Below are positions 1 to 64,000 of a stretch of 64,000 bases of DNA, in pieces. Location: the NCBI GenBank assembly GCA_024640845.1, contig JAHEEE010000006.1, positions 28,579 to 92,578 of the forward strand. Direction: 5' to 3'. The notes below the pieces were generated by a model, which was not told the DNA's origin, searched no databases, and saw only the letters and a list, made by a program, of their open reading frames with translations. How positions within the stretch are numbered: position 1 is the stretch's first letter; each line of letters begins with the position of its first letter. A program made the position numbers and the translations under genes. The stretch comes from Myxococcales bacterium. Its GTDB lineage: Bacteria > Myxococcota_A > Polyangia > Polyangiales > Houyiibacteriaceae.

Positions 1-74
1 ATCCTTCCCAAGGATGGAGACGACGTCGTGCGCGGCGATCCGATTTTGCTCCTCGACTCGGCAGAAAGCTAGCA

Positions 75-1037
75 ATGCGGGTGGCGACCTTGATGGCATG
101 CGCCTTGGTCCTGCTCACGATGACCGCTTGCAAGTCGACCACGCCGGCGATCGAAGCGGACGACGTACCGGAGACCAAGAGCTACGTCTTCAAGCACGAG
201 GGAATCGTCCGCGATGTGGCGATCTTCGATCCAAGAGACATCCCAGACGAGCGCCTGCGCCCGATGGTAGTGGTGCTGCACGGAGGGCTCGGGGATGACG
301 ACGACGCCGTGACGTTGAGCTTTGGGAAGCTCAACGTGCTCGCCGCCGAGGACGATTTCCTGGTCGTCTACCCCAACGGGGTCGGGGGACATTGGAACGA
401 CGGGCGCAACGTCGAGCGCTACGTGTCGCAACGGGAGCACATCAACGACGTCGGCTTTCTGAGCAAGCTCGTGGACGACCTCGTCGAGAAGCAGAACGTC
501 GACGCCGCATCGGTCTTCTTCGTTGGTGTGTCGGACGGAGCGATGATGGCACATCGCTTTGCGTGCGAGCGCACCAATGAGCTTCGCGCGTTCGCCGCGG
601 TCATCGGCTCGATGCCCTACAACGTCGCGCGAAGGCGCTCGCGCTGCGGCAAGCAGCCGCTGTCGGTGCTGATGATCAACGGCAGTGAGGATCCGATCGT
701 GCCGTGGGACGGCGGGACGGTGAGGTTCGACGACCGGGATCTCGGGCGAGTGCTCCCGGTAGAGCGTACGTTCTCGTTTTGGAGCCGTCACAACGGGTGC
801 GGCGATATCGAGATTTCGATGATCCCGGATTTCGCGCCGAACGATGGCAGTCGCATCGAACGTCGAAGGGCGATCGGGTGCGAGAACGACACCAAGGTCG
901 AGCTCTTCGTCGTACGAGGCGCCGGCCACACCTGGCCGTCCGGGTGGCAGTACCTCCCGGAGCACTTGGTGGGCCCGACCAGTCGCGACATCGACGCGGC
1001 GATCGCGGCGTGGCGGTTCTTTCAAAGCACCCTTTAG
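75..1037 (+). CDS. PHB depolymerase / LpqC-like esterase, lipoprotein signal
   Basis: ORF with lipobox-like LLTMTAC; MVVVLHGGLGD, VVYPNGVGGHWNDGR, FFVGVSDGAMMAHRFAC (GxSxG-like), C-terminal GAGHTWPSG typical of PHB-depolymerase-like esterases. Confidence 0.8.
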   Translation: MRVATLMACALVLLTMTACKSTTPAIEADDVPETKSYVFKHEGIVRDVAIFDPRDIPDERLRPMVVVLHGGLGDDDDAVTLSFGKLNVLAAEDDFLVVYPNGVGGHWNDGRNVERYVSQREHINDVGFLSKLVDDLVEKQNVDAASVFFVGVSDGAMMAHRFACERTNELRAFAAVIGSMPYNVARRRSRCGKQPLSVLMINGSEDPIVPWDGGTVRFDDRDLGRVLPVERTFSFWSRHNGCGDIEISMIPDFAPNDGSRIERRRAIGCENDTKVELFVVRGAGHTWPSGWQYLPEHLVGPTSRDIDAAIAAWRFFQSTL

Positions 1038-1066
1038 CCGGCGTGGTTGGTGCTAAGGTCAGCGCG

Positions 1067-2254
1067 ATGGTGGAAGTGAAGCTCGGCGATCGTTCCTTGT
1101 TTCCCAGTCTCGAGGGCGTGGCATACCTGGCCCACGCGGCGATATCACCGCTCTCGGCGCCGGTGTGCGCGCGTATCGCGGAGGTGACGCATGATTACGC
1201 TCGGGGCGGCATGGCGGGCTTCCTCCGCTGGGCGCCTCGGCTGCGGGAGGTGCGTCGCGACTTGGCCTCGTTGATCTCCGCCGAGCCGGACGAGATCGCA
1301 TTCGTCGCAAACACCACGCAAGGTGTGATCGATGTAGCCTTCGGAATCCCCTGGCGCGAGGGCGATCGAGTCGTGCTGTTCGACGGTGAGTTTCCCGCGA
1401 ATGTGACACCTTGGCAGCGGGCGGCAGAGGAGTTTCGACTCGATCTAACCTGGTTGCCCCTCAGCCCGTTCCACCGCTCGGTCGGCGAGGGGCTCGCGGA
1501 GCTCGAGAGGGAGCTCGAACGAGGTGTGCGTGTCGTCGCGGTGAGCGCGGTACAATACAAGACCGGCCTTCGTATGCCGCTCGCGGAGATGGCCGCGCTC
1601 TGCCACGAGTACGACGCCGAGATCTTCGTCGATGCCATTCAGGCGCTGGGCGCGACACCCGTGGACGTGACGTGGGGCATCGACTATCTGAGTTCGGGGA
1701 GTCACAAGCACTTGATGGGTGCGGAGGGGGCCGGCTTCCTCTACGTCGCCGACCGTTGCGCGGCCTCGCTACGCCCGAGGCTCGCGGGTTGGCTCGGTCA
1801 CGTAGACCCGGTCGCGTTTCTCACCGGCGACGAGCCGCGGCTTCGGTACGACAATCCGCTGAAGCTCGGCGCCCAGGCTCTCGAGATCGGGACAAGCAAC
1901 GTGATGGGTCTCGCAGGTCTCGGGGTCTCCCTCGAGCTTCTCTCACGACCGGGGGTCCCGGCGATTCATTCGCACGTTCAGGTCTACCTCGATCGCCTCG
2001 AAATCGGGTTGGCGGCGCGTGGCTTCGAAAGCCGGCGGTCGAACGACCCTTCGCTTCGCTCGACGCTCCTCGCCGTAGCTGTGCCTTCCGATGTACGGCT
2101 GAGCAAACTCGCGGCGGCGCTTCGTGACCGGGGCGTCATCTGCAACACCCCGGACGGCCTGATGCGGTTTGCGCCTCATTGGCCGAATTCACATGATGAG
2201 GTCCCCGTCGTCCTCGACGCAGTGGACCAGGCGCTGGCCGCTCTGCGCGCTTGA
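1067..2254 (+). CDS. aminotransferase class V-fold PLP enzyme (cysteine desulfurase-like)
   Basis: ATG 1067 within the longer ORF 704-2254; EIAFVANTTQGV, AEIFVDAIQALGATPVDV, SSGSHKHLMGAEGAGFLYV (PLP lysine motif). Confidence 0.8.
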   Translation: MVEVKLGDRSLFPSLEGVAYLAHAAISPLSAPVCARIAEVTHDYARGGMAGFLRWAPRLREVRRDLASLISAEPDEIAFVANTTQGVIDVAFGIPWREGDRVVLFDGEFPANVTPWQRAAEEFRLDLTWLPLSPFHRSVGEGLAELERELERGVRVVAVSAVQYKTGLRMPLAEMAALCHEYDAEIFVDAIQALGATPVDVTWGIDYLSSGSHKHLMGAEGAGFLYVADRCAASLRPRLAGWLGHVDPVAFLTGDEPRLRYDNPLKLGAQALEIGTSNVMGLAGLGVSLELLSRPGVPAIHSHVQVYLDRLEIGLAARGFESRRSNDPSLRSTLLAVAVPSDVRLSKLAAALRDRGVICNTPDGLMRFAPHWPNSHDEVPVVLDAVDQALAALRA

Positions 2255-2269
2255 GCCTAGGCTCGCCAG

Positions 2270-2788
2270 GTGCGCACCGAAAGCGATCGCAGCTTTTTCA
2301 TCTTCAACGCGGTCATCTCCGTTGCAGCCGTCGGGTTTCTCGGTTGGCTCTTGCTCGTTCGAGAGGGTGGTGGCGTCAACGCCGACCTGAGCTTCATGCC
2401 GGGGGTAAACGCCGCCCTCAACGCCACCTCTGCGACGCTCCTCGTGCTCGGGCTCGCTGCCATTCGAAGCGGACGCCGCGACGTTCACCAGCGCCTGATG
2501 GTCTCGGCATTCGCGGCTTCGGCTGTCTTTCTCATCGGCTACGTGATCTATCACTACGCCCATGGAGACACGCAATACCAAGGGGAGGGTGCTGTTCGCA
2601 TCGTGTATTTCACGGTCCTCATCACCCACGTCCTGCTCTCGATCGTGATGCTCCCGATGATTCTGACGACGTTTTATCTGGCCGCACGCGAACGCTTCAC
2701 AGCGCACCGGAAGCTCGCCAAGTGGACCTTGCCGATCTGGCTCTACGTTTCCGTGACGGGCGTCGTGATCTACTTCATGCTTCGCTGA
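2270..2788 (+). CDS. DUF420 family multi-pass membrane protein
   Basis: 172 aa with several TM segments; LPGVNAALNATSA-like start, HQRLM, YHY..HGDT..QGEG, VLLSIVMLPMIL, HRKLAKWTLPIWLYVSVTGVVIY. Confidence 0.8.
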   Translation: MRTESDRSFFIFNAVISVAAVGFLGWLLLVREGGGVNADLSFMPGVNAALNATSATLLVLGLAAIRSGRRDVHQRLMVSAFAASAVFLIGYVIYHYAHGDTQYQGEGAVRIVYFTVLITHVLLSIVMLPMILTTFYLAARERFTAHRKLAKWTLPIWLYVSVTGVVIYFMLR

Positions 2789-2803
2789 GTCGAGGAGGGA
2801 TCG

Positions 2804-3055
2804 ATGGGAATCATTTCGTGGATCGTATTTGGTTTGGTGGCGGGCATCTTTGCCAAGTTCCTCATGCCTGGTGACGACCCCGGAGGGTTCCTCAAGACCA
2901 CGGCCGTCGGCGTGGTCGGGGCGCTCGTGGGCGGTTTCATCGCGACACGCATCGGCTTCGGGAACGTGACCGGGTTCAATCTCCGCAGCTTCGCAATCGC
3001 TATTGCGGGTTCGCTCTTGGTGCTTTGGGGCTACCGCAAGCTCAAGAGCTCGTAA
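2804..3055 (+). CDS. GlsB/YeaQ/YmgE family stress-response membrane protein
   Basis: MGIISWIVFGLVAGIFAKFLMPGDDPGGFLKT..GVVGALVGGF is the family signature. Confidence 0.85.
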   Translation: MGIISWIVFGLVAGIFAKFLMPGDDPGGFLKTTAVGVVGALVGGFIATRIGFGNVTGFNLRSFAIAIAGSLLVLWGYRKLKSS

Positions 3056-3079
3056 CAACACCACCAGCCGACCCCCACC

Positions 3080-3113
3080 GCGAGCGCGTTTGTCGCGACC
3101 GACTCTCCGGTCC
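3080..3113. repeat. 34-nt dispersed repeat partner of 25600-25633
   Basis: 28/34 identical by eye; both copies lie just 3' of minus-strand genes. Confidence 0.4.
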
Positions 3114-3146
3114 GTGGGCGTCGTGCGTTCGCGCTCGAGCGTCCGT

Positions 3147-4859
3147 TCAGTTGGTCAGCCGTCGCACTGCCAGTATCCCCTCCGCGACCATCCATAGGAG
3201 GAGCACGAGCAGCAGGGACGCGAGCGCAGTGAGCGGGGCGTTGCCCTCCGCCAGGAACTGTTGGAGCTTGGCGATCAAGGCAAGCGCGGCGACCGGCATG
3301 ACGAGCAGCATCGGGATCACGAGTGGCCACACGGGGCGCTTCCTCGAAAAGAAATAGAGCGCGAGTGTCATCAACGTGAACGCGGCCAAGAGCTGGTTAC
3401 TGGCGCCAAAGATCGGCCACAGCACCCAACCTACGGCTTTGGCCTGTCCGGTCGTTGGGTCCGGCGTCTCTGCGAGCGCCAGGTACATGGCCGGAACGAC
3501 CGCGATGATCGTGGCGATATACGGATTCGTGAGAGGCTTGATCCTCAGCGCTTCACCGAACTCGCTCAAGATGAAGCGCTGGATGCGAGTTGCGGTGTCG
3601 AGCGACGTGGCCGCGAACGCGATCACCAGCACAGCCATCAATGTGCGCGCCAGCTCCGAAGACAAACCGACGGCTTCGAGGAACGCACCGCCGCCGAGCA
3701 CGAACGCTGCGGCTTTGTTGCCACCCGCGTGCGCCCAGGAGTCGTAATAGAGGGCCCAGCTCAGATCGTCGACAGCGCCCTGGGTGGGAAGAGCGCATGC
3801 CCCGACGAGCCCGATGCCGGCCACTGCGGCAAGCGTCGATGCAAGGGCAAGCGAGCCTTCGCCGAGCATGGCGCCGTATCCGATCATGCGCGCGTCCCGG
3901 AGCTTGTCGATCTGCTTGGATGTCGTGCCCGACGAGACCAGCCCGTGGAAGCCGCTGATCGCACCGCAGGCGATCGTCACGAACAGGATCGGGAAGATCG
4001 AAGGGGCGCCCGCCTCCGGGCTTCGGTACACAGGAGCGTCGAAGTTTGGGTGGGCGATGAGTAGGCCGAGGAATAAAAGACCCAGCCCCACGAAAAGCTG
4101 GTGGCTGTTGATGTAGTCGCGCGGCTGCAGGAGCAGCCAGACCGGCAACAGGCTAGCAATCGCCGAATAGATCAGAAGAAAGAAGATCCAGCCGGAGATG
4201 ACGCGGTGCTCGTCAACCCCCATCGCGACGAAATCGATCGGCACCTCGACACCGACCCATACGAAAAAATACAGCACTGCAAGAGCAACCAGCGACGGGA
4301 CCAGGATCTTGACGCGTCGCTTGTAGACGAGCCAACCGATCACCAGCGCGACGATGATCTGGATGTTGATTGGGATGACACTCGTCGGCTGGCTCACGAA
4401 GAGGCCAGCGATCGCCATCGCGAATACCGCAAGCACCAACCAAATCAAGACAAGCACGAAGCACATGAACAAGATTCGGGCGCGCTTGCTGATGGTCTTC
4501 GCCGTGATGTCCGCGATCGAATGACCTTTTTCGCGAACGCTTGCGACTAGGGCGCCGAAGTCGTGCGCGGCGCCCATGAAGATCGTGCCGAGCACCACCC
4601 AAGCGAGCGCCGGGCCCCAACCCCAGTACGCAGCGACGCAAGGGCCAATGATCGGCGCGGCACCGGCGATCGACGTGAAGTGGTGGCCAAACAGTACTGC
4701 GCGCTGCGTTGGCACGAAGTCGACTCCGTCTTCGAGCTCGTGCGCAGGCGTTACCAGGTCTTCTTGATCCTCGAAGACTTGCTCCCCGAGAAATCGCCCA
4801 TAGAGTCGATACGCGATCAGGAATGCACCGAGGACCAGAGCCGCCGCGAACGCCGCCAT
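3147..4859 (-). CDS. cstA: carbon starvation protein CstA family transporter
   Basis: 570 aa; FVPTQRAVLFGHHFTSIAGAAPIIGP, GTIFMGAAHDFGALV, FGASNQLLAAFTLM. Confidence 0.93.
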   Translation of the reverse strand: MAAFAAALVLGAFLIAYRLYGRFLGEQVFEDQEDLVTPAHELEDGVDFVPTQRAVLFGHHFTSIAGAAPIIGPCVAAYWGWGPALAWVVLGTIFMGAAHDFGALVASVREKGHSIADITAKTISKRARILFMCFVLVLIWLVLAVFAMAIAGLFVSQPTSVIPINIQIIVALVIGWLVYKRRVKILVPSLVALAVLYFFVWVGVEVPIDFVAMGVDEHRVISGWIFFLLIYSAIASLLPVWLLLQPRDYINSHQLFVGLGLLFLGLLIAHPNFDAPVYRSPEAGAPSIFPILFVTIACGAISGFHGLVSSGTTSKQIDKLRDARMIGYGAMLGEGSLALASTLAAVAGIGLVGACALPTQGAVDDLSWALYYDSWAHAGGNKAAAFVLGGGAFLEAVGLSSELARTLMAVLVIAFAATSLDTATRIQRFILSEFGEALRIKPLTNPYIATIIAVVPAMYLALAETPDPTTGQAKAVGWVLWPIFGASNQLLAAFTLMTLALYFFSRKRPVWPLVIPMLLVMPVAALALIAKLQQFLAEGNAPLTALASLLLVLLLWMVAEGILAVRRLTN

Positions 4860-4943
4860 TTGCGCGTTGGTCGGCTTTTTTCAGGGTTTGGTCAAGCACA
4901 AAACTCGCTTTCCTTTGGGTCGAAAAGGGCTAAGGTCCCGGCC

Positions 4944-6005
4944 ATGAGTGGGACCTTTCGACCCCATGGCTTGTGGACCGCCCTGGTGACCCCGTTTTCA
5001 GCGGATCTTCAGGTCGACGACGATTCCTTCCGGAGCCTCATCGAGTTCCAAATCCAAGAGGGCGTCGACGGTGTGCTCCCTTGCGGAACCACTGGTGAGT
5101 CGCCCACGCTTTCATGGCGAGAGCACGATGCGGTCGTCGAAGCTGCGATCCGCACGGTCGACGGGCGCGTTGGCGTGCTTGCCGGCACCGGTAGCAACAA
5201 CACGCAGGAGGCGATTCGTTCGACCACCCAGGCCAAGGAAGCCGGCGCGACCGCTGCGCTGTTGGTCGACTGCTACTACAACGGCCCTTCGAGCCTAGAG
5301 CTCCGCACGGAATACTACGAGCGCATTCTCGGGCAGGTGCCCGATATTCCCATCGTGCCGTACGTGATTCCGGGTCGCAGCGGATGTGCGCTCTCGGCCG
5401 CCGACCTTGCGATTCTGCACTTGAACGACCCGAAGAGGGTGCCCGCCGTGAAGCAAGCGACGGGTGACCTCGACCGCATGCGTCTCGATCGCAAGCTTTC
5501 GGGGTCGGCGCTGAGCATCTTGTCCGGCGACGATGAGATGACCCTCACGATGATGCGCGACGAAAAGATCCGCGGGTGTGGTGTGATCAGCGTGTTGTCG
5601 AACATCGTACCCGGCGCGATTGGCGGGATGGTGCGAGCGCAGTCGGCCGACGATGCCGAAGAGACGGAACGGCTTGCTCAGGCCCTGGAGCCCCTCCTCA
5701 AGCTCGTGAACTGCACCGTGACGGGGGTCCGAACGCTACCGAATGGGCAGAGCGTCGAGGTCACCGACAAATTCAGGAACCCGGTGCCGGTGAAGACGAT
5801 GATGGCGGGCCTCGGGATGATCTCGTCGGTCAAGCGCGCACCCCTCGGCCGCATGAGTTCGGCGGCCGTCGCGCAGTGCCGCGACGCCCTTCGCCAGGTG
5901 CACACCGCGGACCCAGGCATTCTCGGACCGATCGAAGAGGCGTTCGAAGTTCGCATCGGCCAGCGCCTCGGCGACGATGGGGTATGGTCGGCGCTCGCCC
6001 GCTGA
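4944..6005 (+). CDS. dapA: dihydrodipicolinate synthase family protein
   Basis: ATG 4944; [44 protein letters not shown] (Schiff-base lysine context). Confidence 0.8.
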
Positions 6006-6012
6006 GGGGACC

Positions 6013-7038
6013 GTGTACCGAGCGCTGATTCGGCCGTTGTTGTATTTGCTGTCGGCGGAGACTGCGCATCACCTCGCGTTCGGGTGCCTTTGCATCGTGG
6101 CCGCCATTCCCGGGGTGAAGCCGCTGCTAAGAAGCATCTTTCACAGCCGAGATGCAAGGCGTGTCGACGCCCTGGGTCTGAGCTTTCCGAACGCGATTGG
6201 GCTGGCTGCGGGCTTCGACAAGGACGCGATCGGTTACGAGGCGCTTGGGTCCATCGGTTTTGGTTTCGTCGAGATAGGAACGCTTACGGGTCAGCCGCAG
6301 CCTGGGAACCCCACACCTCGTCTTTTCCGTTTGCCGAAAGACCGTGCGCTCGTGAATCGAATGGGCTTCAACAACCGCGGCTCAGCGGACGCGGTAGGAA
6401 GGCTCCGAGGGCCCCGTCGCACGATCGTCGGCGTGAACATCGGTAAGACCAAGGTCGTTTCCGAGGGCGACGCCATCAACGACTACGTCGTTAGCGCCAG
6501 GCGAGTCGGACCGCACGCGGACTACGTCGTCGTCAACGTGAGCTCTCCCAACACGCCCGGCCTTCGTGACCTCCAAGCGACCGAAAAGCTGCGCCCACTG
6601 CTTCAGGCGGTTCGTGAAGCGCTTAATGAAGTATCTCCGGCCCGACATGTCCCCCTGCTCGTGAAAATCGCACCAGATCTCGCTGATGACGACGTCGATG
6701 CGGTCGCCGACATGGCGCTCGATTTGGGCCTAGACGGGATCGTTGCCACGAACACCACGATTCGGCGAGATGGGTTGCAGAGCAGCGCCGAGGAAGTGGA
6801 ACGCTGCGGATCAGGGGGCCTGAGCGGACCGCCGCTGCACCACCGCGCACTCGAGGTCCTCAAGCGCCTGAAGGCGAAAACAGGCGACAGGCTGACGCTG
6901 ATCTCGGTAGGAGGCATCGAAACCCCCGAGCAGGCCCGCGAAAGAATCGAAGCGGGGGCCACGCTCCTACAGATCTATACGGCGTTGATCTACGAGGGCC
7001 CGTTTTTGCCGAAGCGCTTGGCCAAAGGCGTCGCGTAG
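6013..7038 (+). CDS. pyrD: dihydroorotate dehydrogenase (quinone)
   Basis: GTG start 6013; [62 protein letters not shown]. Confidence 0.93.
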
Positions 7039-7078
7039 GACCGTGTGCATCTCGACGCCCGGGCATCTTGCGCAAGCG

Positions 7079-8338
7079 CTACTCCTTGGCATCCACTACC
7101 GCCGCCGCAATCGAATCTGACCATACGTTCACCGTCGTTCGACACATATCGAGGATTCGGTCGACTGCGAGAATGAGCGCCACGGCGCTCGTAGGAAGCC
7201 CTACGGCGTTTAGTACCACCACCATCATCACCATGCCTGCGTGCGGAATCCCAGCCGCGCCAATACTGGCCAGCAACGCTGTCAGCGCGACCAAACCCTG
7301 CTGAGCGATCGTGAGATCGATGCCGTAGACCTGTGCGATGAACAACACGGCCACCGCTTCGTACAGAGCGGTTCCGTCCATGTTGATCGTCGCCCCCAAG
7401 GGCAGCACGAAAGACGTCACGTGCGGCCGCACGCCCGCCTCCTCCGCGTTTTGCATCGTGAGGGGGAGGGTACCGTTGCTCGAGGCGGTGCTAAATGCCG
7501 TGACCAGGGCCGTGGTCATGCTCCGCATGTACGCGATCGGCGAGCGGCCGGTGAACAGCCTGAGGATCCCCGGCAGTGTAATCGTCGCGTGAATCACCAG
7601 TGCGACGAACACCGACAGAACATACCAGCCGAGGACCTGGAACGCCGCGGGCCCTTTGCCTGCCGCCGCGTACAGCGTGAACCCGAATACGCCGATTGGC
7701 GCGAACCTCACGACGAACAACGTCATCTCCATCATGACGTCGAAGAGCCCCGAGAAAAAGCGTCGCACCACGCTCGCGTCGGCCGACCCTTGGCGATGCT
7801 CGGCGATTCCAATGAAGACACCGATCAAGAGTGAGAAGAAGATCACCGGAAGCATGTCGCCTTCGGTGGCCGCCGCGAGGGGGTTCTTGGGAATCAAGCT
7901 CTCGAGTTGCTCCCACAACACGACGCCGATCCCGCCCGGTGCCTGGGCCACGACGCCCGCGGCTGCGCCTTCCTCGAGGAGCGCGAGCTCGGCGCCTTCG
8001 CCCGGCTTGATCAAGTTGACCACGAAGATTCCCGTCAAGATCGCAAAGAAGCTCGTGCTGAGATAGAAGACGATCGCGCGTCCACCGATCGCGCCAAGAG
8101 TTCGGAGGTCGCCCATCCCGGTCACACCCGTGATCAGCGACGACACGATCAGCGGGACGACCAGCATTTGGAGTAGGCGGAGGAAGAGGTCCCCGACCTT
8201 CTTGCCCAGCATGGCGACGGTGCCGACCACGCCGGAGTCGACCATGCCTTCGGCGCCGGCCCAGTTGAGCGCCAGGCCGAGGACGGCGCCTAGACCCATG
8301 GCGATCAAGATCCAATGATGGAGTTGCAGTCGTTTCAC
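7079..8338 (-). CDS. dicarboxylate/amino acid:cation symporter (DAACS family)
   Basis: FLRLLQMLVVPLIVSSLITGV, AFSTASSNGTLPLT, VLPLGATINMDGTALY, AAGIPHAGMVMMVVVL. Confidence 0.92.
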   Translation of the reverse strand: MKRLQLHHWILIAMGLGAVLGLALNWAGAEGMVDSGVVGTVAMLGKKVGDLFLRLLQMLVVPLIVSSLITGVTGMGDLRTLGAIGGRAIVFYLSTSFFAILTGIFVVNLIKPGEGAELALLEEGAAAGVVAQAPGGIGVVLWEQLESLIPKNPLAAATEGDMLPVIFFSLLIGVFIGIAEHRQGSADASVVRRFFSGLFDVMMEMTLFVVRFAPIGVFGFTLYAAAGKGPAAFQVLGWYVLSVFVALVIHATITLPGILRLFTGRSPIAYMRSMTTALVTAFSTASSNGTLPLTMQNAEEAGVRPHVTSFVLPLGATINMDGTALYEAVAVLFIAQVYGIDLTIAQQGLVALTALLASIGAAGIPHAGMVMMVVVLNAVGLPTSAVALILAVDRILDMCRTTVNVWSDSIAAAVVDAKE

Positions 8339-8383
8339 GGCCGCGCATTATGCGGACGCTCCTCTAGGATGTAAAACCAACCC

Positions 8384-9544
8384 ATGACCGACGAGAATCC
8401 AGACAAAGGCCCGCTTTTAGAGCTGCGGGCAGCCCTCGATGCGCTTGACCACGAGTTGCTCGACCTTCTCGTCCGCCGGATGGACATCGTTGCCGAGGTC
8501 GCGGCGCGGAAGCGATCCCATCGCGTACGGATACGCGACCTCGCCCGCGAGCGGCGGATTCTCGAAGACCGCTGTGCTCGCGCCACCGAGCTTGGTTTGT
8601 CGCCTGACAGCATCGAATCGGTCTGGCGGCAGCTCATGTTGATGAGCCGCGAGCGTCAGGCTGCGCTTCGGGCGGAGGTGCCTCCCGACGTCCAGACGCG
8701 AACGGTCGCCATCATCGGTGGGGAGGGCGGGATGGGTCGTTCGCTCAACAAGCTTTTCTCCGATCTCGGTCACGAAGTGCTGAGCGCAGATCTAGATACG
8801 GCGCTGCGTCCCGAGGAAGCGGCCGCGACTGCAGACGTCGTCATCATCAGCGTTCCCATTCGCGATACTCGTGCGGTCATCGAGCAGCTCGGCCCGCTCG
8901 TTCGAAAAGATGCGCTCCTGATGGATGTCACCTCCCTCAAGGCCGACCCCATGGAGGCAATGCTCGCGTCCACCGACGCCAGCGTCGTTGGGACGCACCC
9001 GATGTTCGGTCCTGGCGTCAATACATACCAGGGGCAGCGCGTCGTGATCTGCCCTGGGCGCGGAGACGAGTGGCTCGATTGGGCGCGTCAAATGTTCACC
9101 GCGCGCGGTCTGGTCATCACGGAAGCGACCCCTTCCGAGCACGACTCGATGATGGCCATCGTTCAGGTCTTGCATCATTTCAAGACGCAGGTGCTCGGAC
9201 TCGCGTTGAGCCGCGCGGGGTCGCCACTCGAGGAGACTCTGCGCTTCACGTCTCCGGCGTACCTGCTCGAAGCCTACGTGACCGGCCGCCACTTTGCGCA
9301 GGCCCCCGAGCTCTATGGCCCGATCGAGATGCTCAATCCGGACTCGGAACGCGTCATCGACATCTTTCGGAGCGCCGCCGCCGACCTAGCCGACATCCTG
9401 GCCAATCAAGACCAGGGCGCCTTCGACCAGGTGTTCGCGGACGTCCGCTCCTTCTTTGGCGCATTCACCGAAGAAGCTCTCGAGCAGAGCGGCTTCCTGA
9501 TCGATCGCCTCGTGGAGCTGAGCGCCGGACGCTCCTCTACGTAG
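8384..9544 (+). CDS. tyrA: bifunctional chorismate mutase / prephenate dehydrogenase (T-protein)
   Basis: N-terminal AroQ-like helix set; IIGGEGGMGRSLNKLFSDLGHEV; VGTHPMFGPGV. Confidence 0.9.
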   Translation: MTDENPDKGPLLELRAALDALDHELLDLLVRRMDIVAEVAARKRSHRVRIRDLARERRILEDRCARATELGLSPDSIESVWRQLMLMSRERQAALRAEVPPDVQTRTVAIIGGEGGMGRSLNKLFSDLGHEVLSADLDTALRPEEAAATADVVIISVPIRDTRAVIEQLGPLVRKDALLMDVTSLKADPMEAMLASTDASVVGTHPMFGPGVNTYQGQRVVICPGRGDEWLDWARQMFTARGLVITEATPSEHDSMMAIVQVLHHFKTQVLGLALSRAGSPLEETLRFTSPAYLLEAYVTGRHFAQAPELYGPIEMLNPDSERVIDIFRSAAADLADILANQDQGAFDQVFADVRSFFGAFTEEALEQSGFLIDRLVELSAGRSST

Positions 9545-9581
9545 CAAGCCGATTGACGCCTGTGGCGCCATCTGCGATGCC

Positions 9582-10394
9582 GTGACCATGTTGCAAGTTG
9601 CGATACATGGGGCCGGAGGTCGCATGGGCCAGAGCATCGCGTCTGTGCTGAACGACGACGTCGAGGGCAACCTCGTTGCTGCGATGGATCGCGAGGACAG
9701 CAATCTCGTCGGCCAGGATATGGGTGTGCTCATCGGCCGGGCGCCAACCGGCGTGAAGGTGACTTCCGATGTCGAGCAGTTTCTCAGCAACGTGGAGGTG
9801 GTCATCGATTTCAGCATCGCCTCAGCCACGGCGAAGCTCCTTCCGATCTGCGCGGGCCAACACATCCCGATGGTGATCGGGACGACCGGGCTCGACCGGG
9901 AGACACGCGCCGCCCTCGAGCGCGCGGCCGAGCGGGTACCCATCGTGTTCGCGCCGAACTACAGCCAAGGCGTCAACGCACTTTACTTCCTCGCGGCTCG
10001 CGCAACGGAACTTCTCGGCCCTGCATTCGACGCCGAGATCATCGAGATTCACCACAAGCGTAAAGTGGATTCGCCGAGCGGTACCGCCGTCCGTCTCGCT
10101 GAGGTCGTCGCCGCCGCCAAGGGCCTCGATCCGGTTCGCGCCGTCACACACGGCAGAAGTGGTCATGTCGGCGCGCGTCCCCTCGAGGAGGTGGGCGTCA
10201 TGGCCCTGCGCGGAGGCGATGTCGTGGGCGAGCACACGCTTTACCTGGTTGGCGACGGAGAGCGGATCGAGCTCACGCACCGAGCCACCGATCGCTCGAT
10301 CTTCGCGCGGGGCGCCGTCCGCGCCGCCCATTGGATAGTCGGGCGGCCTGCCGGTCTCTACGACATGGCCGACGTCATGGGCATCCCGCGCTAG
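9582..10394 (+). CDS. dapB: 4-hydroxy-tetrahydrodipicolinate reductase
   Basis: VAIHGAGGRMGQSI, VVIDFS, VIGTTGL, FAPNYSQGVN, EIIEIHHKRKVDSPSGTA. Confidence 0.95.
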   Translation: MTMLQVAIHGAGGRMGQSIASVLNDDVEGNLVAAMDREDSNLVGQDMGVLIGRAPTGVKVTSDVEQFLSNVEVVIDFSIASATAKLLPICAGQHIPMVIGTTGLDRETRAALERAAERVPIVFAPNYSQGVNALYFLAARATELLGPAFDAEIIEIHHKRKVDSPSGTAVRLAEVVAAAKGLDPVRAVTHGRSGHVGARPLEEVGVMALRGGDVVGEHTLYLVGDGERIELTHRATDRSIFARGAVRAAHWIVGRPAGLYDMADVMGIPR

Positions 10395-10439
10395 CAAACC
10401 GTGCGGGGAACCCGAATTCTGGTACGGTAGGAGCGCGTC

Positions 10440-11027
10440 ATGGATTGTCCGCAATGTGGAGCCGGGGTGCCCTCCGATGATTTGTTCTGCGGTAAGTGCG
10501 GGTACGCCATGCGCGACGGCGGCCCTGAGCGTGTCGACCAGTCTCGAATTCGAATGCACGAGGAGCCCGACCCGGCTACACAAGCGCCGAAGAATCAAGG
10601 TTCCTCGAAGCAGCGCATCCGTAAGCCCACAGTGATGGGTATGCCCGCAGCCACGCCTCCAATGGGCACCCGGACCCCCGCACCTTCGGAGACGCCGCCT
10701 CCGACGGAGATCTCGACGGCCCGTTCGCGAGCCGAAAAGAGAACGCCCCAGAAGACCATGCTCGGCATCCCACGACCCGATTTCCCGAGGCCTCCCGCGG
10801 AACCGGTTTCGAATGCGCCTGGGTCTCGCGTGTCCGCGACCGAAGCATCGGATGCCCCCCAGCCGGAGTCCCCGAGCCGCCGCGCTCGCGCTCGGGTGCG
10901 CTACGACAGCGCCAACGAGCCGTTCTCCGTCCTCGAGCGGAGGAAGAAAGCGCTTCGCGCGCTCGCACTGCTCGTCGTCCTTGCGGGGGCATGGCTCGCC
11001 TACCGTTATCTCTCGTTGAATGGCTGA
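10440..11027 (+). CDS. zinc-ribbon protein with C-terminal transmembrane segment
   Basis: N-terminal CPQCGAGVPSDDLFCGKCG; disordered Pro-rich middle; C-terminal LALLVVLAGAWLAYRYL; stop overlaps start of the kinase ORF. Confidence 0.75.
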   Translation: MDCPQCGAGVPSDDLFCGKCGYAMRDGGPERVDQSRIRMHEEPDPATQAPKNQGSSKQRIRKPTVMGMPAATPPMGTRTPAPSETPPPTEISTARSRAEKRTPQKTMLGIPRPDFPRPPAEPVSNAPGSRVSATEASDAPQPESPSRRARARVRYDSANEPFSVLERRKKALRALALLVVLAGAWLAYRYLSLNG

Positions 11028-12927
11028 CACCGCCCCAGGCCCCACGCGGTGCGCCGCTTGCGGAGAACCAAACCCGCCCGATGCAAAGTTCTGCGGCAAG
11101 TGCGGGCAGAGCCTCGGGCATTCACTTCCCCAACCAGGCGACATCATCGCTGGCCGTTATCGTGTCGTGGAGCGGATAGGCGAGGGTGCAATGGGCACTG
11201 TCTACCGAGCGGAGCACGTGCAGATCAGCAAGGTGATGGCGATCAAGCTGTTGCACCAAGAGGTCGAGCAAAACCCCCAGAACGTTGCGCGTTTCCATCG
11301 CGAAGCAGAGGCTGCATCGCGACTCAATCATCCAAACACCGTGCACGTGTTCGATTTCGGTCGCACCCAATCGGGCTCGCTCTATCTTGTGATGGAGTAC
11401 GTCGACGGCGACGACCTCGGCAAAGTCATCGGCAATGAGGGGGCGATGCCCTTCGGGCGCGTCGCCTACTTGTGTGCACAGGTCGCGGGCTCTGTCGCCG
11501 ACGCCCATGCCGCCGGGGTGATTCATCGCGATCTCAAGCCCGAAAACATCGTCATCGCAGAGGGGCGCGACGGCGAGCGTCCCAAGGTGCTCGATTTCGG
11601 TTTGGCCAAGCTTTTCGAGGGCAACATCGAGGCGCAGGTCACGAGCAGCGGTACCATCGTTGGCACGCCTTACTACATGTCACCTGAGCAAATCCAGGGG
11701 CACGAGCTCGACGGGCGTAGCGACGTCTATGCGATGGGCGCCATCATGTACGAGTGCGTCGTCGGTAAACCGCCTTTCGAGGCGCCGAATCCGGTCGGCG
11801 TCCTGTCCAGGCATCTCTCAGAGGAGCCCGTGCGTCCGTCTCAGCGCTCTCCTTTGTCGGTACCCGCCGAGGCGGACGAGATCATCATGCGTTGCCTCGA
11901 GAAGGATCCGAACGACCGCTACCAGACGGCCGAAGAGCTGCGGCAAGCGCTGATCCAATATCTCACCTCGGTCGGCTCCGGGGACTGGCGTCTCAGCACT
12001 GTCGCGAGCGTTTCGGGCAAGAGCGGCGCCCGCCGTGTGGGTGAGCTCGATTCGATGTTCACGCGCAAGCGCCGGCCCTGGTTATGGGCGCTGCTTCTGG
12101 TGTCGGCAGCGGGAGGTGTAGGCGCGTGGCAGATTGCGACGCGCGGTCCATCCGAGCGGGAACCTAATCACCTCCCTAAAGACGCGACCCGACTCGCCGA
12201 GGACACGGAGATGGAGGCGTATCTCGGGCAGCGGCTCAGCGAGGATTCGGGCGATGTCGATCTGTTCGAGATCGAGGTCGTCGGGTCGGAGCGCCGCGCC
12301 GCAGCGCTCGGTGTGAGCTCGATCCCCAACATGGACGTGGTCGTGGAGCTCTTGAAGCCCGGTACCGACCAGTCGCTGATCACGGCTGATTCCCGAGGCC
12401 TCGGAGAGGGCGAGCGTCTGCCGAACATCCCGCTAGAGCCCGGGAAGCACCTGATCCGAGTCCGCGAGCGTCGCGCCGAAGGGGAGCTTCCGACCGAGAA
12501 CGTGTCGGACGAGTACTACGTGCGATGGGAAATGCTGCCCGACAACCCCTCGTTCGAGCGCGAGCTCAACGATTCTCTGGAGCTTGCCGAACCGCTCGAC
12601 CTCGGAGCAGAGCGCCGCGCATGGATTGGCTGGCCGGGAGATGTCGATACCTTCTGTCTCGCGGAGGACGCCGAAAGTGTCATCGCCCAGGTGAGCGCGC
12701 TTGCCGAGGTCGACCTGGTACTTCGCGTGGTCGACCGACGTACCGAACGGAGCGCAAAAGTCGATGACCAGGGGGCGGGTCGCGGGGAGACGAGCAAGCC
12801 GTGGAAGAGTGCGGAAGCCGGAAAGCTCTGCATCGAGATTTCCGCGGATCCGCTGGACGCCGACAGCCGCGCTGCGCAGCCCGATGAGACCTACGGCGTC
12901 CGTTTCATCGCGGTCCCTGGACGCTAG
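11020..12927 (+). CDS. zinc-ribbon Ser/Thr protein kinase with TM and extracytoplasmic tandem PPC-like repeats
   Basis: CAACGEPNPPDAKFCGKCG; GEGAMGTVYRAEH; HRDLKPENIV; DFGLAKLF; TM WLWALLLVSAAGGVGAW; two NDSLE/EPNHLPKDA...GDVD(L/T)F motifs. Confidence 0.9.
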   Translation: MADTAPGPTRCAACGEPNPPDAKFCGKCGQSLGHSLPQPGDIIAGRYRVVERIGEGAMGTVYRAEHVQISKVMAIKLLHQEVEQNPQNVARFHREAEAASRLNHPNTVHVFDFGRTQSGSLYLVMEYVDGDDLGKVIGNEGAMPFGRVAYLCAQVAGSVADAHAAGVIHRDLKPENIVIAEGRDGERPKVLDFGLAKLFEGNIEAQVTSSGTIVGTPYYMSPEQIQGHELDGRSDVYAMGAIMYECVVGKPPFEAPNPVGVLSRHLSEEPVRPSQRSPLSVPAEADEIIMRCLEKDPNDRYQTAEELRQALIQYLTSVGSGDWRLSTVASVSGKSGARRVGELDSMFTRKRRPWLWALLLVSAAGGVGAWQIATRGPSEREPNHLPKDATRLAEDTEMEAYLGQRLSEDSGDVDLFEIEVVGSERRAAALGVSSIPNMDVVVELLKPGTDQSLITADSRGLGEGERLPNIPLEPGKHLIRVRERRAEGELPTENVSDEYYVRWEMLPDNPSFERELNDSLELAEPLDLGAERRAWIGWPGDVDTFCLAEDAESVIAQVSALAEVDLVLRVVDRRTERSAKVDDQGAGRGETSKPWKSAEAGKLCIEISADPLDADSRAAQPDETYGVRFIAVPGR

Positions 12928-15104
<2,177 letters not shown>

Positions 15105-15174
15105 CGCCCCTTTGGCGTCGGGGTAGGACCGGTCCTTCACCGGTCGACCGGGCGGCCGCCAAGAAGGTAGGGGC

Positions 15175-16725
15175 ATGGCACAGATCAAGCGGGCATTGGT
15201 ATCGGTCTCGGACAAGACCGGCGTCGTCGAATTCGCCAAGGGTCTCTCGGAGGCGGGCGTCGAAATTCTCTCGACGGGCGGCACGGCAAAGGCGCTTCGC
15301 GAAGGCGGTGTGCCGGTGATCGACGTCTCGGAATACACCCAGTCGCCGGAGATCATGGACGGTCGCGTCAAGACGCTGCATCCGCGTGTCCATGGCGGCA
15401 TCCTGATGAGGGACAACGACGAAGACCGCGACGCGCTCGCCGGCATTGGCGGCGCCCCGATCGATCTGGTTTGCGTGAATCTCTATCCCTTCGAGCAGAC
15501 GGTCGCCCGCGGCGCGTCGCACGAAGAGACGATCGAGAACATCGACATCGGCGGTCCATCCATGGTTCGAAGTGCGGCGAAGAATCAGGCGCGTGTGACC
15601 GTGGTCACCGAGCCCGCAGACTATGCCGAGGTGCTCGCCGTCGTGAAGAGCGGCGACGGACCAAACGCGTCGTTGCGCGCACGTCTGGCCGCCAAAGCGT
15701 TCGCGCAGACCGCCGCCTACGACGGCGCGATCGCAGCCTACCTCAGCTCCCAAGGCACCGAGTCGAAGTTTCCGGGAGCGCTCACGCTGAGCTTCACGAA
15801 GGCATACGACGTGCGGTACGGCGAAAACCCCCACCAGCAGGGCGCATTTTACATCGAGCGAAACGCGCCCGCAGGGAGCCTGGCGCTCGCCGAGTCACTT
15901 GGCGCCGGCGGCAAGGAGCTCTCATTCAACAATTTGGTCGATGTCGACGCGACCGTCGAAGCTGTGCGCGAGTTCCAAGGACCAGCGGCCGTCGTCGTCA
16001 AACACACCAATCCGTGCGGCGTTGCGACCGCGTCGACTCTCGAAGAAGCCTATCGCATCGCGAGGGAAGCCGACGCACAGAGCGCGTTTGGAGGCATCGT
16101 CGCCCTGAACCAAGAAGTGGACGAGGCCACCGCAAGCGCGGTCGCGGAGACGTTCATCGAGTGCATCATCGCACCTGGCTTTGCGCCCGACGCGCTAGCG
16201 CGACTCCAAAAGAAGAAGAACCTCCGGATTCTAGCGACCGGCGCATGGCTCCCGGCGGACTACCCGGCGCTTCAGTACAAGCGCGTCGGAGGCGGCATCG
16301 TCGTCCAAGATCGCGACGCTACCGGCCCGTCGGAAGTGCGTGCAGGTAAGTCTGTGGCCAAGCGCCAACCAACCGAAGACGAGTGGAAGGCCCTCGACTT
16401 CGCTTGGCGCGTTTGCAAGCACGTGAAGTCGAACGCGATCATCTTCGCCAAGCCCGACCGTACCGTAGGCGTGGGTGCCGGACAGATGGCGCGGGTCACG
16501 GCAGTCGGTATCGCTGCGCAGAAGGCGGGGGAGCTCTCGAAGGGCGCGGTGATGGCTTCGGATGCCTTCTTCCCGTTCCCCGACGGAATCGAAGCCGCGG
16601 CCCGTGCAGGGGTTACCGCGGTCGTTCAACCGGGCGGATCCAAAGGGGATGAGGCCGTCATCGCAGCCGCGGACGCCGCGGACATGGCTATGGTCTTCAC
16701 CGGCGTTCGCCACTTCCGGCATTGA
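15175..16725 (+). CDS. purH: bifunctional AICAR transformylase / IMP cyclohydrolase
   Basis: IKRALVSVSDKTGVVEFAKGL, EIMDGRVKTLHPRVHGGIL, KHTNPCGVATA, C-terminal QPGGSKGDEAVIAAAD..MVFTGVRHFRH. Confidence 0.97.
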   Translation: MAQIKRALVSVSDKTGVVEFAKGLSEAGVEILSTGGTAKALREGGVPVIDVSEYTQSPEIMDGRVKTLHPRVHGGILMRDNDEDRDALAGIGGAPIDLVCVNLYPFEQTVARGASHEETIENIDIGGPSMVRSAAKNQARVTVVTEPADYAEVLAVVKSGDGPNASLRARLAAKAFAQTAAYDGAIAAYLSSQGTESKFPGALTLSFTKAYDVRYGENPHQQGAFYIERNAPAGSLALAESLGAGGKELSFNNLVDVDATVEAVREFQGPAAVVVKHTNPCGVATASTLEEAYRIAREADAQSAFGGIVALNQEVDEATASAVAETFIECIIAPGFAPDALARLQKKKNLRILATGAWLPADYPALQYKRVGGGIVVQDRDATGPSEVRAGKSVAKRQPTEDEWKALDFAWRVCKHVKSNAIIFAKPDRTVGVGAGQMARVTAVGIAAQKAGELSKGAVMASDAFFPFPDGIEAAARAGVTAVVQPGGSKGDEAVIAAADAADMAMVFTGVRHFRH

Positions 16726-17996
16726 TGATGCGCGTGTTAATCGTGGGCGCCGGAGCGCGGGAGCACGCGCTCGCGTGGCGGCTCTCTCAGGACGACGGCG
16801 TCGATGTGATCGGTGCACCGGGCAACGCCGGCATTGCGGCCATCGGTCGGACGGCTTCCATCGATCCGACTGACGCCAATCAAGTGGTGTCGCTCGCGAA
16901 GAAAGAGTCGGCGGATCTCGTCGTCGTCGGTCCCGAAGCTCCGCTCGTGGCCGGTGTGGTCGACGCGCTCCGCGAGCACGGTATTGACGCCTTTGGCCCC
17001 GATCGAGAGGCGGCCCAACTCGAGGGCTCCAAGATTTTCTCGAAAGAGTTCATGGCGAGACACGACATCCCGACCGCGGGCTTTGCCGTCTTCGACGACC
17101 CGGATGCAGCGACCCGCTACATCGAAGAGGCTCAGCGGCCGCTCGTGGTCAAAGCCGACGGCCTCGCAGCCGGGAAGGGCGTCATCGTCGCCGCGAACGC
17201 CGCCGAAGCGATCGCAGGCGTCGACCGCATCATGCGAGAACGCGAATTCGGCGATGCGGGTGACCGTGTGTTGATCGAAGAGTGCCTCGTCGGTGAAGAG
17301 GTTAGCTACCATGTCGTCTCGGATGGCGAGCGCTTCATCCCTCTCGCCCCGGCGCAAGATCACAAGCGCGCCTTCGACGGCGACCAAGGTCCCAACACCG
17401 GGGGTATGGGTGCATACTCCCCGCCTCCGGTCGTGACCGCCGAGGTAGAGCAGAAGATCATCGATCGAGTCATCGAGCCGACCCTTCGCGGCATGGCTGA
17501 CGAAGGTCGGCCTTTTCGAGGTGCGCTGTTCGTCGGACTGATGATCGTCGACGGCGAACCAATGGTCCTCGAATACAACACTCGCTTCGGTGACCCGGAG
17601 TGCCAGACTCTCATGACCCGCTGGAAGGGCTCGGTCATGCCCTTGATTCGCGGCTCGGCTCGAGGCGACTTCGGTGACTTGAGCCTCGAGTGGGAGGCAC
17701 CCGCGTCGCTCTGCGTCGTGCTTGCCTCCGGCGGCTACCCGGGTCGCTACGAGAAAGGCAAGCCGATCACCGGTCTCGAGGCGGCAGGCGCCCTTCCGCA
17801 GGTGACCGTCTTTCATGCGGGCACTGCGCTCGACGGCGACACGGTGGTCACCTCGGGAGGCCGGGTACTCTCCATCACGGCGATCGGCGAGACGATCGAC
17901 GAGGCCGCGGAGCGCGCTTACGCCGCGGTCGATGAGATCGACTTCGAAGGCAAGCAGCTTCGCCGAGACATTGGCTGGCGCGCCCGCACCCGCTGA
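16725..17996 (+). CDS. purD: phosphoribosylamine-glycine ligase
   Basis: [90 protein letters not shown]-like [12 protein letters not shown]. Confidence 0.97.
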
Positions 17997-18574
17997 TGGA
18001 CGACCTCAGTGCGCTCCTGAAGGTGCTCGAGCAGGGTGGCGTGGTCGCCTGTCCGACCGAGACGTGCCTGGGTCTCCTTGCCGACGCCCACAACGAAGAG
18101 GCCATCGAAAAGGTGGCGGTGCTCAAGGGACGGCCGGCCGACATGCCAATCGCGCTTCTGCTCCCGAGCTTCGACGCTGCCGCCGAAGTCGCGTTACCGC
18201 CCTCCCGGGAGGCCGAAGCTCTGATGGCCGCACACTGGCCAGGTCCACTGACCGTCCTCCTGTGGGCCAAGCCGGGGTTGAGCCCCCGACTGGTCCGCGA
18301 CGGAAAGGTTGGCGTCCGTGTGCCCGGTGCGAGCCCGGCGGCCGAGCTCACACGCGCGTTCGGCCATGCGCTCACCGCGACGAGCGCCAACCCGACGGGC
18401 CAGCCTCCAGTTCGAAGCGTCGCCGAGCTCCCCCGCGCGCTTGCTGATGGGATCGACGGATCGCACTCGGGCGTCTCGCCTGGGGGGCCTCCTTCGACCT
18501 TGATCGACGTCACCGTGACCCCGATGAGGATCCTTCGACCAGGCGCCATCGAGATCGACCCAACCGCTCTTTGA
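17996..18574 (+). CDS. L-threonylcarbamoyladenylate synthase (YrdC/Sua5 family)
   Basis: GGVVACPTETCLGLLADA, KGRPADMPIALLLP, WPGPLTVLL, GVRVPG, ATSANPTGQPP. Confidence 0.9.
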   Translation: MDDLSALLKVLEQGGVVACPTETCLGLLADAHNEEAIEKVAVLKGRPADMPIALLLPSFDAAAEVALPPSREAEALMAAHWPGPLTVLLWAKPGLSPRLVRDGKVGVRVPGASPAAELTRAFGHALTATSANPTGQPPVRSVAELPRALADGIDGSHSGVSPGGPPSTLIDVTVTPMRILRPGAIEIDPTAL

Positions 18575-18617
18575 CAGAGATGGGTCTACTGCGTCACTCT
18601 TGCGGCTGGGAGGACCG

Positions 18618-18881
18618 ATGGCGCTGATCGAAACCGAAGAAGCCGCCCGCCGCTTGGCGCGCGCGATCTCGAGCGACCTTGCTCTCTACAACGAGGACAA
18701 GATCGCCGAGGGTATTCGAAATGATAATCTTTTCGAAGTGATGGCTGAGGAAATTCAGGAGGGCCGAGATCTCTATCAGACCCGCGTCGCGCCAGAGTTG
18801 ATGAACCGCAATCTCTACGACCGCGCGATCATCGACCTCTTGGTTCGCTCCAAGGCGCACGTCGAATCGCCGATCTGGTAG
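18618..18881 (+). CDS. small hypothetical protein (87 aa)
   Basis: ATG 18618 after a GGGAGG-like RBS; acidic alpha-helical MALIETEEAARRLARAISSDLALYNEDKIAEGIRNDNLFEVMAEEIQEGRDLYQTRV. Confidence 0.65.
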   Translation: MALIETEEAARRLARAISSDLALYNEDKIAEGIRNDNLFEVMAEEIQEGRDLYQTRVAPELMNRNLYDRAIIDLLVRSKAHVESPIW

Positions 18882-18894
18882 GGCCCTCGTAGTC

Positions 18895-19221
18895 GTGTTC
18901 TCGAGCCGCAGACGGCGGCTGGCCTTGGCCGGCTGCCTCGTCTTTGTCTTCCTGGGTTGTGGCGATTCCGGGGGAACCGCCGGAGGTTCGGGCGGCTTAG
19001 GCGGCGTCGGCGGTGGTACGGGCGGTCTCGGCGGGGCCGGGGGGGATTGCACCACAGCCGCGATCAACGCCTGCCTCGACCTCCAGGACTGCTGCACTGC
19101 GATCCTCCTCAACCCGGTCTTCTTCCAGGCCTGCAACAGCATTGTGCTGCAGTGCAACGAGGCGCGCTGTAACGAGGTGCTTGCCGGGTACGTTCAGTGC
19201 CGCGACACGGAGGAACCCTAG
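18895..19221 (+). CDS. Gly-rich, Cys-rich putative lipoprotein
   Basis: Signal peptide plus lipobox VFLGCGD; GGTAGGSGGLGGVGGGTGGLGGAGG linker; C-terminal cysteines CLDLQDCC..ACNS..LQCNEARCNE..QCRD. Confidence 0.65.
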   Translation: MFSSRRRRLALAGCLVFVFLGCGDSGGTAGGSGGLGGVGGGTGGLGGAGGDCTTAAINACLDLQDCCTAILLNPVFFQACNSIVLQCNEARCNEVLAGYVQCRDTEEP

Positions 19222-20171
19222 CCGTCGGCCGCATCACGCAGCGCCAGTAGCGCCTTGGCGAAGTCATCGGGTGGCTTGGTCTCGAAGCGCACCGGCTCGT
19301 CGGTGATCGGATGATCGAAGGCGAGAAGCGTCGCGTGAAGAGCCTGCCGCCCGAGCTCCTGCCCGACGCGGCGAAGCACGGGATCGCCAATCGACTTCCC
19401 GTAGAGCGGATCGCCGAGCACAGGGTGTCCATGATCGGCGAGGTGAACGCGAATCTGGTGGGTGCGCCCGGTCTCGAGTCGGCAACGAACGAGCGCACTT
19501 CCATGCAAAAGCTCGACAGTCTCGAGGTGTGTGACCGCCCGTCTCCCGCGCTCACCCACCGAGCTGAACTTCTTCCGGTTCGACGGGTGGCGGCCGTGAA
19601 AGGTGTCGTAGGTGATCTTGCTCGGCGGTCTTCCCCGCACGATGGCTAGGTACGCCCTCTCCAGCCGGTGCGCTTGAAACATCTCGACGAGCCGTTCGTG
19701 CGCTGCCGGGGTCTTGGCAACCACCATCACGCCGCTCGTGTCCTTGTCTAGGCGATGGACGATGCCAGGCCGCATCGGATCACTCCCGCCACGGACCACG
19801 GCGTGGTGGAGGAGGGCATTCACCAAGGTCCCGTCGGGGTGCCCCGGGGCCGGGTGAACAACAAGGCCAGCCGGCTTGTCGAGCACTAGGAGGTGCTCGT
19901 CTTCGAAAAGCACATCGAGGGGAATCGCCTGTGGTTCGGCGCTCATCTCCTCGGGGGGCGCAGGCTGAATGCTGACCTCCGCGCCCGCCTGGGCTTTGGT
20001 CTTGCGCGACACGACCTCGCCCGCCTGCTCGACACGACCCTGCTCGATCCATCGCTGGAGCGCGCTCCGCGAGAACTGGGGGCACCTGAGCGCGAGTATC
20101 CGATCGATGCGCTTCCCTGCGTCGTCTTCGGACAGGGTCACCACTGTCGGCGAGAACGCCGAATCGCTCAT
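19218..20171 (-). CDS. rluD: RluA/RluD family 23S rRNA pseudouridine synthase
   Basis: S4-like N-terminus GKRIDRILA; LLVLDKPAGLVVHPAPGH; GIVHRLDKDTSGVMVVAKT; ETGRTHQIRVHLADHGHPVLGD. Confidence 0.93.
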   Translation of the reverse strand: MSDSAFSPTVVTLSEDDAGKRIDRILALRCPQFSRSALQRWIEQGRVEQAGEVVSRKTKAQAGAEVSIQPAPPEEMSAEPQAIPLDVLFEDEHLLVLDKPAGLVVHPAPGHPDGTLVNALLHHAVVRGGSDPMRPGIVHRLDKDTSGVMVVAKTPAAHERLVEMFQAHRLERAYLAIVRGRPPSKITYDTFHGRHPSNRKKFSSVGERGRRAVTHLETVELLHGSALVRCRLETGRTHQIRVHLADHGHPVLGDPLYGKSIGDPVLRRVGQELGRQALHATLLAFDHPITDEPVRFETKPPDDFAKALLALRDAADG

Positions 20172-20174
20172 CGC

Positions 20175-20819
20175 CTACTCGAGTCTCTTGATGAGCTGGT
20201 GCGCGTTGGTCTGCATATCGATGTTCTGGAACACGCAGATACCCAGCTCGGGATCGAGGGAGGCACAGTGCTCGGCGACCTTGGCGACTGACGCCTCGTC
20301 ATAGCGTGAGCGGTGCCCCGCGGGGCCGGGGAGCCGAAGGTAGACCATATCCGCCTCCGGCGGCGGGTCGTCGGTGAGGGGGTCGTAGGCCGCGATCGCC
20401 GGACGGTCGCCGCAAGCGGCGACGATGTCGCTCGGCTTCCACGCATCGAGGTCGAAGACGATGGGCGGCATCTCTGGAATAAAACCTAGAAACGCTCGAA
20501 GAGCGGCACGGTTTGCCTTGCCATGCTTGAAGTTTTCGTCCGCGGCGAAGACCACCGCCTTCGCCTTCAAGTCGTCGGCCAGCTGGGCGACCTCTTCACA
20601 CGTGGCCTTGTTCTCCTTGGTGCGCCGGAACCCGGACTCGCTCACCGACTTCGGTGCCACGACCGTGAATAGAAAGTCGTCCGGCGACTCCCGAATCCAG
20701 CGGCGGACCGTGCCTGCACCTGGAATGGCGATCTCTGTGTCCGAGATCTCCACCGCATCGAACTCCCGCCAATAACGGCTTACCGGCACGGGGAAACCGG
20801 AGCACGCAACCACAAACAT
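20175..20819 (-). CDS. DUF72 domain protein
   Basis: ATG at 20819 inside the longer ORF; SGFPVPVSRYWREFDAVEISDTEIAIPGAGTVRRWIRESPDDFLFTVVAPKSVSE; AYDPLTDD..DMVYLRLPG. Confidence 0.75.
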   Translation of the reverse strand: MFVVACSGFPVPVSRYWREFDAVEISDTEIAIPGAGTVRRWIRESPDDFLFTVVAPKSVSESGFRRTKENKATCEEVAQLADDLKAKAVVFAADENFKHGKANRAALRAFLGFIPEMPPIVFDLDAWKPSDIVAACGDRPAIAAYDPLTDDPPPEADMVYLRLPGPAGHRSRYDEASVAKVAEHCASLDPELGICVFQNIDMQTNAHQLIKRLE

Positions 20820-20918
20820 CGCTGCGGAGTATACCGGTTTTGCCCGAGAAAGCCCGGGGTGACTCCCCGATTGGCGGTAATTCCAGCCCATCGCGTCCTC
20901 TCTGTTAGCATCGTAGCC

Positions 20919-22346
20919 GTGTCTGATTTCGGCCTCGACGCCTATGTCCTCGGTGGCGACGATTCGGTGGGACACCCGCATCCGCTGGAGATTGCACGCG
21001 ATCTGATCGCGGCGGGAAAACCTCGCTCTGCTCTCGAGGTCTTGAGCCTGCACCACGGCCAGCTCGCGGACGATCCCAAGTACCTGTTGATCTGTTCCGA
21101 GGCTTGGTGGGCCACCGGCGACGCGCTGCGTGCGCAACAGGCATTGGTGGGCGCGGCCCGCCTCGTTCCCGACGACCCCGCACCCTTGCAGCTGCTCGGG
21201 GAGCTCCTCCGGGAGTGTGGAGAACGAGAGAAAGCCGAGCGCGTCTTGGCGAAGGCCCGAGCACTCGAGTTGTCAGGCGCAGTGGGCGAAGATCTACGCG
21301 AGTCCGAGCTGCCGGCGGTCGAAGACGATCTCATTGCCTTCGCGGAGCGTCGAGAGCGAAGCAAGCAGGCAGGCTTGACGCCCAGACAGATCCTGGGCGC
21401 CTTGAGCGGGCTCGCGCTGACCGCAGGCGTCGTGGCGGGCATCGTCGTCCTGACCCAGCCGAGCGAAGAGACAGAGACAGCGCCAAGGCCAGAGACAGCG
21501 TCAGCCCCAGAGGCAGCGCGAGCGTCAGCGCCAGCCCGAGAGGCAGCGTCAGTGTCAGTGTCAGCGTCAGTGCCAGCCCCAGCGCCAGCCCCGGCGCCAG
21601 AGACAGCGCCGGCGGCAGCGCCCGTGCCCGTGTCAGCGTCAGCGCCCGTATCAGCGCCCGTGTCAGCGCCAGAGACAGCGCCGGCGGCAGAGCTGGCGCC
21701 CGTGCCAGCGCCAGCCTCAGCGTCAGGCCCAGCGTCCGCACCGACGAAAGCGTCTCCGCCTCCGCGGCGGAAGCCCGCTGCGAAGGTCGCTCCCAAACCC
21801 AAGCGTTCGACAGCGGCGCCAGCGCCGGAGGCCGTCCCCGAACCTACGGCTGCCGTCGTGCAGTCCGAGCTTTCGTCTATGGAGGCCCCGGGGCTCACGC
21901 GGCGCGCGGACCAGCTCTTCGCGCAGGGTCACCCCGCCGTCGCCGCGAGCTACTACCGTCGCGCGCTCGAGCTTGATCCCGACTACGCGCCGGCGCTGGT
22001 CGGGATCGGCCGCGGCATCCTTCGTGCCGAGAAATACGAGGATGCCATGGAGAACGCGACCCGCGCGCTCCAACACGCGCGAGGCGTCGATGCGAGGCCC
22101 GGACTCGAAGCCGAGGCGATCTACCAGATCGCCCGAGTGCACCTCTATCGGGGCGAGCTCGATGCGGCGCGGCGACTTTTCCGGCAGTCGATCTCGCTCC
22201 CCGGCACACCTCCTGCCGCTTGGTTCTATCTGGGCGAGGCGCTTTGGACCGATAATTCCCCTGCGGCTCGCGAAGCCTACGAGCGCTACCTCGAGCTCGT
22301 TCCCAACGGGCATTTGGCCGATCGGGCTCGTCGGGCGATTCAGTAG
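20919..22346 (+). CDS. TPR protein with TM and long Ala/Pro/Ser/Val repeat linker
   Basis: GTG 20919; N-terminal TPR-like, TM ILGALSGLALTAGVVAGIVVL, low-complexity linker 21470-21760, C-terminal TPRs (ASYYRRALELDPDYAPALVGIG). Confidence 0.8.
   Translation: MSDFGLDAYVLGGDDSVGHPHPLEIARDLIAAGKPRSALEVLSLHHGQLADDPKYLLICSEAWWATGDALRAQQALVGAARLVPDDPAPLQLLGELLRECGEREKAERVLAKARALELSGAVGEDLRESELPAVEDDLIAFAERRERSKQAGLTPRQILGALSGLALTAGVVAGIVVLTQPSEETETAPRPETASAPEAARASAPAREAASVSVSASVPAPAPAPAPETAPAAAPVPVSASAPVSAPVSAPETAPAAELAPVPAPASASGPASAPTKASPPPRRKPAAKVAPKPKRSTAAPAPEAVPEPTAAVVQSELSSMEAPGLTRRADQLFAQGHPAVAASYYRRALELDPDYAPALVGIGRGILRAEKYEDAMENATRALQHARGVDARPGLEAEAIYQIARVHLYRGELDAARRLFRQSISLPGTPPAAWFYLGEALWTDNSPAAREAYERYLELVPNGHLADRARRAIQ
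21594..21690 (+). repeat. in-frame 72-bp-period duplication within GCGCCAG/TCAGCG hexamer-rich coding tract
   Basis: GCGCCAGAGACAGCGCCGGCGGCAG occurs exactly at 21594-21618 and 21666-21690. Confidence 0.9.
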
Positions 22347-22358
22347 TATGCTCCGCTG

Positions 22359-22676
22359 ATGGCGAAGAAGCAGAACGAAAGGCGCGAAGCGCGCAAGGAG
22401 CGACAGAGGGCCGCCAAGGAAGCTAGGCAGCAGGCCGCCGCCCACGCCAAGCGACGGCGGCAGATGCAGAAGCGGCTCGCGGGCGGGATCGCGTTGCTCA
22501 CGCTTGCCTTGGCCGGTGTTTGCTATTGGGTGCTCGACAACCGCCAGCTCATGGGTGTGACCCTGCTGATCGGGGGTGTGCTGTTCCTCCTGTTTGCGCT
22601 CGGAACCCTGGCTTCTGGCGTACCGCCAAGGGACCGTACTCGAGCGGGGTCGATCGACTACGGCAACCGCGACTGA
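22359..22676 (+). CDS. small basic membrane protein, hypothetical
   Basis: KKQNERREARKERQRAAKEARQQAAAHAKRR followed by two hydrophobic helices. Confidence 0.6.
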   Translation: MAKKQNERREARKERQRAAKEARQQAAAHAKRRRQMQKRLAGGIALLTLALAGVCYWVLDNRQLMGVTLLIGGVLFLLFALGTLASGVPPRDRTRAGSIDYGNRD

Positions 22677-22684
22677 GGCGTTTG

Positions 22685-23203
22685 GTGGACGACGCACAAT
22701 CGCAGCGCTGGGAAGCCGCGGAAGAGGGAATGGAGCTCCTCCACGCGGGCGAGCTCGATCGGGCGATCGACGAGCTCCTTCGGGTCGCCCGTGAGGATCC
22801 GAAGAACGAGTACGCATTTCATTTCTTGGGGCACGCGTATTTCGAGAAGGAAGCGTACCCCGAGGCCCTCAAGAGCTACGTCGAGGCGCTGACTCTCGCT
22901 CCGGAGTATGTGGGCGCGATGCTCGGCGCAGGGCAGACGCTGCGCATGATGGGCGAATACGACCGCGCGATTCGCATGGGGCAGCGCGTCCTCCAGAAGC
23001 GAGAAGACGACGCCGACGCGCTGTTTCTCGTCGGTGCGACGCACTTTCAAAGAGGCGAAAATCAGAGGGCGAAACGCTATCTAGAGAGGTTCCTGGAAAC
23101 GAATCCGGAGCTCGAGGTAGCCCTCGAAGTCGAGGGAATGCTTCAGGTCATTCGCGGCGAGGTCTTGCCTTTTCCCGGTGCGGAGGACACGGTAGAGAAC
23201 TGA
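22685..23203 (+). CDS. TPR repeat protein
   Basis: TTG/GTG starts at 22682/22685; AFHFLGHAYFEKEAYPEALKSYVEALTLAPEYVGAMLGAGQTLRMMGEYDRAI. Confidence 0.75.
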   Translation: MDDAQSQRWEAAEEGMELLHAGELDRAIDELLRVAREDPKNEYAFHFLGHAYFEKEAYPEALKSYVEALTLAPEYVGAMLGAGQTLRMMGEYDRAIRMGQRVLQKREDDADALFLVGATHFQRGENQRAKRYLERFLETNPELEVALEVEGMLQVIRGEVLPFPGAEDTVEN

Positions 23204-23215
23204 CAGGAGGCGCCC

Positions 23216-24928
<1,713 letters not shown>

Positions 24929-24939
24929 GTTTAGTCACA

Positions 24940-25038
24940 CCCACCCACCCACCCCCACCACGTAATCCTCCCTCCGCGGCACTCGCTTCGCTCTGCCTTG
25001 GCGGCGCTTCGCGCCGGGCTTCGCCGTTCCGGCTCGCG
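24940..25038. repeat. hairpin-rich sub-block, first of two tandem-like copies 5' of the structured repeat
   Basis: CACCCACCCCCACCACGTAATCCTCCCTCCGCGG...GGCGGCGCTTCGCGCCGGGCTTCGCCGTTCCGGCTCGCG recurs at 25095-25192 and 32055-32152. Confidence 0.85.
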
Positions 25039-25075
25039 GGTTGCTGTGGTGAGGGGGTGGGTTGGGCTGCTTAGG

Positions 25076-25483
25076 TGGGTTGGTTTAATAACATCCACCC
25101 GCCCACCCCCACCTCGTAATCCTCCCTCCGCGCGCTTCGCTTTGCTCGCGCTTGGCGGCGCATGCGCGCCGGGCTTCGCCGTTCCGGCTCGCGCTGCCGC
25201 GCATGTCTTGGGGCGAGGTCTCTTGCGTGCACACGCTGCCGCAGCCCTTTGGATGCGCAGAGTCGTTCATAAGGGGCTCGGAAAAACGCGATAGGGGTTG
25301 GAGCGGGCGTGCGAAGTGACAATCGGCAGGACAGCAACCACCCCCGATTGGCGCGCCGCACCGAGGGGCGGCGTGCGTGGCCTGACCTCCCCAGTTCTAC
25401 GGGCCACCTTTGCAGGCCGCCCCGTCCCGTGAAACCCCTATCGCGTTTTTCCGAGCCCCGTGTGCACCTAGCCGCCCGGGCGT
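25076..25483. repeat. dispersed structured repeat, copy 1 (27-bp inverted repeat 25273-25299 / 25433-25459)
   Basis: Near-gapless match to 32036-32443 (offset 6960); GGGGCTCGGAAAAACGCGATAGGGGTT and its perfect reverse complement separated by 133 nt. Confidence 0.92.
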
Positions 25484-25599
25484 GGTGTGCTGGCGTTTGC
25501 GTTTACCTAGGAGAATTGGTCGGGATGCGCGGCGCAGCGATGGGGCGGGAGGCCGGTCATCTACCGCTTTGTCGCGACGGCCGAGCGGGGCACCCCAGC

Positions 25600-25633
25600 G
25601 CGAGCACGTGCGTCGCGACCGAGTCTCCGAGCC
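25600..25633. repeat. 34-nt dispersed repeat partner of 3080-3113
   Basis: gcgagcacgtgcgtcgcgaccgagtctccgagcc vs gcgagcgcgtttgtcgcgaccgactctccggtcc (28/34 identical by eye). Confidence 0.4.
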
Positions 25634-26068
25634 CTAGGGGCCGGTCATTCGGAGCCACATGGCTGCGAGCATCGCTGCGACCATGGCGGCTAGGGCGAGC
25701 GTGCCGACGATGTCTTCCATGCGCTTGCGGCGCTTACGGTCGTCCATCCAGCCCGGCGTGGTCGGCTCGCTCTGAGAGGTTTCCGACGGCAGCGGCGCTG
25801 GTGGTGGGATCGGCCGCTGCAGGAGCGGATCGGGTAGGGCTGGGGCGCGGTTGACCACTTCGCTCCACTGCTCTTGGCGCGCCTCAGGGCTTCGGACAAC
25901 GTGACTGATGTCGGCTGGGGGCCGCTCGCTATCGCGCGCGACACGCACCAGCTTCGTCGTGTTCTCGCCGCCCTTCTTTCGGACGTAGCTTGGGCGCCTG
26001 CGGGGCTTTCCAGGGAGCTCGAGGTCTTCGTCGGGGCGTGGCACGGGGTTTCCTTCCACCGCCCCCAC
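25634..26068 (-). CDS. hypothetical protein with C-terminal transmembrane anchor
   Basis: 144 aa; basic and Pro-rich; DDRKRRKRMEDIVGTLALAAMVAAMLAAMWLRM tail. Confidence 0.55.
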   Translation of the reverse strand: MGAVEGNPVPRPDEDLELPGKPRRRPSYVRKKGGENTTKLVRVARDSERPPADISHVVRSPEARQEQWSEVVNRAPALPDPLLQRPIPPPAPLPSETSQSEPTTPGWMDDRKRRKRMEDIVGTLALAAMVAAMLAAMWLRMTGP

Positions 26069-26150
26069 ACGGCTTCTTTTTGGAGTATACAGCGCAATCG
26101 TTCAGTGTCAGCGAGTAGCTCGCGTTTTGGAGAGCGCGATCACAATTTAG

Positions 26151-26864
26151 ATGATGGATTGGTCCGAAGCCGCAGAAGAGGTTGAGGGCGACCTGAATGG
26201 TCGCTTGGTGTTTACGTGTGAGCACGCGTCCAACGCGCTCCCGGAGCCGTGGCGCTGGCCTGAGGCCGATCGATGGCTGGTCGATACCCATTGGGCGAGC
26301 GATATCGGCGCTGCTGCGTTCACCCGGCGCGTTGCGGGCCTGATGAACGCTCCCGCGGTCCTCTCGAAGTTCTCGCGATTGCTGATCGACCCCAATCGCC
26401 CGCTCGACTCGGACACGCTGTTTCGCCAGAACGCCGATGGGCGCCAAGTGCATTTGAACGAGAACTTGTTGGCGACCGAGAGACAAGAGCGCATCGATCG
26501 TTTGTACGAGCCGTACCATGCGGCTGTGAGCGCGATGGTGAGCAGAAGTCGCGCTGATACTGTATTCGCGATCCACACGTTCACGGACGACTATGAGGGC
26601 GACAAGCGCTCTCTCGAGCTCGGGGTGCTATTCGACGATGACGAAGAGCCGGCGTACGCCCTGATTCGCCATCTCGAAGGAGCTGGCTTTCACGTCTTGG
26701 CGAACAAGCCTTGGTCCGGCAAGGGCGGGCTTGCGTACTCGCCCGTACGCCACGCCAAGGAGGTCGGCTGTTGCGCCCTCGAGATCGAGGCCCGCCAGGA
26801 CCTCATCGTCCAAGAAGCATTCGCGCAGCGGTTGGCGGAAGCGCTCGCCCGCTATTTCACCTAA
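26151..26864 (+). CDS. N-formylglutamate amidohydrolase family protein
   Basis: LVFTCEHASNALPEPW, DTHWASDIGAAAFTRRVA, SRLLIDPNRPLDSDTLFR, IHTFTDDYEGDKR, LALEIE-like CCALEIEARQDLI. Confidence 0.85.
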   Translation: MMDWSEAAEEVEGDLNGRLVFTCEHASNALPEPWRWPEADRWLVDTHWASDIGAAAFTRRVAGLMNAPAVLSKFSRLLIDPNRPLDSDTLFRQNADGRQVHLNENLLATERQERIDRLYEPYHAAVSAMVSRSRADTVFAIHTFTDDYEGDKRSLELGVLFDDDEEPAYALIRHLEGAGFHVLANKPWSGKGGLAYSPVRHAKEVGCCALEIEARQDLIVQEAFAQRLAEALARYFT

Positions 26865-26874
26865 GCTCCGATCG

Positions 26875-27729
26875 ATGCACCTCCTTCGATCCAAACGCAC
26901 GGGGATCGCGTACCTCTCGAACGAAGCGGAAGACGCCCCGCTCGTCGTGTGCATGCACGGGTTTCCCGACATTCCCCGCACCTGGGAGCCGCTCACGGAA
27001 GCGCTTCGAGACGCGGGCTATCATGTCGTCCGCCCTTGGCTTCCGGGCTATGCGCCGTCTTCGCTCGAGGGCCCGTTCGACCCGCTCCCGCTGTCGCGCA
27101 CTCTTCTTTCGTTCATCGAGGAGCTGTCGCCGGACCAACCGGTTCGCATCGTGGGGCACGACTGGGGCTCGGTGACTGCTCAGTGCGCAATCGCCCAGTG
27201 GCCGGAGAGATTTCGTGCGGCCGCGCTGCTGGGGTTCCCGCATTTGTTGGCGTTCGAAGAAAACACCAAGGAGCACCCGCGTCAGCTTGGGCGGAGCGCG
27301 TACATGGGGTTGTTTCAGGTGCCGCTTGTCGCCGAACGGATCATCAAGCTTCGGGACTTCGCGTTCATAGAGCGCCTTTGGCGCAAGTGGTCACCCGGAT
27401 TCGACCCGGGCGAGGACTACTTCGACGAGCTCAAGCGTTGCCTGCGATCGAGCATGCCCGCCCCGCTGCAATACTACCGCGCGCTGCGGTCGCCGAAGAT
27501 CATCACTGAGGTACGAAATCTCATGTCCGCCGGCCCCATCGTGGTACCGACGATCTATTTGCACGGCGAGCGCGACGGCTGCGTCGGCCCCGAGATTACG
27601 GAAGAGCAAGGTGGTTACTTCAGCGCGCTCTTCGAGCAGCTGATCCTCGCCGATGCCGGTCACTTCGTGCATCTCGAGCGCCCCCAAGTGGTGAACGAGG
27701 CTATCATAAAGTGGTTCGCGGCACATTGA
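26875..27729 (+). CDS. alpha/beta hydrolase (epoxide-hydrolase-like)
   Basis: ATG 26875; VVCMHGFPDIPRTWEPL, RPWLPGYAPSS, IVGHDWGSVTAQCAI, ADAGHFVHLERP. Confidence 0.88.
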   Translation: MHLLRSKRTGIAYLSNEAEDAPLVVCMHGFPDIPRTWEPLTEALRDAGYHVVRPWLPGYAPSSLEGPFDPLPLSRTLLSFIEELSPDQPVRIVGHDWGSVTAQCAIAQWPERFRAAALLGFPHLLAFEENTKEHPRQLGRSAYMGLFQVPLVAERIIKLRDFAFIERLWRKWSPGFDPGEDYFDELKRCLRSSMPAPLQYYRALRSPKIITEVRNLMSAGPIVVPTIYLHGERDGCVGPEITEEQGGYFSALFEQLILADAGHFVHLERPQVVNEAIIKWFAAH

Positions 27730-27792
27730 CGCACGCCTCCCACGAGCCGTGCGCGATATCGTGAGCCGGAACGGGCGGGTGGACTGAGGAAA

Positions 27793-29223
27793 CTATACGC
27801 CCACCAACGGCAACTGCCTTCGCGGCGTTCCGTTGTCCGTCACCGGGATGGGGTACCTCCCGCTGAAGCACGCGCTGCAGAAGCCCTCTTCTCCGCCCAC
27901 GGCTCGCTTCAGCCCCTCGAGTGACAGGTAGCCTAGGCTGTCGGCAGTGACGTATTCGTTGACCTCTTCTACCGTGCTGTGCGCGGCGATCAGCTCTTCG
28001 CGGGTCGGGGTGTCGATGCCGTAGAAGCAAGGCCAGCTCGTCGGGGGTGAGCTGATGCGAAGGTGTACCTCTTTGGCGCCGGCGTCTCGGATCATCTTGA
28101 CGATTTTGCGGCTCGTCGTGCCCCGCACGATCGAATCGTCGATTACGACGACGCGCTTCCCTTCGAGAAGACTCTGGACCGGGTGCAGCTTGAGACGGAC
28201 GCCGAAATGGCGAATCGATTGCGCTGGCTCGATGAAGGTGCGGCCGACGTAGTGGCTGCGGATGAGACCGAGCTCGAAGGGGAGCCCAGTGGCCTCCGCG
28301 TAGCCGAGGGCGGCGGCGACCCCGCTGTCGGGAACCGGAACGACCAAATCGGCCTCCACCGGTTGGTCTTCGGCCAAGGCACGCCCCATACGCTTACGTG
28401 CGTCGTAGACGCTGATTCCGTCGAACGAAGCGTCGGGGCGAGCGAAGTACACGTACTCGAAGATGCACATGTAGCGTCGCTTCGGGTCGATTCGAAACGG
28501 CCGCAGGCTCTCGAGGCCTGCATCATTGATGACGATCATCTCGCCAGGCTCGATATCGCGAACGTACTTTGCGCCAATGAGCTGAAAAGCCGGCGGTTCG
28601 GAGGCGACCACAAATCCACCATCGAGCTTGCCGAGACACAGCGGTCGAAAGCCGTACGGGTCGCGAACCGCAATCAGCTCTTTCGCCGAAAGGAACACGA
28701 GCGAGTATGCGCCCTCCACACGGTGGAGTGCGTCGGCCACGCTGTCGACCATGGTCTCTGCTTTCGAACGCGCAATCAGATGGACGAACACCTCGGTGTC
28801 GCTATCCGACGAGAAAATGGAGCCGTCTCGTTCCAGCTCGTGGCGGAGCGCCAAGCCATTGGTGAGATTGCCGTTGTGCGCCACCGCGATCGAGCCGTGC
28901 GAGCAATCGACGGCGAGTGGCTGAGCGTTCTTGATGTGGCTGCCGCCTGCGGTCGTATACCGAACGTGTCCGATGGCGCTTCGTCCGGGAAGCTTCTCGA
29001 GCTGGGACACCGTGAACACGTCTTGTACGAGGCCCATTCCGCGATGGACGAAGAGTTGTTCGCCATTGCTCGAGACGATGCCCGCTGCCTCTTGGCCGCG
29101 GTGTTGCAACGAATGCAGACCGAGATAGGCCAGGTTCGATGCCTCGGCAGCATCAAACACGCCGAATACCCCGCATTGATCATGAAAATGATCGTCGTCC
29201 ACTGTCGCCACCGGTCCCTGCAT
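27793..29223 (-). CDS. purF: amidophosphoribosyltransferase
   Basis: [83 protein letters not shown]. Confidence 0.97.
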
Positions 29224-29296
29224 AGCGCTGCGCCCCTCCCACGTCCATCGCCCCTGTGGACCCCCTCGAAGGCTGCGCTAGAACCATCGGAACGGG

Positions 29297-31945
29297 ATGC
29301 CGCGTATACTCAAGCGAATCGAATCGGTCGTGCCTCGCAGGGCGTCGGGGTACGGGGGGAAAGCGCGAGGCTTGGCGGCACTGGCGCGCGCCGGCTTCCC
29401 GGTGCCGGCTGCGTACGCGATGCCCGGGTGGGTTGGCGATTCGTTCTACTCGACCGTGCTCGACATCGCGGACCGACCGAGGGCTTTGTTGCGAGAACCT
29501 CATGTTTCCGACGTTCGTCTGCAAGCGATCGCCGAGCGGGTGCGGGACGCCACGCTCCCGCAGGACGTCGTCCGCGCCGTCAAAGACGCGTTGTTGGCCA
29601 TGCGCGACGAGGGGGCGACGAGCTTCGCCGTGCGCTCGTCAGGACTGCACGAAGACCAAGAAGGCGCTTCGGCCGCGGGGATGCATTCCACGGCGCTCAA
29701 TCTCATGCGCGAGGACGAGGTCCTCGACGCGATCAAGGTCTGCTGGTCGAGCCTGTTTCGCCCGCGCGTCATCTCCTATCTGCGTATGCTCGATGAAGCG
29801 CTACCCGTGTCGGTCGGTATCGTGATTCAGGCGATGGTTCCGGCCGAGGTGTCCGGTGTCTTGTTCACGGTCAACCCGCTGACCGGTGATGGAGGCGAGG
29901 TCGTCATCAACGCCGCGTACGGCCTTGGCTCACAAGTGGTCGAGGGGCGTGTGACGCCGGACACCTATCGAATCGACAAAGCAACGGGGCAACTGCGCGA
30001 TCGAATGATTGGCGACAAGGCGCAGCAAACGCTCCTCGAGCGCTCCGGCGGCGTCCGCGAGGTCGAAGTTCCGCCGGCCGACCGCGCGCGACCGGCGCTT
30101 GCGGACCCGCAGCTTCTCCACCTAAACGATCTAGCGAATCGCATCGAGAACCACTTCGGAGACGCCCGCGACGTCGAATGGGCGATCGCCGGGCAGCAGG
30201 TGTACGTGCTTCAGGCGCGCCCCATCGTCGTTCCCCGTGTCCGGAGCCGCCGAGGCGCGCGGCACGACCGCCTGTGGGACCGCCGAAAGATCGTGTGGAG
30301 CAACGCCAACGTCGGCGAGGCGCTGCCGGGAGTCGCGACGCCATTCACGTGGTCGGTTCTCAGTCAGTTTAGCGACCTGGGATTTCGACGTGCGTTTGGT
30401 GCCATGGGGTGCACCGTGCCCCGCGACGCCGAGCTCGTCGGCGACTTTCGTGGGCGCATCTACATCAACCTGACCGAGTTCAGCGCGATCATGTCGCAGA
30501 TCCCCTGGATCCATCCTTCGACGCTGGTGCGGCTCGGCGGTGGTCAATACGCGCCCGAGCTCGATCAGGTCGTCGCAGAGCGCAATTCCACCGGCTTCGT
30601 TCTTCGCCTCCCGCAGACGGTGTCCCGCTACGTTCGGGAGAACTTCCGCTTGGGCGCGCGCATCGAGGAGTTCGAGAGCTACTTCGCCGAGGAGCGCATG
30701 CGGATCGAAGCGATCGACCCGCGCATTCTCGAGCCGAGTGGGCTCGACCGCATGCTCGGCGACGTCGAGCACCTCCTCGATGAGACCGGATCGATCATGT
30801 TGACCGCGTACGCCAACCTCTTGAGCGCAGTCCTTGCATTGTTGACGATCCTTCGCATTTTCGCCCGCGACCAAGGCCCTGGGTTCTACCGTGATCTGCT
30901 GTCTGGCCTCCAAGACGTATCGAGCGCGCGTCCCGGTTTTGCGCTTCGTCAGATCGCGCAGCTCGCCTGCGATGAGCCAGAGGTCGCGAAGCGGATTCGA
31001 AGCACACCTCTCCCGGAGCTTCGGGTGGATGATCTTCCCCCCGGACGAACGCGCGAGGCGCTCCGGCGGTTCATCGAGGACTATGGTCACCGGGGGGTTC
31101 GCGAAGCAGAGATCGCCGCGCCGAGGTGGGCCGAAGATCCAACCCTCATGTTCGCCGCTTTGCGCTCACACCTCGACCGCTCGGCCGACATACCCGCGCG
31201 CGAACGAGGCCTCAGAGCAGCGCGCGAGGATGCCGAGCGGAAGCTGCAGCAGGGCGTCCCGCTACCCCTGCGTCCCGTCGTCCACAAGCTCCTCGAAGTC
31301 GCTCGCCGCTTCACGCGGATGCGCGAGCACCTTCGAGGCCACGTCATCGAGGTGCTGGGGCTGTTTCGGCGTGTTGCGCTCGAAGCGTCGCGGCGAATCG
31401 AGTCGCGTGAGCCGGAAGCCGGGCCCGATGCGGCCTTCTTTCTGACGCTAACCGAGGTGCGGCGCGTGCTCTATGACGACAACGATCGCGTTGCGCTGCG
31501 CGTCCAGCGCCGAAGGCTCGAGTATGAGCGAAACCGAAAGCTACCGGACCCGCCGACGACGTTTGTCGGCTTCCCACCAGATGATGAGAGCTTCGCTGCG
31601 GCGGCGAAGAGCCTCAAGGGCCTCGCGGCGAGCAGCGGCATCGCGGAAGGCACAGTGCGAATTCTGAACGATCCGTCTCAGGCCGCCGACTTTGCGCCAG
31701 GGGAGGTGCTGGTTGTTGCCGCCGCGGACACGGGCTGGGCTCCGCTGTTTCTCGCCGCTTCAGCGGTCGTCACCGAGCTCGGTGGTCCGCTCTCCCACGC
31801 GGCGATCATCCTCCGTGAGTATGGCGTCCCCGCCGTCGTCAACGTAAGCAACGCCACCCGCTCCCTTCGCAATGGAGACATCGTGAGAGTGGATGGGGAT
31901 GCGGGAACAGTCGAAGTGTTGGGGGCCGTAGCCACTGGGTCTTGA
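29297..31945 (+). CDS. PEP/pyruvate-binding-domain phosphotransferase, rifampin-phosphotransferase-like architecture
   Basis: 882 aa; N-terminal PPDK_N-like FAVRSSGLHEDQEGASAAGMH, VSGVLFTVNPLTGDGGEVVINAAYGLGSQVVEG; middle domain of about 430 aa; C-terminal swivelling His domain ELGGPLSHAAIILREYGVPAVV; no PEP-binding TIM barrel. Confidence 0.8.
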   Translation: MPRILKRIESVVPRRASGYGGKARGLAALARAGFPVPAAYAMPGWVGDSFYSTVLDIADRPRALLREPHVSDVRLQAIAERVRDATLPQDVVRAVKDALLAMRDEGATSFAVRSSGLHEDQEGASAAGMHSTALNLMREDEVLDAIKVCWSSLFRPRVISYLRMLDEALPVSVGIVIQAMVPAEVSGVLFTVNPLTGDGGEVVINAAYGLGSQVVEGRVTPDTYRIDKATGQLRDRMIGDKAQQTLLERSGGVREVEVPPADRARPALADPQLLHLNDLANRIENHFGDARDVEWAIAGQQVYVLQARPIVVPRVRSRRGARHDRLWDRRKIVWSNANVGEALPGVATPFTWSVLSQFSDLGFRRAFGAMGCTVPRDAELVGDFRGRIYINLTEFSAIMSQIPWIHPSTLVRLGGGQYAPELDQVVAERNSTGFVLRLPQTVSRYVRENFRLGARIEEFESYFAEERMRIEAIDPRILEPSGLDRMLGDVEHLLDETGSIMLTAYANLLSAVLALLTILRIFARDQGPGFYRDLLSGLQDVSSARPGFALRQIAQLACDEPEVAKRIRSTPLPELRVDDLPPGRTREALRRFIEDYGHRGVREAEIAAPRWAEDPTLMFAALRSHLDRSADIPARERGLRAAREDAERKLQQGVPLPLRPVVHKLLEVARRFTRMREHLRGHVIEVLGLFRRVALEASRRIESREPEAGPDAAFFLTLTEVRRVLYDDNDRVALRVQRRRLEYERNRKLPDPPTTFVGFPPDDESFAAAAKSLKGLAASSGIAEGTVRILNDPSQAADFAPGEVLVVAAADTGWAPLFLAASAVVTELGGPLSHAAIILREYGVPAVVNVSNATRSLRNGDIVRVDGDAGTVEVLGAVATGS

Positions 31946-32035
31946 GAGCTCCGTGGTCAGCGTCGGTGCGAGGGCTAGCGAGTGTGATTGGGGGCGGGAG
32001 GTTGCTGGCTGGAGGGTGGTCGGTGGGTGGGTTAG

Positions 32036-32443
32036 CTGGTTTGGTTTGGTAACATCCCCCCACCCACCCCCACCGCGTAGTCCTCCCTCCGCGGCCGTCG
32101 CTTCGCTCGGCCTTGGCGGCGCTACGCGCCGGGCTTCGCCCTTCGGGCTCGCGCTGCCGCGCATGTGATGGGGCAGGGTCTCTTGCGAGCACATTCTGTG
32201 GCAGCCCTTTTGATGCAAAGAGTCGTTCATAAGGGGCTCGGAAAAACGCGATGGGGGTTGGAGCGGGCGTGCGAAGTGACAATCGGGACAACAGCAACCA
32301 GCGCCGATTGGCGCGCCGCACCGAGGCGAGGCTTGCGTGGCCTCACCCTCCCAGTTCTTCCGGCCACCTATGCAAGCCGAGCCGTCCCGTGAAACCCCCA
32401 TCGCGTTTTTCCGAGACCCGTGTGTACCTCGACGCCCGGGCGT
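32036..32443. repeat. dispersed structured repeat, copy 2 (inverted repeat 32233-32259 / 32393-32419)
   Basis: GGGGCTCGGAAAAACGCGATGGGGGTT / AACCCCCATCGCGTTTTTCCGAGACCC separated by 133 nt; collinear with copy 1. Confidence 0.92.
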
Positions 32444-32463
32444 CCTGCCTTCCAGGGTCCCCA

Positions 32464-33186
32464 GTGCCGGCGTCGGTGCCAGTGCTAGTGTCCGTGCCAG
32501 TGCAAGCACCGGAGATCATCTTCCGCGATTCTGACCTCCTGGTCGTCCACAAGCCCCCCGGCCTTCCGACGACCGCGCCGTCCGCGGAGGATGCGTGCCT
32601 GGTGCGTTGGATCGAGGAGCGGTTCCCTGCGCTCCACGCTCATCCCACCTCACGGCTCGACTCTCCGGTCAGCGGCCTCGTCACCTTCGCGCTCAACAAG
32701 GCGGCGAACGAGCGCCTGCTCGAGGCGCGCCGTTCTGGGACCTACGAGCGACTCTACTTGGGCATCACTTTGCATGATCTCGAAGCCCCCGAAGGCACGT
32801 GGTCCTGGCCGATCTCGATCGACCCCAACAACGCCAAGCTCCGCATTGCGGGGGCGGGCAAGGGTGAACGCGACGCCCGCACACGATACGAAGTCAGCGC
32901 GCGTACGCCATACGCGTCGTTGCTTCACCTGATGCCCGAGACAGGACGCACCCATCAACTTCGCGTCCATGCAGCCCAAGCTGGCGTGCCGCTTTTCGGC
33001 GATCGCGCGTACGGGGGCGAGCGGCGCCTTTCGCTTGGCGACGGGAGCGTCGTCAGCGCCCGCCGCGTGATGCTTCACTGTGCACGGGTGGGCTTTCGAT
33101 GGGGCTCGACCTCGAAGCGATTCGAGGCGCGCCCACCTCAGGACATGGAGCGCGTCTGGACCGCGCTCGGTGGGATCTTCGGCTGA
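32464..33186 (+). CDS. RluA-family RNA pseudouridine synthase
   Basis: DLLVVHKPPGLPTT, SRLDSPVSGLVTFALNK, PETGRTHQLRVHAAQAGVPLFGDRAYGG; start uncertain among in-frame GTGs 32464-32500. Confidence 0.88.
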   Translation: MPASVPVLVSVPVQAPEIIFRDSDLLVVHKPPGLPTTAPSAEDACLVRWIEERFPALHAHPTSRLDSPVSGLVTFALNKAANERLLEARRSGTYERLYLGITLHDLEAPEGTWSWPISIDPNNAKLRIAGAGKGERDARTRYEVSARTPYASLLHLMPETGRTHQLRVHAAQAGVPLFGDRAYGGERRLSLGDGSVVSARRVMLHCARVGFRWGSTSKRFEARPPQDMERVWTALGGIFG

Positions 33187-33190
33187 CGGC

Positions 33191-34222
33191 TCAGCTGTTC
33201 GTCGAGTACTTTGCGCTGGGCGATGGCTCGCTCGGACGCTTGAAGTGTGCCTCGAGCTCGCGTGACAGGATCTCCAGCACGTCCTCCTGAAGCTCGAGCG
33301 GGTGACGGATCAACCGCTCGATGTTGCGCTGGTAGATGAAGAGACGACGGTGCTCGTCGGCGCCTTGCGTAGCCATCTCGTCGAGCAAAAGCGGAGTCCG
33401 CGGGTCCACTCCTTCTGCGACGATCTCCAAGCCGGGTAGGTCGGTGACCATGATCAGGTTGCCTTCGAGTCGCTTGGCAAGCTCGTCCGGGAGCTCCCGA
33501 AGGGCCGCCTGGACGACCTTCTCGAACCGTCCACGCGAAGGGGCCCAGGGCGGCGGAGGAAGCTCCCCATCCAGGTGCCTCGTCTTGAGAAACGCGAGAG
33601 ACGCCTCGCTTTGGCGCCCCTGCTTGTCCCGAAGGAGACCGAGGTAGTACATGACGTCGGGCGACGCGTCCGCGCGCTCCGCCGCGCGCTCGATTAGGGC
33701 GGCCGCAGGCTCGAGCTGGTCGAGCTCGAAGTGGGCGCGCCCGATGAGGAAGTCGAGCTGTTGGTTGTCGAACGGCCCCTCCGGTAGTCCTAGCAACAGC
33801 TCGCCGGCGGCAGCCCGATCGCCCTGTTGCAGGAGCGCATCGACCTTCAGAACCGACGCGTCGGCGATGTCGTCGGCCGTCTGGCAGCTCTCGAGCGCTT
33901 GGTCGAGTACCCGGATCGCTTCGTCGAAGCTGCCGAGTGGGTGAATCAACAGCTCGGCGGCGTTGAGCATGGCCTCGAGGTAATGCTCGTCCAGCTCGAT
34001 CGCCTGCCGATAGTGCTCGAGCGCCATGTCGAGGTTCCCGTTCGCCGCGTGGATGTAGCCGATGAGATTGTGGGCATCCGGGGAGTCCCCGTCGAGCTCG
34101 AGGGTCTGTTCGGCGGACGCCATCGCCCCGTTCAGGTCGCCCTGTGTGACGAGCTCCCACCCCCGGTCCAGATGGGCGCTGAGCCGGTCCATGAAGCCTT
34201 CGTGCTGCTCGGACATGGTCAA
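33191..34222 (-). CDS. TPR protein with C-terminal degenerate zincin-like (DUF1025/Zincin_1-like) domain
   Basis: MALEHYRQAIELDEHYLEAMLNAAELL TPRs; FEKVVQAALRELPDELAKRL...HRRLFIYQRNIERLIRHPLELQEDVLEILSRELEAHF. Confidence 0.75.
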   Translation of the reverse strand: MTMSEQHEGFMDRLSAHLDRGWELVTQGDLNGAMASAEQTLELDGDSPDAHNLIGYIHAANGNLDMALEHYRQAIELDEHYLEAMLNAAELLIHPLGSFDEAIRVLDQALESCQTADDIADASVLKVDALLQQGDRAAAGELLLGLPEGPFDNQQLDFLIGRAHFELDQLEPAAALIERAAERADASPDVMYYLGLLRDKQGRQSEASLAFLKTRHLDGELPPPPWAPSRGRFEKVVQAALRELPDELAKRLEGNLIMVTDLPGLEIVAEGVDPRTPLLLDEMATQGADEHRRLFIYQRNIERLIRHPLELQEDVLEILSRELEAHFKRPSEPSPSAKYSTNS

Positions 34223-34285
34223 TCCGGAAACTTACGTGGCGGCTTTGCGACGTCAAGCGGAACCGTGCGCTATGATTCATTTGGA

Positions 34286-35173
34286 ATGCTTAGGTTTTTC
34301 ACTGCGCTAGCAATCCTTGCGATCGGCTCCTGCGCATCCGAGCCATGGCCGGCGGGCCAGACGATCTCCGTCGGAACCTCGGACCGTGGCTACCTCCGTG
34401 ATGCAGTGGCGCTGCCGGACCGGGGAGAGGGCTACCGACGCGTGCGGCCCGAGGAGAGCAGCCGCTACGGCACTCCCACGTTGGTGATGGCGATCGAGCG
34501 TGCGGCCCGTGAGGTCGCTGCCGCGTTTCCGGGTGGGTACCCCCTTCGTGTTGGAGACTTGTCAGCTGCGCGGGGTGGCACGCATCCGCGGCACCGGAGT
34601 CATCGGTCCGGACGCGACGCGGACCTGCTGTTCTTCGCGCGCGATGCGGGTGGTCTCACCGCGCGCAACACCGGATGGATGCGCTTTGATGCCTTCGGTC
34701 TCTCCACTATGCCCGGCGGTGTCCATGCGTTCGATGAAGCGCGCAATTGGCACCTCGTCCGCACGCTCGTCATGGATGACGAGGCGCGCGTGAAATGGCT
34801 CTTCTGTTCGGACGAGCTCAAGGCGCGTCTTCTGCGCTACGCGGCCCGTCATGAACGCTCGCCTGAAGCCGTGGTGCGCGCGACTTGGGTGCTTCACCAG
34901 CCCTCGCGGGGTGACACACACGATGATCATTTTCACCTTCGGGTCGGTTGCGGCCCCGCGGAGCGGAGTCTCGGCTGCCAGGAGGAGGCTCCGCATTGGC
35001 CCTGGTTGACCGACGCCGCGCGCAAGGACGATGGCGCGGCGGTCGTCGCCGCGACCGATGCGCACTTGGTGCGGTGGCTACTGACCGAGGAGCATGTGGA
35101 TCAACGAGGCCACGTCGCTCGGAGTCGCTTCGACGCCGCATCGCAACCACCCTTGGCCACTGCTGCTCGCTAG
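34286..35173 (+). CDS. mepA: penicillin-insensitive murein endopeptidase (MepA-like)
   Basis: ATG 34286; signal peptide plus GSCAS; GTHPRHRSHRSGRDADLLFF; WVLHQPSRGDTHDDHFHLRVGC. Confidence 0.85.
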   Translation: MLRFFTALAILAIGSCASEPWPAGQTISVGTSDRGYLRDAVALPDRGEGYRRVRPEESSRYGTPTLVMAIERAAREVAAAFPGGYPLRVGDLSAARGGTHPRHRSHRSGRDADLLFFARDAGGLTARNTGWMRFDAFGLSTMPGGVHAFDEARNWHLVRTLVMDDEARVKWLFCSDELKARLLRYAARHERSPEAVVRATWVLHQPSRGDTHDDHFHLRVGCGPAERSLGCQEEAPHWPWLTDAARKDDGAAVVAATDAHLVRWLLTEEHVDQRGHVARSRFDAASQPPLATAAR

Positions 35174-35851
35174 GTCCGTCAGATCGCGGTGCCTGTCGGA
35201 AGCGCCCCAAATCAAAACTGCGGAGCTGCTTGGCAGCTCGTGGGCCAGCGTTGCAATCGTCGACGGCTGGACCGAGGCTTCGACACAATCGATCACGACC
35301 ATCGGGCTGAGCGAGGCAGTCGCCTTCAGATTGTCCAGGAATGCGACCACGTCCTCGATCTGTTGGACCGCAGCGGCAGCGCCGACATTCTCCGCAATCT
35401 CCCTGCAGCGAGCGCGGCTGCGGGTCGCGACGAACACCATGGGGAGCGCCGATCCGGTTGGCTGGACGGTCGGGTACTTCGAGGTGTCGAGCATCGAGGG
35501 ATCCGCGTCGCGGCGATCGACGCCGGAATCCTGACGCTCACGCCCGAGCTTCCTCGTCTCGTCTGGTCGAACCTTCTTGTGCGGTGGGTTCGAGCTGGCC
35601 TTCTCGGCGTAGGACACCATCGGCTCGAGGTTTTGCATCACCGCGTCGGTCGCCTCGTTTCCGAGGTAGAAGGCCATCGCAGTCCGAAGGTGCTTGTCCA
35701 CGAAACGGTGGAGGGGGACGCCGCTCTGCGGGATCTCGTGCTCTCGCGCCATGTGAAGTGCCCGGTGCAAGATCTGAACTCGGACGTCCGGTGTCGCGAC
35801 CGTCTCAATCGCTTCCCTCACCATTCGTGCGATCGGGGTTTCCCTATCCAT
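35078..35851 (-). CDS. hypothetical protein with C-terminal receiver-like domain
   Basis: ATG 35851; PMVFVATRSRARCREIAENVGAAAAVQQIEDVVAFLDNLKA..SPMVVIDCVEASVQPSTIATLAHELPSSSAVLIWG resembles a receiver alpha/beta pattern. Confidence 0.6.
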   Translation of the reverse strand: MDRETPIARMVREAIETVATPDVRVQILHRALHMAREHEIPQSGVPLHRFVDKHLRTAMAFYLGNEATDAVMQNLEPMVSYAEKASSNPPHKKVRPDETRKLGRERQDSGVDRRDADPSMLDTSKYPTVQPTGSALPMVFVATRSRARCREIAENVGAAAAVQQIEDVVAFLDNLKATASLSPMVVIDCVEASVQPSTIATLAHELPSSSAVLIWGASDRHRDLTDLASSSGQGWLRCGVEATPSDVASLIHMLLGQ

Positions 35852-35969
35852 TCGTCCCTCGCCTTCGGAGGCAGACTGTCCGCGATATACCACAGCACCA
35901 TAATATTACCGTGATTTAGAGACACGGCCAAACAGGGCTTGGTGGTGCCCGCTCCAGCCTACATGGTAC

Positions 35970-36902
35970 ATGCCGAGCATGCTGGTGACGGGGGTGGATG
36001 AGAACGGTCTCGGACCGCAGCTGGGCCCCCTGGTGGCTACTTCATTGACCCTAGAAACCCCCCGGTACGCTCGTTCTGTGCTTTGCGAGAGAGGCCTTCG
36101 GCTCGGGCTCACCGACAGCAAGGAAGCCGGCGGTTTCGGAAGGATGGGGTTTACGGAGTCCGTCGCTTTGGCGCTCCTTCGGCGCGCGCCGGATGGTCAC
36201 CCCCGATCCGCCGACCGCCTCCTCGATCGCGTGTTCCCTGGGGTCCAACCGCGTCTCAGGTCGTGCTGCCCCGATGCATCGACTGCGGAGCAGTGCTGGG
36301 GGGTCGATCTCGCGCTCCCCGCCTTCGGTGGAGATCCCGCGTTCGGAGCAAGCTTGCTCGACCGCCTCGTCGGCCGCTCGCGACTGCGCGTTGTCGACGT
36401 TCAGAGTCGCATCGCCTGTGCTGGCGTGTTGAACGCCAAATCGGTGGCGGGCCAGAACAAGCTCGCCGTCGACCTCGATCTCTTCGAAGATCTGATCCAC
36501 GGCGTGCGCCGCCGTCACGGGGTTCCGCTCTTGGTCGTATGTGGCATGATCGGCGGCATCCGCGACTACGCTTCTCGCTTCGGTCGGTTCGATTCCGCGT
36601 CTGTGCGCACGCTCACGAGCCGGCGAGGCCAGCGCCGTTATGCGGTCGAGAGCGTTGGGGAGATTCGATTCGAGGTGGACGCCGACGTGCGACACCTTCC
36701 AGTCGCGCTCGCGTCCATCGTCGGGAAATACGTGCGCGAAGTCTGCATGCGCCGGATCGGCGAGTTCTATCGACGGGGTGATCCAGGCCTTCGACTTGCT
36801 AGCGGGTACCACGATCCCATCACGACGCGATTCATCCAAGCGACCGAGCTTCCCCGGCGCAGGCTTGGTATCGCGCAGGCCTGCTTCAGGAGACGGGGAT
36901 GA
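35970..36902 (+). CDS. divergent ribonuclease HII-like protein
   Basis: VTGVDENGLGPQLGPLVATSL (cf. GVDEAGRGPLAGPVVAA), GLTDSKEAG (cf. DSKKL), DADVRHLPVALASIVGKYVREVCM (cf. GDA..S.AAASI.AKV.RD), SGYHDP. Confidence 0.65.
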   Translation: MPSMLVTGVDENGLGPQLGPLVATSLTLETPRYARSVLCERGLRLGLTDSKEAGGFGRMGFTESVALALLRRAPDGHPRSADRLLDRVFPGVQPRLRSCCPDASTAEQCWGVDLALPAFGGDPAFGASLLDRLVGRSRLRVVDVQSRIACAGVLNAKSVAGQNKLAVDLDLFEDLIHGVRRRHGVPLLVVCGMIGGIRDYASRFGRFDSASVRTLTSRRGQRRYAVESVGEIRFEVDADVRHLPVALASIVGKYVREVCMRRIGEFYRRGDPGLRLASGYHDPITTRFIQATELPRRRLGIAQACFRRRG

Positions 36903-36923
36903 GGCTCGTGGTAGAAGGCATCC

Positions 36924-38051
36924 ATGTCTGAACGCGACAAGCTTCCCAGGTGGGTGCTTTGGCTGGGCCTCGCGGTCGCCGGGGCCTGGTTGCTGTACAC
37001 GTTGCGAGGCGTCCTGGCGCCTGTGTTCTTTGCGTTCCTCATTGCGTACATGCTCGACCCGCTGGTCGACCGTATCGAGCAGAGCCGATTACTCCGCAGC
37101 CGCTCTTACGGGCGGGCCGTCGGAATCGCGGGGATCCTCGCGGGGTTCTTCGCCATTGCCGCGGTCGGCATCTTCGTCATCTTTCCGATGGTCTACGAAG
37201 AGGTTGCCAACTTCGTGAGGCGTCTGCCCGAGCTCGTCGCGCGCAGCCGCGCCGACTGGGAGCCGATTCTCGCCCAGTACGGCGTAGAGATTCCGACCTC
37301 CGTCCGTCAGGCGTTCGAGGAGCTTCATCTCGATGTACAGTCGGTCGTCGCGAAGGGGTACGCTCCGTTCGTCGCAGGGGTGAAATCGTTTCTCGGCGGA
37401 ACCGCAAGCGCGGTTGCCGGAATCGTTGCCTCGGTGATGATCCCCGTGTTCGCCTTCTACCTGCTCTACGACTTCGATCGATTGATCGCCGCGATAGGCG
37501 AGCTCATTCCACCCCGGCACCGCGAGGACGCGAAAGGGTTCTTCGGTGAGATCGACGAGGTGCTCGGGCAGTTCTTCCGAGGGCAGTTCACCGTCATGGT
37601 GATCCTCGGCGTGCTTTACGCCAGCGGCTACGGGGTCATCGGCGTGCCACTCGCGCTTCCGATCGGCATCCTGGCCGGCGTTCTCGCGTTCATTCCGTAC
37701 GTTGGCAGCTTGACGGCGCTCGGCCTCGCGCTTCTGATGACGCTGCTCGTTTGGCAAGGTTGGACCCAGCTTTTTTGGGTGCTCGGTGTTCACGCTGTGA
37801 TCCAGGGGCTCGAGGGGTTTGTGATCACGCCGAAGATCATGGGCGACACCGTCGGTATCTCGGCGATCACCGTGCTGATCGCCTTGTTGGTTGGCGCGGA
37901 GCTGCTCGGATTCATTGGGGTGCTTCTCGCTGTGCCTGCGGCAGCGGTCTTGAAAATCCTCGTTCAACGCTTGGGTGTGAGGTATCGGCAGTCGAGCTTC
38001 TACGCCGACGCAGCCGACGCCGGCGTCTCTAGCGATCCGGGGACAGACTAG
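36924..38051 (+). CDS. AI-2E/PerM family transporter
   Basis: LYTLRGVLAPVFFAFLIAYMLDPLVDRIE; FFRGQFTVMVILGVLYASGYGVIGVPLALPIGILAGVLAFIPYVG. Confidence 0.92.
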   Translation: MSERDKLPRWVLWLGLAVAGAWLLYTLRGVLAPVFFAFLIAYMLDPLVDRIEQSRLLRSRSYGRAVGIAGILAGFFAIAAVGIFVIFPMVYEEVANFVRRLPELVARSRADWEPILAQYGVEIPTSVRQAFEELHLDVQSVVAKGYAPFVAGVKSFLGGTASAVAGIVASVMIPVFAFYLLYDFDRLIAAIGELIPPRHREDAKGFFGEIDEVLGQFFRGQFTVMVILGVLYASGYGVIGVPLALPIGILAGVLAFIPYVGSLTALGLALLMTLLVWQGWTQLFWVLGVHAVIQGLEGFVITPKIMGDTVGISAITVLIALLVGAELLGFIGVLLAVPAAAVLKILVQRLGVRYRQSSFYADAADAGVSSDPGTD

Positions 38052-38961
38052 ACACGTCGACGATGACCACGACGTGTCGCCCGTCGACCGCGACCTCTCC
38101 CGTGCGAAGGAGCTCATCCCAGGGCTGTTCCATGGCATCGGGCGGGGCTTCGGCCATCCTCCGGATAAGCGCGGCGCTCTGCGCGGCGAGCTCCGGCGTC
38201 TTAGCCTGCAGATGGACCTCGGCTCTTTGCGCCTTGCCTGGCCTCACGGCTAGACCGATCGCGTCGATGCCGTGGAGGGCCGATGCGGCGTCAAAAGTCG
38301 TGATCCGCTCGAGCGCCGCCTTCCAGTGTGAAGGAGGTTCGAGAGTGGCGGCGATGGCCGCGCCAGGGCTGACAGCGGGCCACAGTGATGCAACGGGCGC
38401 ACGTTCAGCGAGCGTTGGGAGTAAACCCCGACGCACGGCCATGGCCTCCGCTACTGTTCGGACGCCTCCCGTGACCGCCGTTCGGGTATCGACCAGGGCA
38501 ATCGCGCTGCCACGGTCCTCGCTCGCGAGAAACGGTCCGGTCGGCGCGTCGAGGCGCGTGACCGAACCTCCTCGCGCATCGACGAGCGCCTCGTAGCACG
38601 TGGCGATCTCCGTGGCGTCGACCCGACGGCCTGTCAGCATGAGCCCGAACGATTCGAAGGGCTGCTCCGCGGAGCCTCTGACCCAGACGGTCAGTTCCGC
38701 GAGATCTGCGATGGGATCGAGCCCACAAGTTGCCTCGATCTCGCTGAGCTGCTCCTCCCGCACGAACGCGTCGAGGAGCGTTCGTGCCGCTGCCGAGCGG
38801 AGGAGCGACCGGGAATCGATCCGTAACAACCCGCGTGCCGTGCTCGGTAGCAGCCTGAGGGCCCGGGTCGCGTGAGCGGTGCGCCCTTGCACGAAGGACG
38901 CATAGACCAATGCCGCCGTTGCAATGGCGGCTAAGGCGGCGACCTTCAGGGAGCGAGACAC
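38029..38961 (-). CDS. hypothetical protein with N-terminal signal/TM segment
   Basis: GTG 38961; VAALAAIATAALVYASFVQG; RLLPSTARGLLRIDSRSLLRS...; typical of myxobacterial-type lipoprotein/secreted proteins. Confidence 0.6.
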   Translation of the reverse strand: MSRSLKVAALAAIATAALVYASFVQGRTAHATRALRLLPSTARGLLRIDSRSLLRSAAARTLLDAFVREEQLSEIEATCGLDPIADLAELTVWVRGSAEQPFESFGLMLTGRRVDATEIATCYEALVDARGGSVTRLDAPTGPFLASEDRGSAIALVDTRTAVTGGVRTVAEAMAVRRGLLPTLAERAPVASLWPAVSPGAAIAATLEPPSHWKAALERITTFDAASALHGIDAIGLAVRPGKAQRAEVHLQAKTPELAAQSAALIRRMAEAPPDAMEQPWDELLRTGEVAVDGRHVVVIVDVSSLSPDR

Positions 38962-39018
38962 CGCCCGAGGGTAGGAAGTTCTTTTCAGGGAGCAAGCCCT
39001 CGTGCTAACGCGTGCCCC

Positions 39019-39708
39019 ATGCCATGGCGCCGTATGCGACTTCGCGATGCCGAGGTTCTCGCGCGCTGCGACGAGAGCGGTGAGCTCGTTTCGAACGGAG
39101 GCCGCGTCGAGGTGCGTTACAAGCCGAACGACGGGCGGGCCTATTTTGCGGGCGCATCCAATCTTCGGCCGGCGAGCAATGCGTCGATCGAGCCTGACTC
39201 CCATTGCGGACCGGGTGAGACCGTCAAAAAGGCAAACAAGCCCAAGAAGAAGAAACCGAGCGACCCGGCGCCCGAGAAACCAGAAGCCGACGAGATCTTG
39301 GCGTATGCCGACGGCGCATGCAGCGGCAACCCAGGCCCCGCGGGTGTCGGCGTCGTGATGCGTTTTGATGATCAGCAGCGGGAGCTGAGCGAGTTCATCG
39401 GCGATGCGACCAACAATATCGCGGAGCTGACGGCGGTGCTCCGCGCCGTCGAGTTGGCCCACGAGATCGGGCGGCCCCTTCGGCTCTACACGGATTCGCA
39501 ATACTCGATCGGCGTACTGACGCAGGGGTGGAAGGCCAAGGCCAACAAAGAGCTCGTTGCGCAGGTGCGCGAGGCGCTGTCACGGCATGGCGACACGAAA
39601 CTCTTCCACGTTCGAGGCCACGAAGGCGTGAGGCTCAACGAGCACGCCGACGAGCTTGCGGTCCGTGCTGTGCAAGAACGCAAGTCTACTGGGTGGGTGT
39701 CGAGCTGA
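39019..39708 (+). CDS. rnhA: ribonuclease HI with unusual N-terminal domain and Lys/Pro linker
   Basis: YADGACSGNPGPAGVGVV, DATNNIAELTAVLRAVELA, LYTDSQYSIGVLTQGWKAKANKELV, VRGHEGVRLNEHADELA. Confidence 0.93.
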   Translation: MPWRRMRLRDAEVLARCDESGELVSNGGRVEVRYKPNDGRAYFAGASNLRPASNASIEPDSHCGPGETVKKANKPKKKKPSDPAPEKPEADEILAYADGACSGNPGPAGVGVVMRFDDQQRELSEFIGDATNNIAELTAVLRAVELAHEIGRPLRLYTDSQYSIGVLTQGWKAKANKELVAQVREALSRHGDTKLFHVRGHEGVRLNEHADELAVRAVQERKSTGWVSS

Positions 39709-40621
39709 GCCGGCGCGCCGCTTCGGCCAAGGTCACGAGCTCGTAGCCCGCGTCGCGCATGACGCGGACCGCCATGCTGAGCGCGAGGAGCTTGTCGCTC
39801 GCCGGTCGCCTCAGGTCGCTGCGGTACGGCAAGAGCGCGTGTAGGGCGTCCTCCTCGAGATCGGCCGCGTCGAACCCGTGGAGCTCGAGGTTGATCAGCT
39901 CAAGGCCCAACATCTGTTTCGTCAGGTGAGCCGCCACATGCCGTCCGCCAAGCACCAAAGACGTGCCGATGTACGGCAGTTGGAGCCGGGTTACCCCAAT
40001 CGGAAGCTCGAGCATGCCGTCGCCCCTTTTCCAGTAGGGCCGGCCGATGCGGTAGGGCTGCCTCGGGGCGCGCAGTACCATCGGCGTGTCCATGAGGCTC
40101 GCGCTTTTCCGGCGTCGAAGCCGGATCGACGTCAACGCGACGGCCTTGGCAGCATAGTAGCCCAGGCACGGGAACACGCTCGAGTCGTAGAGCGCGCCAG
40201 CGTCCCTGAGAATTCGGAAGAGCGCGTCCGACACGGTGTAGCCGGGCGCGCGAAACCCCGTCGGCCGTCTGCCGCACGCCTCTGTAATCATCACGGCGCT
40301 CTGCTCGATCTCAGCGGCGATCTCGGAGTCGTTGCGCCGAACCAGGTCGTAGTGGTGGTGGTACGAGTGGTTGGCGATCTCGTGTCCACTTTGGTGCAGC
40401 GCCGCGATCGCACCGCGGTTCTCCTCACGCTGCAGGTCTTCGCCGATCGCGAAGAACGTGGCGGGGATCGATTCCTCTTTCAGCCACTCCTCGAGCCGCG
40501 GCACACAACGGTCATAGACGACGTGCGCCGCGGGCCCGAGGTCTTCTCGGATGCCGTGAATCGCCGCGTAGCGCGCCACATCGTCCAGATCGATCGATAT
40601 CGCTGCCAGCTTCAACGTCAT
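39686..40621 (-). CDS. polysaccharide deacetylase (NodB homology domain)
   Basis: ISIDLDDVARYA, ESIPATFFAIGEDLQ, HQSGHEIANHSYHHHYDL, RRPTGFRAPGYTVSD. Confidence 0.88.
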   Translation of the reverse strand: MTLKLAAISIDLDDVARYAAIHGIREDLGPAAHVVYDRCVPRLEEWLKEESIPATFFAIGEDLQREENRGAIAALHQSGHEIANHSYHHHYDLVRRNDSEIAAEIEQSAVMITEACGRRPTGFRAPGYTVSDALFRILRDAGALYDSSVFPCLGYYAAKAVALTSIRLRRRKSASLMDTPMVLRAPRQPYRIGRPYWKRGDGMLELPIGVTRLQLPYIGTSLVLGGRHVAAHLTKQMLGLELINLELHGFDAADLEEDALHALLPYRSDLRRPASDKLLALSMAVRVMRDAGYELVTLAEAARRLSSTPTQ

Positions 40622-41364
40622 CCTTTGATCCGGATCGCGACGAAGAGCTTAGCCAAGTTCTTGAGGACGTTGGGCACGCGCCTTGCCAAGCCGACCGAAG
40701 GCGGGCGTTTCTCGAGGACGAGCACCGGTATCTCGCGCACCTCGAGTCCGGCTCGCTGCGCGCGAATCACGAGCTCCGATGCGAACAGATCCCGATCAAC
40801 GAGACACGCTCTCGCGATCGGGGCGATGGGTTTGCGTCGAAACGCCTTGAGTCCGTGCGTGTCCGTGCCCTGAAAACCCAGCGTCCATCGTAGCAAGTCG
40901 TTGATTACCCGGGTGCCTAGGCGTCGGTGCAAGGGGCGCTCGTCTCGCGCGCCCACCATCGTCTTGGATCCCACGACGAAGTCGACCGTCGGGTCCTCGA
41001 GTATGCCGAGCGCTCGGCTGTAGAAGTCCGTGTCGCAGAGGTCGATCTCGTCGCAGATTACGATGTCCCCTCGCGCATGAAGGATCGCATCACGCAATGC
41101 CTTGCCGTAGTTTGCATCGTCGGTGTGCCGAGAGCTGACCTGTTCGAAACGCTCCGAGAGCTCGCGCCCGAGCGCTGCGGTCCGGTCCGTCGAACCGTTT
41201 TCAGCGAGAATGAGCTCGTACGACCTCCCGAGCGGTTCGAGCCGGTCGATGAGGTCGACCAACGATGCGCGAAGAATCGCTTCCTCGTTGTAGACGGGGA
41301 TCACGATCGAGATCGATGGCGCGGGGCTCTGCTCTTGCAAGGCGCGGCACTCTCTTATGGTCAC
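40618..41364 (-). CDS. glycosyltransferase family 2 (dolichyl-phosphate mannosyltransferase-like)
   Basis: SISIVIPVYNEEAILRASLVDLIDRL, ELILAENGSTDRTAAL, NYGKALRDAILHARGDIVICDEIDL. Confidence 0.88.
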   Translation of the reverse strand: MTIRECRALQEQSPAPSISIVIPVYNEEAILRASLVDLIDRLEPLGRSYELILAENGSTDRTAALGRELSERFEQVSSRHTDDANYGKALRDAILHARGDIVICDEIDLCDTDFYSRALGILEDPTVDFVVGSKTMVGARDERPLHRRLGTRVINDLLRWTLGFQGTDTHGLKAFRRKPIAPIARACLVDRDLFASELVIRAQRAGLEVREIPVLVLEKRPPSVGLARRVPNVLKNLAKLFVAIRIKG

Positions 41365-41373
41365 ATCGTGACG

Positions 41374-42444
41374 TCAAGCCAATGTACAGAGCATGGCGTG
41401 CGCTGACCGAAGCTCGATGCGCAGTGGACCCAGGTTGGCGGGGAGGGCGGCGGTCTGCCCTTTGCGCAGGGCGAGAGCAGCATTGCCTTCACCGAGACTC
41501 AACTCTCCATCGAGGGCCGTGATCGAACGTAGGCGGTTTTCGGGAGGAAGCTCGACATGCCCGGAGCCGGCCAGGCGTCGTAGAAAGAAGGTGTCCGACT
41601 GCAGTGGTCCCGTCGGGCTCGTCAACGTTTCGAGCGTTGCGGAGTCGTGAATGGGAGCGGGGCCGGAGGGATAGCTGATGCGATCGACGAGCGCTTCGCC
41701 GCGAGGCCCCTCCCAATTGGTCACTTCGAGCGCGCGCGCCGAATGAAGGGTACGAGGCTCTCCGTCCGAATCGGGTCGGCCGTCGACGTCGTACCTTCGG
41801 TTCCAATCCCAGTAGCGGTAAGTGATGCCGCGCTTGCCGGGCACCACGCGCTGCGGTTCTAGCAGCAAGACGCCCTTGCCGATTGCATGGGGCGTTCCTG
41901 GATCGATGACGAACAAATCCCCGGGGGACACCGGCACGAACGACATCAGCTCGTCGAGGGGTGCTTCGTCCGCGAGCGCGCGCCCTACCTCTTCGCGCGA
42001 GACACGGTCTCGAAAGCCGACGTACAACCCCGCACCAGGGTCCGCATCGATGATGTACCAGGCTTCAGGCTTTCCGCTCTCATTTGGGCCTAGCTTCGGA
42101 TCGTCGTCGCGCGGATGGATTTGAAGCGACAGATCGTCGGCGGCGTCGACCAGCTTGACGAGGAGCGCGGTCGATCCATTCGCGGCCTCGCAGCCGAGCA
42201 AAGCCGGCTCGGCACGGAGCACTTCATCGAGAATCGGGCCCTCGACCAATCGGCTCGGAAAGTCGGGCTCCACGGACAGCTCCCAAGATTCTCCGACCGG
42301 GCCCTGCGCCTTGACGCCGCAGCCGGCCTTGAGCCGCTCGACGATTCGACGCCCACCCCACGGCGTGCGCTGGGCCGGCGTCAGGTTGTCGCTCTGGAGC
42401 AGCAAAGGGCGGCGCCAGTTTTTTGTGCCTACTTTATCCCACAT
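41374..42444 (-). CDS. manA: mannose-6-phosphate isomerase, class I-like
   Basis: PWGGRRIVERL, GPVGESWELS, LLVKLVDAADDLSLQIHPRD, KPEAWYIIDADPGA, VIDPGTPHAIGKGVLLLEPQ. Confidence 0.9.
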   Translation of the reverse strand: MWDKVGTKNWRRPLLLQSDNLTPAQRTPWGGRRIVERLKAGCGVKAQGPVGESWELSVEPDFPSRLVEGPILDEVLRAEPALLGCEAANGSTALLVKLVDAADDLSLQIHPRDDDPKLGPNESGKPEAWYIIDADPGAGLYVGFRDRVSREEVGRALADEAPLDELMSFVPVSPGDLFVIDPGTPHAIGKGVLLLEPQRVVPGKRGITYRYWDWNRRYDVDGRPDSDGEPRTLHSARALEVTNWEGPRGEALVDRISYPSGPAPIHDSATLETLTSPTGPLQSDTFFLRRLAGSGHVELPPENRLRSITALDGELSLGEGNAALALRKGQTAALPANLGPLRIELRSAHAMLCTLA

Positions 42445-42488
42445 GTAAGGTGAACTTGACCCCTATCCTAGCGCCCGAGGAGGTTGAG

Positions 42489-42806
42489 ATGGGTTATTTG
42501 GGTAAAGAACGCCGAATTCATCGTGTTTTTGTGACGCGTAACAGCGAATACCACGTCCGCCGCAACGTGTGTGTAGGCGTTCGCGATCGTCGCAGTGGAG
42601 ACTGGTTGGCAGGTCACATGGCGCTTCGGAGCACCGTCTCGGGCGGGCTCAAGTTCCACGATAACGGAGCCATCAGCGCTTCGGAGGGGCTTCCGACCGT
42701 CGGAGAATCGCTCTTCTTCATCGCCGCCGGCCGGGATCTGATCACGAGCCCCGTGCTCAACGTCGAACGGCCCCCGCGCGAGGTCGTACACACCTACCCC
42801 ATCTAA
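42489..42806 (+). CDS. small hypothetical protein
   Basis: ATG 42489 preceded by gaggagg RBS; 105 aa MGYLGKERRIHRVFVTRNSEYHVRRNVCVGVRDRRSGDWLAGHMALRSTVSGGL. Confidence 0.7.
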   Translation: MGYLGKERRIHRVFVTRNSEYHVRRNVCVGVRDRRSGDWLAGHMALRSTVSGGLKFHDNGAISASEGLPTVGESLFFIAAGRDLITSPVLNVERPPREVVHTYPI

Positions 42807-42838
42807 ACACCTGTCTCGGGGATGCTATATCCCCCATC

Positions 42839-43240
42839 GTGTCGTCGGAGATGAAGACCATTCGCGTGGTTGCAGCCCTCGTGGAGCGCGACGGGCGCTA
42901 TCTGATCACCCAGCGCCGCGAGAACGCGGTGCTTCCGATGCTTTGGGATTTTCCGGGCGGTCGCGTCGAAGAAGGCGAGAGCGACGAAGGAGCGTTAGCA
43001 CGGGAAGTGGCGGAACGGCTCGGCGCTAAAGTCCAGGTGGGCCAGCTCATTTCCTTCGTGAACCACCCGTACGAGAAGTACGCCGTCGATCTATATCTCT
43101 ACGAATGCAAGTTGCTCACCGAGCGCCTCCATTGCCGCGCGGTAAAAGACTATGCCTGGGTAACCTCGAAAGAGATGGAGTCGTACTCCTTCACGCCCGT
43201 CGACGAGGCCTCGATGAGCAAGCTGTTGGGCGTGAGCTGA
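42839..43240 (+). CDS. NUDIX hydrolase, MutT-like
   Basis: GDGRYLITQRRENAVLPMLWDFPGGRVEEGESDEGALAREVAERLGA (Nudix box). Confidence 0.9.
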   Translation: MSSEMKTIRVVAALVERDGRYLITQRRENAVLPMLWDFPGGRVEEGESDEGALAREVAERLGAKVQVGQLISFVNHPYEKYAVDLYLYECKLLTERLHCRAVKDYAWVTSKEMESYSFTPVDEASMSKLLGVS

Positions 43241-43254
43241 AAGGCGCGGTCGGG

Positions 43255-44220
43255 CTAGACGTCGTAGAAGATAGGCGGTCGCTTGCCGACGAAGCGGAGC
43301 ACGAGATCGCGCGCGTCGTCGGACAAATCCTCGAACTGAATTCCGATGCCTGGCTCCGACTCTGACGCGAAGTCGAGCGGGTCGCGAACGAAGCGCACGT
43401 AGCCGTCACATTCGAATTCCAAGCCGCCAGGCAACGTCACGAGCATCGTGACCGAGGTGTCCTTTGGAAGTGTCTCGTAGGTAGCCAGGAATACGCCGCC
43501 GTGCGCGATCTCGCCGCTGAAGCCGACATAGAAGTTGGATTGGGTCGTCGCGCCGAGGTTTGCCTCGATGCGGCGACGATCGCCCATTGGAATCGGAGCC
43601 GGCGGCGGCAGCATCGACGTCGGAATTGGCGCAGGCACCCGGGAAACCGGCCTCGCCGACGAGGGCCGACTCGACAGCGGACGATTCGAAACGGGACGGT
43701 TCGAGGCGGGACGAATCGATGGCGGCCGGCTCGATGGCGGACGTATGGGAGGAGGCTTACTTGGCGGCGCGACGCTTGGGGGGTTGCTCACGGGGCGTGA
43801 GCTCGGCGGTGCGCTGCTCGTAGGCGGCGCGCTTGTAGGGGTGCTTCTCGGGGGGGCGGCGCTCGAAGATGATTCCGGTCGAACGCTTGGCTTGTTGGTA
43901 AGCGGAAAGAGAATGCTGATCACGTCGGCAATGCTCTCCGTTGCCGTCTGGATGCCCGCGTGCTCGCTCTTTACGTCTTGAAGTAGCGCGAGCGTTTGGC
44001 TCAACGTCCCGAGCGCGCTCTTGACACACGTCTTGCCGTCGACCTCGGTCGAGGCGTATTCCGCTTCGAAGAGCGCCCCAACGGATCGCGCAATGTTCTG
44101 TGCGATGCCGAGCACCTCTTTTGGAATGTCCGCGTCTTTCTGGAGCGCTTCGAGCGCTTTTCCGAGCGCTTCCCGAGCTTGCCGCGCTTCGCCCGCCGAT
44201 GAGTAACCCATGCTTGGCAT
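43255..44220 (-). CDS. PilZ-domain protein with Pro/Ser/Arg repeat linker
   Basis: C-terminal DRRRIEANLGATTQSNFYVGFSGEIAHGGVFLATYE...; linker of (S/N)RP(P/V)S repeats. Confidence 0.82.
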   Translation of the reverse strand: MPSMGYSSAGEARQAREALGKALEALQKDADIPKEVLGIAQNIARSVGALFEAEYASTEVDGKTCVKSALGTLSQTLALLQDVKSEHAGIQTATESIADVISILFPLTNKPSVRPESSSSAAPPRSTPTSAPPTSSAPPSSRPVSNPPSVAPPSKPPPIRPPSSRPPSIRPASNRPVSNRPLSSRPSSARPVSRVPAPIPTSMLPPPAPIPMGDRRRIEANLGATTQSNFYVGFSGEIAHGGVFLATYETLPKDTSVTMLVTLPGGLEFECDGYVRFVRDPLDFASESEPGIGIQFEDLSDDARDLVLRFVGKRPPIFYDV

Positions 44221-44265
44221 TCCCCCGCTTACTTGAACCTCAGGATACCGGGAGTGGCCAGGAGG

Positions 44266-44703
44266 TCAAAGCGCCTTGACGAAGACCGCGCGCGCGCGCC
44301 CCGGCCCCGCATAATCCGCGACTTCGTTGCACGTGAACCCCATCGATTCGTGGAACCGAACAGGACCTTCGTGTCCAGAAGAGGCCAAGGATTTCAGCCG
44401 TTTCATTCCGGCTCCCCGGCATCGTTCGGCGAACTGTTCGTACAAGCGTTTGCCGACGCCTCGCCGGCGGTGATCGGGGTGAATCCCGACGAGATGCACG
44501 TATCCTGTCGCGGACGGCGCTGGAACCATCACCCCCAAGAGGAAACCGATCAACTGCCCGTCCTGTTCCGCGACCAGGGCGTGCTCGCCAAACTCGTAGA
44601 AGAACATCGGATCAGCACGCCTTCCGGCTGGCCCTCCCCACCACTGGTCGAGCACCGAAATGATATAGTCGTAGTCAAGCTTCGTAAGACCCCGGATTCG
44701 CAT
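44266..44703 (-). CDS. GNAT family N-acetyltransferase
   Basis: LVAEQDGQLIGFLLGVM, YVHLVGIHPDHRRRGVGKRLYEQF, GFTCNEVADYAGPGRARAVFVK. Confidence 0.88.
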   Translation of the reverse strand: MRIRGLTKLDYDYIISVLDQWWGGPAGRRADPMFFYEFGEHALVAEQDGQLIGFLLGVMVPAPSATGYVHLVGIHPDHRRRGVGKRLYEQFAERCRGAGMKRLKSLASSGHEGPVRFHESMGFTCNEVADYAGPGRARAVFVKAL

Positions 44704-44760
44704 GACCTCGGACAGCGGATATCACGAACGCAAGACGAACGCACGGCGACCCCAATCAGC

Positions 44761-45342
44761 ATGTCCCAGTCCGCAGACACTCCCCAAGAGGCGAAGATGT
44801 TGTTCTGCCCCTTCTGTCGCGATGGTTTCGAAGGCGTCGGGGAGTGTCCGGAGCACGAGCTGACCTTGGTTCCCATCGATCGCCTGCCGCGGTTCGGGGA
44901 GGGGGCGCCGGACGAGGTCGCATTTTTCGGCGACCCCCGCTTGGGAAGGGGTGGGGTACTCGGCGGCGCCTTGCTCGTGATCGTCGGCTTCCTTGCTCCA
45001 TTCGCCCGCGCGCCGGGAGTCGAAGCCTCGGCTCTAGAGATCGCGGTGGATGGAGCCAGCAACCTGTGGCTCACGCCGGGCGCCGCGCTTGGCGTTCTCT
45101 CTGTGCTGTGGGTCCGCCGCGGGAGGCAGGGGATGCGGGCCGCCCGGATGGCGGTGCTCGGGTTGGCGCTCGCGGGCGCGTTCCCCTTGATTTATACGAG
45201 TCGACGAATCGGTCTCGTCGCCGAAGCGTATTCCGCCGAAGTGGAATGGCTCTGGGGGTTCGGGGCGATGATCGCAGGCCTTGCGCTCATCGCGTTTGCA
45301 AGTGCTCGTCTCGGCGGGCCGGGAGGCCTGAGCGGCGACTAG
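44761..45342 (+). CDS. zinc-ribbon-like membrane protein, hypothetical
   Basis: MLFCPFCRDGFEGVGECPEHELTLVP followed by about 4 TM segments. Confidence 0.7.
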   Translation: MSQSADTPQEAKMLFCPFCRDGFEGVGECPEHELTLVPIDRLPRFGEGAPDEVAFFGDPRLGRGGVLGGALLVIVGFLAPFARAPGVEASALEIAVDGASNLWLTPGAALGVLSVLWVRRGRQGMRAARMAVLGLALAGAFPLIYTSRRIGLVAEAYSAEVEWLWGFGAMIAGLALIAFASARLGGPGGLSGD

Positions 45343-46313
45343 GCCGCTCCGGGCAACGTTGGACGAAAGATGTAGCCCTGTTGTTGGACCACACAAACGC
45401 GGTTTGCTCCGGCGACCCGGGCTCTCGCGACTGCGATGCTGGCGGCGTCGAGCAACTCACTGTGTGAGCGAATCCGGCCGCTTGGGAAGAGGCCCACGCC
45501 AATGGCAATCGTCAGCTCGATGCACGCGTTGCCGACTTTGAACGGCCGCAGCGCCACCTCGGACATGAGCCGATCGGCAAGCGTCAGCGCCCGCGCAGGA
45601 CGCGTGTTGGGCAGTAAAAGCCCGAACTCCGCCGTGCGAAACTGTGCTGCGATGTCCGTTGCCCGAATCGTTCGCTGCAGGCGTTCGAACGTTTCGTCGA
45701 GGATCTGGGCGGCAACGTCGGCGCCGCTGTCAGATACGAGCTTGCGGAAATCATCGACCGCTACGATGCAGCATGCAAGCGGGTCGAGATGGCGCTGTGC
45801 CTCGTCGAACTCCTCTTCCAAACAATGGTGGAAGAAGTGGTGGTCCGGCAGGGCCCGCAGCTGGTCGTGGAGCGAGGTGTAGCGGATCTCGTTCTTGGCG
45901 AACTGCACGTCGTCGTGGGCGCGTTTGACGCGGAGCATGTTCTCGACACGCGCGACGAGATCGTCGTCGCTGAACGGTTTTGGGAGGTGTTCGTCCGCCG
46001 AGGAGCGCGTGCCCAAGATTCTGCCACCCGCTTGGCCGGACGAAGTCAGCAACATGACGGGGACGAAGCGATCCCTCGTGATCGTCTTGATCACTTTGCA
46101 GGCGTCGACACCGTTGAGCCCCGGCATGTTGACATCGAGCACCACCAAATCGACGGACTGCGCGCGGACCGCGTCGATGGCCTTCTGACCATTGTGGGTC
46201 GGTACGACCGTAGCCCCAAGCGTGCGAAGCAATCGGGAAATGCGCTCGCACGTCGCACGATCATCGTCGGCGACGACCACCACCGCTTTCGGAAATGGAC
46301 GGGTAGTCCCCAC
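45339..46313 (-). CDS. response regulator with degenerate GGDEF-like output domain
   Basis: GTG 46313; VVVADDDRATCERISRLL, VDLVVLDVNMPGLNGVDACKVIK, LLTSSGQ, LPKPF; output domain AQFRTAEFGLLLPNT. Confidence 0.82.
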   Translation of the reverse strand: MGTTRPFPKAVVVVADDDRATCERISRLLRTLGATVVPTHNGQKAIDAVRAQSVDLVVLDVNMPGLNGVDACKVIKTITRDRFVPVMLLTSSGQAGGRILGTRSSADEHLPKPFSDDDLVARVENMLRVKRAHDDVQFAKNEIRYTSLHDQLRALPDHHFFHHCLEEEFDEAQRHLDPLACCIVAVDDFRKLVSDSGADVAAQILDETFERLQRTIRATDIAAQFRTAEFGLLLPNTRPARALTLADRLMSEVALRPFKVGNACIELTIAIGVGLFPSGRIRSHSELLDAASIAVARARVAGANRVCVVQQQGYIFRPTLPGAA

Positions 46314-46428
46314 TGGGACAGAGTAGCCGAGTAGGGTCCGATTCGCGAGCCTCGTGCAGTCGAGTTTCCCTGAGCGCTGGACATGTCTATACTGCGGGCG
46401 TCGCACTTCTCCGGAGTGTGGGGCCTGG

Positions 46429-47847
46429 ATGGAGCTCAAGCAGCAACTCAAGTTATCGCAACAGCTGATCATGACGCCGCAATTGCAGCAGGCGATCAAG
46501 CTGTTGCAGATGTCGCGGATGGAGCTCACTGAGCTCGTTCAGGAGGAGCTGCTCGAGAACCCCGTTCTCGAAGAGGGACCCGACCCTCGTGATTCGAGCG
46601 TCAACATCATCGAGGAGAGCGCCCCCGAAGTTCGCGCGCACGAGGCGAAGAAAGAGGAGATCGACTGGGAGCGCTACCTCGAGAATCAGTCGAACGAAGC
46701 GCCCATGCCCGCAGTGCGCCGAGGCCCGGACGAAGAGATGCCCGGGCTCGAGGCGACGCTCTCCACCTCGGAGAACCTGAGCGAGCACCTCGGTTGGCAG
46801 TTGCGGATGGGCGACTTCGTCGATGACGAGTGTCGGTTCGGCGCGTTGGTAATTGGCAACCTCGACGACAATGGGTACTTGAAGATCGACGGTGTGGCTC
46901 CAGAGGAGATCGTTCCCCGGCTCTCAGCCGAATCCGGCCTCGATCCCGAGGACGCGGAGGAGGTTCTGTCGATGATTCAACAGTTCGACCCTCTCGGCGT
47001 AGCCGCTCGCTCGCTCGAAGAGTGTCTGTTGATTCAAGCCCGGCACTACGGCATGGACGACTTGGTTCTTCGGGTGATCTCGGACCACCTCTCGGATCTC
47101 GAGAAGCGACACTATCCGGCGGTTGCCAAGACGCTCGGCTGCTCGCTCGACGAGGTGTACGATGTCGCCCAGATCATCGCCGAGCTCGAGCCGCGACCCG
47201 CGCGACGCTTTCAAACCGAGGAGCCGCGGTACATCACACCCGATGTTTACGTTCACAGGGTTGGTGATGAGTACTTCGTCGTGGCCAACGATGACGGCAT
47301 GCCAAAGCTCAAGATCAGCGGCTTTTACCGCTCCGCGATGGCCGACAACCCGAAGGCCAAAGAGTACATTCAGGACAAGCTCCGCAGTGCCCAATGGCTC
47401 ATCCGCAGCATCGACCAGCGGCGCAAGACGATCGTCAAGGTCACCGAGTGCATCGTCGACAAGCAGCGGGACTTCTTCGACAAGGGCATAGAGCACCTCA
47501 AGCCCATGATCCTACGCGATGTTGCCGAAACCGTCGGCATGCACGAGAGCACGATTTCCCGGGTCACCAGCAACAAGTATGTCCACACGCCCAGGGGCAC
47601 TTTTGAGTTGAAGTACTTCTTCAACAGCGCCATAAAGCGGGACCACCAGAACGACATCGCGTCTGAGAGCGTGAAGCAGGCAATCAAAACGATAATTTCC
47701 GGCGAGGATCCGAAGGCCCCGCTTTCTGATCAGAGAATCGTGGAAATTCTGGGGCAGGACGACATCAAGATTGCCCGTCGAACGGTCGCAAAGTATCGTG
47801 AGATGCTCGGCATTCTCAGCTCGTCGAAACGGAAGAAGTACTTTTAG
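46429..47847 (+). CDS. rpoN: RNA polymerase sigma-54 factor
   Basis: MELKQQLKLSQQLIMTPQLQQAIKLLQMSRMEL; RRKTIVKVTECIVDKQRDFF; SRVTSNKYVHTPRGTFELKYFF; ARRTVAKYREMLGI (RpoN box). Confidence 0.97.
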   Translation: MELKQQLKLSQQLIMTPQLQQAIKLLQMSRMELTELVQEELLENPVLEEGPDPRDSSVNIIEESAPEVRAHEAKKEEIDWERYLENQSNEAPMPAVRRGPDEEMPGLEATLSTSENLSEHLGWQLRMGDFVDDECRFGALVIGNLDDNGYLKIDGVAPEEIVPRLSAESGLDPEDAEEVLSMIQQFDPLGVAARSLEECLLIQARHYGMDDLVLRVISDHLSDLEKRHYPAVAKTLGCSLDEVYDVAQIIAELEPRPARRFQTEEPRYITPDVYVHRVGDEYFVVANDDGMPKLKISGFYRSAMADNPKAKEYIQDKLRSAQWLIRSIDQRRKTIVKVTECIVDKQRDFFDKGIEHLKPMILRDVAETVGMHESTISRVTSNKYVHTPRGTFELKYFFNSAIKRDHQNDIASESVKQAIKTIISGEDPKAPLSDQRIVEILGQDDIKIARRTVAKYREMLGILSSSKRKKYF

Positions 47848-47861
47848 AGGCAGGAGGTTCG

Positions 47862-48188
47862 ATGCGTATCAGCTACACATTCCGCAACATGGAGTCGTCT
47901 GACGCCATCAAGAATTACGCATCGGAGAAGATCGGCAAGATCCAGAAATACATGAGGGCGCCCCTGCACGCGGAGTTCACGTTTTCCATGGAACGTCACC
48001 TCCATCGAGTCGATCTGAACCTCACTGGCGACGGCCATCAGTACGCCGGCCATGGCCAGTCCGAGGACATGTACGCGACCATCGATCAGGTGGTCGACAA
48101 AATCGACCGCCAGGTTCGCGACACGAAAGCAACGGAGAACGACCGCCGGCGGCACGGCGGCGAGTCTCTTCGTCGCCCCGAAGACTGA
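47862..48188 (+). CDS. hpf: ribosome hibernation-promoting factor (YfiA/HPF)
   Basis: RISYTFRNMESSDAIKNYASEKIGKIQKYM; DMYATIDQVVDKIDRQVRDTK. Confidence 0.93.
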   Translation: MRISYTFRNMESSDAIKNYASEKIGKIQKYMRAPLHAEFTFSMERHLHRVDLNLTGDGHQYAGHGQSEDMYATIDQVVDKIDRQVRDTKATENDRRRHGGESLRRPED

Positions 48189-48226
48189 TTGCGCATGCTT
48201 GGCGTGTAGGGTATCGCCTGCCCGAC

Positions 48227-48673
48227 ATGCTGGCGGAGTTGTTGCACAAGGAGCGCGTGCGGGTCGGCCTCGACGGAGTCGACAAAGACGTTGCCCTGCT
48301 TGAGCTTGCGTCCTTGCTCACGCTGCCGGAAGGCACCGCGAACGCCGAGTCAGTCTACGATGTGCTCCTCGAGCGCGAGCGGCTCGCCAGCACCGGCGTC
48401 GGTAGCGGTGTGGCGATTCCCCACGGCAGGTGCGACGATTTCGACGAGCTTCGCGCAGCCGTGGCGGTGTACCCCGCGGGCATCGACTTCCAAGCTGTCG
48501 ATGGGCTTCCCGTGAAGATCATCGTGGGGATCATCGGACCCCGTTCGATGCCGCAGAAGCATCTGGCTGCGCTTGCAGGGGTGTCCCGCGTCCTTCGCGA
48601 CGAAGCCAGGCGTGCCGAGCTGATCTCCGCGCCAGACGACGCGCACGCTTACCGCGCGTTGATCGGACTTTGA
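48227..48673 (+). CDS. ptsN: PTS EIIA-Ntr-like protein
   Basis: Follows hpf; ERLASTGVGSGVAIPHGR with active-site His context; QKHLAALAGVSRVLRD. Confidence 0.9.
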   Translation: MLAELLHKERVRVGLDGVDKDVALLELASLLTLPEGTANAESVYDVLLERERLASTGVGSGVAIPHGRCDDFDELRAAVAVYPAGIDFQAVDGLPVKIIVGIIGPRSMPQKHLAALAGVSRVLRDEARRAELISAPDDAHAYRALIGL

Positions 48674-48712
48674 CGGGCAGACAGCAGCGCGTCGCTCGCG
48701 TATGATGCGCCC

Positions 48713-49711
48713 GTGACCCAGTCCTCTCCGCCCCACATCGGGCTTCCCAGCATGCGTGTGGAGCACGGCATCACGGTCGCGCGCCTATTGTCCGATCCGA
48801 GGCTATCGTCGATGGTGCGCCTTGTCGCCGGCCAAGACGGGCAACAACGCAAGATCGACCATCCTCGTGTTCAAAAGCCCGGCTTGGCGCTGGCCGGGCA
48901 CATCCACGGTGTCGTTTCCACGCGAATTCAGATCCTCGGCGAAACCGAGGTCACCTATCTGGAAACGCTCTTGCCCGAGGAGCAGGCCGAGCGGGCGGCC
49001 GTCCTCTTCGGGCTCGGCCTGTCCCTGGTCGTCGTCACCCGGGGGGTCGAGCCGCCGGCGGCGCTCGTCGAAGCAGCCGAGCGGACCTCCACCCCGCTTG
49101 CGGTTTCGGAGGTGCGCTCGAGCCGCTCGATTCAGGCATTTCATCTGGCTTTGGATGGCATCCTCGCGCCCTCTGAAACGCGCCACGGTGTGCTCATGGA
49201 CGTCCACGGCATCGGCATACTGCTCCTCGGGCCGAGCGGGATTGGCAAGAGTGAGTGCGCGCTTTTCTTGGTTGAACGAGGACATCGTTTCGTCGCAGAC
49301 GATCAGGTCATCCTCTCCTTGTTGCCTTCGGAGCAGGTCCTTGGCCGCGCACCGGCGCCCCTTCGCAATCATCTCGAGGTTCGCGGCCTCGGCATCATCA
49401 ACGTTCGTGACTTGTTCGGCGCGAATGCGGTGCGGACCGAAAAGACCGTGCAGATGGTCGTGGAGCTCTGTCCTTGGAGCGACGAGGAGTCGTACGACCG
49501 CCTCGGGCTCGACGAGTCGACCGTGGAGATTCTGGGAATGCCCCTGTCGTTTCTCCGCATCCCTGTTCGTCCCGGGCGCAACATGGCCGTCATTCTCGAA
49601 GTCGCGGCGCGCAATCACATCCTGAAGGCCGCCGGCCACCATGGGGCCAGGAGGTTCATCGACAGGTTGATGGGAGATCTCGAGAACCCGAGCTCGGAGC
49701 CGTCGTCATGA
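48713..49711 (+). CDS. hprK: HPr kinase/phosphorylase
   Basis: GILLLGPSGIGKSECALFLVERGHRFVADDQV; LEVRGLGIINVRDLFGANAVR; PVRPGRNMAVILEVAARNHILK. Confidence 0.97.
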   Translation: MTQSSPPHIGLPSMRVEHGITVARLLSDPRLSSMVRLVAGQDGQQRKIDHPRVQKPGLALAGHIHGVVSTRIQILGETEVTYLETLLPEEQAERAAVLFGLGLSLVVVTRGVEPPAALVEAAERTSTPLAVSEVRSSRSIQAFHLALDGILAPSETRHGVLMDVHGIGILLLGPSGIGKSECALFLVERGHRFVADDQVILSLLPSEQVLGRAPAPLRNHLEVRGLGIINVRDLFGANAVRTEKTVQMVVELCPWSDEESYDRLGLDESTVEILGMPLSFLRIPVRPGRNMAVILEVAARNHILKAAGHHGARRFIDRLMGDLENPSSEPSS

Positions 49712-50577
49712 GCATGGCGCCGCAAATCGTCGTGGTCACCGGGCTCTCGGGTGCAGGGCGCAGCACGGCGCTTCGGGTTCTGGAGGACGCGGGCTTTTTC
49801 TGCGTCGACAACCTTCCACCGGCGCTGGCCCCAGATCTTCTTCCGCTGGCGCAACGGGAAGGCAAGCTTCGGCGAGTGGGTTTGGGGATCGACGTGCGCA
49901 CCGGCGCCTTCCTGAGCGGCGCCGAAAAGACACTTTCGGCGCTCGAAGCAGACGGTCACGATGTGCGAGTGATCTTTCTCGATTGTGCGGATGAGGTGTT
50001 GGTGCGTCGATTCAGCGAGACTCGCAGGCCTCATGCACTGGCGCGAGATGGCGATCTCCACGTTGCGATTGCAAGGGAACGTCAGCGTTTGGCCGGTCTT
50101 CGGGCTCGAGCAGACATCATCATCGACACGACCGATCTCACTGTCCACGATCTCCGCCGCCATTTGATCGACTACATCGGCCGAGGCGTCGATCGTCCTT
50201 CGATGGTGGTGCGTCTGCTCTCGTTCGGCTTCAAGTACGGGATTCCAGTCCATGCGGATCTGGTATTCGATCTGCGATTTCTGCCGAATCCCCACTTCGT
50301 GGAGGAGCTCCGCCCGAAGACCGGGATGGATCCGGCGGTCTCGGCGTACGTCCTCGAAGCGCCCGAGACGCAGGAATTTCTCGCCCGCCTCCGGTCGCTA
50401 CTGGACTTCACGCTTCCGCAGCATGCCCGCGAGGGGAAGGCGTATCTGACGATCGCGCTCGGGTGCACAGGCGGGCGGCATCGTTCGGTCGCCATCGCTG
50501 AGGAGCTCGGGCGACAGCTTGGAGGGACGCACGAGGTGGTCGTCTCCCATCGAGATGCGGAGCGGACCCACCCGTGA
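49708..50577 (+). CDS. rapZ: RapZ / YvcJ-like nucleotide-binding protein
   Basis: VVVTGLSGAGRSTALRVLEDAGFFCVDNLPPAL; RRPHAL; SFGFKYGIPVHADLVFDLRFLPNPHFVEELRPKTGMD; IALGCTGGRHRSV. Confidence 0.97.
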   Translation: MSMAPQIVVVTGLSGAGRSTALRVLEDAGFFCVDNLPPALAPDLLPLAQREGKLRRVGLGIDVRTGAFLSGAEKTLSALEADGHDVRVIFLDCADEVLVRRFSETRRPHALARDGDLHVAIARERQRLAGLRARADIIIDTTDLTVHDLRRHLIDYIGRGVDRPSMVVRLLSFGFKYGIPVHADLVFDLRFLPNPHFVEELRPKTGMDPAVSAYVLEAPETQEFLARLRSLLDFTLPQHAREGKAYLTIALGCTGGRHRSVAIAEELGRQLGGTHEVVVSHRDAERTHP

Positions 50578-50852
50578 CGGAAGTGCTCAGCGCTCGCATC
50601 GAGGTGCCGAATCGCCTTGGCCTCCACGCGCGTGCCGCGGCCAAGCTGGTCAACCTAGCTAACCGATATGCATCGCACATCGAGGTGTCGAAGGACGGTC
50701 AAACGGCGGACGCCAAGAGCATCATGGGGGTTCTGCTGCTTTGCGGGCACCAAGGCTCGGAGCTCACATTCTCTGCGCGGGGCGCGGACGCCGAGGCTGC
50801 GCTCGCGGCGCTTCGAGCCCTCGTGGAAGACGGCTTCGGAGAGGACGCATGA
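50574..50852 (+). CDS. ptsH: phosphocarrier protein HPr
   Basis: NRLGLHARAAAKLV (His-15 site), DAKSIMGVLLL (Ser-46-like site). Confidence 0.97.
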   Translation: MTEVLSARIEVPNRLGLHARAAAKLVNLANRYASHIEVSKDGQTADAKSIMGVLLLCGHQGSELTFSARGADAEAALAALRALVEDGFGEDA

Positions 50853-52543
50853 GTCGACCGTTGCGGCTGAAAGGGATTGGCGCTTCGATCGGGGTCGCGG
50901 TCGCCTCCGCGCGCGCTCTCCCGTCCGGTCGCCCACGCGTGTATGCGAAAATCGAGAACGCGGCTGTCGCGACGGAACTACGGCGATTCGAAAAAGCGGT
51001 CGCCAAGTCGCGCGCTGAGATGGAAGCAGCCAAGCAGCAGCTTACGCTGCAGCATGGATCGACGTATGCGCCCATTTTCGACGTGTACCTGCTGATGCAC
51101 GAAGACGCAGTCCTGATCGACGCGATCGCTGAGGCGATTCGAAACGACGCCATCAATGCGGAGTGGGCGGTGGCCCGCGTCGCCGAGCGCCTTCGTGCGC
51201 CGTTGCTCCGCGATACCTCTTCCTACTTCAGGGAGCGAGCCCGCGATATCGCCCACGTCGAAGAGCATTTGCTCCGGCACCTGAGCGGCGAGCATCGCAC
51301 CGAACGGGTTTCAGACGAGCCCGTCGTCTTGGTGGGGCACGATTTGAGCCCAGCCGATGCGGTACGGATGCTTGCGCCTCCGACTGTCGGGCTCGTGACC
51401 GAGGTGGGCGCAGGGAGCAGCCACACGGCCATCCTCGCGCGCACGTTCGGGGTGCCAGCCGTCGTGGGCGTTGGCCCGCTCGCGCGCGAGATCGAGGACG
51501 GCGAGGACGTGCTGGTCGACGGTTTCGCAGCTGAAGTGACCGTGGGGGTTTCCATGGAGGAGCGCCGCGAGGCTGAGGCGCGGAAGGGGCGCTTCGCGGC
51601 TTTTCTCGAAGGTGAGCGCCAAAGCACTGCAACGACCGAGGATGGCTTTGCGGTGACCGTCACCGCCAATGTCGAGCTTCCAACCGAGATCGAAGCGGCA
51701 CTAGAGAGCAGTGCCGAGGGCATCGGCCTGTACCGGACCGAGTTCATGTGTCTTGAACGGCAGGAGCCACCCTCGGAGGACGAGCAGTTCGAGCTCTACA
51801 GAGCGGTCGTCACTGCCATGGCGCCCAACAACGTCGCGTTTCGCACGTTCGATTGGCGCGGTGACAAGCGGATCCGAGCGGACGATCTCCGCGAGCGCGA
51901 GCGCGATTGGTTGAGGACGCAGATCAAAGCCATTCTCAGGGCGAGCAGTGAGGGAGCGGTCTCGCTGATGTTCCCGATGGTCGCGACCGTCGACGAGTTT
52001 CTCGCCGCCAAGGCGATCGTCGAGGAGAGCAGGGCGGCTCTCGTCGACCAGAGCGCGCGTGCGGCTGTCTTGCCCGTAGGCATGATGGTGGAGGTGCCCT
52101 CCGCAGCGCTACTTGCGGATCGCTTCGCAGAGCACGCTGACTTTTTTGCGGTCGGCACCAACGATCTTGCTCACTACACGATGGCGCTCGACCGAAGTGA
52201 CGGGGGCGCGTCCGCGACACCTCTCGAACCAGCTGTGGTGCGTCTGATCGCGGGTACGGTTGCCGCGGCGCAACGCGCCGGCATTCCATGTTCGCTCTGC
52301 GGCGATATGGCCGCGAATCCCATCGAGCTCGGTCTCGGTCTCGGTCTCGGCTTCCGATCCGTTTCAGTACCGGTGAGCGTCGTTCCTCTGGCTCGCGCGG
52401 TCATCCGCAGCGTCGACCTGAAGCGGGCCCAATCGGTCGCCGAGGAAGCACTTTGGTGCGAGTCGGCCGACGAGGTTCGCAAACTGCTCGACGAACACCT
52501 CGCGAAACACCTCGATCCGCTGTGGAAGGCGAGCGATCTCTAG
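50849..52543 (+). CDS. ptsI: PTS enzyme I (PEP-protein phosphotransferase)
   Basis: ATG 50849; EVGAGSSHTAILARTFGVPAVVG (phospho-His); EGIGLYRTEFMCL; FRTFDWRGDK; DFFAVGTNDLAHYTMALDR; CGDMAANP. Confidence 0.96.
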   Translation: MSRPLRLKGIGASIGVAVASARALPSGRPRVYAKIENAAVATELRRFEKAVAKSRAEMEAAKQQLTLQHGSTYAPIFDVYLLMHEDAVLIDAIAEAIRNDAINAEWAVARVAERLRAPLLRDTSSYFRERARDIAHVEEHLLRHLSGEHRTERVSDEPVVLVGHDLSPADAVRMLAPPTVGLVTEVGAGSSHTAILARTFGVPAVVGVGPLAREIEDGEDVLVDGFAAEVTVGVSMEERREAEARKGRFAAFLEGERQSTATTEDGFAVTVTANVELPTEIEAALESSAEGIGLYRTEFMCLERQEPPSEDEQFELYRAVVTAMAPNNVAFRTFDWRGDKRIRADDLRERERDWLRTQIKAILRASSEGAVSLMFPMVATVDEFLAAKAIVEESRAALVDQSARAAVLPVGMMVEVPSAALLADRFAEHADFFAVGTNDLAHYTMALDRSDGGASATPLEPAVVRLIAGTVAAAQRAGIPCSLCGDMAANPIELGLGLGLGFRSVSVPVSVVPLARAVIRSVDLKRAQSVAEEALWCESADEVRKLLDEHLAKHLDPLWKASDL

Positions 52544-53085
52544 TCCGCGCGCTTCTTTAGTCGCTCGACGAGCTCGACCAGATCTCCCTCGCTCAAGAGC
52601 CCGGTTGCGCGATCGATCTCGTAGCCTTCCGCGTCGTACAGAATGAAGGTCGGAACCGCCTCGATTCTGCCCAGCATTGTCTCCCCGTTCTCGACCTTGC
52701 CGTAAGGGTTGGCGCCTACGACAAACGGCGGATCGAGCGCATAGGCCCACGCGTCGACGAGTTGTGAGGCGCGCGGTTGGGCGGCGACGCCGACGACGAT
52801 TACCTCCGGATGCTGTGGCACGAACGGTCGCAACGATTTCAACGAAGCTTGGCTGACCGCATCGAAGGTCGCGAACACGAACAGCATCACGGGCGTACCC
52901 CGCAGATCCGCAAGCTCGAGCCAACGCCCATCGGACAAGCGAATCCCGAGGTCGAGCCGAGGTCCGCCGTGAGTCTGGGGCGTGGTTTCTCGTGCGTCTT
53001 GCGAACCCCGCGAGCAGCCCGATGCGACCACGAGAAGCATCGTGATCACGTATATGCCGCATTTTCGAAGGCTGCTTCTGGTCAT
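52540..53085 (-). CDS. thioredoxin-fold lipoprotein lacking CXXC
   Basis: ATG 53085; VVASGCSRGS lipobox; RLSDGRWLELADLRGTPVMLFVFATFDAVSQASLKSL; EAVPTFILYDAEGYEIDRATG. Confidence 0.78.
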   Translation of the reverse strand: MTRSSLRKCGIYVITMLLVVASGCSRGSQDARETTPQTHGGPRLDLGIRLSDGRWLELADLRGTPVMLFVFATFDAVSQASLKSLRPFVPQHPEVIVVGVAAQPRASQLVDAWAYALDPPFVVGANPYGKVENGETMLGRIEAVPTFILYDAEGYEIDRATGLLSEGDLVELVERLKKRAD

Positions 53086-53123
53086 TGCGGTTGGCTGGGC
53101 AATATAGCAAGAACCCAAGCGAC

Positions 53124-53984
53124 GTGGACGCTATCCGTGAACGCTTGGATGCGCTACTCGCCGACTTCGATCCTGTGGCCACTCGCAGCCGCGATCCCGT
53201 CGGCTTCGTGCATCGTTATGCGCACCAACAGGATCAAGAGGTCGTTGGGCTCGTGGCGGCGACTCTCGCGTTTGGCAATGTGGTTGCCGCTCGCCGAAGC
53301 ATCGAGCTCGTCCTCGAGAGACTCGGTCCGGAGCCTGCCGCCTTCGTCGCGGAAGCCGGTGAGCAGGCGCTCCAGCGACGGCTCGACGGCTTCGTACACA
53401 GGATCTATCAGGGGCAACACATCGCAAGCATGCTTCGCGGAGCCGGCACCCTTCTCCGGGACTACGGGTCCCTCGGGGAGGCTTTCGCCTCGTTTCATCG
53501 AAAGGAGCGCGACTTTCGCGAGAGCCTCGCCTGTTTTGCAGACGTCATTCGTGGAGATGCACGAGACAGAAGCGCGCGACACCTCGTCAGCAACCCGCGG
53601 GCCGGAAGCGCCTGCAAGCGGTTGGTCCTCTACGCCCGTTGGATGGTCCGACCCGCCGATGGCGTGGATCTCGGGCTCTGGACGATGGCGCCCTCCGAGC
53701 TCGTCATTCCCGTCGACACCCACATCCATCGCATCAGCCGGAACCTTGGTTTGACGAGCCGCCGCACCGCAAGCTGGGTCACCGCACAGGAGATCACGAG
53801 CAGGCTCCGAGAGCTCGATCCCGAGGACCCGGTCAAATACGACTTCGCGCTCTGCCACTTCGGCGTCTCCCGGCAGTGTCCGAGCCGCCCGGTGCACGAC
53901 AAGTGCGCGCGCTGTGTCTTGCAAGAAGTCTGCGGCGTATGGGCCGTGCACGGACTCGCGGCTTCAGCGCAGGAAGCCGGTTAG
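53124..53984 (+). CDS. TIGR02757 / DUF2400 family protein
   Basis: GTG 53124; DPVGFVHRY..QQDQEVVGLVAATLAFGNVVAARRSIE; CKRLVLYARWMVRPADGVDLGLWTMAPSELVIPVDTHIHRISR; CPSRPVHDKCARCVL. Confidence 0.9.
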   Translation: MDAIRERLDALLADFDPVATRSRDPVGFVHRYAHQQDQEVVGLVAATLAFGNVVAARRSIELVLERLGPEPAAFVAEAGEQALQRRLDGFVHRIYQGQHIASMLRGAGTLLRDYGSLGEAFASFHRKERDFRESLACFADVIRGDARDRSARHLVSNPRAGSACKRLVLYARWMVRPADGVDLGLWTMAPSELVIPVDTHIHRISRNLGLTSRRTASWVTAQEITSRLRELDPEDPVKYDFALCHFGVSRQCPSRPVHDKCARCVLQEVCGVWAVHGLAASAQEAG

Positions 53985-56549
53985 CTTCGGTTCTAGCGCG
54001 TGGAGAACCGACACGCCGTCGACGCCTTCGCCTCGCTCGAGGGTGTCGCCGTTGAGTTGTACGAGCTGGTAGTCCTGAAGCGCCTTGAGGGCGGTTTCTA
54101 GCTTGAGCTTCGAGAGTGACTCGCGGCGCTCGATCTCGCCGGCCAAGTACATCTGCTGGCCGAGCGCGAGCGTTCGTTTGTACCAGTCCTTCTTTGGAAT
54201 CGGTCCATCGAGCACGATTTCAGCGCCGCGAAGAGCAAGCAGATAGCTCTCGAAGAACGTCTGCAGCATCACGGCGTACCGCTCGAGACGGTGGCGCTTC
54301 ACGCCTTCCGTCGCCTGGATTTGATCGTGGCGAATCTCGATCTCCCCGTCTTCGGCCATCGCGCCAAGCGTGTCGTCGAAAATCTGGTCGAAGGTTGCGT
54401 CAGTGCGGAAGATGAATTCGTGCTTGAAAAGCCGTGAAAGCTGCTGAACGCGGTCGTTGAGTCGAGGCCGGTCTGCCCACTGCTGTTTGTCGACGAGCAG
54501 CGCAGCCGATACCAGGGCGCGAGGCACGAAGAAATGAATGATCGTGTTCTGGTAGTACTCGAGTGCGATGCGCCGCTCGGAGTCGATGGTGTAGATAGGC
54601 TCCGGTCCGGTATCGTGGGCTACGATGAGGCGCGCATCGAGGAACAGCGCGACCGCCTCGTCGATCGTATCCTCGCGGATTCTTCCGTCGCCAACCCGGA
54701 GCTGATGCGCGACCCGCGCATTCATCTTCTCGAGTGTCTGCATCAGCGACTCGCACGCGTTCAGAAGCGATTCCCGGGTCATTCCGCGTTTCTGGTGACT
54801 GAGCAGCGCCGTCGCGACCAGCGCCGCGGGCGTGACGACGGTCACCTCGTTGATCGAGTACATCACCTTGTGGGCGAGTGCCCGGACCGCGGCGCGTTGT
54901 TGCTGCTCGCCGATCTCGGCGATCGTAGCGCCTGCGCTGCCCTGTCGCTGAACGAGATTACTGGCGAACTCGTCGAAATCGATGATGTCGCCGAACTGTA
55001 CGTAGAGCCTGCCCCACTTGGAGCGCAGCACGCTCGAGCTCTTGAGCAAACCACCCATGTTCTCCGACTGCTTGTCGCCTCCAGAAAGCTCGTGCACGAA
55101 GGATCGCTCTTCGATGATGCGCTCGTACCCGATCGATATCGGGACGAGCTTCACTTTCGTTTGTCGGAGCTTGGTCGCGGAGTCGACCACCATGGACAGG
55201 AGCCCGTACTTCGGAGGCAACGCCTTACCCGTCCGCGACCGTCCCCCTTCGAGAAAGAACTCGACGGTGAACCCTTCCGCGATGAGCTTACGCATATACG
55301 CCTCCACGATTACGGGATAGAGGCTGTCGCCGTGAAAGCTTCGGCGGATGAAGTATGCGCCACCACGGCGGAGCAAGGGGCCGATGGGAAAGAAGCTGAG
55401 GTTCTCGCCGGCAGCGATCAGCGGCGGCATCATCGCGTGTGCGTACAGTTGGTCACTCAATACGAGATAGTCGATGTGGCTCTTGTGGCTCGGGAGCAGT
55501 ACGAGGGAGGCGTCGCGAGCGGCGTCGCGGACTCGTTCGAGTCCCTCTTTGTCGAGCACGACGCCGTCGTACATCTTCGACCACATCCAGGTGAGAAAGC
55601 GGTGCATGAGGTCGACGACGAACAGGCTCTGCTTCGCGCAGAGCTTCTGTAGCTGCTTGCGCGCGACATCCTCCGCCTTGGAGTACGGAATGCCCTTTTC
55701 CTCGGCGTAGTGCTCGATGTGACCTCGCACGCGCGGGCTTCTCAGGATTTCGTCCTGAATGCGTGCCGTCGTCTTCTTCATCGGGCCGATGATCACCGCG
55801 CGGTCGCGCTCCATCCGGCGGAGCAGCGCATATCGGACCTTGGCGGCCGCTTCCGAATCGGTGAGCTCAGGATTCTTGTCCAGGAACTCGCCAAGATTGA
55901 ACGGCTCACCCGAACGAAGCTTCGCGTCACGGTAATTGAGCAGAAATTGGAAGAAGACCCGCACGCGGCCAGGCCATTGGACCGGACCGAAGAGGAGGTC
56001 GAGCAGGCTCGGCGTCGCCGTCTCGGGCTGCTTGCTCCAAACGAAGGTTTGAGGAACCAGGAGGATCGGCCGGTCGGAGACCCGCTGTTTGGCTACGAGC
56101 GTCTCGATGAGGTCTACGTCGAGATCGCGGCCTCGACGGGCCTTGGACCCGAGCTTGGGCGGCCTCCGCAAGAACAACAACGCGCTAAACCCGTCACCGA
56201 CGGTGCGCTCGAGCGCCTCGGCTTCGGGGATTTGTCGGCGCAGGCTCAGGCGCCGCTCACCTTTGCCAAACGGCTCGAGAATCCACAACCCGAGGTCGTT
56301 GACGAAACGCACCAGTGGCAAGCCGAACTTCTTCAGGAGGAAGTCCAGGCAGAGGAAGTCCAGGAATGACAGCGACCGCATCACGTAGACGACCACGCCT
56401 TCGCTCGCAGCCTCGCGAACGCCGCGACTCCAGTTCTCGTCCACCCGGATGTGGGCGAAAAACCGCCGATAGAGCCACCGCAGGATCGCGTTGGGGGCGT
56501 AAGGCGCAGGCGTTGCAGAGCGCCGCGCGAGCTCCGGCAGGTTCGTCAT
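53964..56549 (-). CDS. plsB: glycerol-3-phosphate 1-O-acyltransferase PlsB
   Basis: 861 aa; LVLLPSHKSHIDYLVLSDQLY; GGAYFIRRSF; VEFFLEGGRSRTGKALPPKYGLLSMVVD. Confidence 0.94.
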   Translation of the reverse strand: MTNLPELARRSATPAPYAPNAILRWLYRRFFAHIRVDENWSRGVREAASEGVVVYVMRSLSFLDFLCLDFLLKKFGLPLVRFVNDLGLWILEPFGKGERRLSLRRQIPEAEALERTVGDGFSALLFLRRPPKLGSKARRGRDLDVDLIETLVAKQRVSDRPILLVPQTFVWSKQPETATPSLLDLLFGPVQWPGRVRVFFQFLLNYRDAKLRSGEPFNLGEFLDKNPELTDSEAAAKVRYALLRRMERDRAVIIGPMKKTTARIQDEILRSPRVRGHIEHYAEEKGIPYSKAEDVARKQLQKLCAKQSLFVVDLMHRFLTWMWSKMYDGVVLDKEGLERVRDAARDASLVLLPSHKSHIDYLVLSDQLYAHAMMPPLIAAGENLSFFPIGPLLRRGGAYFIRRSFHGDSLYPVIVEAYMRKLIAEGFTVEFFLEGGRSRTGKALPPKYGLLSMVVDSATKLRQTKVKLVPISIGYERIIEERSFVHELSGGDKQSENMGGLLKSSSVLRSKWGRLYVQFGDIIDFDEFASNLVQRQGSAGATIAEIGEQQQRAAVRALAHKVMYSINEVTVVTPAALVATALLSHQKRGMTRESLLNACESLMQTLEKMNARVAHQLRVGDGRIREDTIDEAVALFLDARLIVAHDTGPEPIYTIDSERRIALEYYQNTIIHFFVPRALVSAALLVDKQQWADRPRLNDRVQQLSRLFKHEFIFRTDATFDQIFDDTLGAMAEDGEIEIRHDQIQATEGVKRHRLERYAVMLQTFFESYLLALRGAEIVLDGPIPKKDWYKRTLALGQQMYLAGEIERRESLSKLKLETALKALQDYQLVQLNGDTLERGEGVDGVSVLHALEPKLTGFLR

Positions 56550-56632
56550 CGCTGCATCAGACCCTAGCAGCGTGCAAGATCGGGTCGAGTATTCGGGGTT
56601 TCGCCACCATTCTGCCTTCTTACGGGCTCGAC

Positions 56633-57205
56633 CTAGAACTGCGCGCGGATGATCCGACGTTGGCCTGGGCGCAAATCCACCGCGTGACGCTGCTCCGCTC
56701 CGCCGAGCCTCACCACGACTACGTATGCGCCCGCGCTCAAGCGCGCCGCAACGCCGCTGCCGAGCGTTCCGATGCGCTTGCCGTTCTTCTCGACCGCAAC
56801 TAGTCCCGTCCCGCGTTGCTCTCTGGCTTCAATTCGCACCTCGAGCATCGCGGTCTCGAAATCGACGGTGACCGGGGTGGTCTTCCCCGCTACCGCGACG
56901 ACCTCGACGGTTTGGGCAGGGTTGTCGAGCGCACCGTCGAGGTGGACGATCACTTTGCTCTTGCCGGCGGGCACCGAGAGGATGCGCCTGCAGGACCCGC
57001 TGCCGACCGTTTGCCCGTTTTGCACGACAGCCACGGTTCCGTTGCTCGGCGACCCATTTTCGGTAACGTTGCATCGAATCTGGGCTTCTTGCGCCGCCGC
57101 GCCGCCCGGAGTGCCCCAAAGGCCCATTCCGACGGCGATCGCCATCGCGGCAGCCCGAGAGCGCCTAGATGAGCCTCCATCCCCGGTTTGCATAAAGATC
57201 CTCAC
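56633..57205 (-). CDS. secreted hypothetical protein (PEGA-like repeats)
   Basis: Signal peptide ending GGAAAQEAQ; SGSCRRILSVPAGKSKVIVHL; C-terminal VEKNGKRIGTLGSGVAARLSAGAYVVVVRLGG. Confidence 0.65.
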   Translation of the reverse strand: MRIFMQTGDGGSSRRSRAAAMAIAVGMGLWGTPGGAAAQEAQIRCNVTENGSPSNGTVAVVQNGQTVGSGSCRRILSVPAGKSKVIVHLDGALDNPAQTVEVVAVAGKTTPVTVDFETAMLEVRIEAREQRGTGLVAVEKNGKRIGTLGSGVAARLSAGAYVVVVRLGGAEQRHAVDLRPGQRRIIRAQF

Positions 57206-57235
57206 GCCTTGTCCTTGTACCCCAATTCCGCCCGC

Positions 57236-57264
57236 TTGACACCGCTAGGGGCGGCGGCTAGGAA
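57236..57264 (+). promoter_or_regulatory. possible sigma-70-type promoter upstream of rplM
   Basis: TTGACA at 57236-57241 with TAGGAA-like -10 about 18 nt downstream; 5' of the ribosomal-protein operon. Confidence 0.3.
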
Positions 57265-57297
57265 ACGCGCCCCGAAACCGGGTCTTAGGAGCGAATC

Positions 57298-57726
57298 ATG
57301 GCTACCCAAAGCGCCAAAGCGTCGGAGATCGAACGCAAATGGTATGTCGTCGATGCCGCGGGCCAACCGCTTGGCCGACTTGCGTCGAAGGTGGCGCACG
57401 TCTTGCGTGGGAAGCATCGTCCGCAGTTCACCCCACACGTCGACACCGGTGACTTCGTCATCGTCACGAACGCGGCCCAGGTTCAGCTCACGGGCAACAA
57501 GCTCCAGGGCAAGTTCTACTACAACCATTCGGGCTACCCCGGCGGCCTTCGCTCCGAGAGCGCTGGCCACCTTCTCGAGCGCAACCCCGAGCTCATGGTC
57601 GAAAAAGCCGTGAAGGGCATGCTTCCGAAGAACAGCCTCGGACGCCAGATGTTCCGAAAGCTGAAAGTCTATTCCGAAGGGACTCACCCTCACGTGGCAC
57701 AAAAGCCCGAGCCCTTTCCCCTCTGA
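57298..57726 (+). CDS. rplM: 50S ribosomal protein L13
   Basis: [45 protein letters not shown]. Confidence 0.97.
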
Positions 57727-57755
57727 TTCGAGAGATAACTGCGAGAGATTACTGA

Positions 57756-58163
57756 ATGACACACGCTAAAGTCATCGACGGACGTCACTACGGCACGGGC
57801 AAGCGCAAGAACGCGATCGCGCGGGTCTTTTTGAGCCAAGGTGCTGGCAACGTCACGATCAACGGCCGCACCTTCGAAAACTACTTCCCACGCGAGATCC
57901 TTCGGATCATCGCGATGCAGCCCTTTGCGCTTCTCAACAAGCAAGGCCAATACGACGTGCAGGTCAACGTGAACGGCGGAGGAGTCTCGTCGCAGGCAGA
58001 GGCCGTGCGCCACGGCATCGCGCGCGCTCTCGTCCTCATGGATGAGAGCACCAAGCCCTCTTTGAAGAAGGCCGGGTACCTGACGCGCGACGCTCGTAAG
58101 AAGGAGCGTAAGAAGCCAGGTCAGCCGGGCGCGCGCAAGAAGTTCCAGTACTCGAAGCGCTGA
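57756..58163 (+). CDS. rpsI: 30S ribosomal protein S9
   Basis: YGTGKRKNAIARVFLSQGAGNVTINGRTFENYF; LTRDARKKERKKPGQPGARKKFQYSKR. Confidence 0.97.
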   Translation: MTHAKVIDGRHYGTGKRKNAIARVFLSQGAGNVTINGRTFENYFPREILRIIAMQPFALLNKQGQYDVQVNVNGGGVSSQAEAVRHGIARALVLMDESTKPSLKKAGYLTRDARKKERKKPGQPGARKKFQYSKR

Positions 58164-58183
58164 GCACTTCGCATTGCGATTCC

Positions 58184-58217
58184 AAAGCCGCGGCGCCTTT
58201 CGTGCCGCGGCTTTCTT
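58184..58217 (+). terminator. intrinsic terminator after rplM-rpsI
   Basis: AAAGCCGCGGC-gcctttcgt-GCCGCGGCTTT perfect 11-bp stem followed by ctt. Confidence 0.8.
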
Positions 58218-58268
58218 GCTTAATGGTGTGGACGCGCCACAAGTCGGTATCAGGATGGAGATGAGCAA

Positions 58269-59321
58269 ATGACCCACAAGCCCATACGCGCGGTCGTGGT
58301 TGGCGGGACCGGTTACACCGGAGCCGAGCTCGTGCGTCTTGCGCGCAGCCATCCGTCGCTCGAGCTCACGACGATCGTCGGCAACACGACGGCCGGCGAG
58401 CCCATCGATAAAGTCCTTCCGAGCCTTCAGGGCGTGATGAGCGGGGACGTGCAGCCGTTCGATCCCGACGCGATCGCCCAGGATGCCGATGTCGCGTTCT
58501 GTGCGTTGCCGCATGCCGCGAGCGCGGAGGCAGTCAGCGCGCTTCGCCAGCGCGGCGTGCCCGTGCTCGACCTTTCCGCAGATTTCAGGTTCTACGATTT
58601 GGCGGTGTACGAGGCCTGGTATGGCAAGCACCCCGTGCCCGAGCTGCTGAACGCGGCCGTCTACGGCTTGGTCGAGCTGCATCGCGAGGAGATCCGCGGC
58701 GCGGACTTGATCGCGGTGCCCGGTTGTTATCCGACCGCGTCGACCTTGGCGCTCGCGCCCCTCATCGAGAGGGGTCTGATCAAGCACGAAGGGATCGTCG
58801 TCGATGCCAAGAGCGGCGTGTCCGGAGCGGGTCGAGCGCTTTCGAGTGCCACACACTTTCCCGAGGTAGGGGAGGGCGTCCGGGCCTACAAGGCCGGTGC
58901 GCATCGGCACGGGCCGGAGATCGAGCAAGAGCTCGCTCGCCTTGCGGGTGCGCCGGTCCGAGTCACGTTCGTGCCCCATCTGGTTCCGATGTCGCGGGGC
59001 ATCCTCGCGACCTGCTACGCGCAGCCCTCTTCAGCGAGCGCAACGGCTGAGGCCTGCACTCTGGCGGCCCGGGCCCTGTACGAAGGTTCGCCCTCGGTGC
59101 ACGTGCTCGAGGTTGGTGAGCACCCTGACACGCTGTGGGTCCGCGGTTCCAATCGGGTCCATGTGGCGTACACGCAGGACCCCAGTAGCGGAACGATCGT
59201 CGCGATGAGTGCGATCGACAACCTCGTCAAGGGCGCTTCTGGTCAGGCGATTCAATGTCTCAACGTGCGCTTCGGTCTCGACGAGGGGGCGGGCCTTGGG
59301 GCCACCGCTCAATGGCCGTGA
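58269..59321 (+). CDS. argC: N-acetyl-gamma-glutamyl-phosphate reductase
   Basis: VVVGGTGYTGAELVRLARSHP; LDLSADFR; VPGCYPTASTLAL; SGVSGAGRAL; FVPHLVPMSRGILATCYA; DNLVKGASGQAIQCLN. Confidence 0.96.
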   Translation: MTHKPIRAVVVGGTGYTGAELVRLARSHPSLELTTIVGNTTAGEPIDKVLPSLQGVMSGDVQPFDPDAIAQDADVAFCALPHAASAEAVSALRQRGVPVLDLSADFRFYDLAVYEAWYGKHPVPELLNAAVYGLVELHREEIRGADLIAVPGCYPTASTLALAPLIERGLIKHEGIVVDAKSGVSGAGRALSSATHFPEVGEGVRAYKAGAHRHGPEIEQELARLAGAPVRVTFVPHLVPMSRGILATCYAQPSSASATAEACTLAARALYEGSPSVHVLEVGEHPDTLWVRGSNRVHVAYTQDPSSGTIVAMSAIDNLVKGASGQAIQCLNVRFGLDEGAGLGATAQWP

Positions 59322-60217
59322 CCAAAGTCCTTCACGTCAGCGATCTTCACCTGGAAGATGGGTTTCCGGGTGTTCCGTTCAGCGCGTTCCTGAACAAGCG
59401 CGTCGTGGGGTACGCAAACCTCGCGCTTCGGCGCCGAAAGGTATTCACTCACGCGGCGATGAAGGTCGAGGCGTTGGCCGCGTTCGCCAAAGAGCAAAGC
59501 GTCGACCTGATCGTGTGCACCGGTGACTACACCGCCCTTGGGACCGAGCCAGAGCTTGCGTATGCACGGCGCGTGATCGAACCGCTCACGAAAATGCCGC
59601 TCGGCTTCTTCACCGTCCCGGGGAATCACGACTTGTATCTCCGCGACACGGTCGAGGCCGGTTGGTGGGACCAGTATTTCGGCGGACTCATGAAGAACGA
59701 CCTGCCGGAGCACGCGGTTGATGGTGTCTGGCCGCAGGTTTGGCTTCCGGCCGACGGGTTGGCGATCGTCGGCGTCAATAGCGCCCGCGCGAATCCTAAG
59801 CCCACCCATTCGAGCGGCCGAATCCGAGATCCGGAGATCGACGCGCTGATTCGCATCTTGGACGACGCGCGCCTTCGCGATCGCTTCACGATCATTGCGA
59901 CCCACTACGCGCCCAGGCTCGCCAACGGCCGGCGCGATCGTCCCGCTCACGGGCTCGAGAATGCGGACGCATTCCTGACAGCGAGCGCGTGTGCGGCCCG
60001 AGGGGTGATCCTCCATGGGCACATCCATTGGCGCTACCACGTTCGGGTCCCCGAGACGCCCTTGTCGATTTGCTGTGCTGGGAGCACCACACACGCTGGG
60101 CGCGAGGGGCTTTGGATACTCGAGGTCGGTGATGGCCCCGTGACCGCAACGCCTGGGACCTGGGATCAATCGCGCTACGTGCTCGAACCGGCCGAGGCCC
60201 TGGTTCTCGACCCGTAA
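59312..60217 (+). CDS. metallophosphoesterase (calcineurin-like)
   Basis: ATG 59312; VLHVSDLHLED; IVCTGDYT; FTVPGNHDLY; IIATHYAP; ILHGHIHW. Confidence 0.92.
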   Translation: MAVTKVLHVSDLHLEDGFPGVPFSAFLNKRVVGYANLALRRRKVFTHAAMKVEALAAFAKEQSVDLIVCTGDYTALGTEPELAYARRVIEPLTKMPLGFFTVPGNHDLYLRDTVEAGWWDQYFGGLMKNDLPEHAVDGVWPQVWLPADGLAIVGVNSARANPKPTHSSGRIRDPEIDALIRILDDARLRDRFTIIATHYAPRLANGRRDRPAHGLENADAFLTASACAARGVILHGHIHWRYHVRVPETPLSICCAGSTTHAGREGLWILEVGDGPVTATPGTWDQSRYVLEPAEALVLDP

Positions 60218-60255
60218 CTTGCGGCCCAGCGGCTGGCTGAAATACAAGCGAGGGT

Positions 60256-60879
60256 ATGGCTGCTCGCCAGTTTGGGGCCAAACGCGAAGCGCGCAGGGCG
60301 GTTCGGCGGCTCGTCGATCTCGAGTGTGAGGTGTATTCCGAGCTCTGGGGAGAGTCGATCTCGCATCGCGCCATCGAAGTGAGCGAGAACGGTCTGTGGA
60401 TCCAAACCGAGCTCCTTCTCGAGGTAGGCACGGAGGTGACGTTGACCTTCTATCCTCCCGACTGGGAGGAGCCGCTTTGCGTCGCCGGCCGCGTTCAGCG
60501 GGTGGAGCTCCGATCACGCCCCGGAGACGCCAATGCCGTCGGTATGGGGATCGGGTTCGAGGCTTTGCGCAACGACGAACGCCGCCGTTTGACCCGCAGC
60601 ATGCGCTGCTTGCGCGCCCAGGAATCGTACATCCTCGATCAACGCACGCTCACCGGCGTTCCTGTAGGGGTCAGTGAAGCACACGAGCCCGTCGCCGAGC
60701 CCGGTAGGACGCTCGCCGGTTGGAGCGCGCCCGCGTCTTCGAGCGCGCACACCGGTCGCCCTTCGCGGGTCACGGCCTCGCCTGCCAGCGGGGAGCGCGC
60801 CATCGAACGATGCGATAGCGCGTTTCAGGGCGGCCTCGACCTCGCCGCTTCGGTGTTCTCGCCCAATGCCCCGGACTAA
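60256..60879 (+). CDS. PilZ-domain protein
   Basis: AKREARRAVRRLVDLECEVYSE..SHRAIEVSENGLWIQTELLLEVGTEVTLTFYPPD; GMGIGFEAL. Confidence 0.75.
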   Translation: MAARQFGAKREARRAVRRLVDLECEVYSELWGESISHRAIEVSENGLWIQTELLLEVGTEVTLTFYPPDWEEPLCVAGRVQRVELRSRPGDANAVGMGIGFEALRNDERRRLTRSMRCLRAQESYILDQRTLTGVPVGVSEAHEPVAEPGRTLAGWSAPASSSAHTGRPSRVTASPASGERAIERCDSAFQGGLDLAASVFSPNAPD

Positions 60880-60886
60880 TGCACGT

Positions 60887-63133
60887 CTAGCGCACGCGCA
60901 GCACGCCCGCGCGTACTCGGTCGACGCCGTCGTTTCGTCCCGACTCGACTTTTAGGCGATTGCTTCCGCTGAACCATCCCACGTAGATGACGTACTCGCC
61001 GGTTCGGAAGTTCGCCGGCACGGTCAGCTCTTGTGAGTCTGCGATGACATCTCCGCGCTCCCAGAGCTTGGGAGGATACCGACCGTCGACCGGGTCGTGG
61101 TCACCGTTCAGCCGAAGGCCGTTTCCGTCGATGTGGACGAACACCTTGTACCCGGACGGCGGGTTTTCGAGAACCCGCCAGTACCAGGTCACTCTGAAGC
61201 GCTGCCCTGCGCCGACCGTATCGCCGCTCGGCAGGTCGAGGTCGAAACCGACGAGCTCGACCCGGTCGCCAAAGCTCGCGTTGACCAGGTATTGCACCGA
61301 AGGGTCGCGTTCACGCACTGCGTCAGCGATGAAGCTCTGGTTGGGCACTCCTTCGATCGACTCTGCGGCGATGAGAAGAAGCCGGGCGCTTCGCGCGTCG
61401 GCGACATAAAGGTGCTTGCCGGTTTCTCGACGATACGCGCGGTCGACTTTGCCGAGCGCATCGGCGGGGAGCACCGCCCAACGTTGCCCCCCGGCCTGTA
61501 GGAAGCGAAGCAGCGCGCTCTGGTCTTCCATTTCTTGGATGGGCGTATCGGTGTAGTAGATGGCGGCGCTGGCCGGCGCTCGATACGAGGCGAGCGGCTC
61601 GTCAGGGCCTTTCGTCAAGGTCGCGTAGCTCTCGAAGACGGACTTTGGCGAGAGGTGCTGGCCTAGCGCCGGCTGAAACCGCCAAGCCGTGAAGGCGCCT
61701 ACCGCGAGGCCCATCCCGAGGACCACGAAGATGCGAAGTGCCCCCAGCCGGCTGAAGAGATAGTGGACCCAGGGAAGTCCGAAGACCAGCGCGGCGAGTA
61801 TGAGCGGCGCGAAGAAGGCGTACCTGCCCGCGCGGACGACCACCGACGCGATTCGTAGGTCGAGCGCGAAGCACATCAACCCGAAGACGACGCATGCGCC
61901 GAGCAAAGACATAGCGAGAAGTATCCAGCCGCGAGGAGGCCCCTGTCCTTGCCAGCGGGCGCGAAGCCATCGGACGGTCGCCCGGGGATTCGGCTTCTCC
62001 GTTCCTCCACGGCTCACCATCATGAGGGCCAAGGTCAGTCCGGCGAGTGAGAACATCAAGGCCCATCGAGGCGCGGGCTGATAAACCTCGGGCACGCTCA
62101 ACGTGTCGGTTGGCAACGCCCGAAGCGCGCTGTCCGGGTAGAGCGCGTAGTCGCGAACCAGCAGGCCGGTTAAGAGCACGATCGTTGCGGCGGCTGCCCA
62201 TCCCGGCTTATCCGCCTCGCTGACCTCGGCCAACCAGAGCCCAACCAGCCCGGCAAGAGGGAGCGTCGCCAACCAGGGCGGCGTGCCATATCGCGAAGCG
62301 AACACGGTCCACGAAGCGAACCCAAACCCCGCCCAAAGCACCAGCACCGACACCAGACGCTGTGCCCGGGCCGACCTTCCTTCGCGGGGCCACATCGCCC
62401 AAGCGAGGGCCACAGGCAGCGCGGCGCTCCAAGGGGCGAAGCCATGAAACACGACCTCGAGCGCTGCATCCCAGGTCGGCGGGTTGCCGCCGACAGCGCC
62501 CCCACCGAGCCAACGGCTCACCTCGGGCGCGTCTCGAACGACCGCCCGCACCACCCCGACGAGCGCGAACGACGTTCCGAGGGGTAAGGCCCATCTCGAC
62601 CAGGCGTTCGCGCCATGTCCCTCGGAGATCAAGATCCACGCCGAAACGGCTAGGAGAGGGGGCAGGGGTCCAAGCAAAACCCCGCTGATGAAGGTGCTGG
62701 CCCCAATGCCGACAGCGAGCCCTGTGTAGCAAAGGGCGGCATTCCATCCACGGCGTTGCTCTGCGCTTGCGGCAAGCGCGGCGGCGCCGACCCATGCTTG
62801 TGCGGCCATCCCAATCGCGCCCCCCATCGTCAGCCGTGAGCTCAGCAGGAAGAGTGGGGTGGATGCGAGGACAGCGACCGCAATGACGGCGGCTCGACCG
62901 CCGGCCTCCGCGCGGACCAAGCAAAACGCGAGGGCTCCAGTCGATAGGCCTCCCAGCACGACGGGCAGTCGGGCCGAGGTCTCGCCCACGCCGAAGAACG
63001 CGAACGCCCAGTCCGCACCAAGGGCCGGTGTGAGCTCCCAGGGATCCCAAATCCCGAACGACCCGACCCCGACGACGGTGATGAGCACAGCGCCCACGAC
63101 CACCACCCGTTCGAGCCAGATGGATCGGTCCAT
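60887..63133 (-). CDS. glycosyltransferase family 39 / ArnT-like membrane protein
   Basis: 748 aa multi-TM; WDPWELTPALGADWAFAFFGVGETSARLPVVLGGLSTGALAFCLVR; C-terminal soluble domain. Confidence 0.75.
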   Translation of the reverse strand: MDRSIWLERVVVVGAVLITVVGVGSFGIWDPWELTPALGADWAFAFFGVGETSARLPVVLGGLSTGALAFCLVRAEAGGRAAVIAVAVLASTPLFLLSSRLTMGGAIGMAAQAWVGAAALAASAEQRRGWNAALCYTGLAVGIGASTFISGVLLGPLPPLLAVSAWILISEGHGANAWSRWALPLGTSFALVGVVRAVVRDAPEVSRWLGGGAVGGNPPTWDAALEVVFHGFAPWSAALPVALAWAMWPREGRSARAQRLVSVLVLWAGFGFASWTVFASRYGTPPWLATLPLAGLVGLWLAEVSEADKPGWAAAATIVLLTGLLVRDYALYPDSALRALPTDTLSVPEVYQPAPRWALMFSLAGLTLALMMVSRGGTEKPNPRATVRWLRARWQGQGPPRGWILLAMSLLGACVVFGLMCFALDLRIASVVVRAGRYAFFAPLILAALVFGLPWVHYLFSRLGALRIFVVLGMGLAVGAFTAWRFQPALGQHLSPKSVFESYATLTKGPDEPLASYRAPASAAIYYTDTPIQEMEDQSALLRFLQAGGQRWAVLPADALGKVDRAYRRETGKHLYVADARSARLLLIAAESIEGVPNQSFIADAVRERDPSVQYLVNASFGDRVELVGFDLDLPSGDTVGAGQRFRVTWYWRVLENPPSGYKVFVHIDGNGLRLNGDHDPVDGRYPPKLWERGDVIADSQELTVPANFRTGEYVIYVGWFSGSNRLKVESGRNDGVDRVRAGVLRVR

Positions 63134-63136
63134 GCT

Positions 63137-64000
63137 TCAGTCCATGATCTCGTCGACCTGTTCGACCAACGGCTCATCCGCGCCGGCGACGACCGCGGGC
63201 GCGTTCTCGATGCTGCTGAGCTGCGCCTGCCACTTCGCCATCGCTTCCTTGTAGGCGGGGAGCTCACGAGCCGGCATACGCAAGCCGGGTCCGTTGAGCT
63301 CGCTCAGCGGATCGAGGTAGCGGCCGTACTTCTTGAGGCCGAAATGAAGGTGGGGACCGGTAGACCGTCCGGTCGATCCGACGAATCCGATCAGCTCTCG
63401 CTGTTTGACGTACGAGCCGGGGCGAACGCCGCTCTTGATTCGATGAAGATGGGCATATGCGGTTTCGAAGCCGCCACTGTGGCGGATCACGACGAGGTTG
63501 CCGTTCGCGCCCTTCCGACCCGCAAACGTGACCCGGCCCTCTGCGGCGGCCCAGACTGGTGTGCCGGTGGGTGCGGCGTAGTCGACGCCGAGGTGTGGCA
63601 TGACTCGTTTGAGAATCGGGTGAAAGCGCCGCGGGTTGAAGCGTGAAGAGAGACGGTCGTAGCGAAGCGGCGTCCGAAGCCAGCCGCCCACCATGGCGCG
63701 GCCGGTATCGTCGTAGTACTGCCCCACCGCGTTACCGGACTGGTAGTAGAACGCTTGCAGCTTGCCGGTCTTCTGGCCGTCGTACTCGAGCGCGTGGACG
63801 CGGCCATAGCGGAGAAACTGGCCGTCGACCCTCTCCTCGTCGACGACGATTCGAAACACGTCGCCTTTGCGTGCCTGGAGCGCGAAGTTGACGCGACCTT
63901 CGAACGCTTCGACGAAGAAGGTTGCGAGGCCTGCGGGCAGTCCAAGCCCCGCCAACCCATCGCCGATCGACGTTTCCACGGAGGCCGCGCGCGCAATCGG
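63137..64000 (-). CDS. M23 family metallopeptidase (N-terminus runs off window)
   Basis: HLGVDYAAPTGTPVWAAAEGRVTFAGRKGANGNLVVIRHSGGFETAYAHLHRI..STGRSTGPHLHFGL. Confidence 0.9.
   Translation of the reverse strand, partial: PIARAASVETSIGDGLAGLGLPAGLATFFVEAFEGRVNFALQARKGDVFRIVVDEERVDGQFLRYGRVHALEYDGQKTGKLQAFYYQSGNAVGQYYDDTGRAMVGGWLRTPLRYDRLSSRFNPRRFHPILKRVMPHLGVDYAAPTGTPVWAAAEGRVTFAGRKGANGNLVVIRHSGGFETAYAHLHRIKSGVRPGSYVKQRELIGFVGSTGRSTGPHLHFGLKKYGRYLDPLSELNGPGLRMPARELPAYKEAMAKWQAQLSSIENAPAVVAGADEPLVEQVDEIMD

What the first reader, a model, noticed from the sequence alone, without database searches (positions are those of the whole stretch)
25076..25483. Dispersed ~0.4-kb structured repeat, copy 1: 27-bp inverted repeat closing a 133-nt loop with two nested hairpins, supported by covariation
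Seen in sequence: 25076-25483 aligns almost gaplessly with 32036-32443 (offset 6960). I counted about 35 differences in 280 aligned positions. In copy 1, GGGGCTCGGAAAAACGCGATAGGGGTT (25273-25299) is the perfect reverse complement of 25433-25459. Inside the 133-nt loop sit CAATCGG/CCGATTG (25320-25326/25344-25350) and GTGGCC/GGCCAC (25377-25382/25402-25407, extended by GGCnTGC/GCAnGCC). The A25293-T25439 pair becomes G32253-C32399 in copy 2, a compensatory change. ORFs on either strand are frameshifted between copies, so coding is unlikely. Inference: a structured ncRNA family, or a MITE/REP-like structured DNA element mobilised in trans.
Basis: seen in the sequence. Interest (0 to 1): 0.8.

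Follow-up and report, generated by a model that had tools for sequence, protein, structure and literature searches.

The report
Dispersed, covarying three-way-junction repeat family
A 187-letter sequence that folds into a long stem carrying two hairpins is scattered through the genomes of a little-known group of sediment myxobacteria, and its pairing letters change together so consistently that the folded strand must be what evolution protects, making it an unlisted structured mobile element that in one relative travels inside a transposon.

Summary
The core (25273-25459; copy 2 32233-32419) recurs 42 times in this 4.1-Mb genome and in 18 of 19 genomes of its genus (1-42 copies), with distant members in G021, G022, G024, G047 and G075. 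It is absent from Rfam, phage, plasmid and viral collections. Covariation is very strong: 48 of 59 pairs change on both sides, 98.0% of cells are paired, and sliding partners by one column leaves 37-43%. G.U pairs outnumber A.C 206:12, so the + single strand is what is selected. Copies favour gaps between convergent genes. They turn over: some orthologous sites are empty, others hold the element in opposite orientation, and copies within a genome resemble each other more than copies at shared sites. In G024 the core lies inside a ~2-kb ISAs1-family insertion sequence, and in G075 it sits beside an ISAs1 transposase fragment. The genus itself has no ISAs1 transposase, and no reverse transcriptase occurs in the window's genome or in 17 of 19 genomes. 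Best reading: a MITE-like, transposase-less mobile element with a conserved folded single strand, probably RNA. The mobilising enzyme and expression remain unknown.

The parts
25273..25459 (+). Core element, copy 1 (187 nt)
   Evidence: CM R1 190 bits; boundaries equal the conserved unit across the genus
32233..32419 (+). Core element, copy 2
   Evidence: CM R1 186 bits; 89% identical to copy 1
25273..25299 (+). 5' arm of closing stem P1
   Evidence: perfect reverse complement of 25433-25459; all 26 modelled P1 pairs show two-sided changes across copies
25433..25459 (+). 3' arm of closing stem P1
   Evidence: as above
25320..25350 (+). Hairpin 1 (CAATCGG...CCGATTG)
   Evidence: 5 of 6 modelled pairs covary, 99.7% of cells paired (helix 6)
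25365..25423 (+). Hairpin 2 with a 4-nt asymmetric bulge (GGGGCGGCGTGCGTGGCC...GGCCACCTTTGCAGGCCGCCCC)
   Evidence: 11 of 15 pairs covary, 99% of cells paired (helices 7 and 8)
25083..25192 (+). Left module 'type A' (short hairpins with TTC/TTCG loops), shared by copies of this species
   Evidence: direct repeat family D2; left-flank sharing profile
24929..25038 (+). Extra type A module without a core, just upstream of copy 1
   Evidence: D2
32044..32153 (+). Left module type A of copy 2
   Evidence: D2
25460..25484 (+). Right-flank motif GTGTGCACCTCGACGCCCGGGCGTC (contains a 14-bp palindrome)
   Evidence: 43 occurrences in the own genome, control 0
32420..32444 (+). Right-flank motif of copy 2
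7043..7067 (+). Solo right-flank motif in a 40-bp convergent gap; the orthologous gap in G001 (L070) holds the full element

Best explanation
This is a non-autonomous, MITE-like mobile element whose conserved part is a folded + single strand of about 187 nt: a ~27-bp closing stem leading into a three-way junction with two hairpins and conserved letters near the junction. SHOWN: the fold and its covariation, the + strand bias, dispersal in convergent-gene gaps, turnover of insertion sites, and transport inside an ISAs1-family IS in G024. INFERRED: the selected strand is RNA (transcribed from the left end, closed by a stem that could be an RNase III substrate); the fold serves the element's own spread, by attracting a transposition or recombination machine or by sparing the host through quiet 3'-end insertion; and the genus copies are the transposase-less descendants of an IS-borne version, now moved by an unidentified enzyme or by recombination.
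For: Structure: 48 of 59 pairs with two-sided changes, 567 such cells, 98.0% paired versus 37-49% with slid partners and 0/500 shuffles; + strand G.U 206 versus A.C 12, so 98.0% paired as + and 90.9% as -, the excess kept in every group; + strand more stable in 134 of 143 genus copies; same topology in G021, G047, G024, G022 and G075 with unrelated stem sequences, z -5 to -15. Dispersal: 1-42 copies in 18 of 19 genus genomes. Location: convergent gaps 67% (other species) and 42% (own) against 14% background, p=1e-21 and 9e-4. Mobility: orthologous gaps of 14-120 bp without the element where others hold 460-820 bp; flipped orientation at shared sites; paralogs up to 0.95-0.99 identical while copies at shared sites are about average between genomes; in G021 the shared unit is just the core plus ~20 nt. 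IS link: three G024 copies lie within a ~1.98-kb repeat with an ISAs1 transposase and CAGACCTGATYGG inverted ends; G075 core beside an ISAs1 fragment in the same arrangement.
Against: No ISAs1 transposase in any of the 19 genus genomes, and the genus units lack the G024 terminal repeats, so the IS link may be cargo capture. Most ISAs1 loci examined elsewhere carry no core. No target-site duplication could be read, because the species compared are too diverged. No promoter-like site was found and no transcript data exist. Truncated right-half derivatives also spread, so the full fold is not strictly needed for dispersal. In G047, G021, G022 and G075 the two strands fold about equally well or the minus strand better.
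Confidence: 0.6

Rival explanations
1. A folded single strand of DNA, not RNA, is the selected form, as in REP/RAYT (HUH transposase) or attC-type systems.
For: G.T wobbles are also tolerated in DNA hairpins. An orthologous RAYT-type gene occurs in most high-copy genus genomes and is not found in the 100%-complete, single-copy genomes G016 and G018.
Against: RAYT genes are not next to the element and have their own flanking inverted repeats (for example GGGGACAGTCCCC). RAYT is not found in G009 and G002 (33 and 30 copies), nor in G047 and G075, and is present in G008, which has no copies. No replication-strand bias of insertions by a crude skew test.
Confidence: 0.15
2. A host-beneficial multi-copy ncRNA gene family acting in trans, amplified for dosage.
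For: Strong conservation of inner motifs (G.CGU, GUG.CA, CGAG, CUUGCG, GCAAG) across genera. In G024 the core and the noncoding region are better conserved between two IS copies than the transposase (core 93.5% versus 75%).
Against: Copy number ranges from 0 to 42 among sister species; placement looks like parasitic insertion between convergent genes; site turnover.
Confidence: 0.12
3. A 3'-end element for convergent genes: bidirectional terminator, insulator or RNase III processing stem, retained for that function.
For: Strong convergent-gap enrichment; right end often 2-12 nt from a stop codon; in this species the inner stem is followed by TTTTT on the + strand.
Against: The T-run is replaced by GC-rich pairs in other species. 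Convergent enrichment is also seen for BOX, RUP, SPRITE and IS elements and is read there as a sign of parasitism (PMC3049150). Only some tens of the convergent gaps carry it, and orthologous gaps are empty elsewhere. The + strand preference is not expected of a symmetric terminator.
Confidence: 0.1
4. Retron-like msr-msd repeats copied by a reverse transcriptase (compare the msDNA-like repeats reported for Nannocystis, from memory).
For: A long a1/a2-like closing stem with two hairpins inside, in a myxobacterium.
Against: No RVT_1 gene in the own genome and none in 17 of 19 genus genomes.
Confidence: 0.01
5. Palindrome homogenisation (template switching or gene conversion between arms) makes the compensatory changes without selection on a fold.
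For: Some copies have right-type flanks on both sides, as expected from arm-to-arm recombination (L058).
Against: It predicts perfect Watson-Crick arms and no strand bias; instead G.U is 206 to A.C 12, and covariation extends to three separate helices and across families.
Confidence: 0.02

Closest known systems
BOX, RUP and SPRITE repeats of Streptococcus pneumoniae (PMC3049150)
   Same: Short dispersed intergenic repeats with a predicted RNA structure, modular composition, enrichment between convergent genes, no own transposase.
   Different: Unrelated organisms, and no Rfam match was found for this element. Here the fold is supported by covariation across several genera, with a demonstrated G.U over A.C strand bias. 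BOX and RUP have a proposed IS partner in the same genome; here none was found in the genus.
ERIC / RU-1 and Caulobacter CIR elements (PMC2229807)
   Same: Roughly 100-170-bp inverted-repeat intergenic elements with conserved RNA folds; orientation-dependent effects on mRNA are reported for ERIC.
   Different: Single long closing stem with a two-hairpin three-way junction; much deeper compensatory variation; present inside an IS in one relative.
Correia / NEMIS elements of Neisseria (PMC2229807, PMC10969869)
   Same: MITE with long terminal inverted repeats whose transcript forms a stem (cleaved by RNase III there).
   Different: Correia inner sequence is not known (from memory) to be a conserved multi-helix fold; RNase III cleavage is untested here.
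REP sequences with RAYT transposases
   Same: Strand-specific folded single strand, intergenic, single-copy transposase acting in trans.
   Different: RAYTs here have their own different repeats and do not track the element.
ISAs1-family insertion sequences (NCBIfam NF033564)
   Same: In G024 the core is an internal noncoding part of such an IS, divergent from the transposase gene.
   Different: No structured RNA is known to me for this family; the one literature search made listed no paper whose title or abstract describes one.

Membership tests
MITE | Short (under ~600 bp), no transposase gene, multiple copies | tested here: met
   187-bp core, ~400-bp unit, 42 copies
MITE | Terminal inverted repeats | tested here: met
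   26-27-bp arms bound the conserved unit in most species; in this species shared sequence extends beyond them
MITE | Target-site duplication | tested here: inconclusive
   Empty sites found only in diverged species; no duplication could be read
MITE | Ends shared with an IS whose transposase moves it | tested here: not met
   No ISAs1 transposase in the genus; in G024 the core is internal to the IS, whose ends CAGACCTGATYGG are not found on genus units. Other transposase families were not searched, apart from Y1_Tnp
MITE | Insertion polymorphism | tested here: met
   Empty orthologous gaps and flipped orientations
REP/RAYT | Cognate RAYT gene flanked by the repeat | tested here: not met
   No core near any RAYT; RAYTs flanked by other repeats
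REP/RAYT | RAYT present wherever copies are numerous | tested here: inconclusive
   11 of 13 high-copy genomes have a Y1_Tnp hit over the cut-off; missing in G009 and G002 (80% complete) and in G047
Retron ncRNA | Reverse transcriptase gene | tested here: not met
   0 RVT_1 in the own genome, 2 of 19 in the genus
Structured RNA family | Covariation supporting a conserved fold | tested here: met
Structured RNA family | Expressed transcript | not testable with these tools
   No RNA-seq available
Any Rfam 15 family | Score above the gathering threshold | tested here: not met
IS110 bridge RNA / OMEGA RNA | Adjacent recombinase or TnpB/IscB gene | not tested

The most novel reading that the evidence does not exclude
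The core is a transposon-encoded guide or scaffold RNA: a structured RNA carried by ISAs1-family elements that the transposition machinery needs. The genus copies are RNA-only parasites that spread by presenting this RNA or its folded strand to a host or IS enzyme in trans, a bacterial analogue of SINEs without a reverse transcriptase.
Probability: 0.1. Interest if true: 0.88.

Novelty: new variant of a known kind. Interest (0 to 1): 0.62.

Why it matters
Small interspersed repeats in bacteria are usually treated as MITE debris whose hairpins are a by-product of terminal inverted repeats. Here the inner helices and the strand choice are conserved across genera while stem sequences are fully replaced, so selection on a folded single strand is measurable. 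The family is not in Rfam, offers hundreds of natural variants for structure probing, and links a structured RNA to a DDE-type IS family. That makes the question of what the RNA does for a mobile element directly testable.

Tried and rejected
Retron: no reverse transcriptase in the genome. RAYT as mobiliser: not adjacent, has its own repeats, incomplete co-occurrence. Viral or plasmid origin: no BLAST match in phages or plasmids; seven pattern hits in viral contigs fail the covariance model. Phycisphaeraceae hit L199: the pattern matched by chance, no family member by HMM or CM. G033 BLAST hit: coding sequence, only a chance short palindrome by CM. Replication-strand bias: none with a crude third-position skew test, 42 versus 33. 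Intrinsic terminator: the T-run is not conserved. Rfam at relaxed threshold: only chance palindrome matches to microRNA models at the element. Literature searches for myxobacterial intergenic repeats or the genus name found nothing.

Full report
OBSERVATION. The two copies, the 27-bp inverted repeat, the 133-nt loop, both inner hairpins and the A-T to G-C compensatory change are present at the stated coordinates. The + strand folds far better than shuffles (z -10.7), the minus strand less so (z -7.8). Nothing in the window reaches an Rfam threshold, and relaxed searches give only chance palindrome matches to microRNA models at the element.

FAMILY. The window's genome (4.1 Mb, 145 contigs) has dozens of copies, many at contig ends; a covariance model built from 46 non-redundant copies (R1) finds 42. 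In the genus, 18 of 19 genomes have it: 40, 33, 33, 31, 30, 22, 18, 17, 15, 12, 12, 10, 5, 4 and three with 1 besides the window's 42; G008 has none. Named records carrying it are uncultured Myxococcales / Polyangiaceae / Deltaproteobacteria MAGs, among them Myxococcales bacterium SG8_38. Outside the genus, models R1 and R2 find it in G021, G022 and G024 (same family), G047 (same order) and G075 (same class), and in no other of up to 379 genomes of the phylum sampled. Phage, plasmid and viral collections have none.

UNIT. In most other species the conserved stretch is exactly the stem-to-stem core, while the sequence around it differs between species. In this species copies also share a ~190-nt left module and a 24-nt right motif. 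That motif occurs 43 times in the genome against 0 for the control, including truncated derivatives that keep only the 3' half of the core. In G021 the shared unit is the core plus about 20 nt.

STRUCTURE. On 62 aligned sequences 98.0% of cells are paired, 48 of 59 pairs have two-sided changes, and slid or shuffled controls collapse. On the + strand G.U occurs 206 times and A.C 12 times, giving 98.0% paired for + and 90.9% for -. The excess holds in each group (142:3, 9:2, 5:0, 3:1, 2:0). 134 of 143 copies fold better as +, though in G047, G021, G022 and G075 the two strands are about equal or the minus strand is better. Members from other families keep the three-way-junction topology with quite different stem sequences. 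Letters conserved across all groups sit near the junction and in the hairpin stems: G.CGU, GUG.CA, CGAG, CUUGCG, GCAAG, CGU. Sequence alone cannot tell RNA from folded DNA, since G.T pairs are tolerated in DNA too.

CONTEXT. Flanking gaps are convergent in 55 of 82 copies in other species and 11 of 26 in this one, against 62 of 432 background gaps (Fisher p 1e-21 and 9e-4), and divergent gaps are avoided. The same preference is reported for BOX, RUP, SPRITE and IS elements (PMC3049150). In G047 and G016 elements come as inverted pairs with right ends outward.

MOBILITY. Several convergent gaps that hold 460-820 bp in one species are 14-120 bp in another, including window 7038-7078 against L070 of G001. 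At least five shared sites carry the element in opposite orientation in different species. Copies at shared sites are about as similar as any two copies from the two genomes, while paralogs reach 0.95-0.99 identity. This means turnover or concerted evolution rather than old, locus-bound copies. No target-site duplication could be read.

WHAT MOVES IT. There is no reverse transcriptase in the window's genome. RAYT-type genes occur in many of the genomes but sit elsewhere and have their own repeats. In G024 all three copies lie inside a repeat of about 1.98 kb: ISAs1-family transposase (NF033564, 102.7 bits), ~200 nt, core pointing away from the gene, then an inverted end CAGACCTGATYGG, which occurs nowhere else among the 364 loci held. 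Between two of these IS copies the core (93.5%) is better conserved than the transposase gene (75%); between another pair they are equal. In G075 the core stands beside an ISAs1 fragment in the same arrangement. The genus has no ISAs1 transposase and most other ISAs1 loci examined carry no core, so the link is real but may be cargo transport.

VERDICT. It works like a MITE of the BOX/ERIC kind, but with a folded strand that is itself conserved. It is not filed as a proven MITE because a partner IS is missing in its own genus and target duplications could not be read. Shown: fold, strand bias, dispersal, turnover, IS carriage in one relative. Inferred: that the strand is RNA, that the fold serves the element, and that an enzyme acts in trans.

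LIMITS. All genus genomes appear to be metagenome-assembled and most are incomplete, with repeats collapsed at contig ends. Copy numbers are lower bounds. The R1-fitted alignment leans to its own structure, but the MAFFT alignment A1 with an independently predicted fold shows the same.

Noticed in passing
window 24929-25038, 25083-25192, 32044-32153: Type A module, a ~110-bp repeat of short hairpins with TTC/TTCG loops (GCGAAGC-type on the other strand), doubled upstream of copy 1 and at many other copies.
   Followed up: partly
L157:5450-5570, L070, L036, L050 left flanks: A second palindromic repeat ('type B', GGAGAACGG...GCCCAATCGCTGTGCTGCCCATCCCGAGCCGTTCTCC) occupies convergent gaps in the genus with or without the core.
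   Followed up: partly
L216, L212, L214, L215, L213: Vertically inherited single-copy RAYT genes (between an MglA-like GTPase gene and leuS in L216), flanked by ~36-68-nt inverted arms or GGGGACAGTCCCC palindromes, apparently a separate REP/RAYT system.
   Followed up: partly
window 7038-7078: 40-bp convergent gap carrying only the solo 25-nt motif, where the orthologous gap in G001 holds the full element; a pre-insertion target or an excision remnant.
   Followed up: partly
G047 loci L237:1142-1691, L244:1120-1693, L338:1702-2332: Composite of two core copies in inverted orientation around a spacer; in L237 and L244 the two cores are distinct subtypes, the spacers share motifs (CAAC...GTTGC, GCTTGCACGAGTGACGC), and no ORF was seen.
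   Followed up: partly
window ~32458-32506; L064, L103, L116 flanks: Hexamer-like runs of CCAGTG/GTCAGC beside elements in several species.
   Followed up: no
L335:1990-2061: tRNA gene directly after the right end of one G024 IS copy.
   Followed up: no

Follow-up and report, generated by a model that had tools for sequence, protein, structure and literature searches.

A stretch of 64,000 nucleotides from a Myxococcales bacterium (hereafter the window) carries two copies of a repeat with long complementary arms and inner hairpins. The locus raises the question of what kind of sequence this is, what keeps its stems paired and how it came to lie between its present neighbours.

Two copies of a Y-shaped core in the window

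The original prediction described copy 2 with arms at 32233-32259 and 32393-32419 that carry one mismatch and share their spacing with copy 1. A letter-by-letter recheck reproduces this pairing (1 of 27 positions mismatched, 133 nt apart), and the arms of copy 1 (25273-25299 and 25433-25459) pair without any mismatch over the same 133-nt spacing. The inner complementary segments of copy 2 are also present as claimed, both CAATCGG/CCGATTG (32280-32286 and 32304-32310) and GGCTTGCGTGGCC/GGCCACCTATGCAAGCC (32330-32342 and 32362-32378). As had been noticed, 25261-25320 and 32221-32280 differ at a single position out of 60 (A/G at 25293), and its partner in the opposite arm reads T/C, so that the pair is kept; in the flanking block 25201-25260, 12 of 60 positions are different between the copies. 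Both copies fold far better than dinucleotide-shuffled controls, with z = -7.6 for copy 2 and z = -10.2 for copy 1 and none of 200 shuffles equal in either case, and refolding with DNA parameters leaves the structure nearly unchanged.

The limits 32036-32443 originally given for copy 2 correspond to the extended form found in the window's own genome, which consists of a module A, the core and a tail with a palindrome, whereas cross-species alignment limits the conservation between species to the core at 32232-32421. Throughout the genus the core is about 190 nt long, starts with AGGGGCKCGGAAAA and finishes with TTTTCCGMGCCCCG. It folds into an outer stem of about 27 bp (P1), followed by the short P2, and at a three-way junction opens into the inner hairpins P3 and P4, which give it the shape of a Y. 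The covariance model matches copy 2 in the window with 195 bits (E 1.7e-38), copy 2 itself being among the training sequences. The features are as follows.

32232..32421, + strand: core of copy 2, a structured element of about 190 nt, common across the genus; covariance-model match
32233..32259, + strand: P1 outer stem, 5' arm; 1 of 27 mismatched with 32393-32419; covariation
32263..32268, + strand: P2, 5' strand, partner 32384-32390; minimum free energy fold; P2 pairs covary
32269..32321, + strand: P3 inner hairpin, including CAATCGG/CCGATTG; fold; inner P3 cells 100% paired
32325..32383, + strand: P4 inner hairpin, GGCTTGCGTGGCC with GGCCAC..GCAAGCC, 4-nt asymmetric bulge; fold
32393..32419, + strand: P1 outer stem, 3' arm; fold, covariation and pairing recheck
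32044..32153, + strand: module A at copy 2, GC-rich, 5' of the core; repeat family
32422..32444, + strand: 3' tail of the own-genome form; own-genome similarity stops just beyond
25272..25461, + strand: core of copy 1; covariance-model match of 192.5 bits; z = -10.2
24929..25038, + strand: module A, first copy at copy 1; family D2
25083..25192, + strand: module A, second copy at copy 1; family D2

Module A is a separate GC-rich repeat of 110 nt (CCCACCCCCACC..GCCTTGGCGGCGC..GGGCTTCGCC). It lies 5' of the core in the window's species and can also be duplicated or stand by itself behind a stop codon. The terminal palindrome of the tail is GACGCCCGGGCGTC (32431-32444). Own-genome copies contain GCGTAG within module A and CGTC within their 3' palindrome; neither forms a conserved end of the core. 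Hairpins of AAAAGGGGACAGTCCCCTTTT (L071, L072, L264, L213) lie immediately after stop codons, close to cores or at the flanks of a second Y1 gene, and may represent a further REP-like family of the genus.

Distribution of the core among genomes

BLAST of the repeat against its own genome (G000; 4.1 Mb, 145 contigs) locates about 30 full-length copies, plus about 10 truncated ones. Several of these copies are situated at contig ends, as is expected of a repeat that breaks assemblies. Homologues are present in 17 of the 18 other genomes of the genus, where the copy number ranges from 0 or 1 up to about 40 per species, and BLAST detected no core in 39 more distant relatives. The covariance model extends the family to five further genera of the order, of which two are represented by weak single matches (G024 and G072); carriers are G021 and G024 in the same family, G047, G071 and G072 in family f9, and G042. 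In a pattern search across named genomes, G047 could be linked with MAG Chersky.17_24, G021 with Myxococcota bacterium IP29b_bin.34, and others with Myxococcales MAGs.

The distant relatives keep the inner motifs and the junction; the letters of P1 differ, yet they pair. GUGCCAA, CUUGCGYGG, UGCAAG and CGUCCCC are retained across genera. The genome G047, which is 94% complete, has 12 copies, and several of them form inverted head-to-head pairs, for example 1141-1332 (- strand) and 1501-1692 (+ strand) of L152. The head-to-head cores at L152, L166, L172 and L176 are about 170-250 nt apart, and an outer tail, TTCGCCAAGATCTCTC, is common to several G047 copies. Such inverted doublets are not general within the window's genus. 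At the other extreme, L126 (G016) and L127 (G018) are lone cores in near-complete genomes with no Y1 transposase detected; their gene neighbourhoods differ and their non-coding flanks are similar. These two copies are perhaps relics.

None of 4227 Rfam families matches the core at the gathering threshold, and a relaxed threshold yields only weak matches, far below the gathering threshold and none of them credible. Collections of viral contigs, plasmids and phages contain no match to the core, and literature searches, which covered few subscription journals, found no such element described in Myxococcota.

The fold is maintained on a single strand

From 58 diverse copies RNAalifold derives a structure of 51 pairs, and 28 of these show changes on both sides. 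A prediction-free count over 58 copies finds 98.0% of cells paired against 87.0% in shuffles, and 298 double-change cells against 80; the covariation score is 0.337, compared with 0.132 in shuffles and at most 0.075 when the structure is slid along the alignment. In P4 about 99% of cells are paired and 9 of 15 pairs carry double changes. The + strand folds better than its complement in 57 of the 58 copies. Mismatches on the + strand are G-U in 238 cells and A-C in 8, cells which are not independent because the copies are related and which reduce to 18 against 6 when counted by columns; a single column, U-G in nearly all copies, contributes 57 of the 238. A DNA duplex is blind to the difference between G-U and A-C, and the large excess of G-U on the + strand hence points to constraint on a single strand, either RNA or single-stranded DNA. 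RNA accounts for the asymmetry no less well than single-stranded DNA does.

The original prediction had ascribed the conserved stems to selection or template correction. The covariation, the G-U excess, the better folding of the + strand and the recurrence of the Y-shape in distant genera give strong support to selection on a single-strand fold, and we conclude that the core is maintained as a folded single strand; correction of one arm by the other may play a part in P1. The reading that remains closest to template correction takes the repeat as a plain long DNA palindrome whose arms are equalised by template switching (quasi-palindrome correction) and whose fold is without function. P1 of G047 is what such a process might leave behind, as most copies have arms in perfect Watson-Crick complement (typically 29-30 of 30 positions pair) despite an identity between copies of only 0.33-0.90 (mean 0.66). 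In the distant copies, moreover, G-U mismatches in P1 are not clearly in excess (19 vs 9), and arm-to-arm correction may contribute there. However, correction should leave perfect pairs and no bias between strands, while P1 and P2 within the genus show many G-U and few A-C mismatches, and the short stems of P3 and P4 covary with sequence motifs kept in their bulges and loops. We therefore consider a functionless palindrome very unlikely.

Empty sites and recent amplification

Comparison with empty sites, proposed with the original prediction, reveals that copy 2 is a genuine insertion and not unrelated low-complexity GC sequence. The insert is bounded as follows.

31946..32500, no strand assigned: genome-specific insert from the PPDK stop to the RluA coding region (approximate); in 15 sister genomes the orthologous genes adjoin directly

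In these 15 genomes the gap between PPDK and the RluA-like gene is at most about 80 bp and the element is absent (in one more genome a contig ends here, and another has a different neighbour), whereas the same gap in G000 spans about half a kilobase and holds module A, core and tail. The site of copy 1, at the end of the MCM gene, is empty or occupied by other repeats in most genomes; in G014 it contains module A without a core, and in G009 a core inverted relative to copy 1. A search for target-site duplications, also part of the original prediction, was less fruitful: neither a duplication nor a precise 5' end could be defined at the insertion boundaries, and the PPDK site, where the flanks are repetitive, shows no clear duplication. 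Degenerate short tandem repeats of the AGCGCCAGTGTC type adjoin elements in the window (31946-32000 and 32450-32510) and at L245. Intergenic repeats of this type are possibly insertion targets.

Comparison of the flanks of about 100 loci shows that several species share occupied gaps, which suggested orthologous inheritance of the sites. This idea is mostly rejected, because orientations are split (25 same and 28 opposite, with 53 of 58 comparisons on the same side) and same-site copies of different genomes mostly resemble each other no more than copies picked at random from the two genomes. Best identities within a genome reach 0.95-0.99. These observations are best read as recurrent insertion at hotspots together with recent amplification; a few same-site pairs, such as L058-L106, may be vertical.

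The copies of one genome have no protein-coding flank in common. This bears on the idea that the core is a multicopy gene for a structured RNA that acts in trans (as guide, scaffold or part of an RNP) within an unknown system. Its strand-specific fold and the persistence of the inner motifs across genera while P1 changes freely would suit such an RNA. But no neighbouring gene is shared, and a copy number that runs from 0 or 1 to about 40 within one genus is unlike that of an essential RNA, so that a role in trans appears rather improbable to us.

Preference for the 3' ends of genes

The copies are found in convergent (44), tandem (24) and divergent (4) contexts, as against 49, 134 and 43 in sampled G013 stretches (p = 6e-13), with genes called by a simple, rough codon-usage caller and some neighbours missing at contig ends. 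Cores in G002, G004, G005, G012, G015 and G017 frequently have their 3' end 0-15 nt away from the convergent gene's stop codon. More distant genera have similarly short stop-codon distances, with a weaker convergent preference and less certain gene calls. The G013 assembly (a single record with runs of N) gave no usable GC skew for a replication-strand bias.

Such placement is what one would expect if the core were an RNA working in cis, as the sense tail of the upstream gene, where it could end or stabilise transcripts or block antisense transcription into the convergent neighbour, having spread as a mobile sequence and been kept as useful. The tolerance of G-U pairs, typical of RNA, agrees with this, as do the convergent preference and the short distances to the stop codon in several genomes and in other genera. 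On the other hand, both sites of the window lack the element in most sister genomes, and same-site copies are mostly not vertical. The T-run of an intrinsic terminator is also absent after the 3' arm, where the sequence is CGTGTGTACC, and without a U-run behind P1 the core is not an ordinary intrinsic terminator. We regard a primary role in cis as unlikely, albeit with a real chance of being correct.

Candidate mobilising enzymes

A stable, RNA-like folded unit in many copies could also be a retroelement, either SINE-like or derived from a retron or group II intron. The reverse transcriptase domain PF00078 is absent from 17 of the 19 genus genomes, including G000, and there is no Rfam match; we thus find this origin scarcely credible. 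A reverse transcriptase as partner was rejected, as PF00078 is missing from nearly all carriers of the genus.

In several species of the genus a Y1 transposase gene lies between two genes which, read from sequence alone, we take to be mglA-like and leuS-like. It has terminal repeats such as TAGGGGACACTCTCCACCCC and follows immediately on the stop codon of the mglA-like gene. The gene at L216 (1462-2112), with orthologues at L211, L214, L215, L219 and L221, occupies a single inherited site and is TIRYT-like with its GGGGACA terminal repeats; TIR-associated Y1 transposases (TIRYT) have the motif GGGGWSAS (Di Nocera et al. 2013, PMC3733652). Of the seven structured copies in G009, six terminate in GGGGGGAGAATGTCCCC-type sequence at 75-87 nt past the core; this sequence is close to the Y1 repeats TAGGGGACACTCTCCACCCC.

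Y1 as a universal partner is unsupported, since it was not found in several carriers, above all G047, but also G009, G002 and G006. Conversely, G008 has a Y1 match and no core, and the flanks of the Y1 genes contain no core. The ends beyond the core differ among lineages, Y1-like ends of the GGGGGGAGAATGTCCCC type being confined to G009, so that a single mobilising system is not obvious. Y1 stays a lead because the G009 ends resemble the terminal repeats of the Y1 gene. On this sequence resemblance, mobility as single-stranded DNA through a Y1 enzyme is the leading, though unproven, candidate.

A small mobile element, probably recognised by its fold

The family size, the Y-shaped fold with its strand asymmetry, the mobility and the recurrent insertion into gaps at gene 3' ends, mostly convergent, are direct results of the comparisons above. 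They are best explained, with a probability of roughly 0.6, if the core is a small non-autonomous mobile element of Polyangia that is recognised by its fold, resembles REPIN and ERIC elements and is moved in trans. The fold would then be the recognition structure for a protein supplied in trans, which might pick up one strand and re-insert it. Y1 (HUH) transposases are believed to mobilise REP and REPIN elements in single-stranded form, and by analogy a transposase of this type may be the mover here. The location in intergenic regions at gene 3' ends could reflect an insertion preference combined with selection against insertions in genes and promoters. A bolder proposal is that the core represents a new mobile nucleic acid, a folded RNA or single-stranded DNA that guides insertion to sites behind stop codons by way of a protein recognising the Y-shape, in genomes that have neither a reverse transcriptase nor a known transposase to match; this we regard as a long shot.

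The family adds to the small mobile sequences of bacteria one that is supported by covariation, constrained on a single strand and present in several genera of one order. Copy numbers that run from one to about 40, together with many matched occupied and empty sites, make it a natural series for studying what mobilises small non-coding elements and whether their substrate is DNA or RNA in folded form. Should the fold act at gene ends, the family would also be relevant to how transcription stops in high-GC, convergently packed genomes.

Comparison with known systems

Like REP, BIME and REPIN sequences with their RAYT (Y1) enzymes, the core is non-coding, present in high copy, folded and palindromic, and intergenic at gene 3' ends. 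The 44 convergent, 24 tandem and 4 divergent contexts agree with the convergent and tandem location of REPs (GTAG/CGTC), and the inverted doublets of REPINs and BIMEs have a counterpart in G047. However, REPs are 20-40 bp long (PMC3733652) with a single hairpin, in contrast to a core of about 190 nt with two inner hairpins, a three-way junction and covarying stems. Where REPINs accompany a dedicated Y1 gene flanked by the element, a Y1 gene is present here in many carriers, not in all. With respect to TIRs and TIRYTs (PMC3733652), the element ends in G009 resemble the TIRs (GGGGACA..) that flank the Y1 gene of the genus, whereas own-genome elements end in GACGCCCGGGCGTC and TIR-like ends occur in one genome only. 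ERIC/RU-1 and YPAL/RU-2 (PMC2759123), likened here by features and not by sequence, are also intergenic, palindromic, non-autonomous mobile sequences of 100-200 nt with stable stem-loops; in enterobacteria they have a terminal TA and TA duplications (PMC2759123), neither of which is seen in the core family.

MITEs of DDE transposases are likewise short and non-coding with inverted-repeat arms. Their terminal inverted repeats are conserved, whereas P1 is hypervariable within G047, unlike in the window's own genome, and the inner hairpins are the conserved part. A DDE transposase is an unlikely fit, as an enzyme that reads sequence should not tolerate hypervariable arms. An integron attC site has a conserved R box (GTTRRRY) and is recombined by IntI; the hypervariable ends of P1 make this identity unlikely for the core. 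Since the defining features tested do not agree, we do not assign the core to a REP, MITE, retroelement or Rfam family. The family looks undescribed, close to REPIN- and ERIC-type elements in its behaviour, and much larger in its anatomy, with a conserved junction fold.
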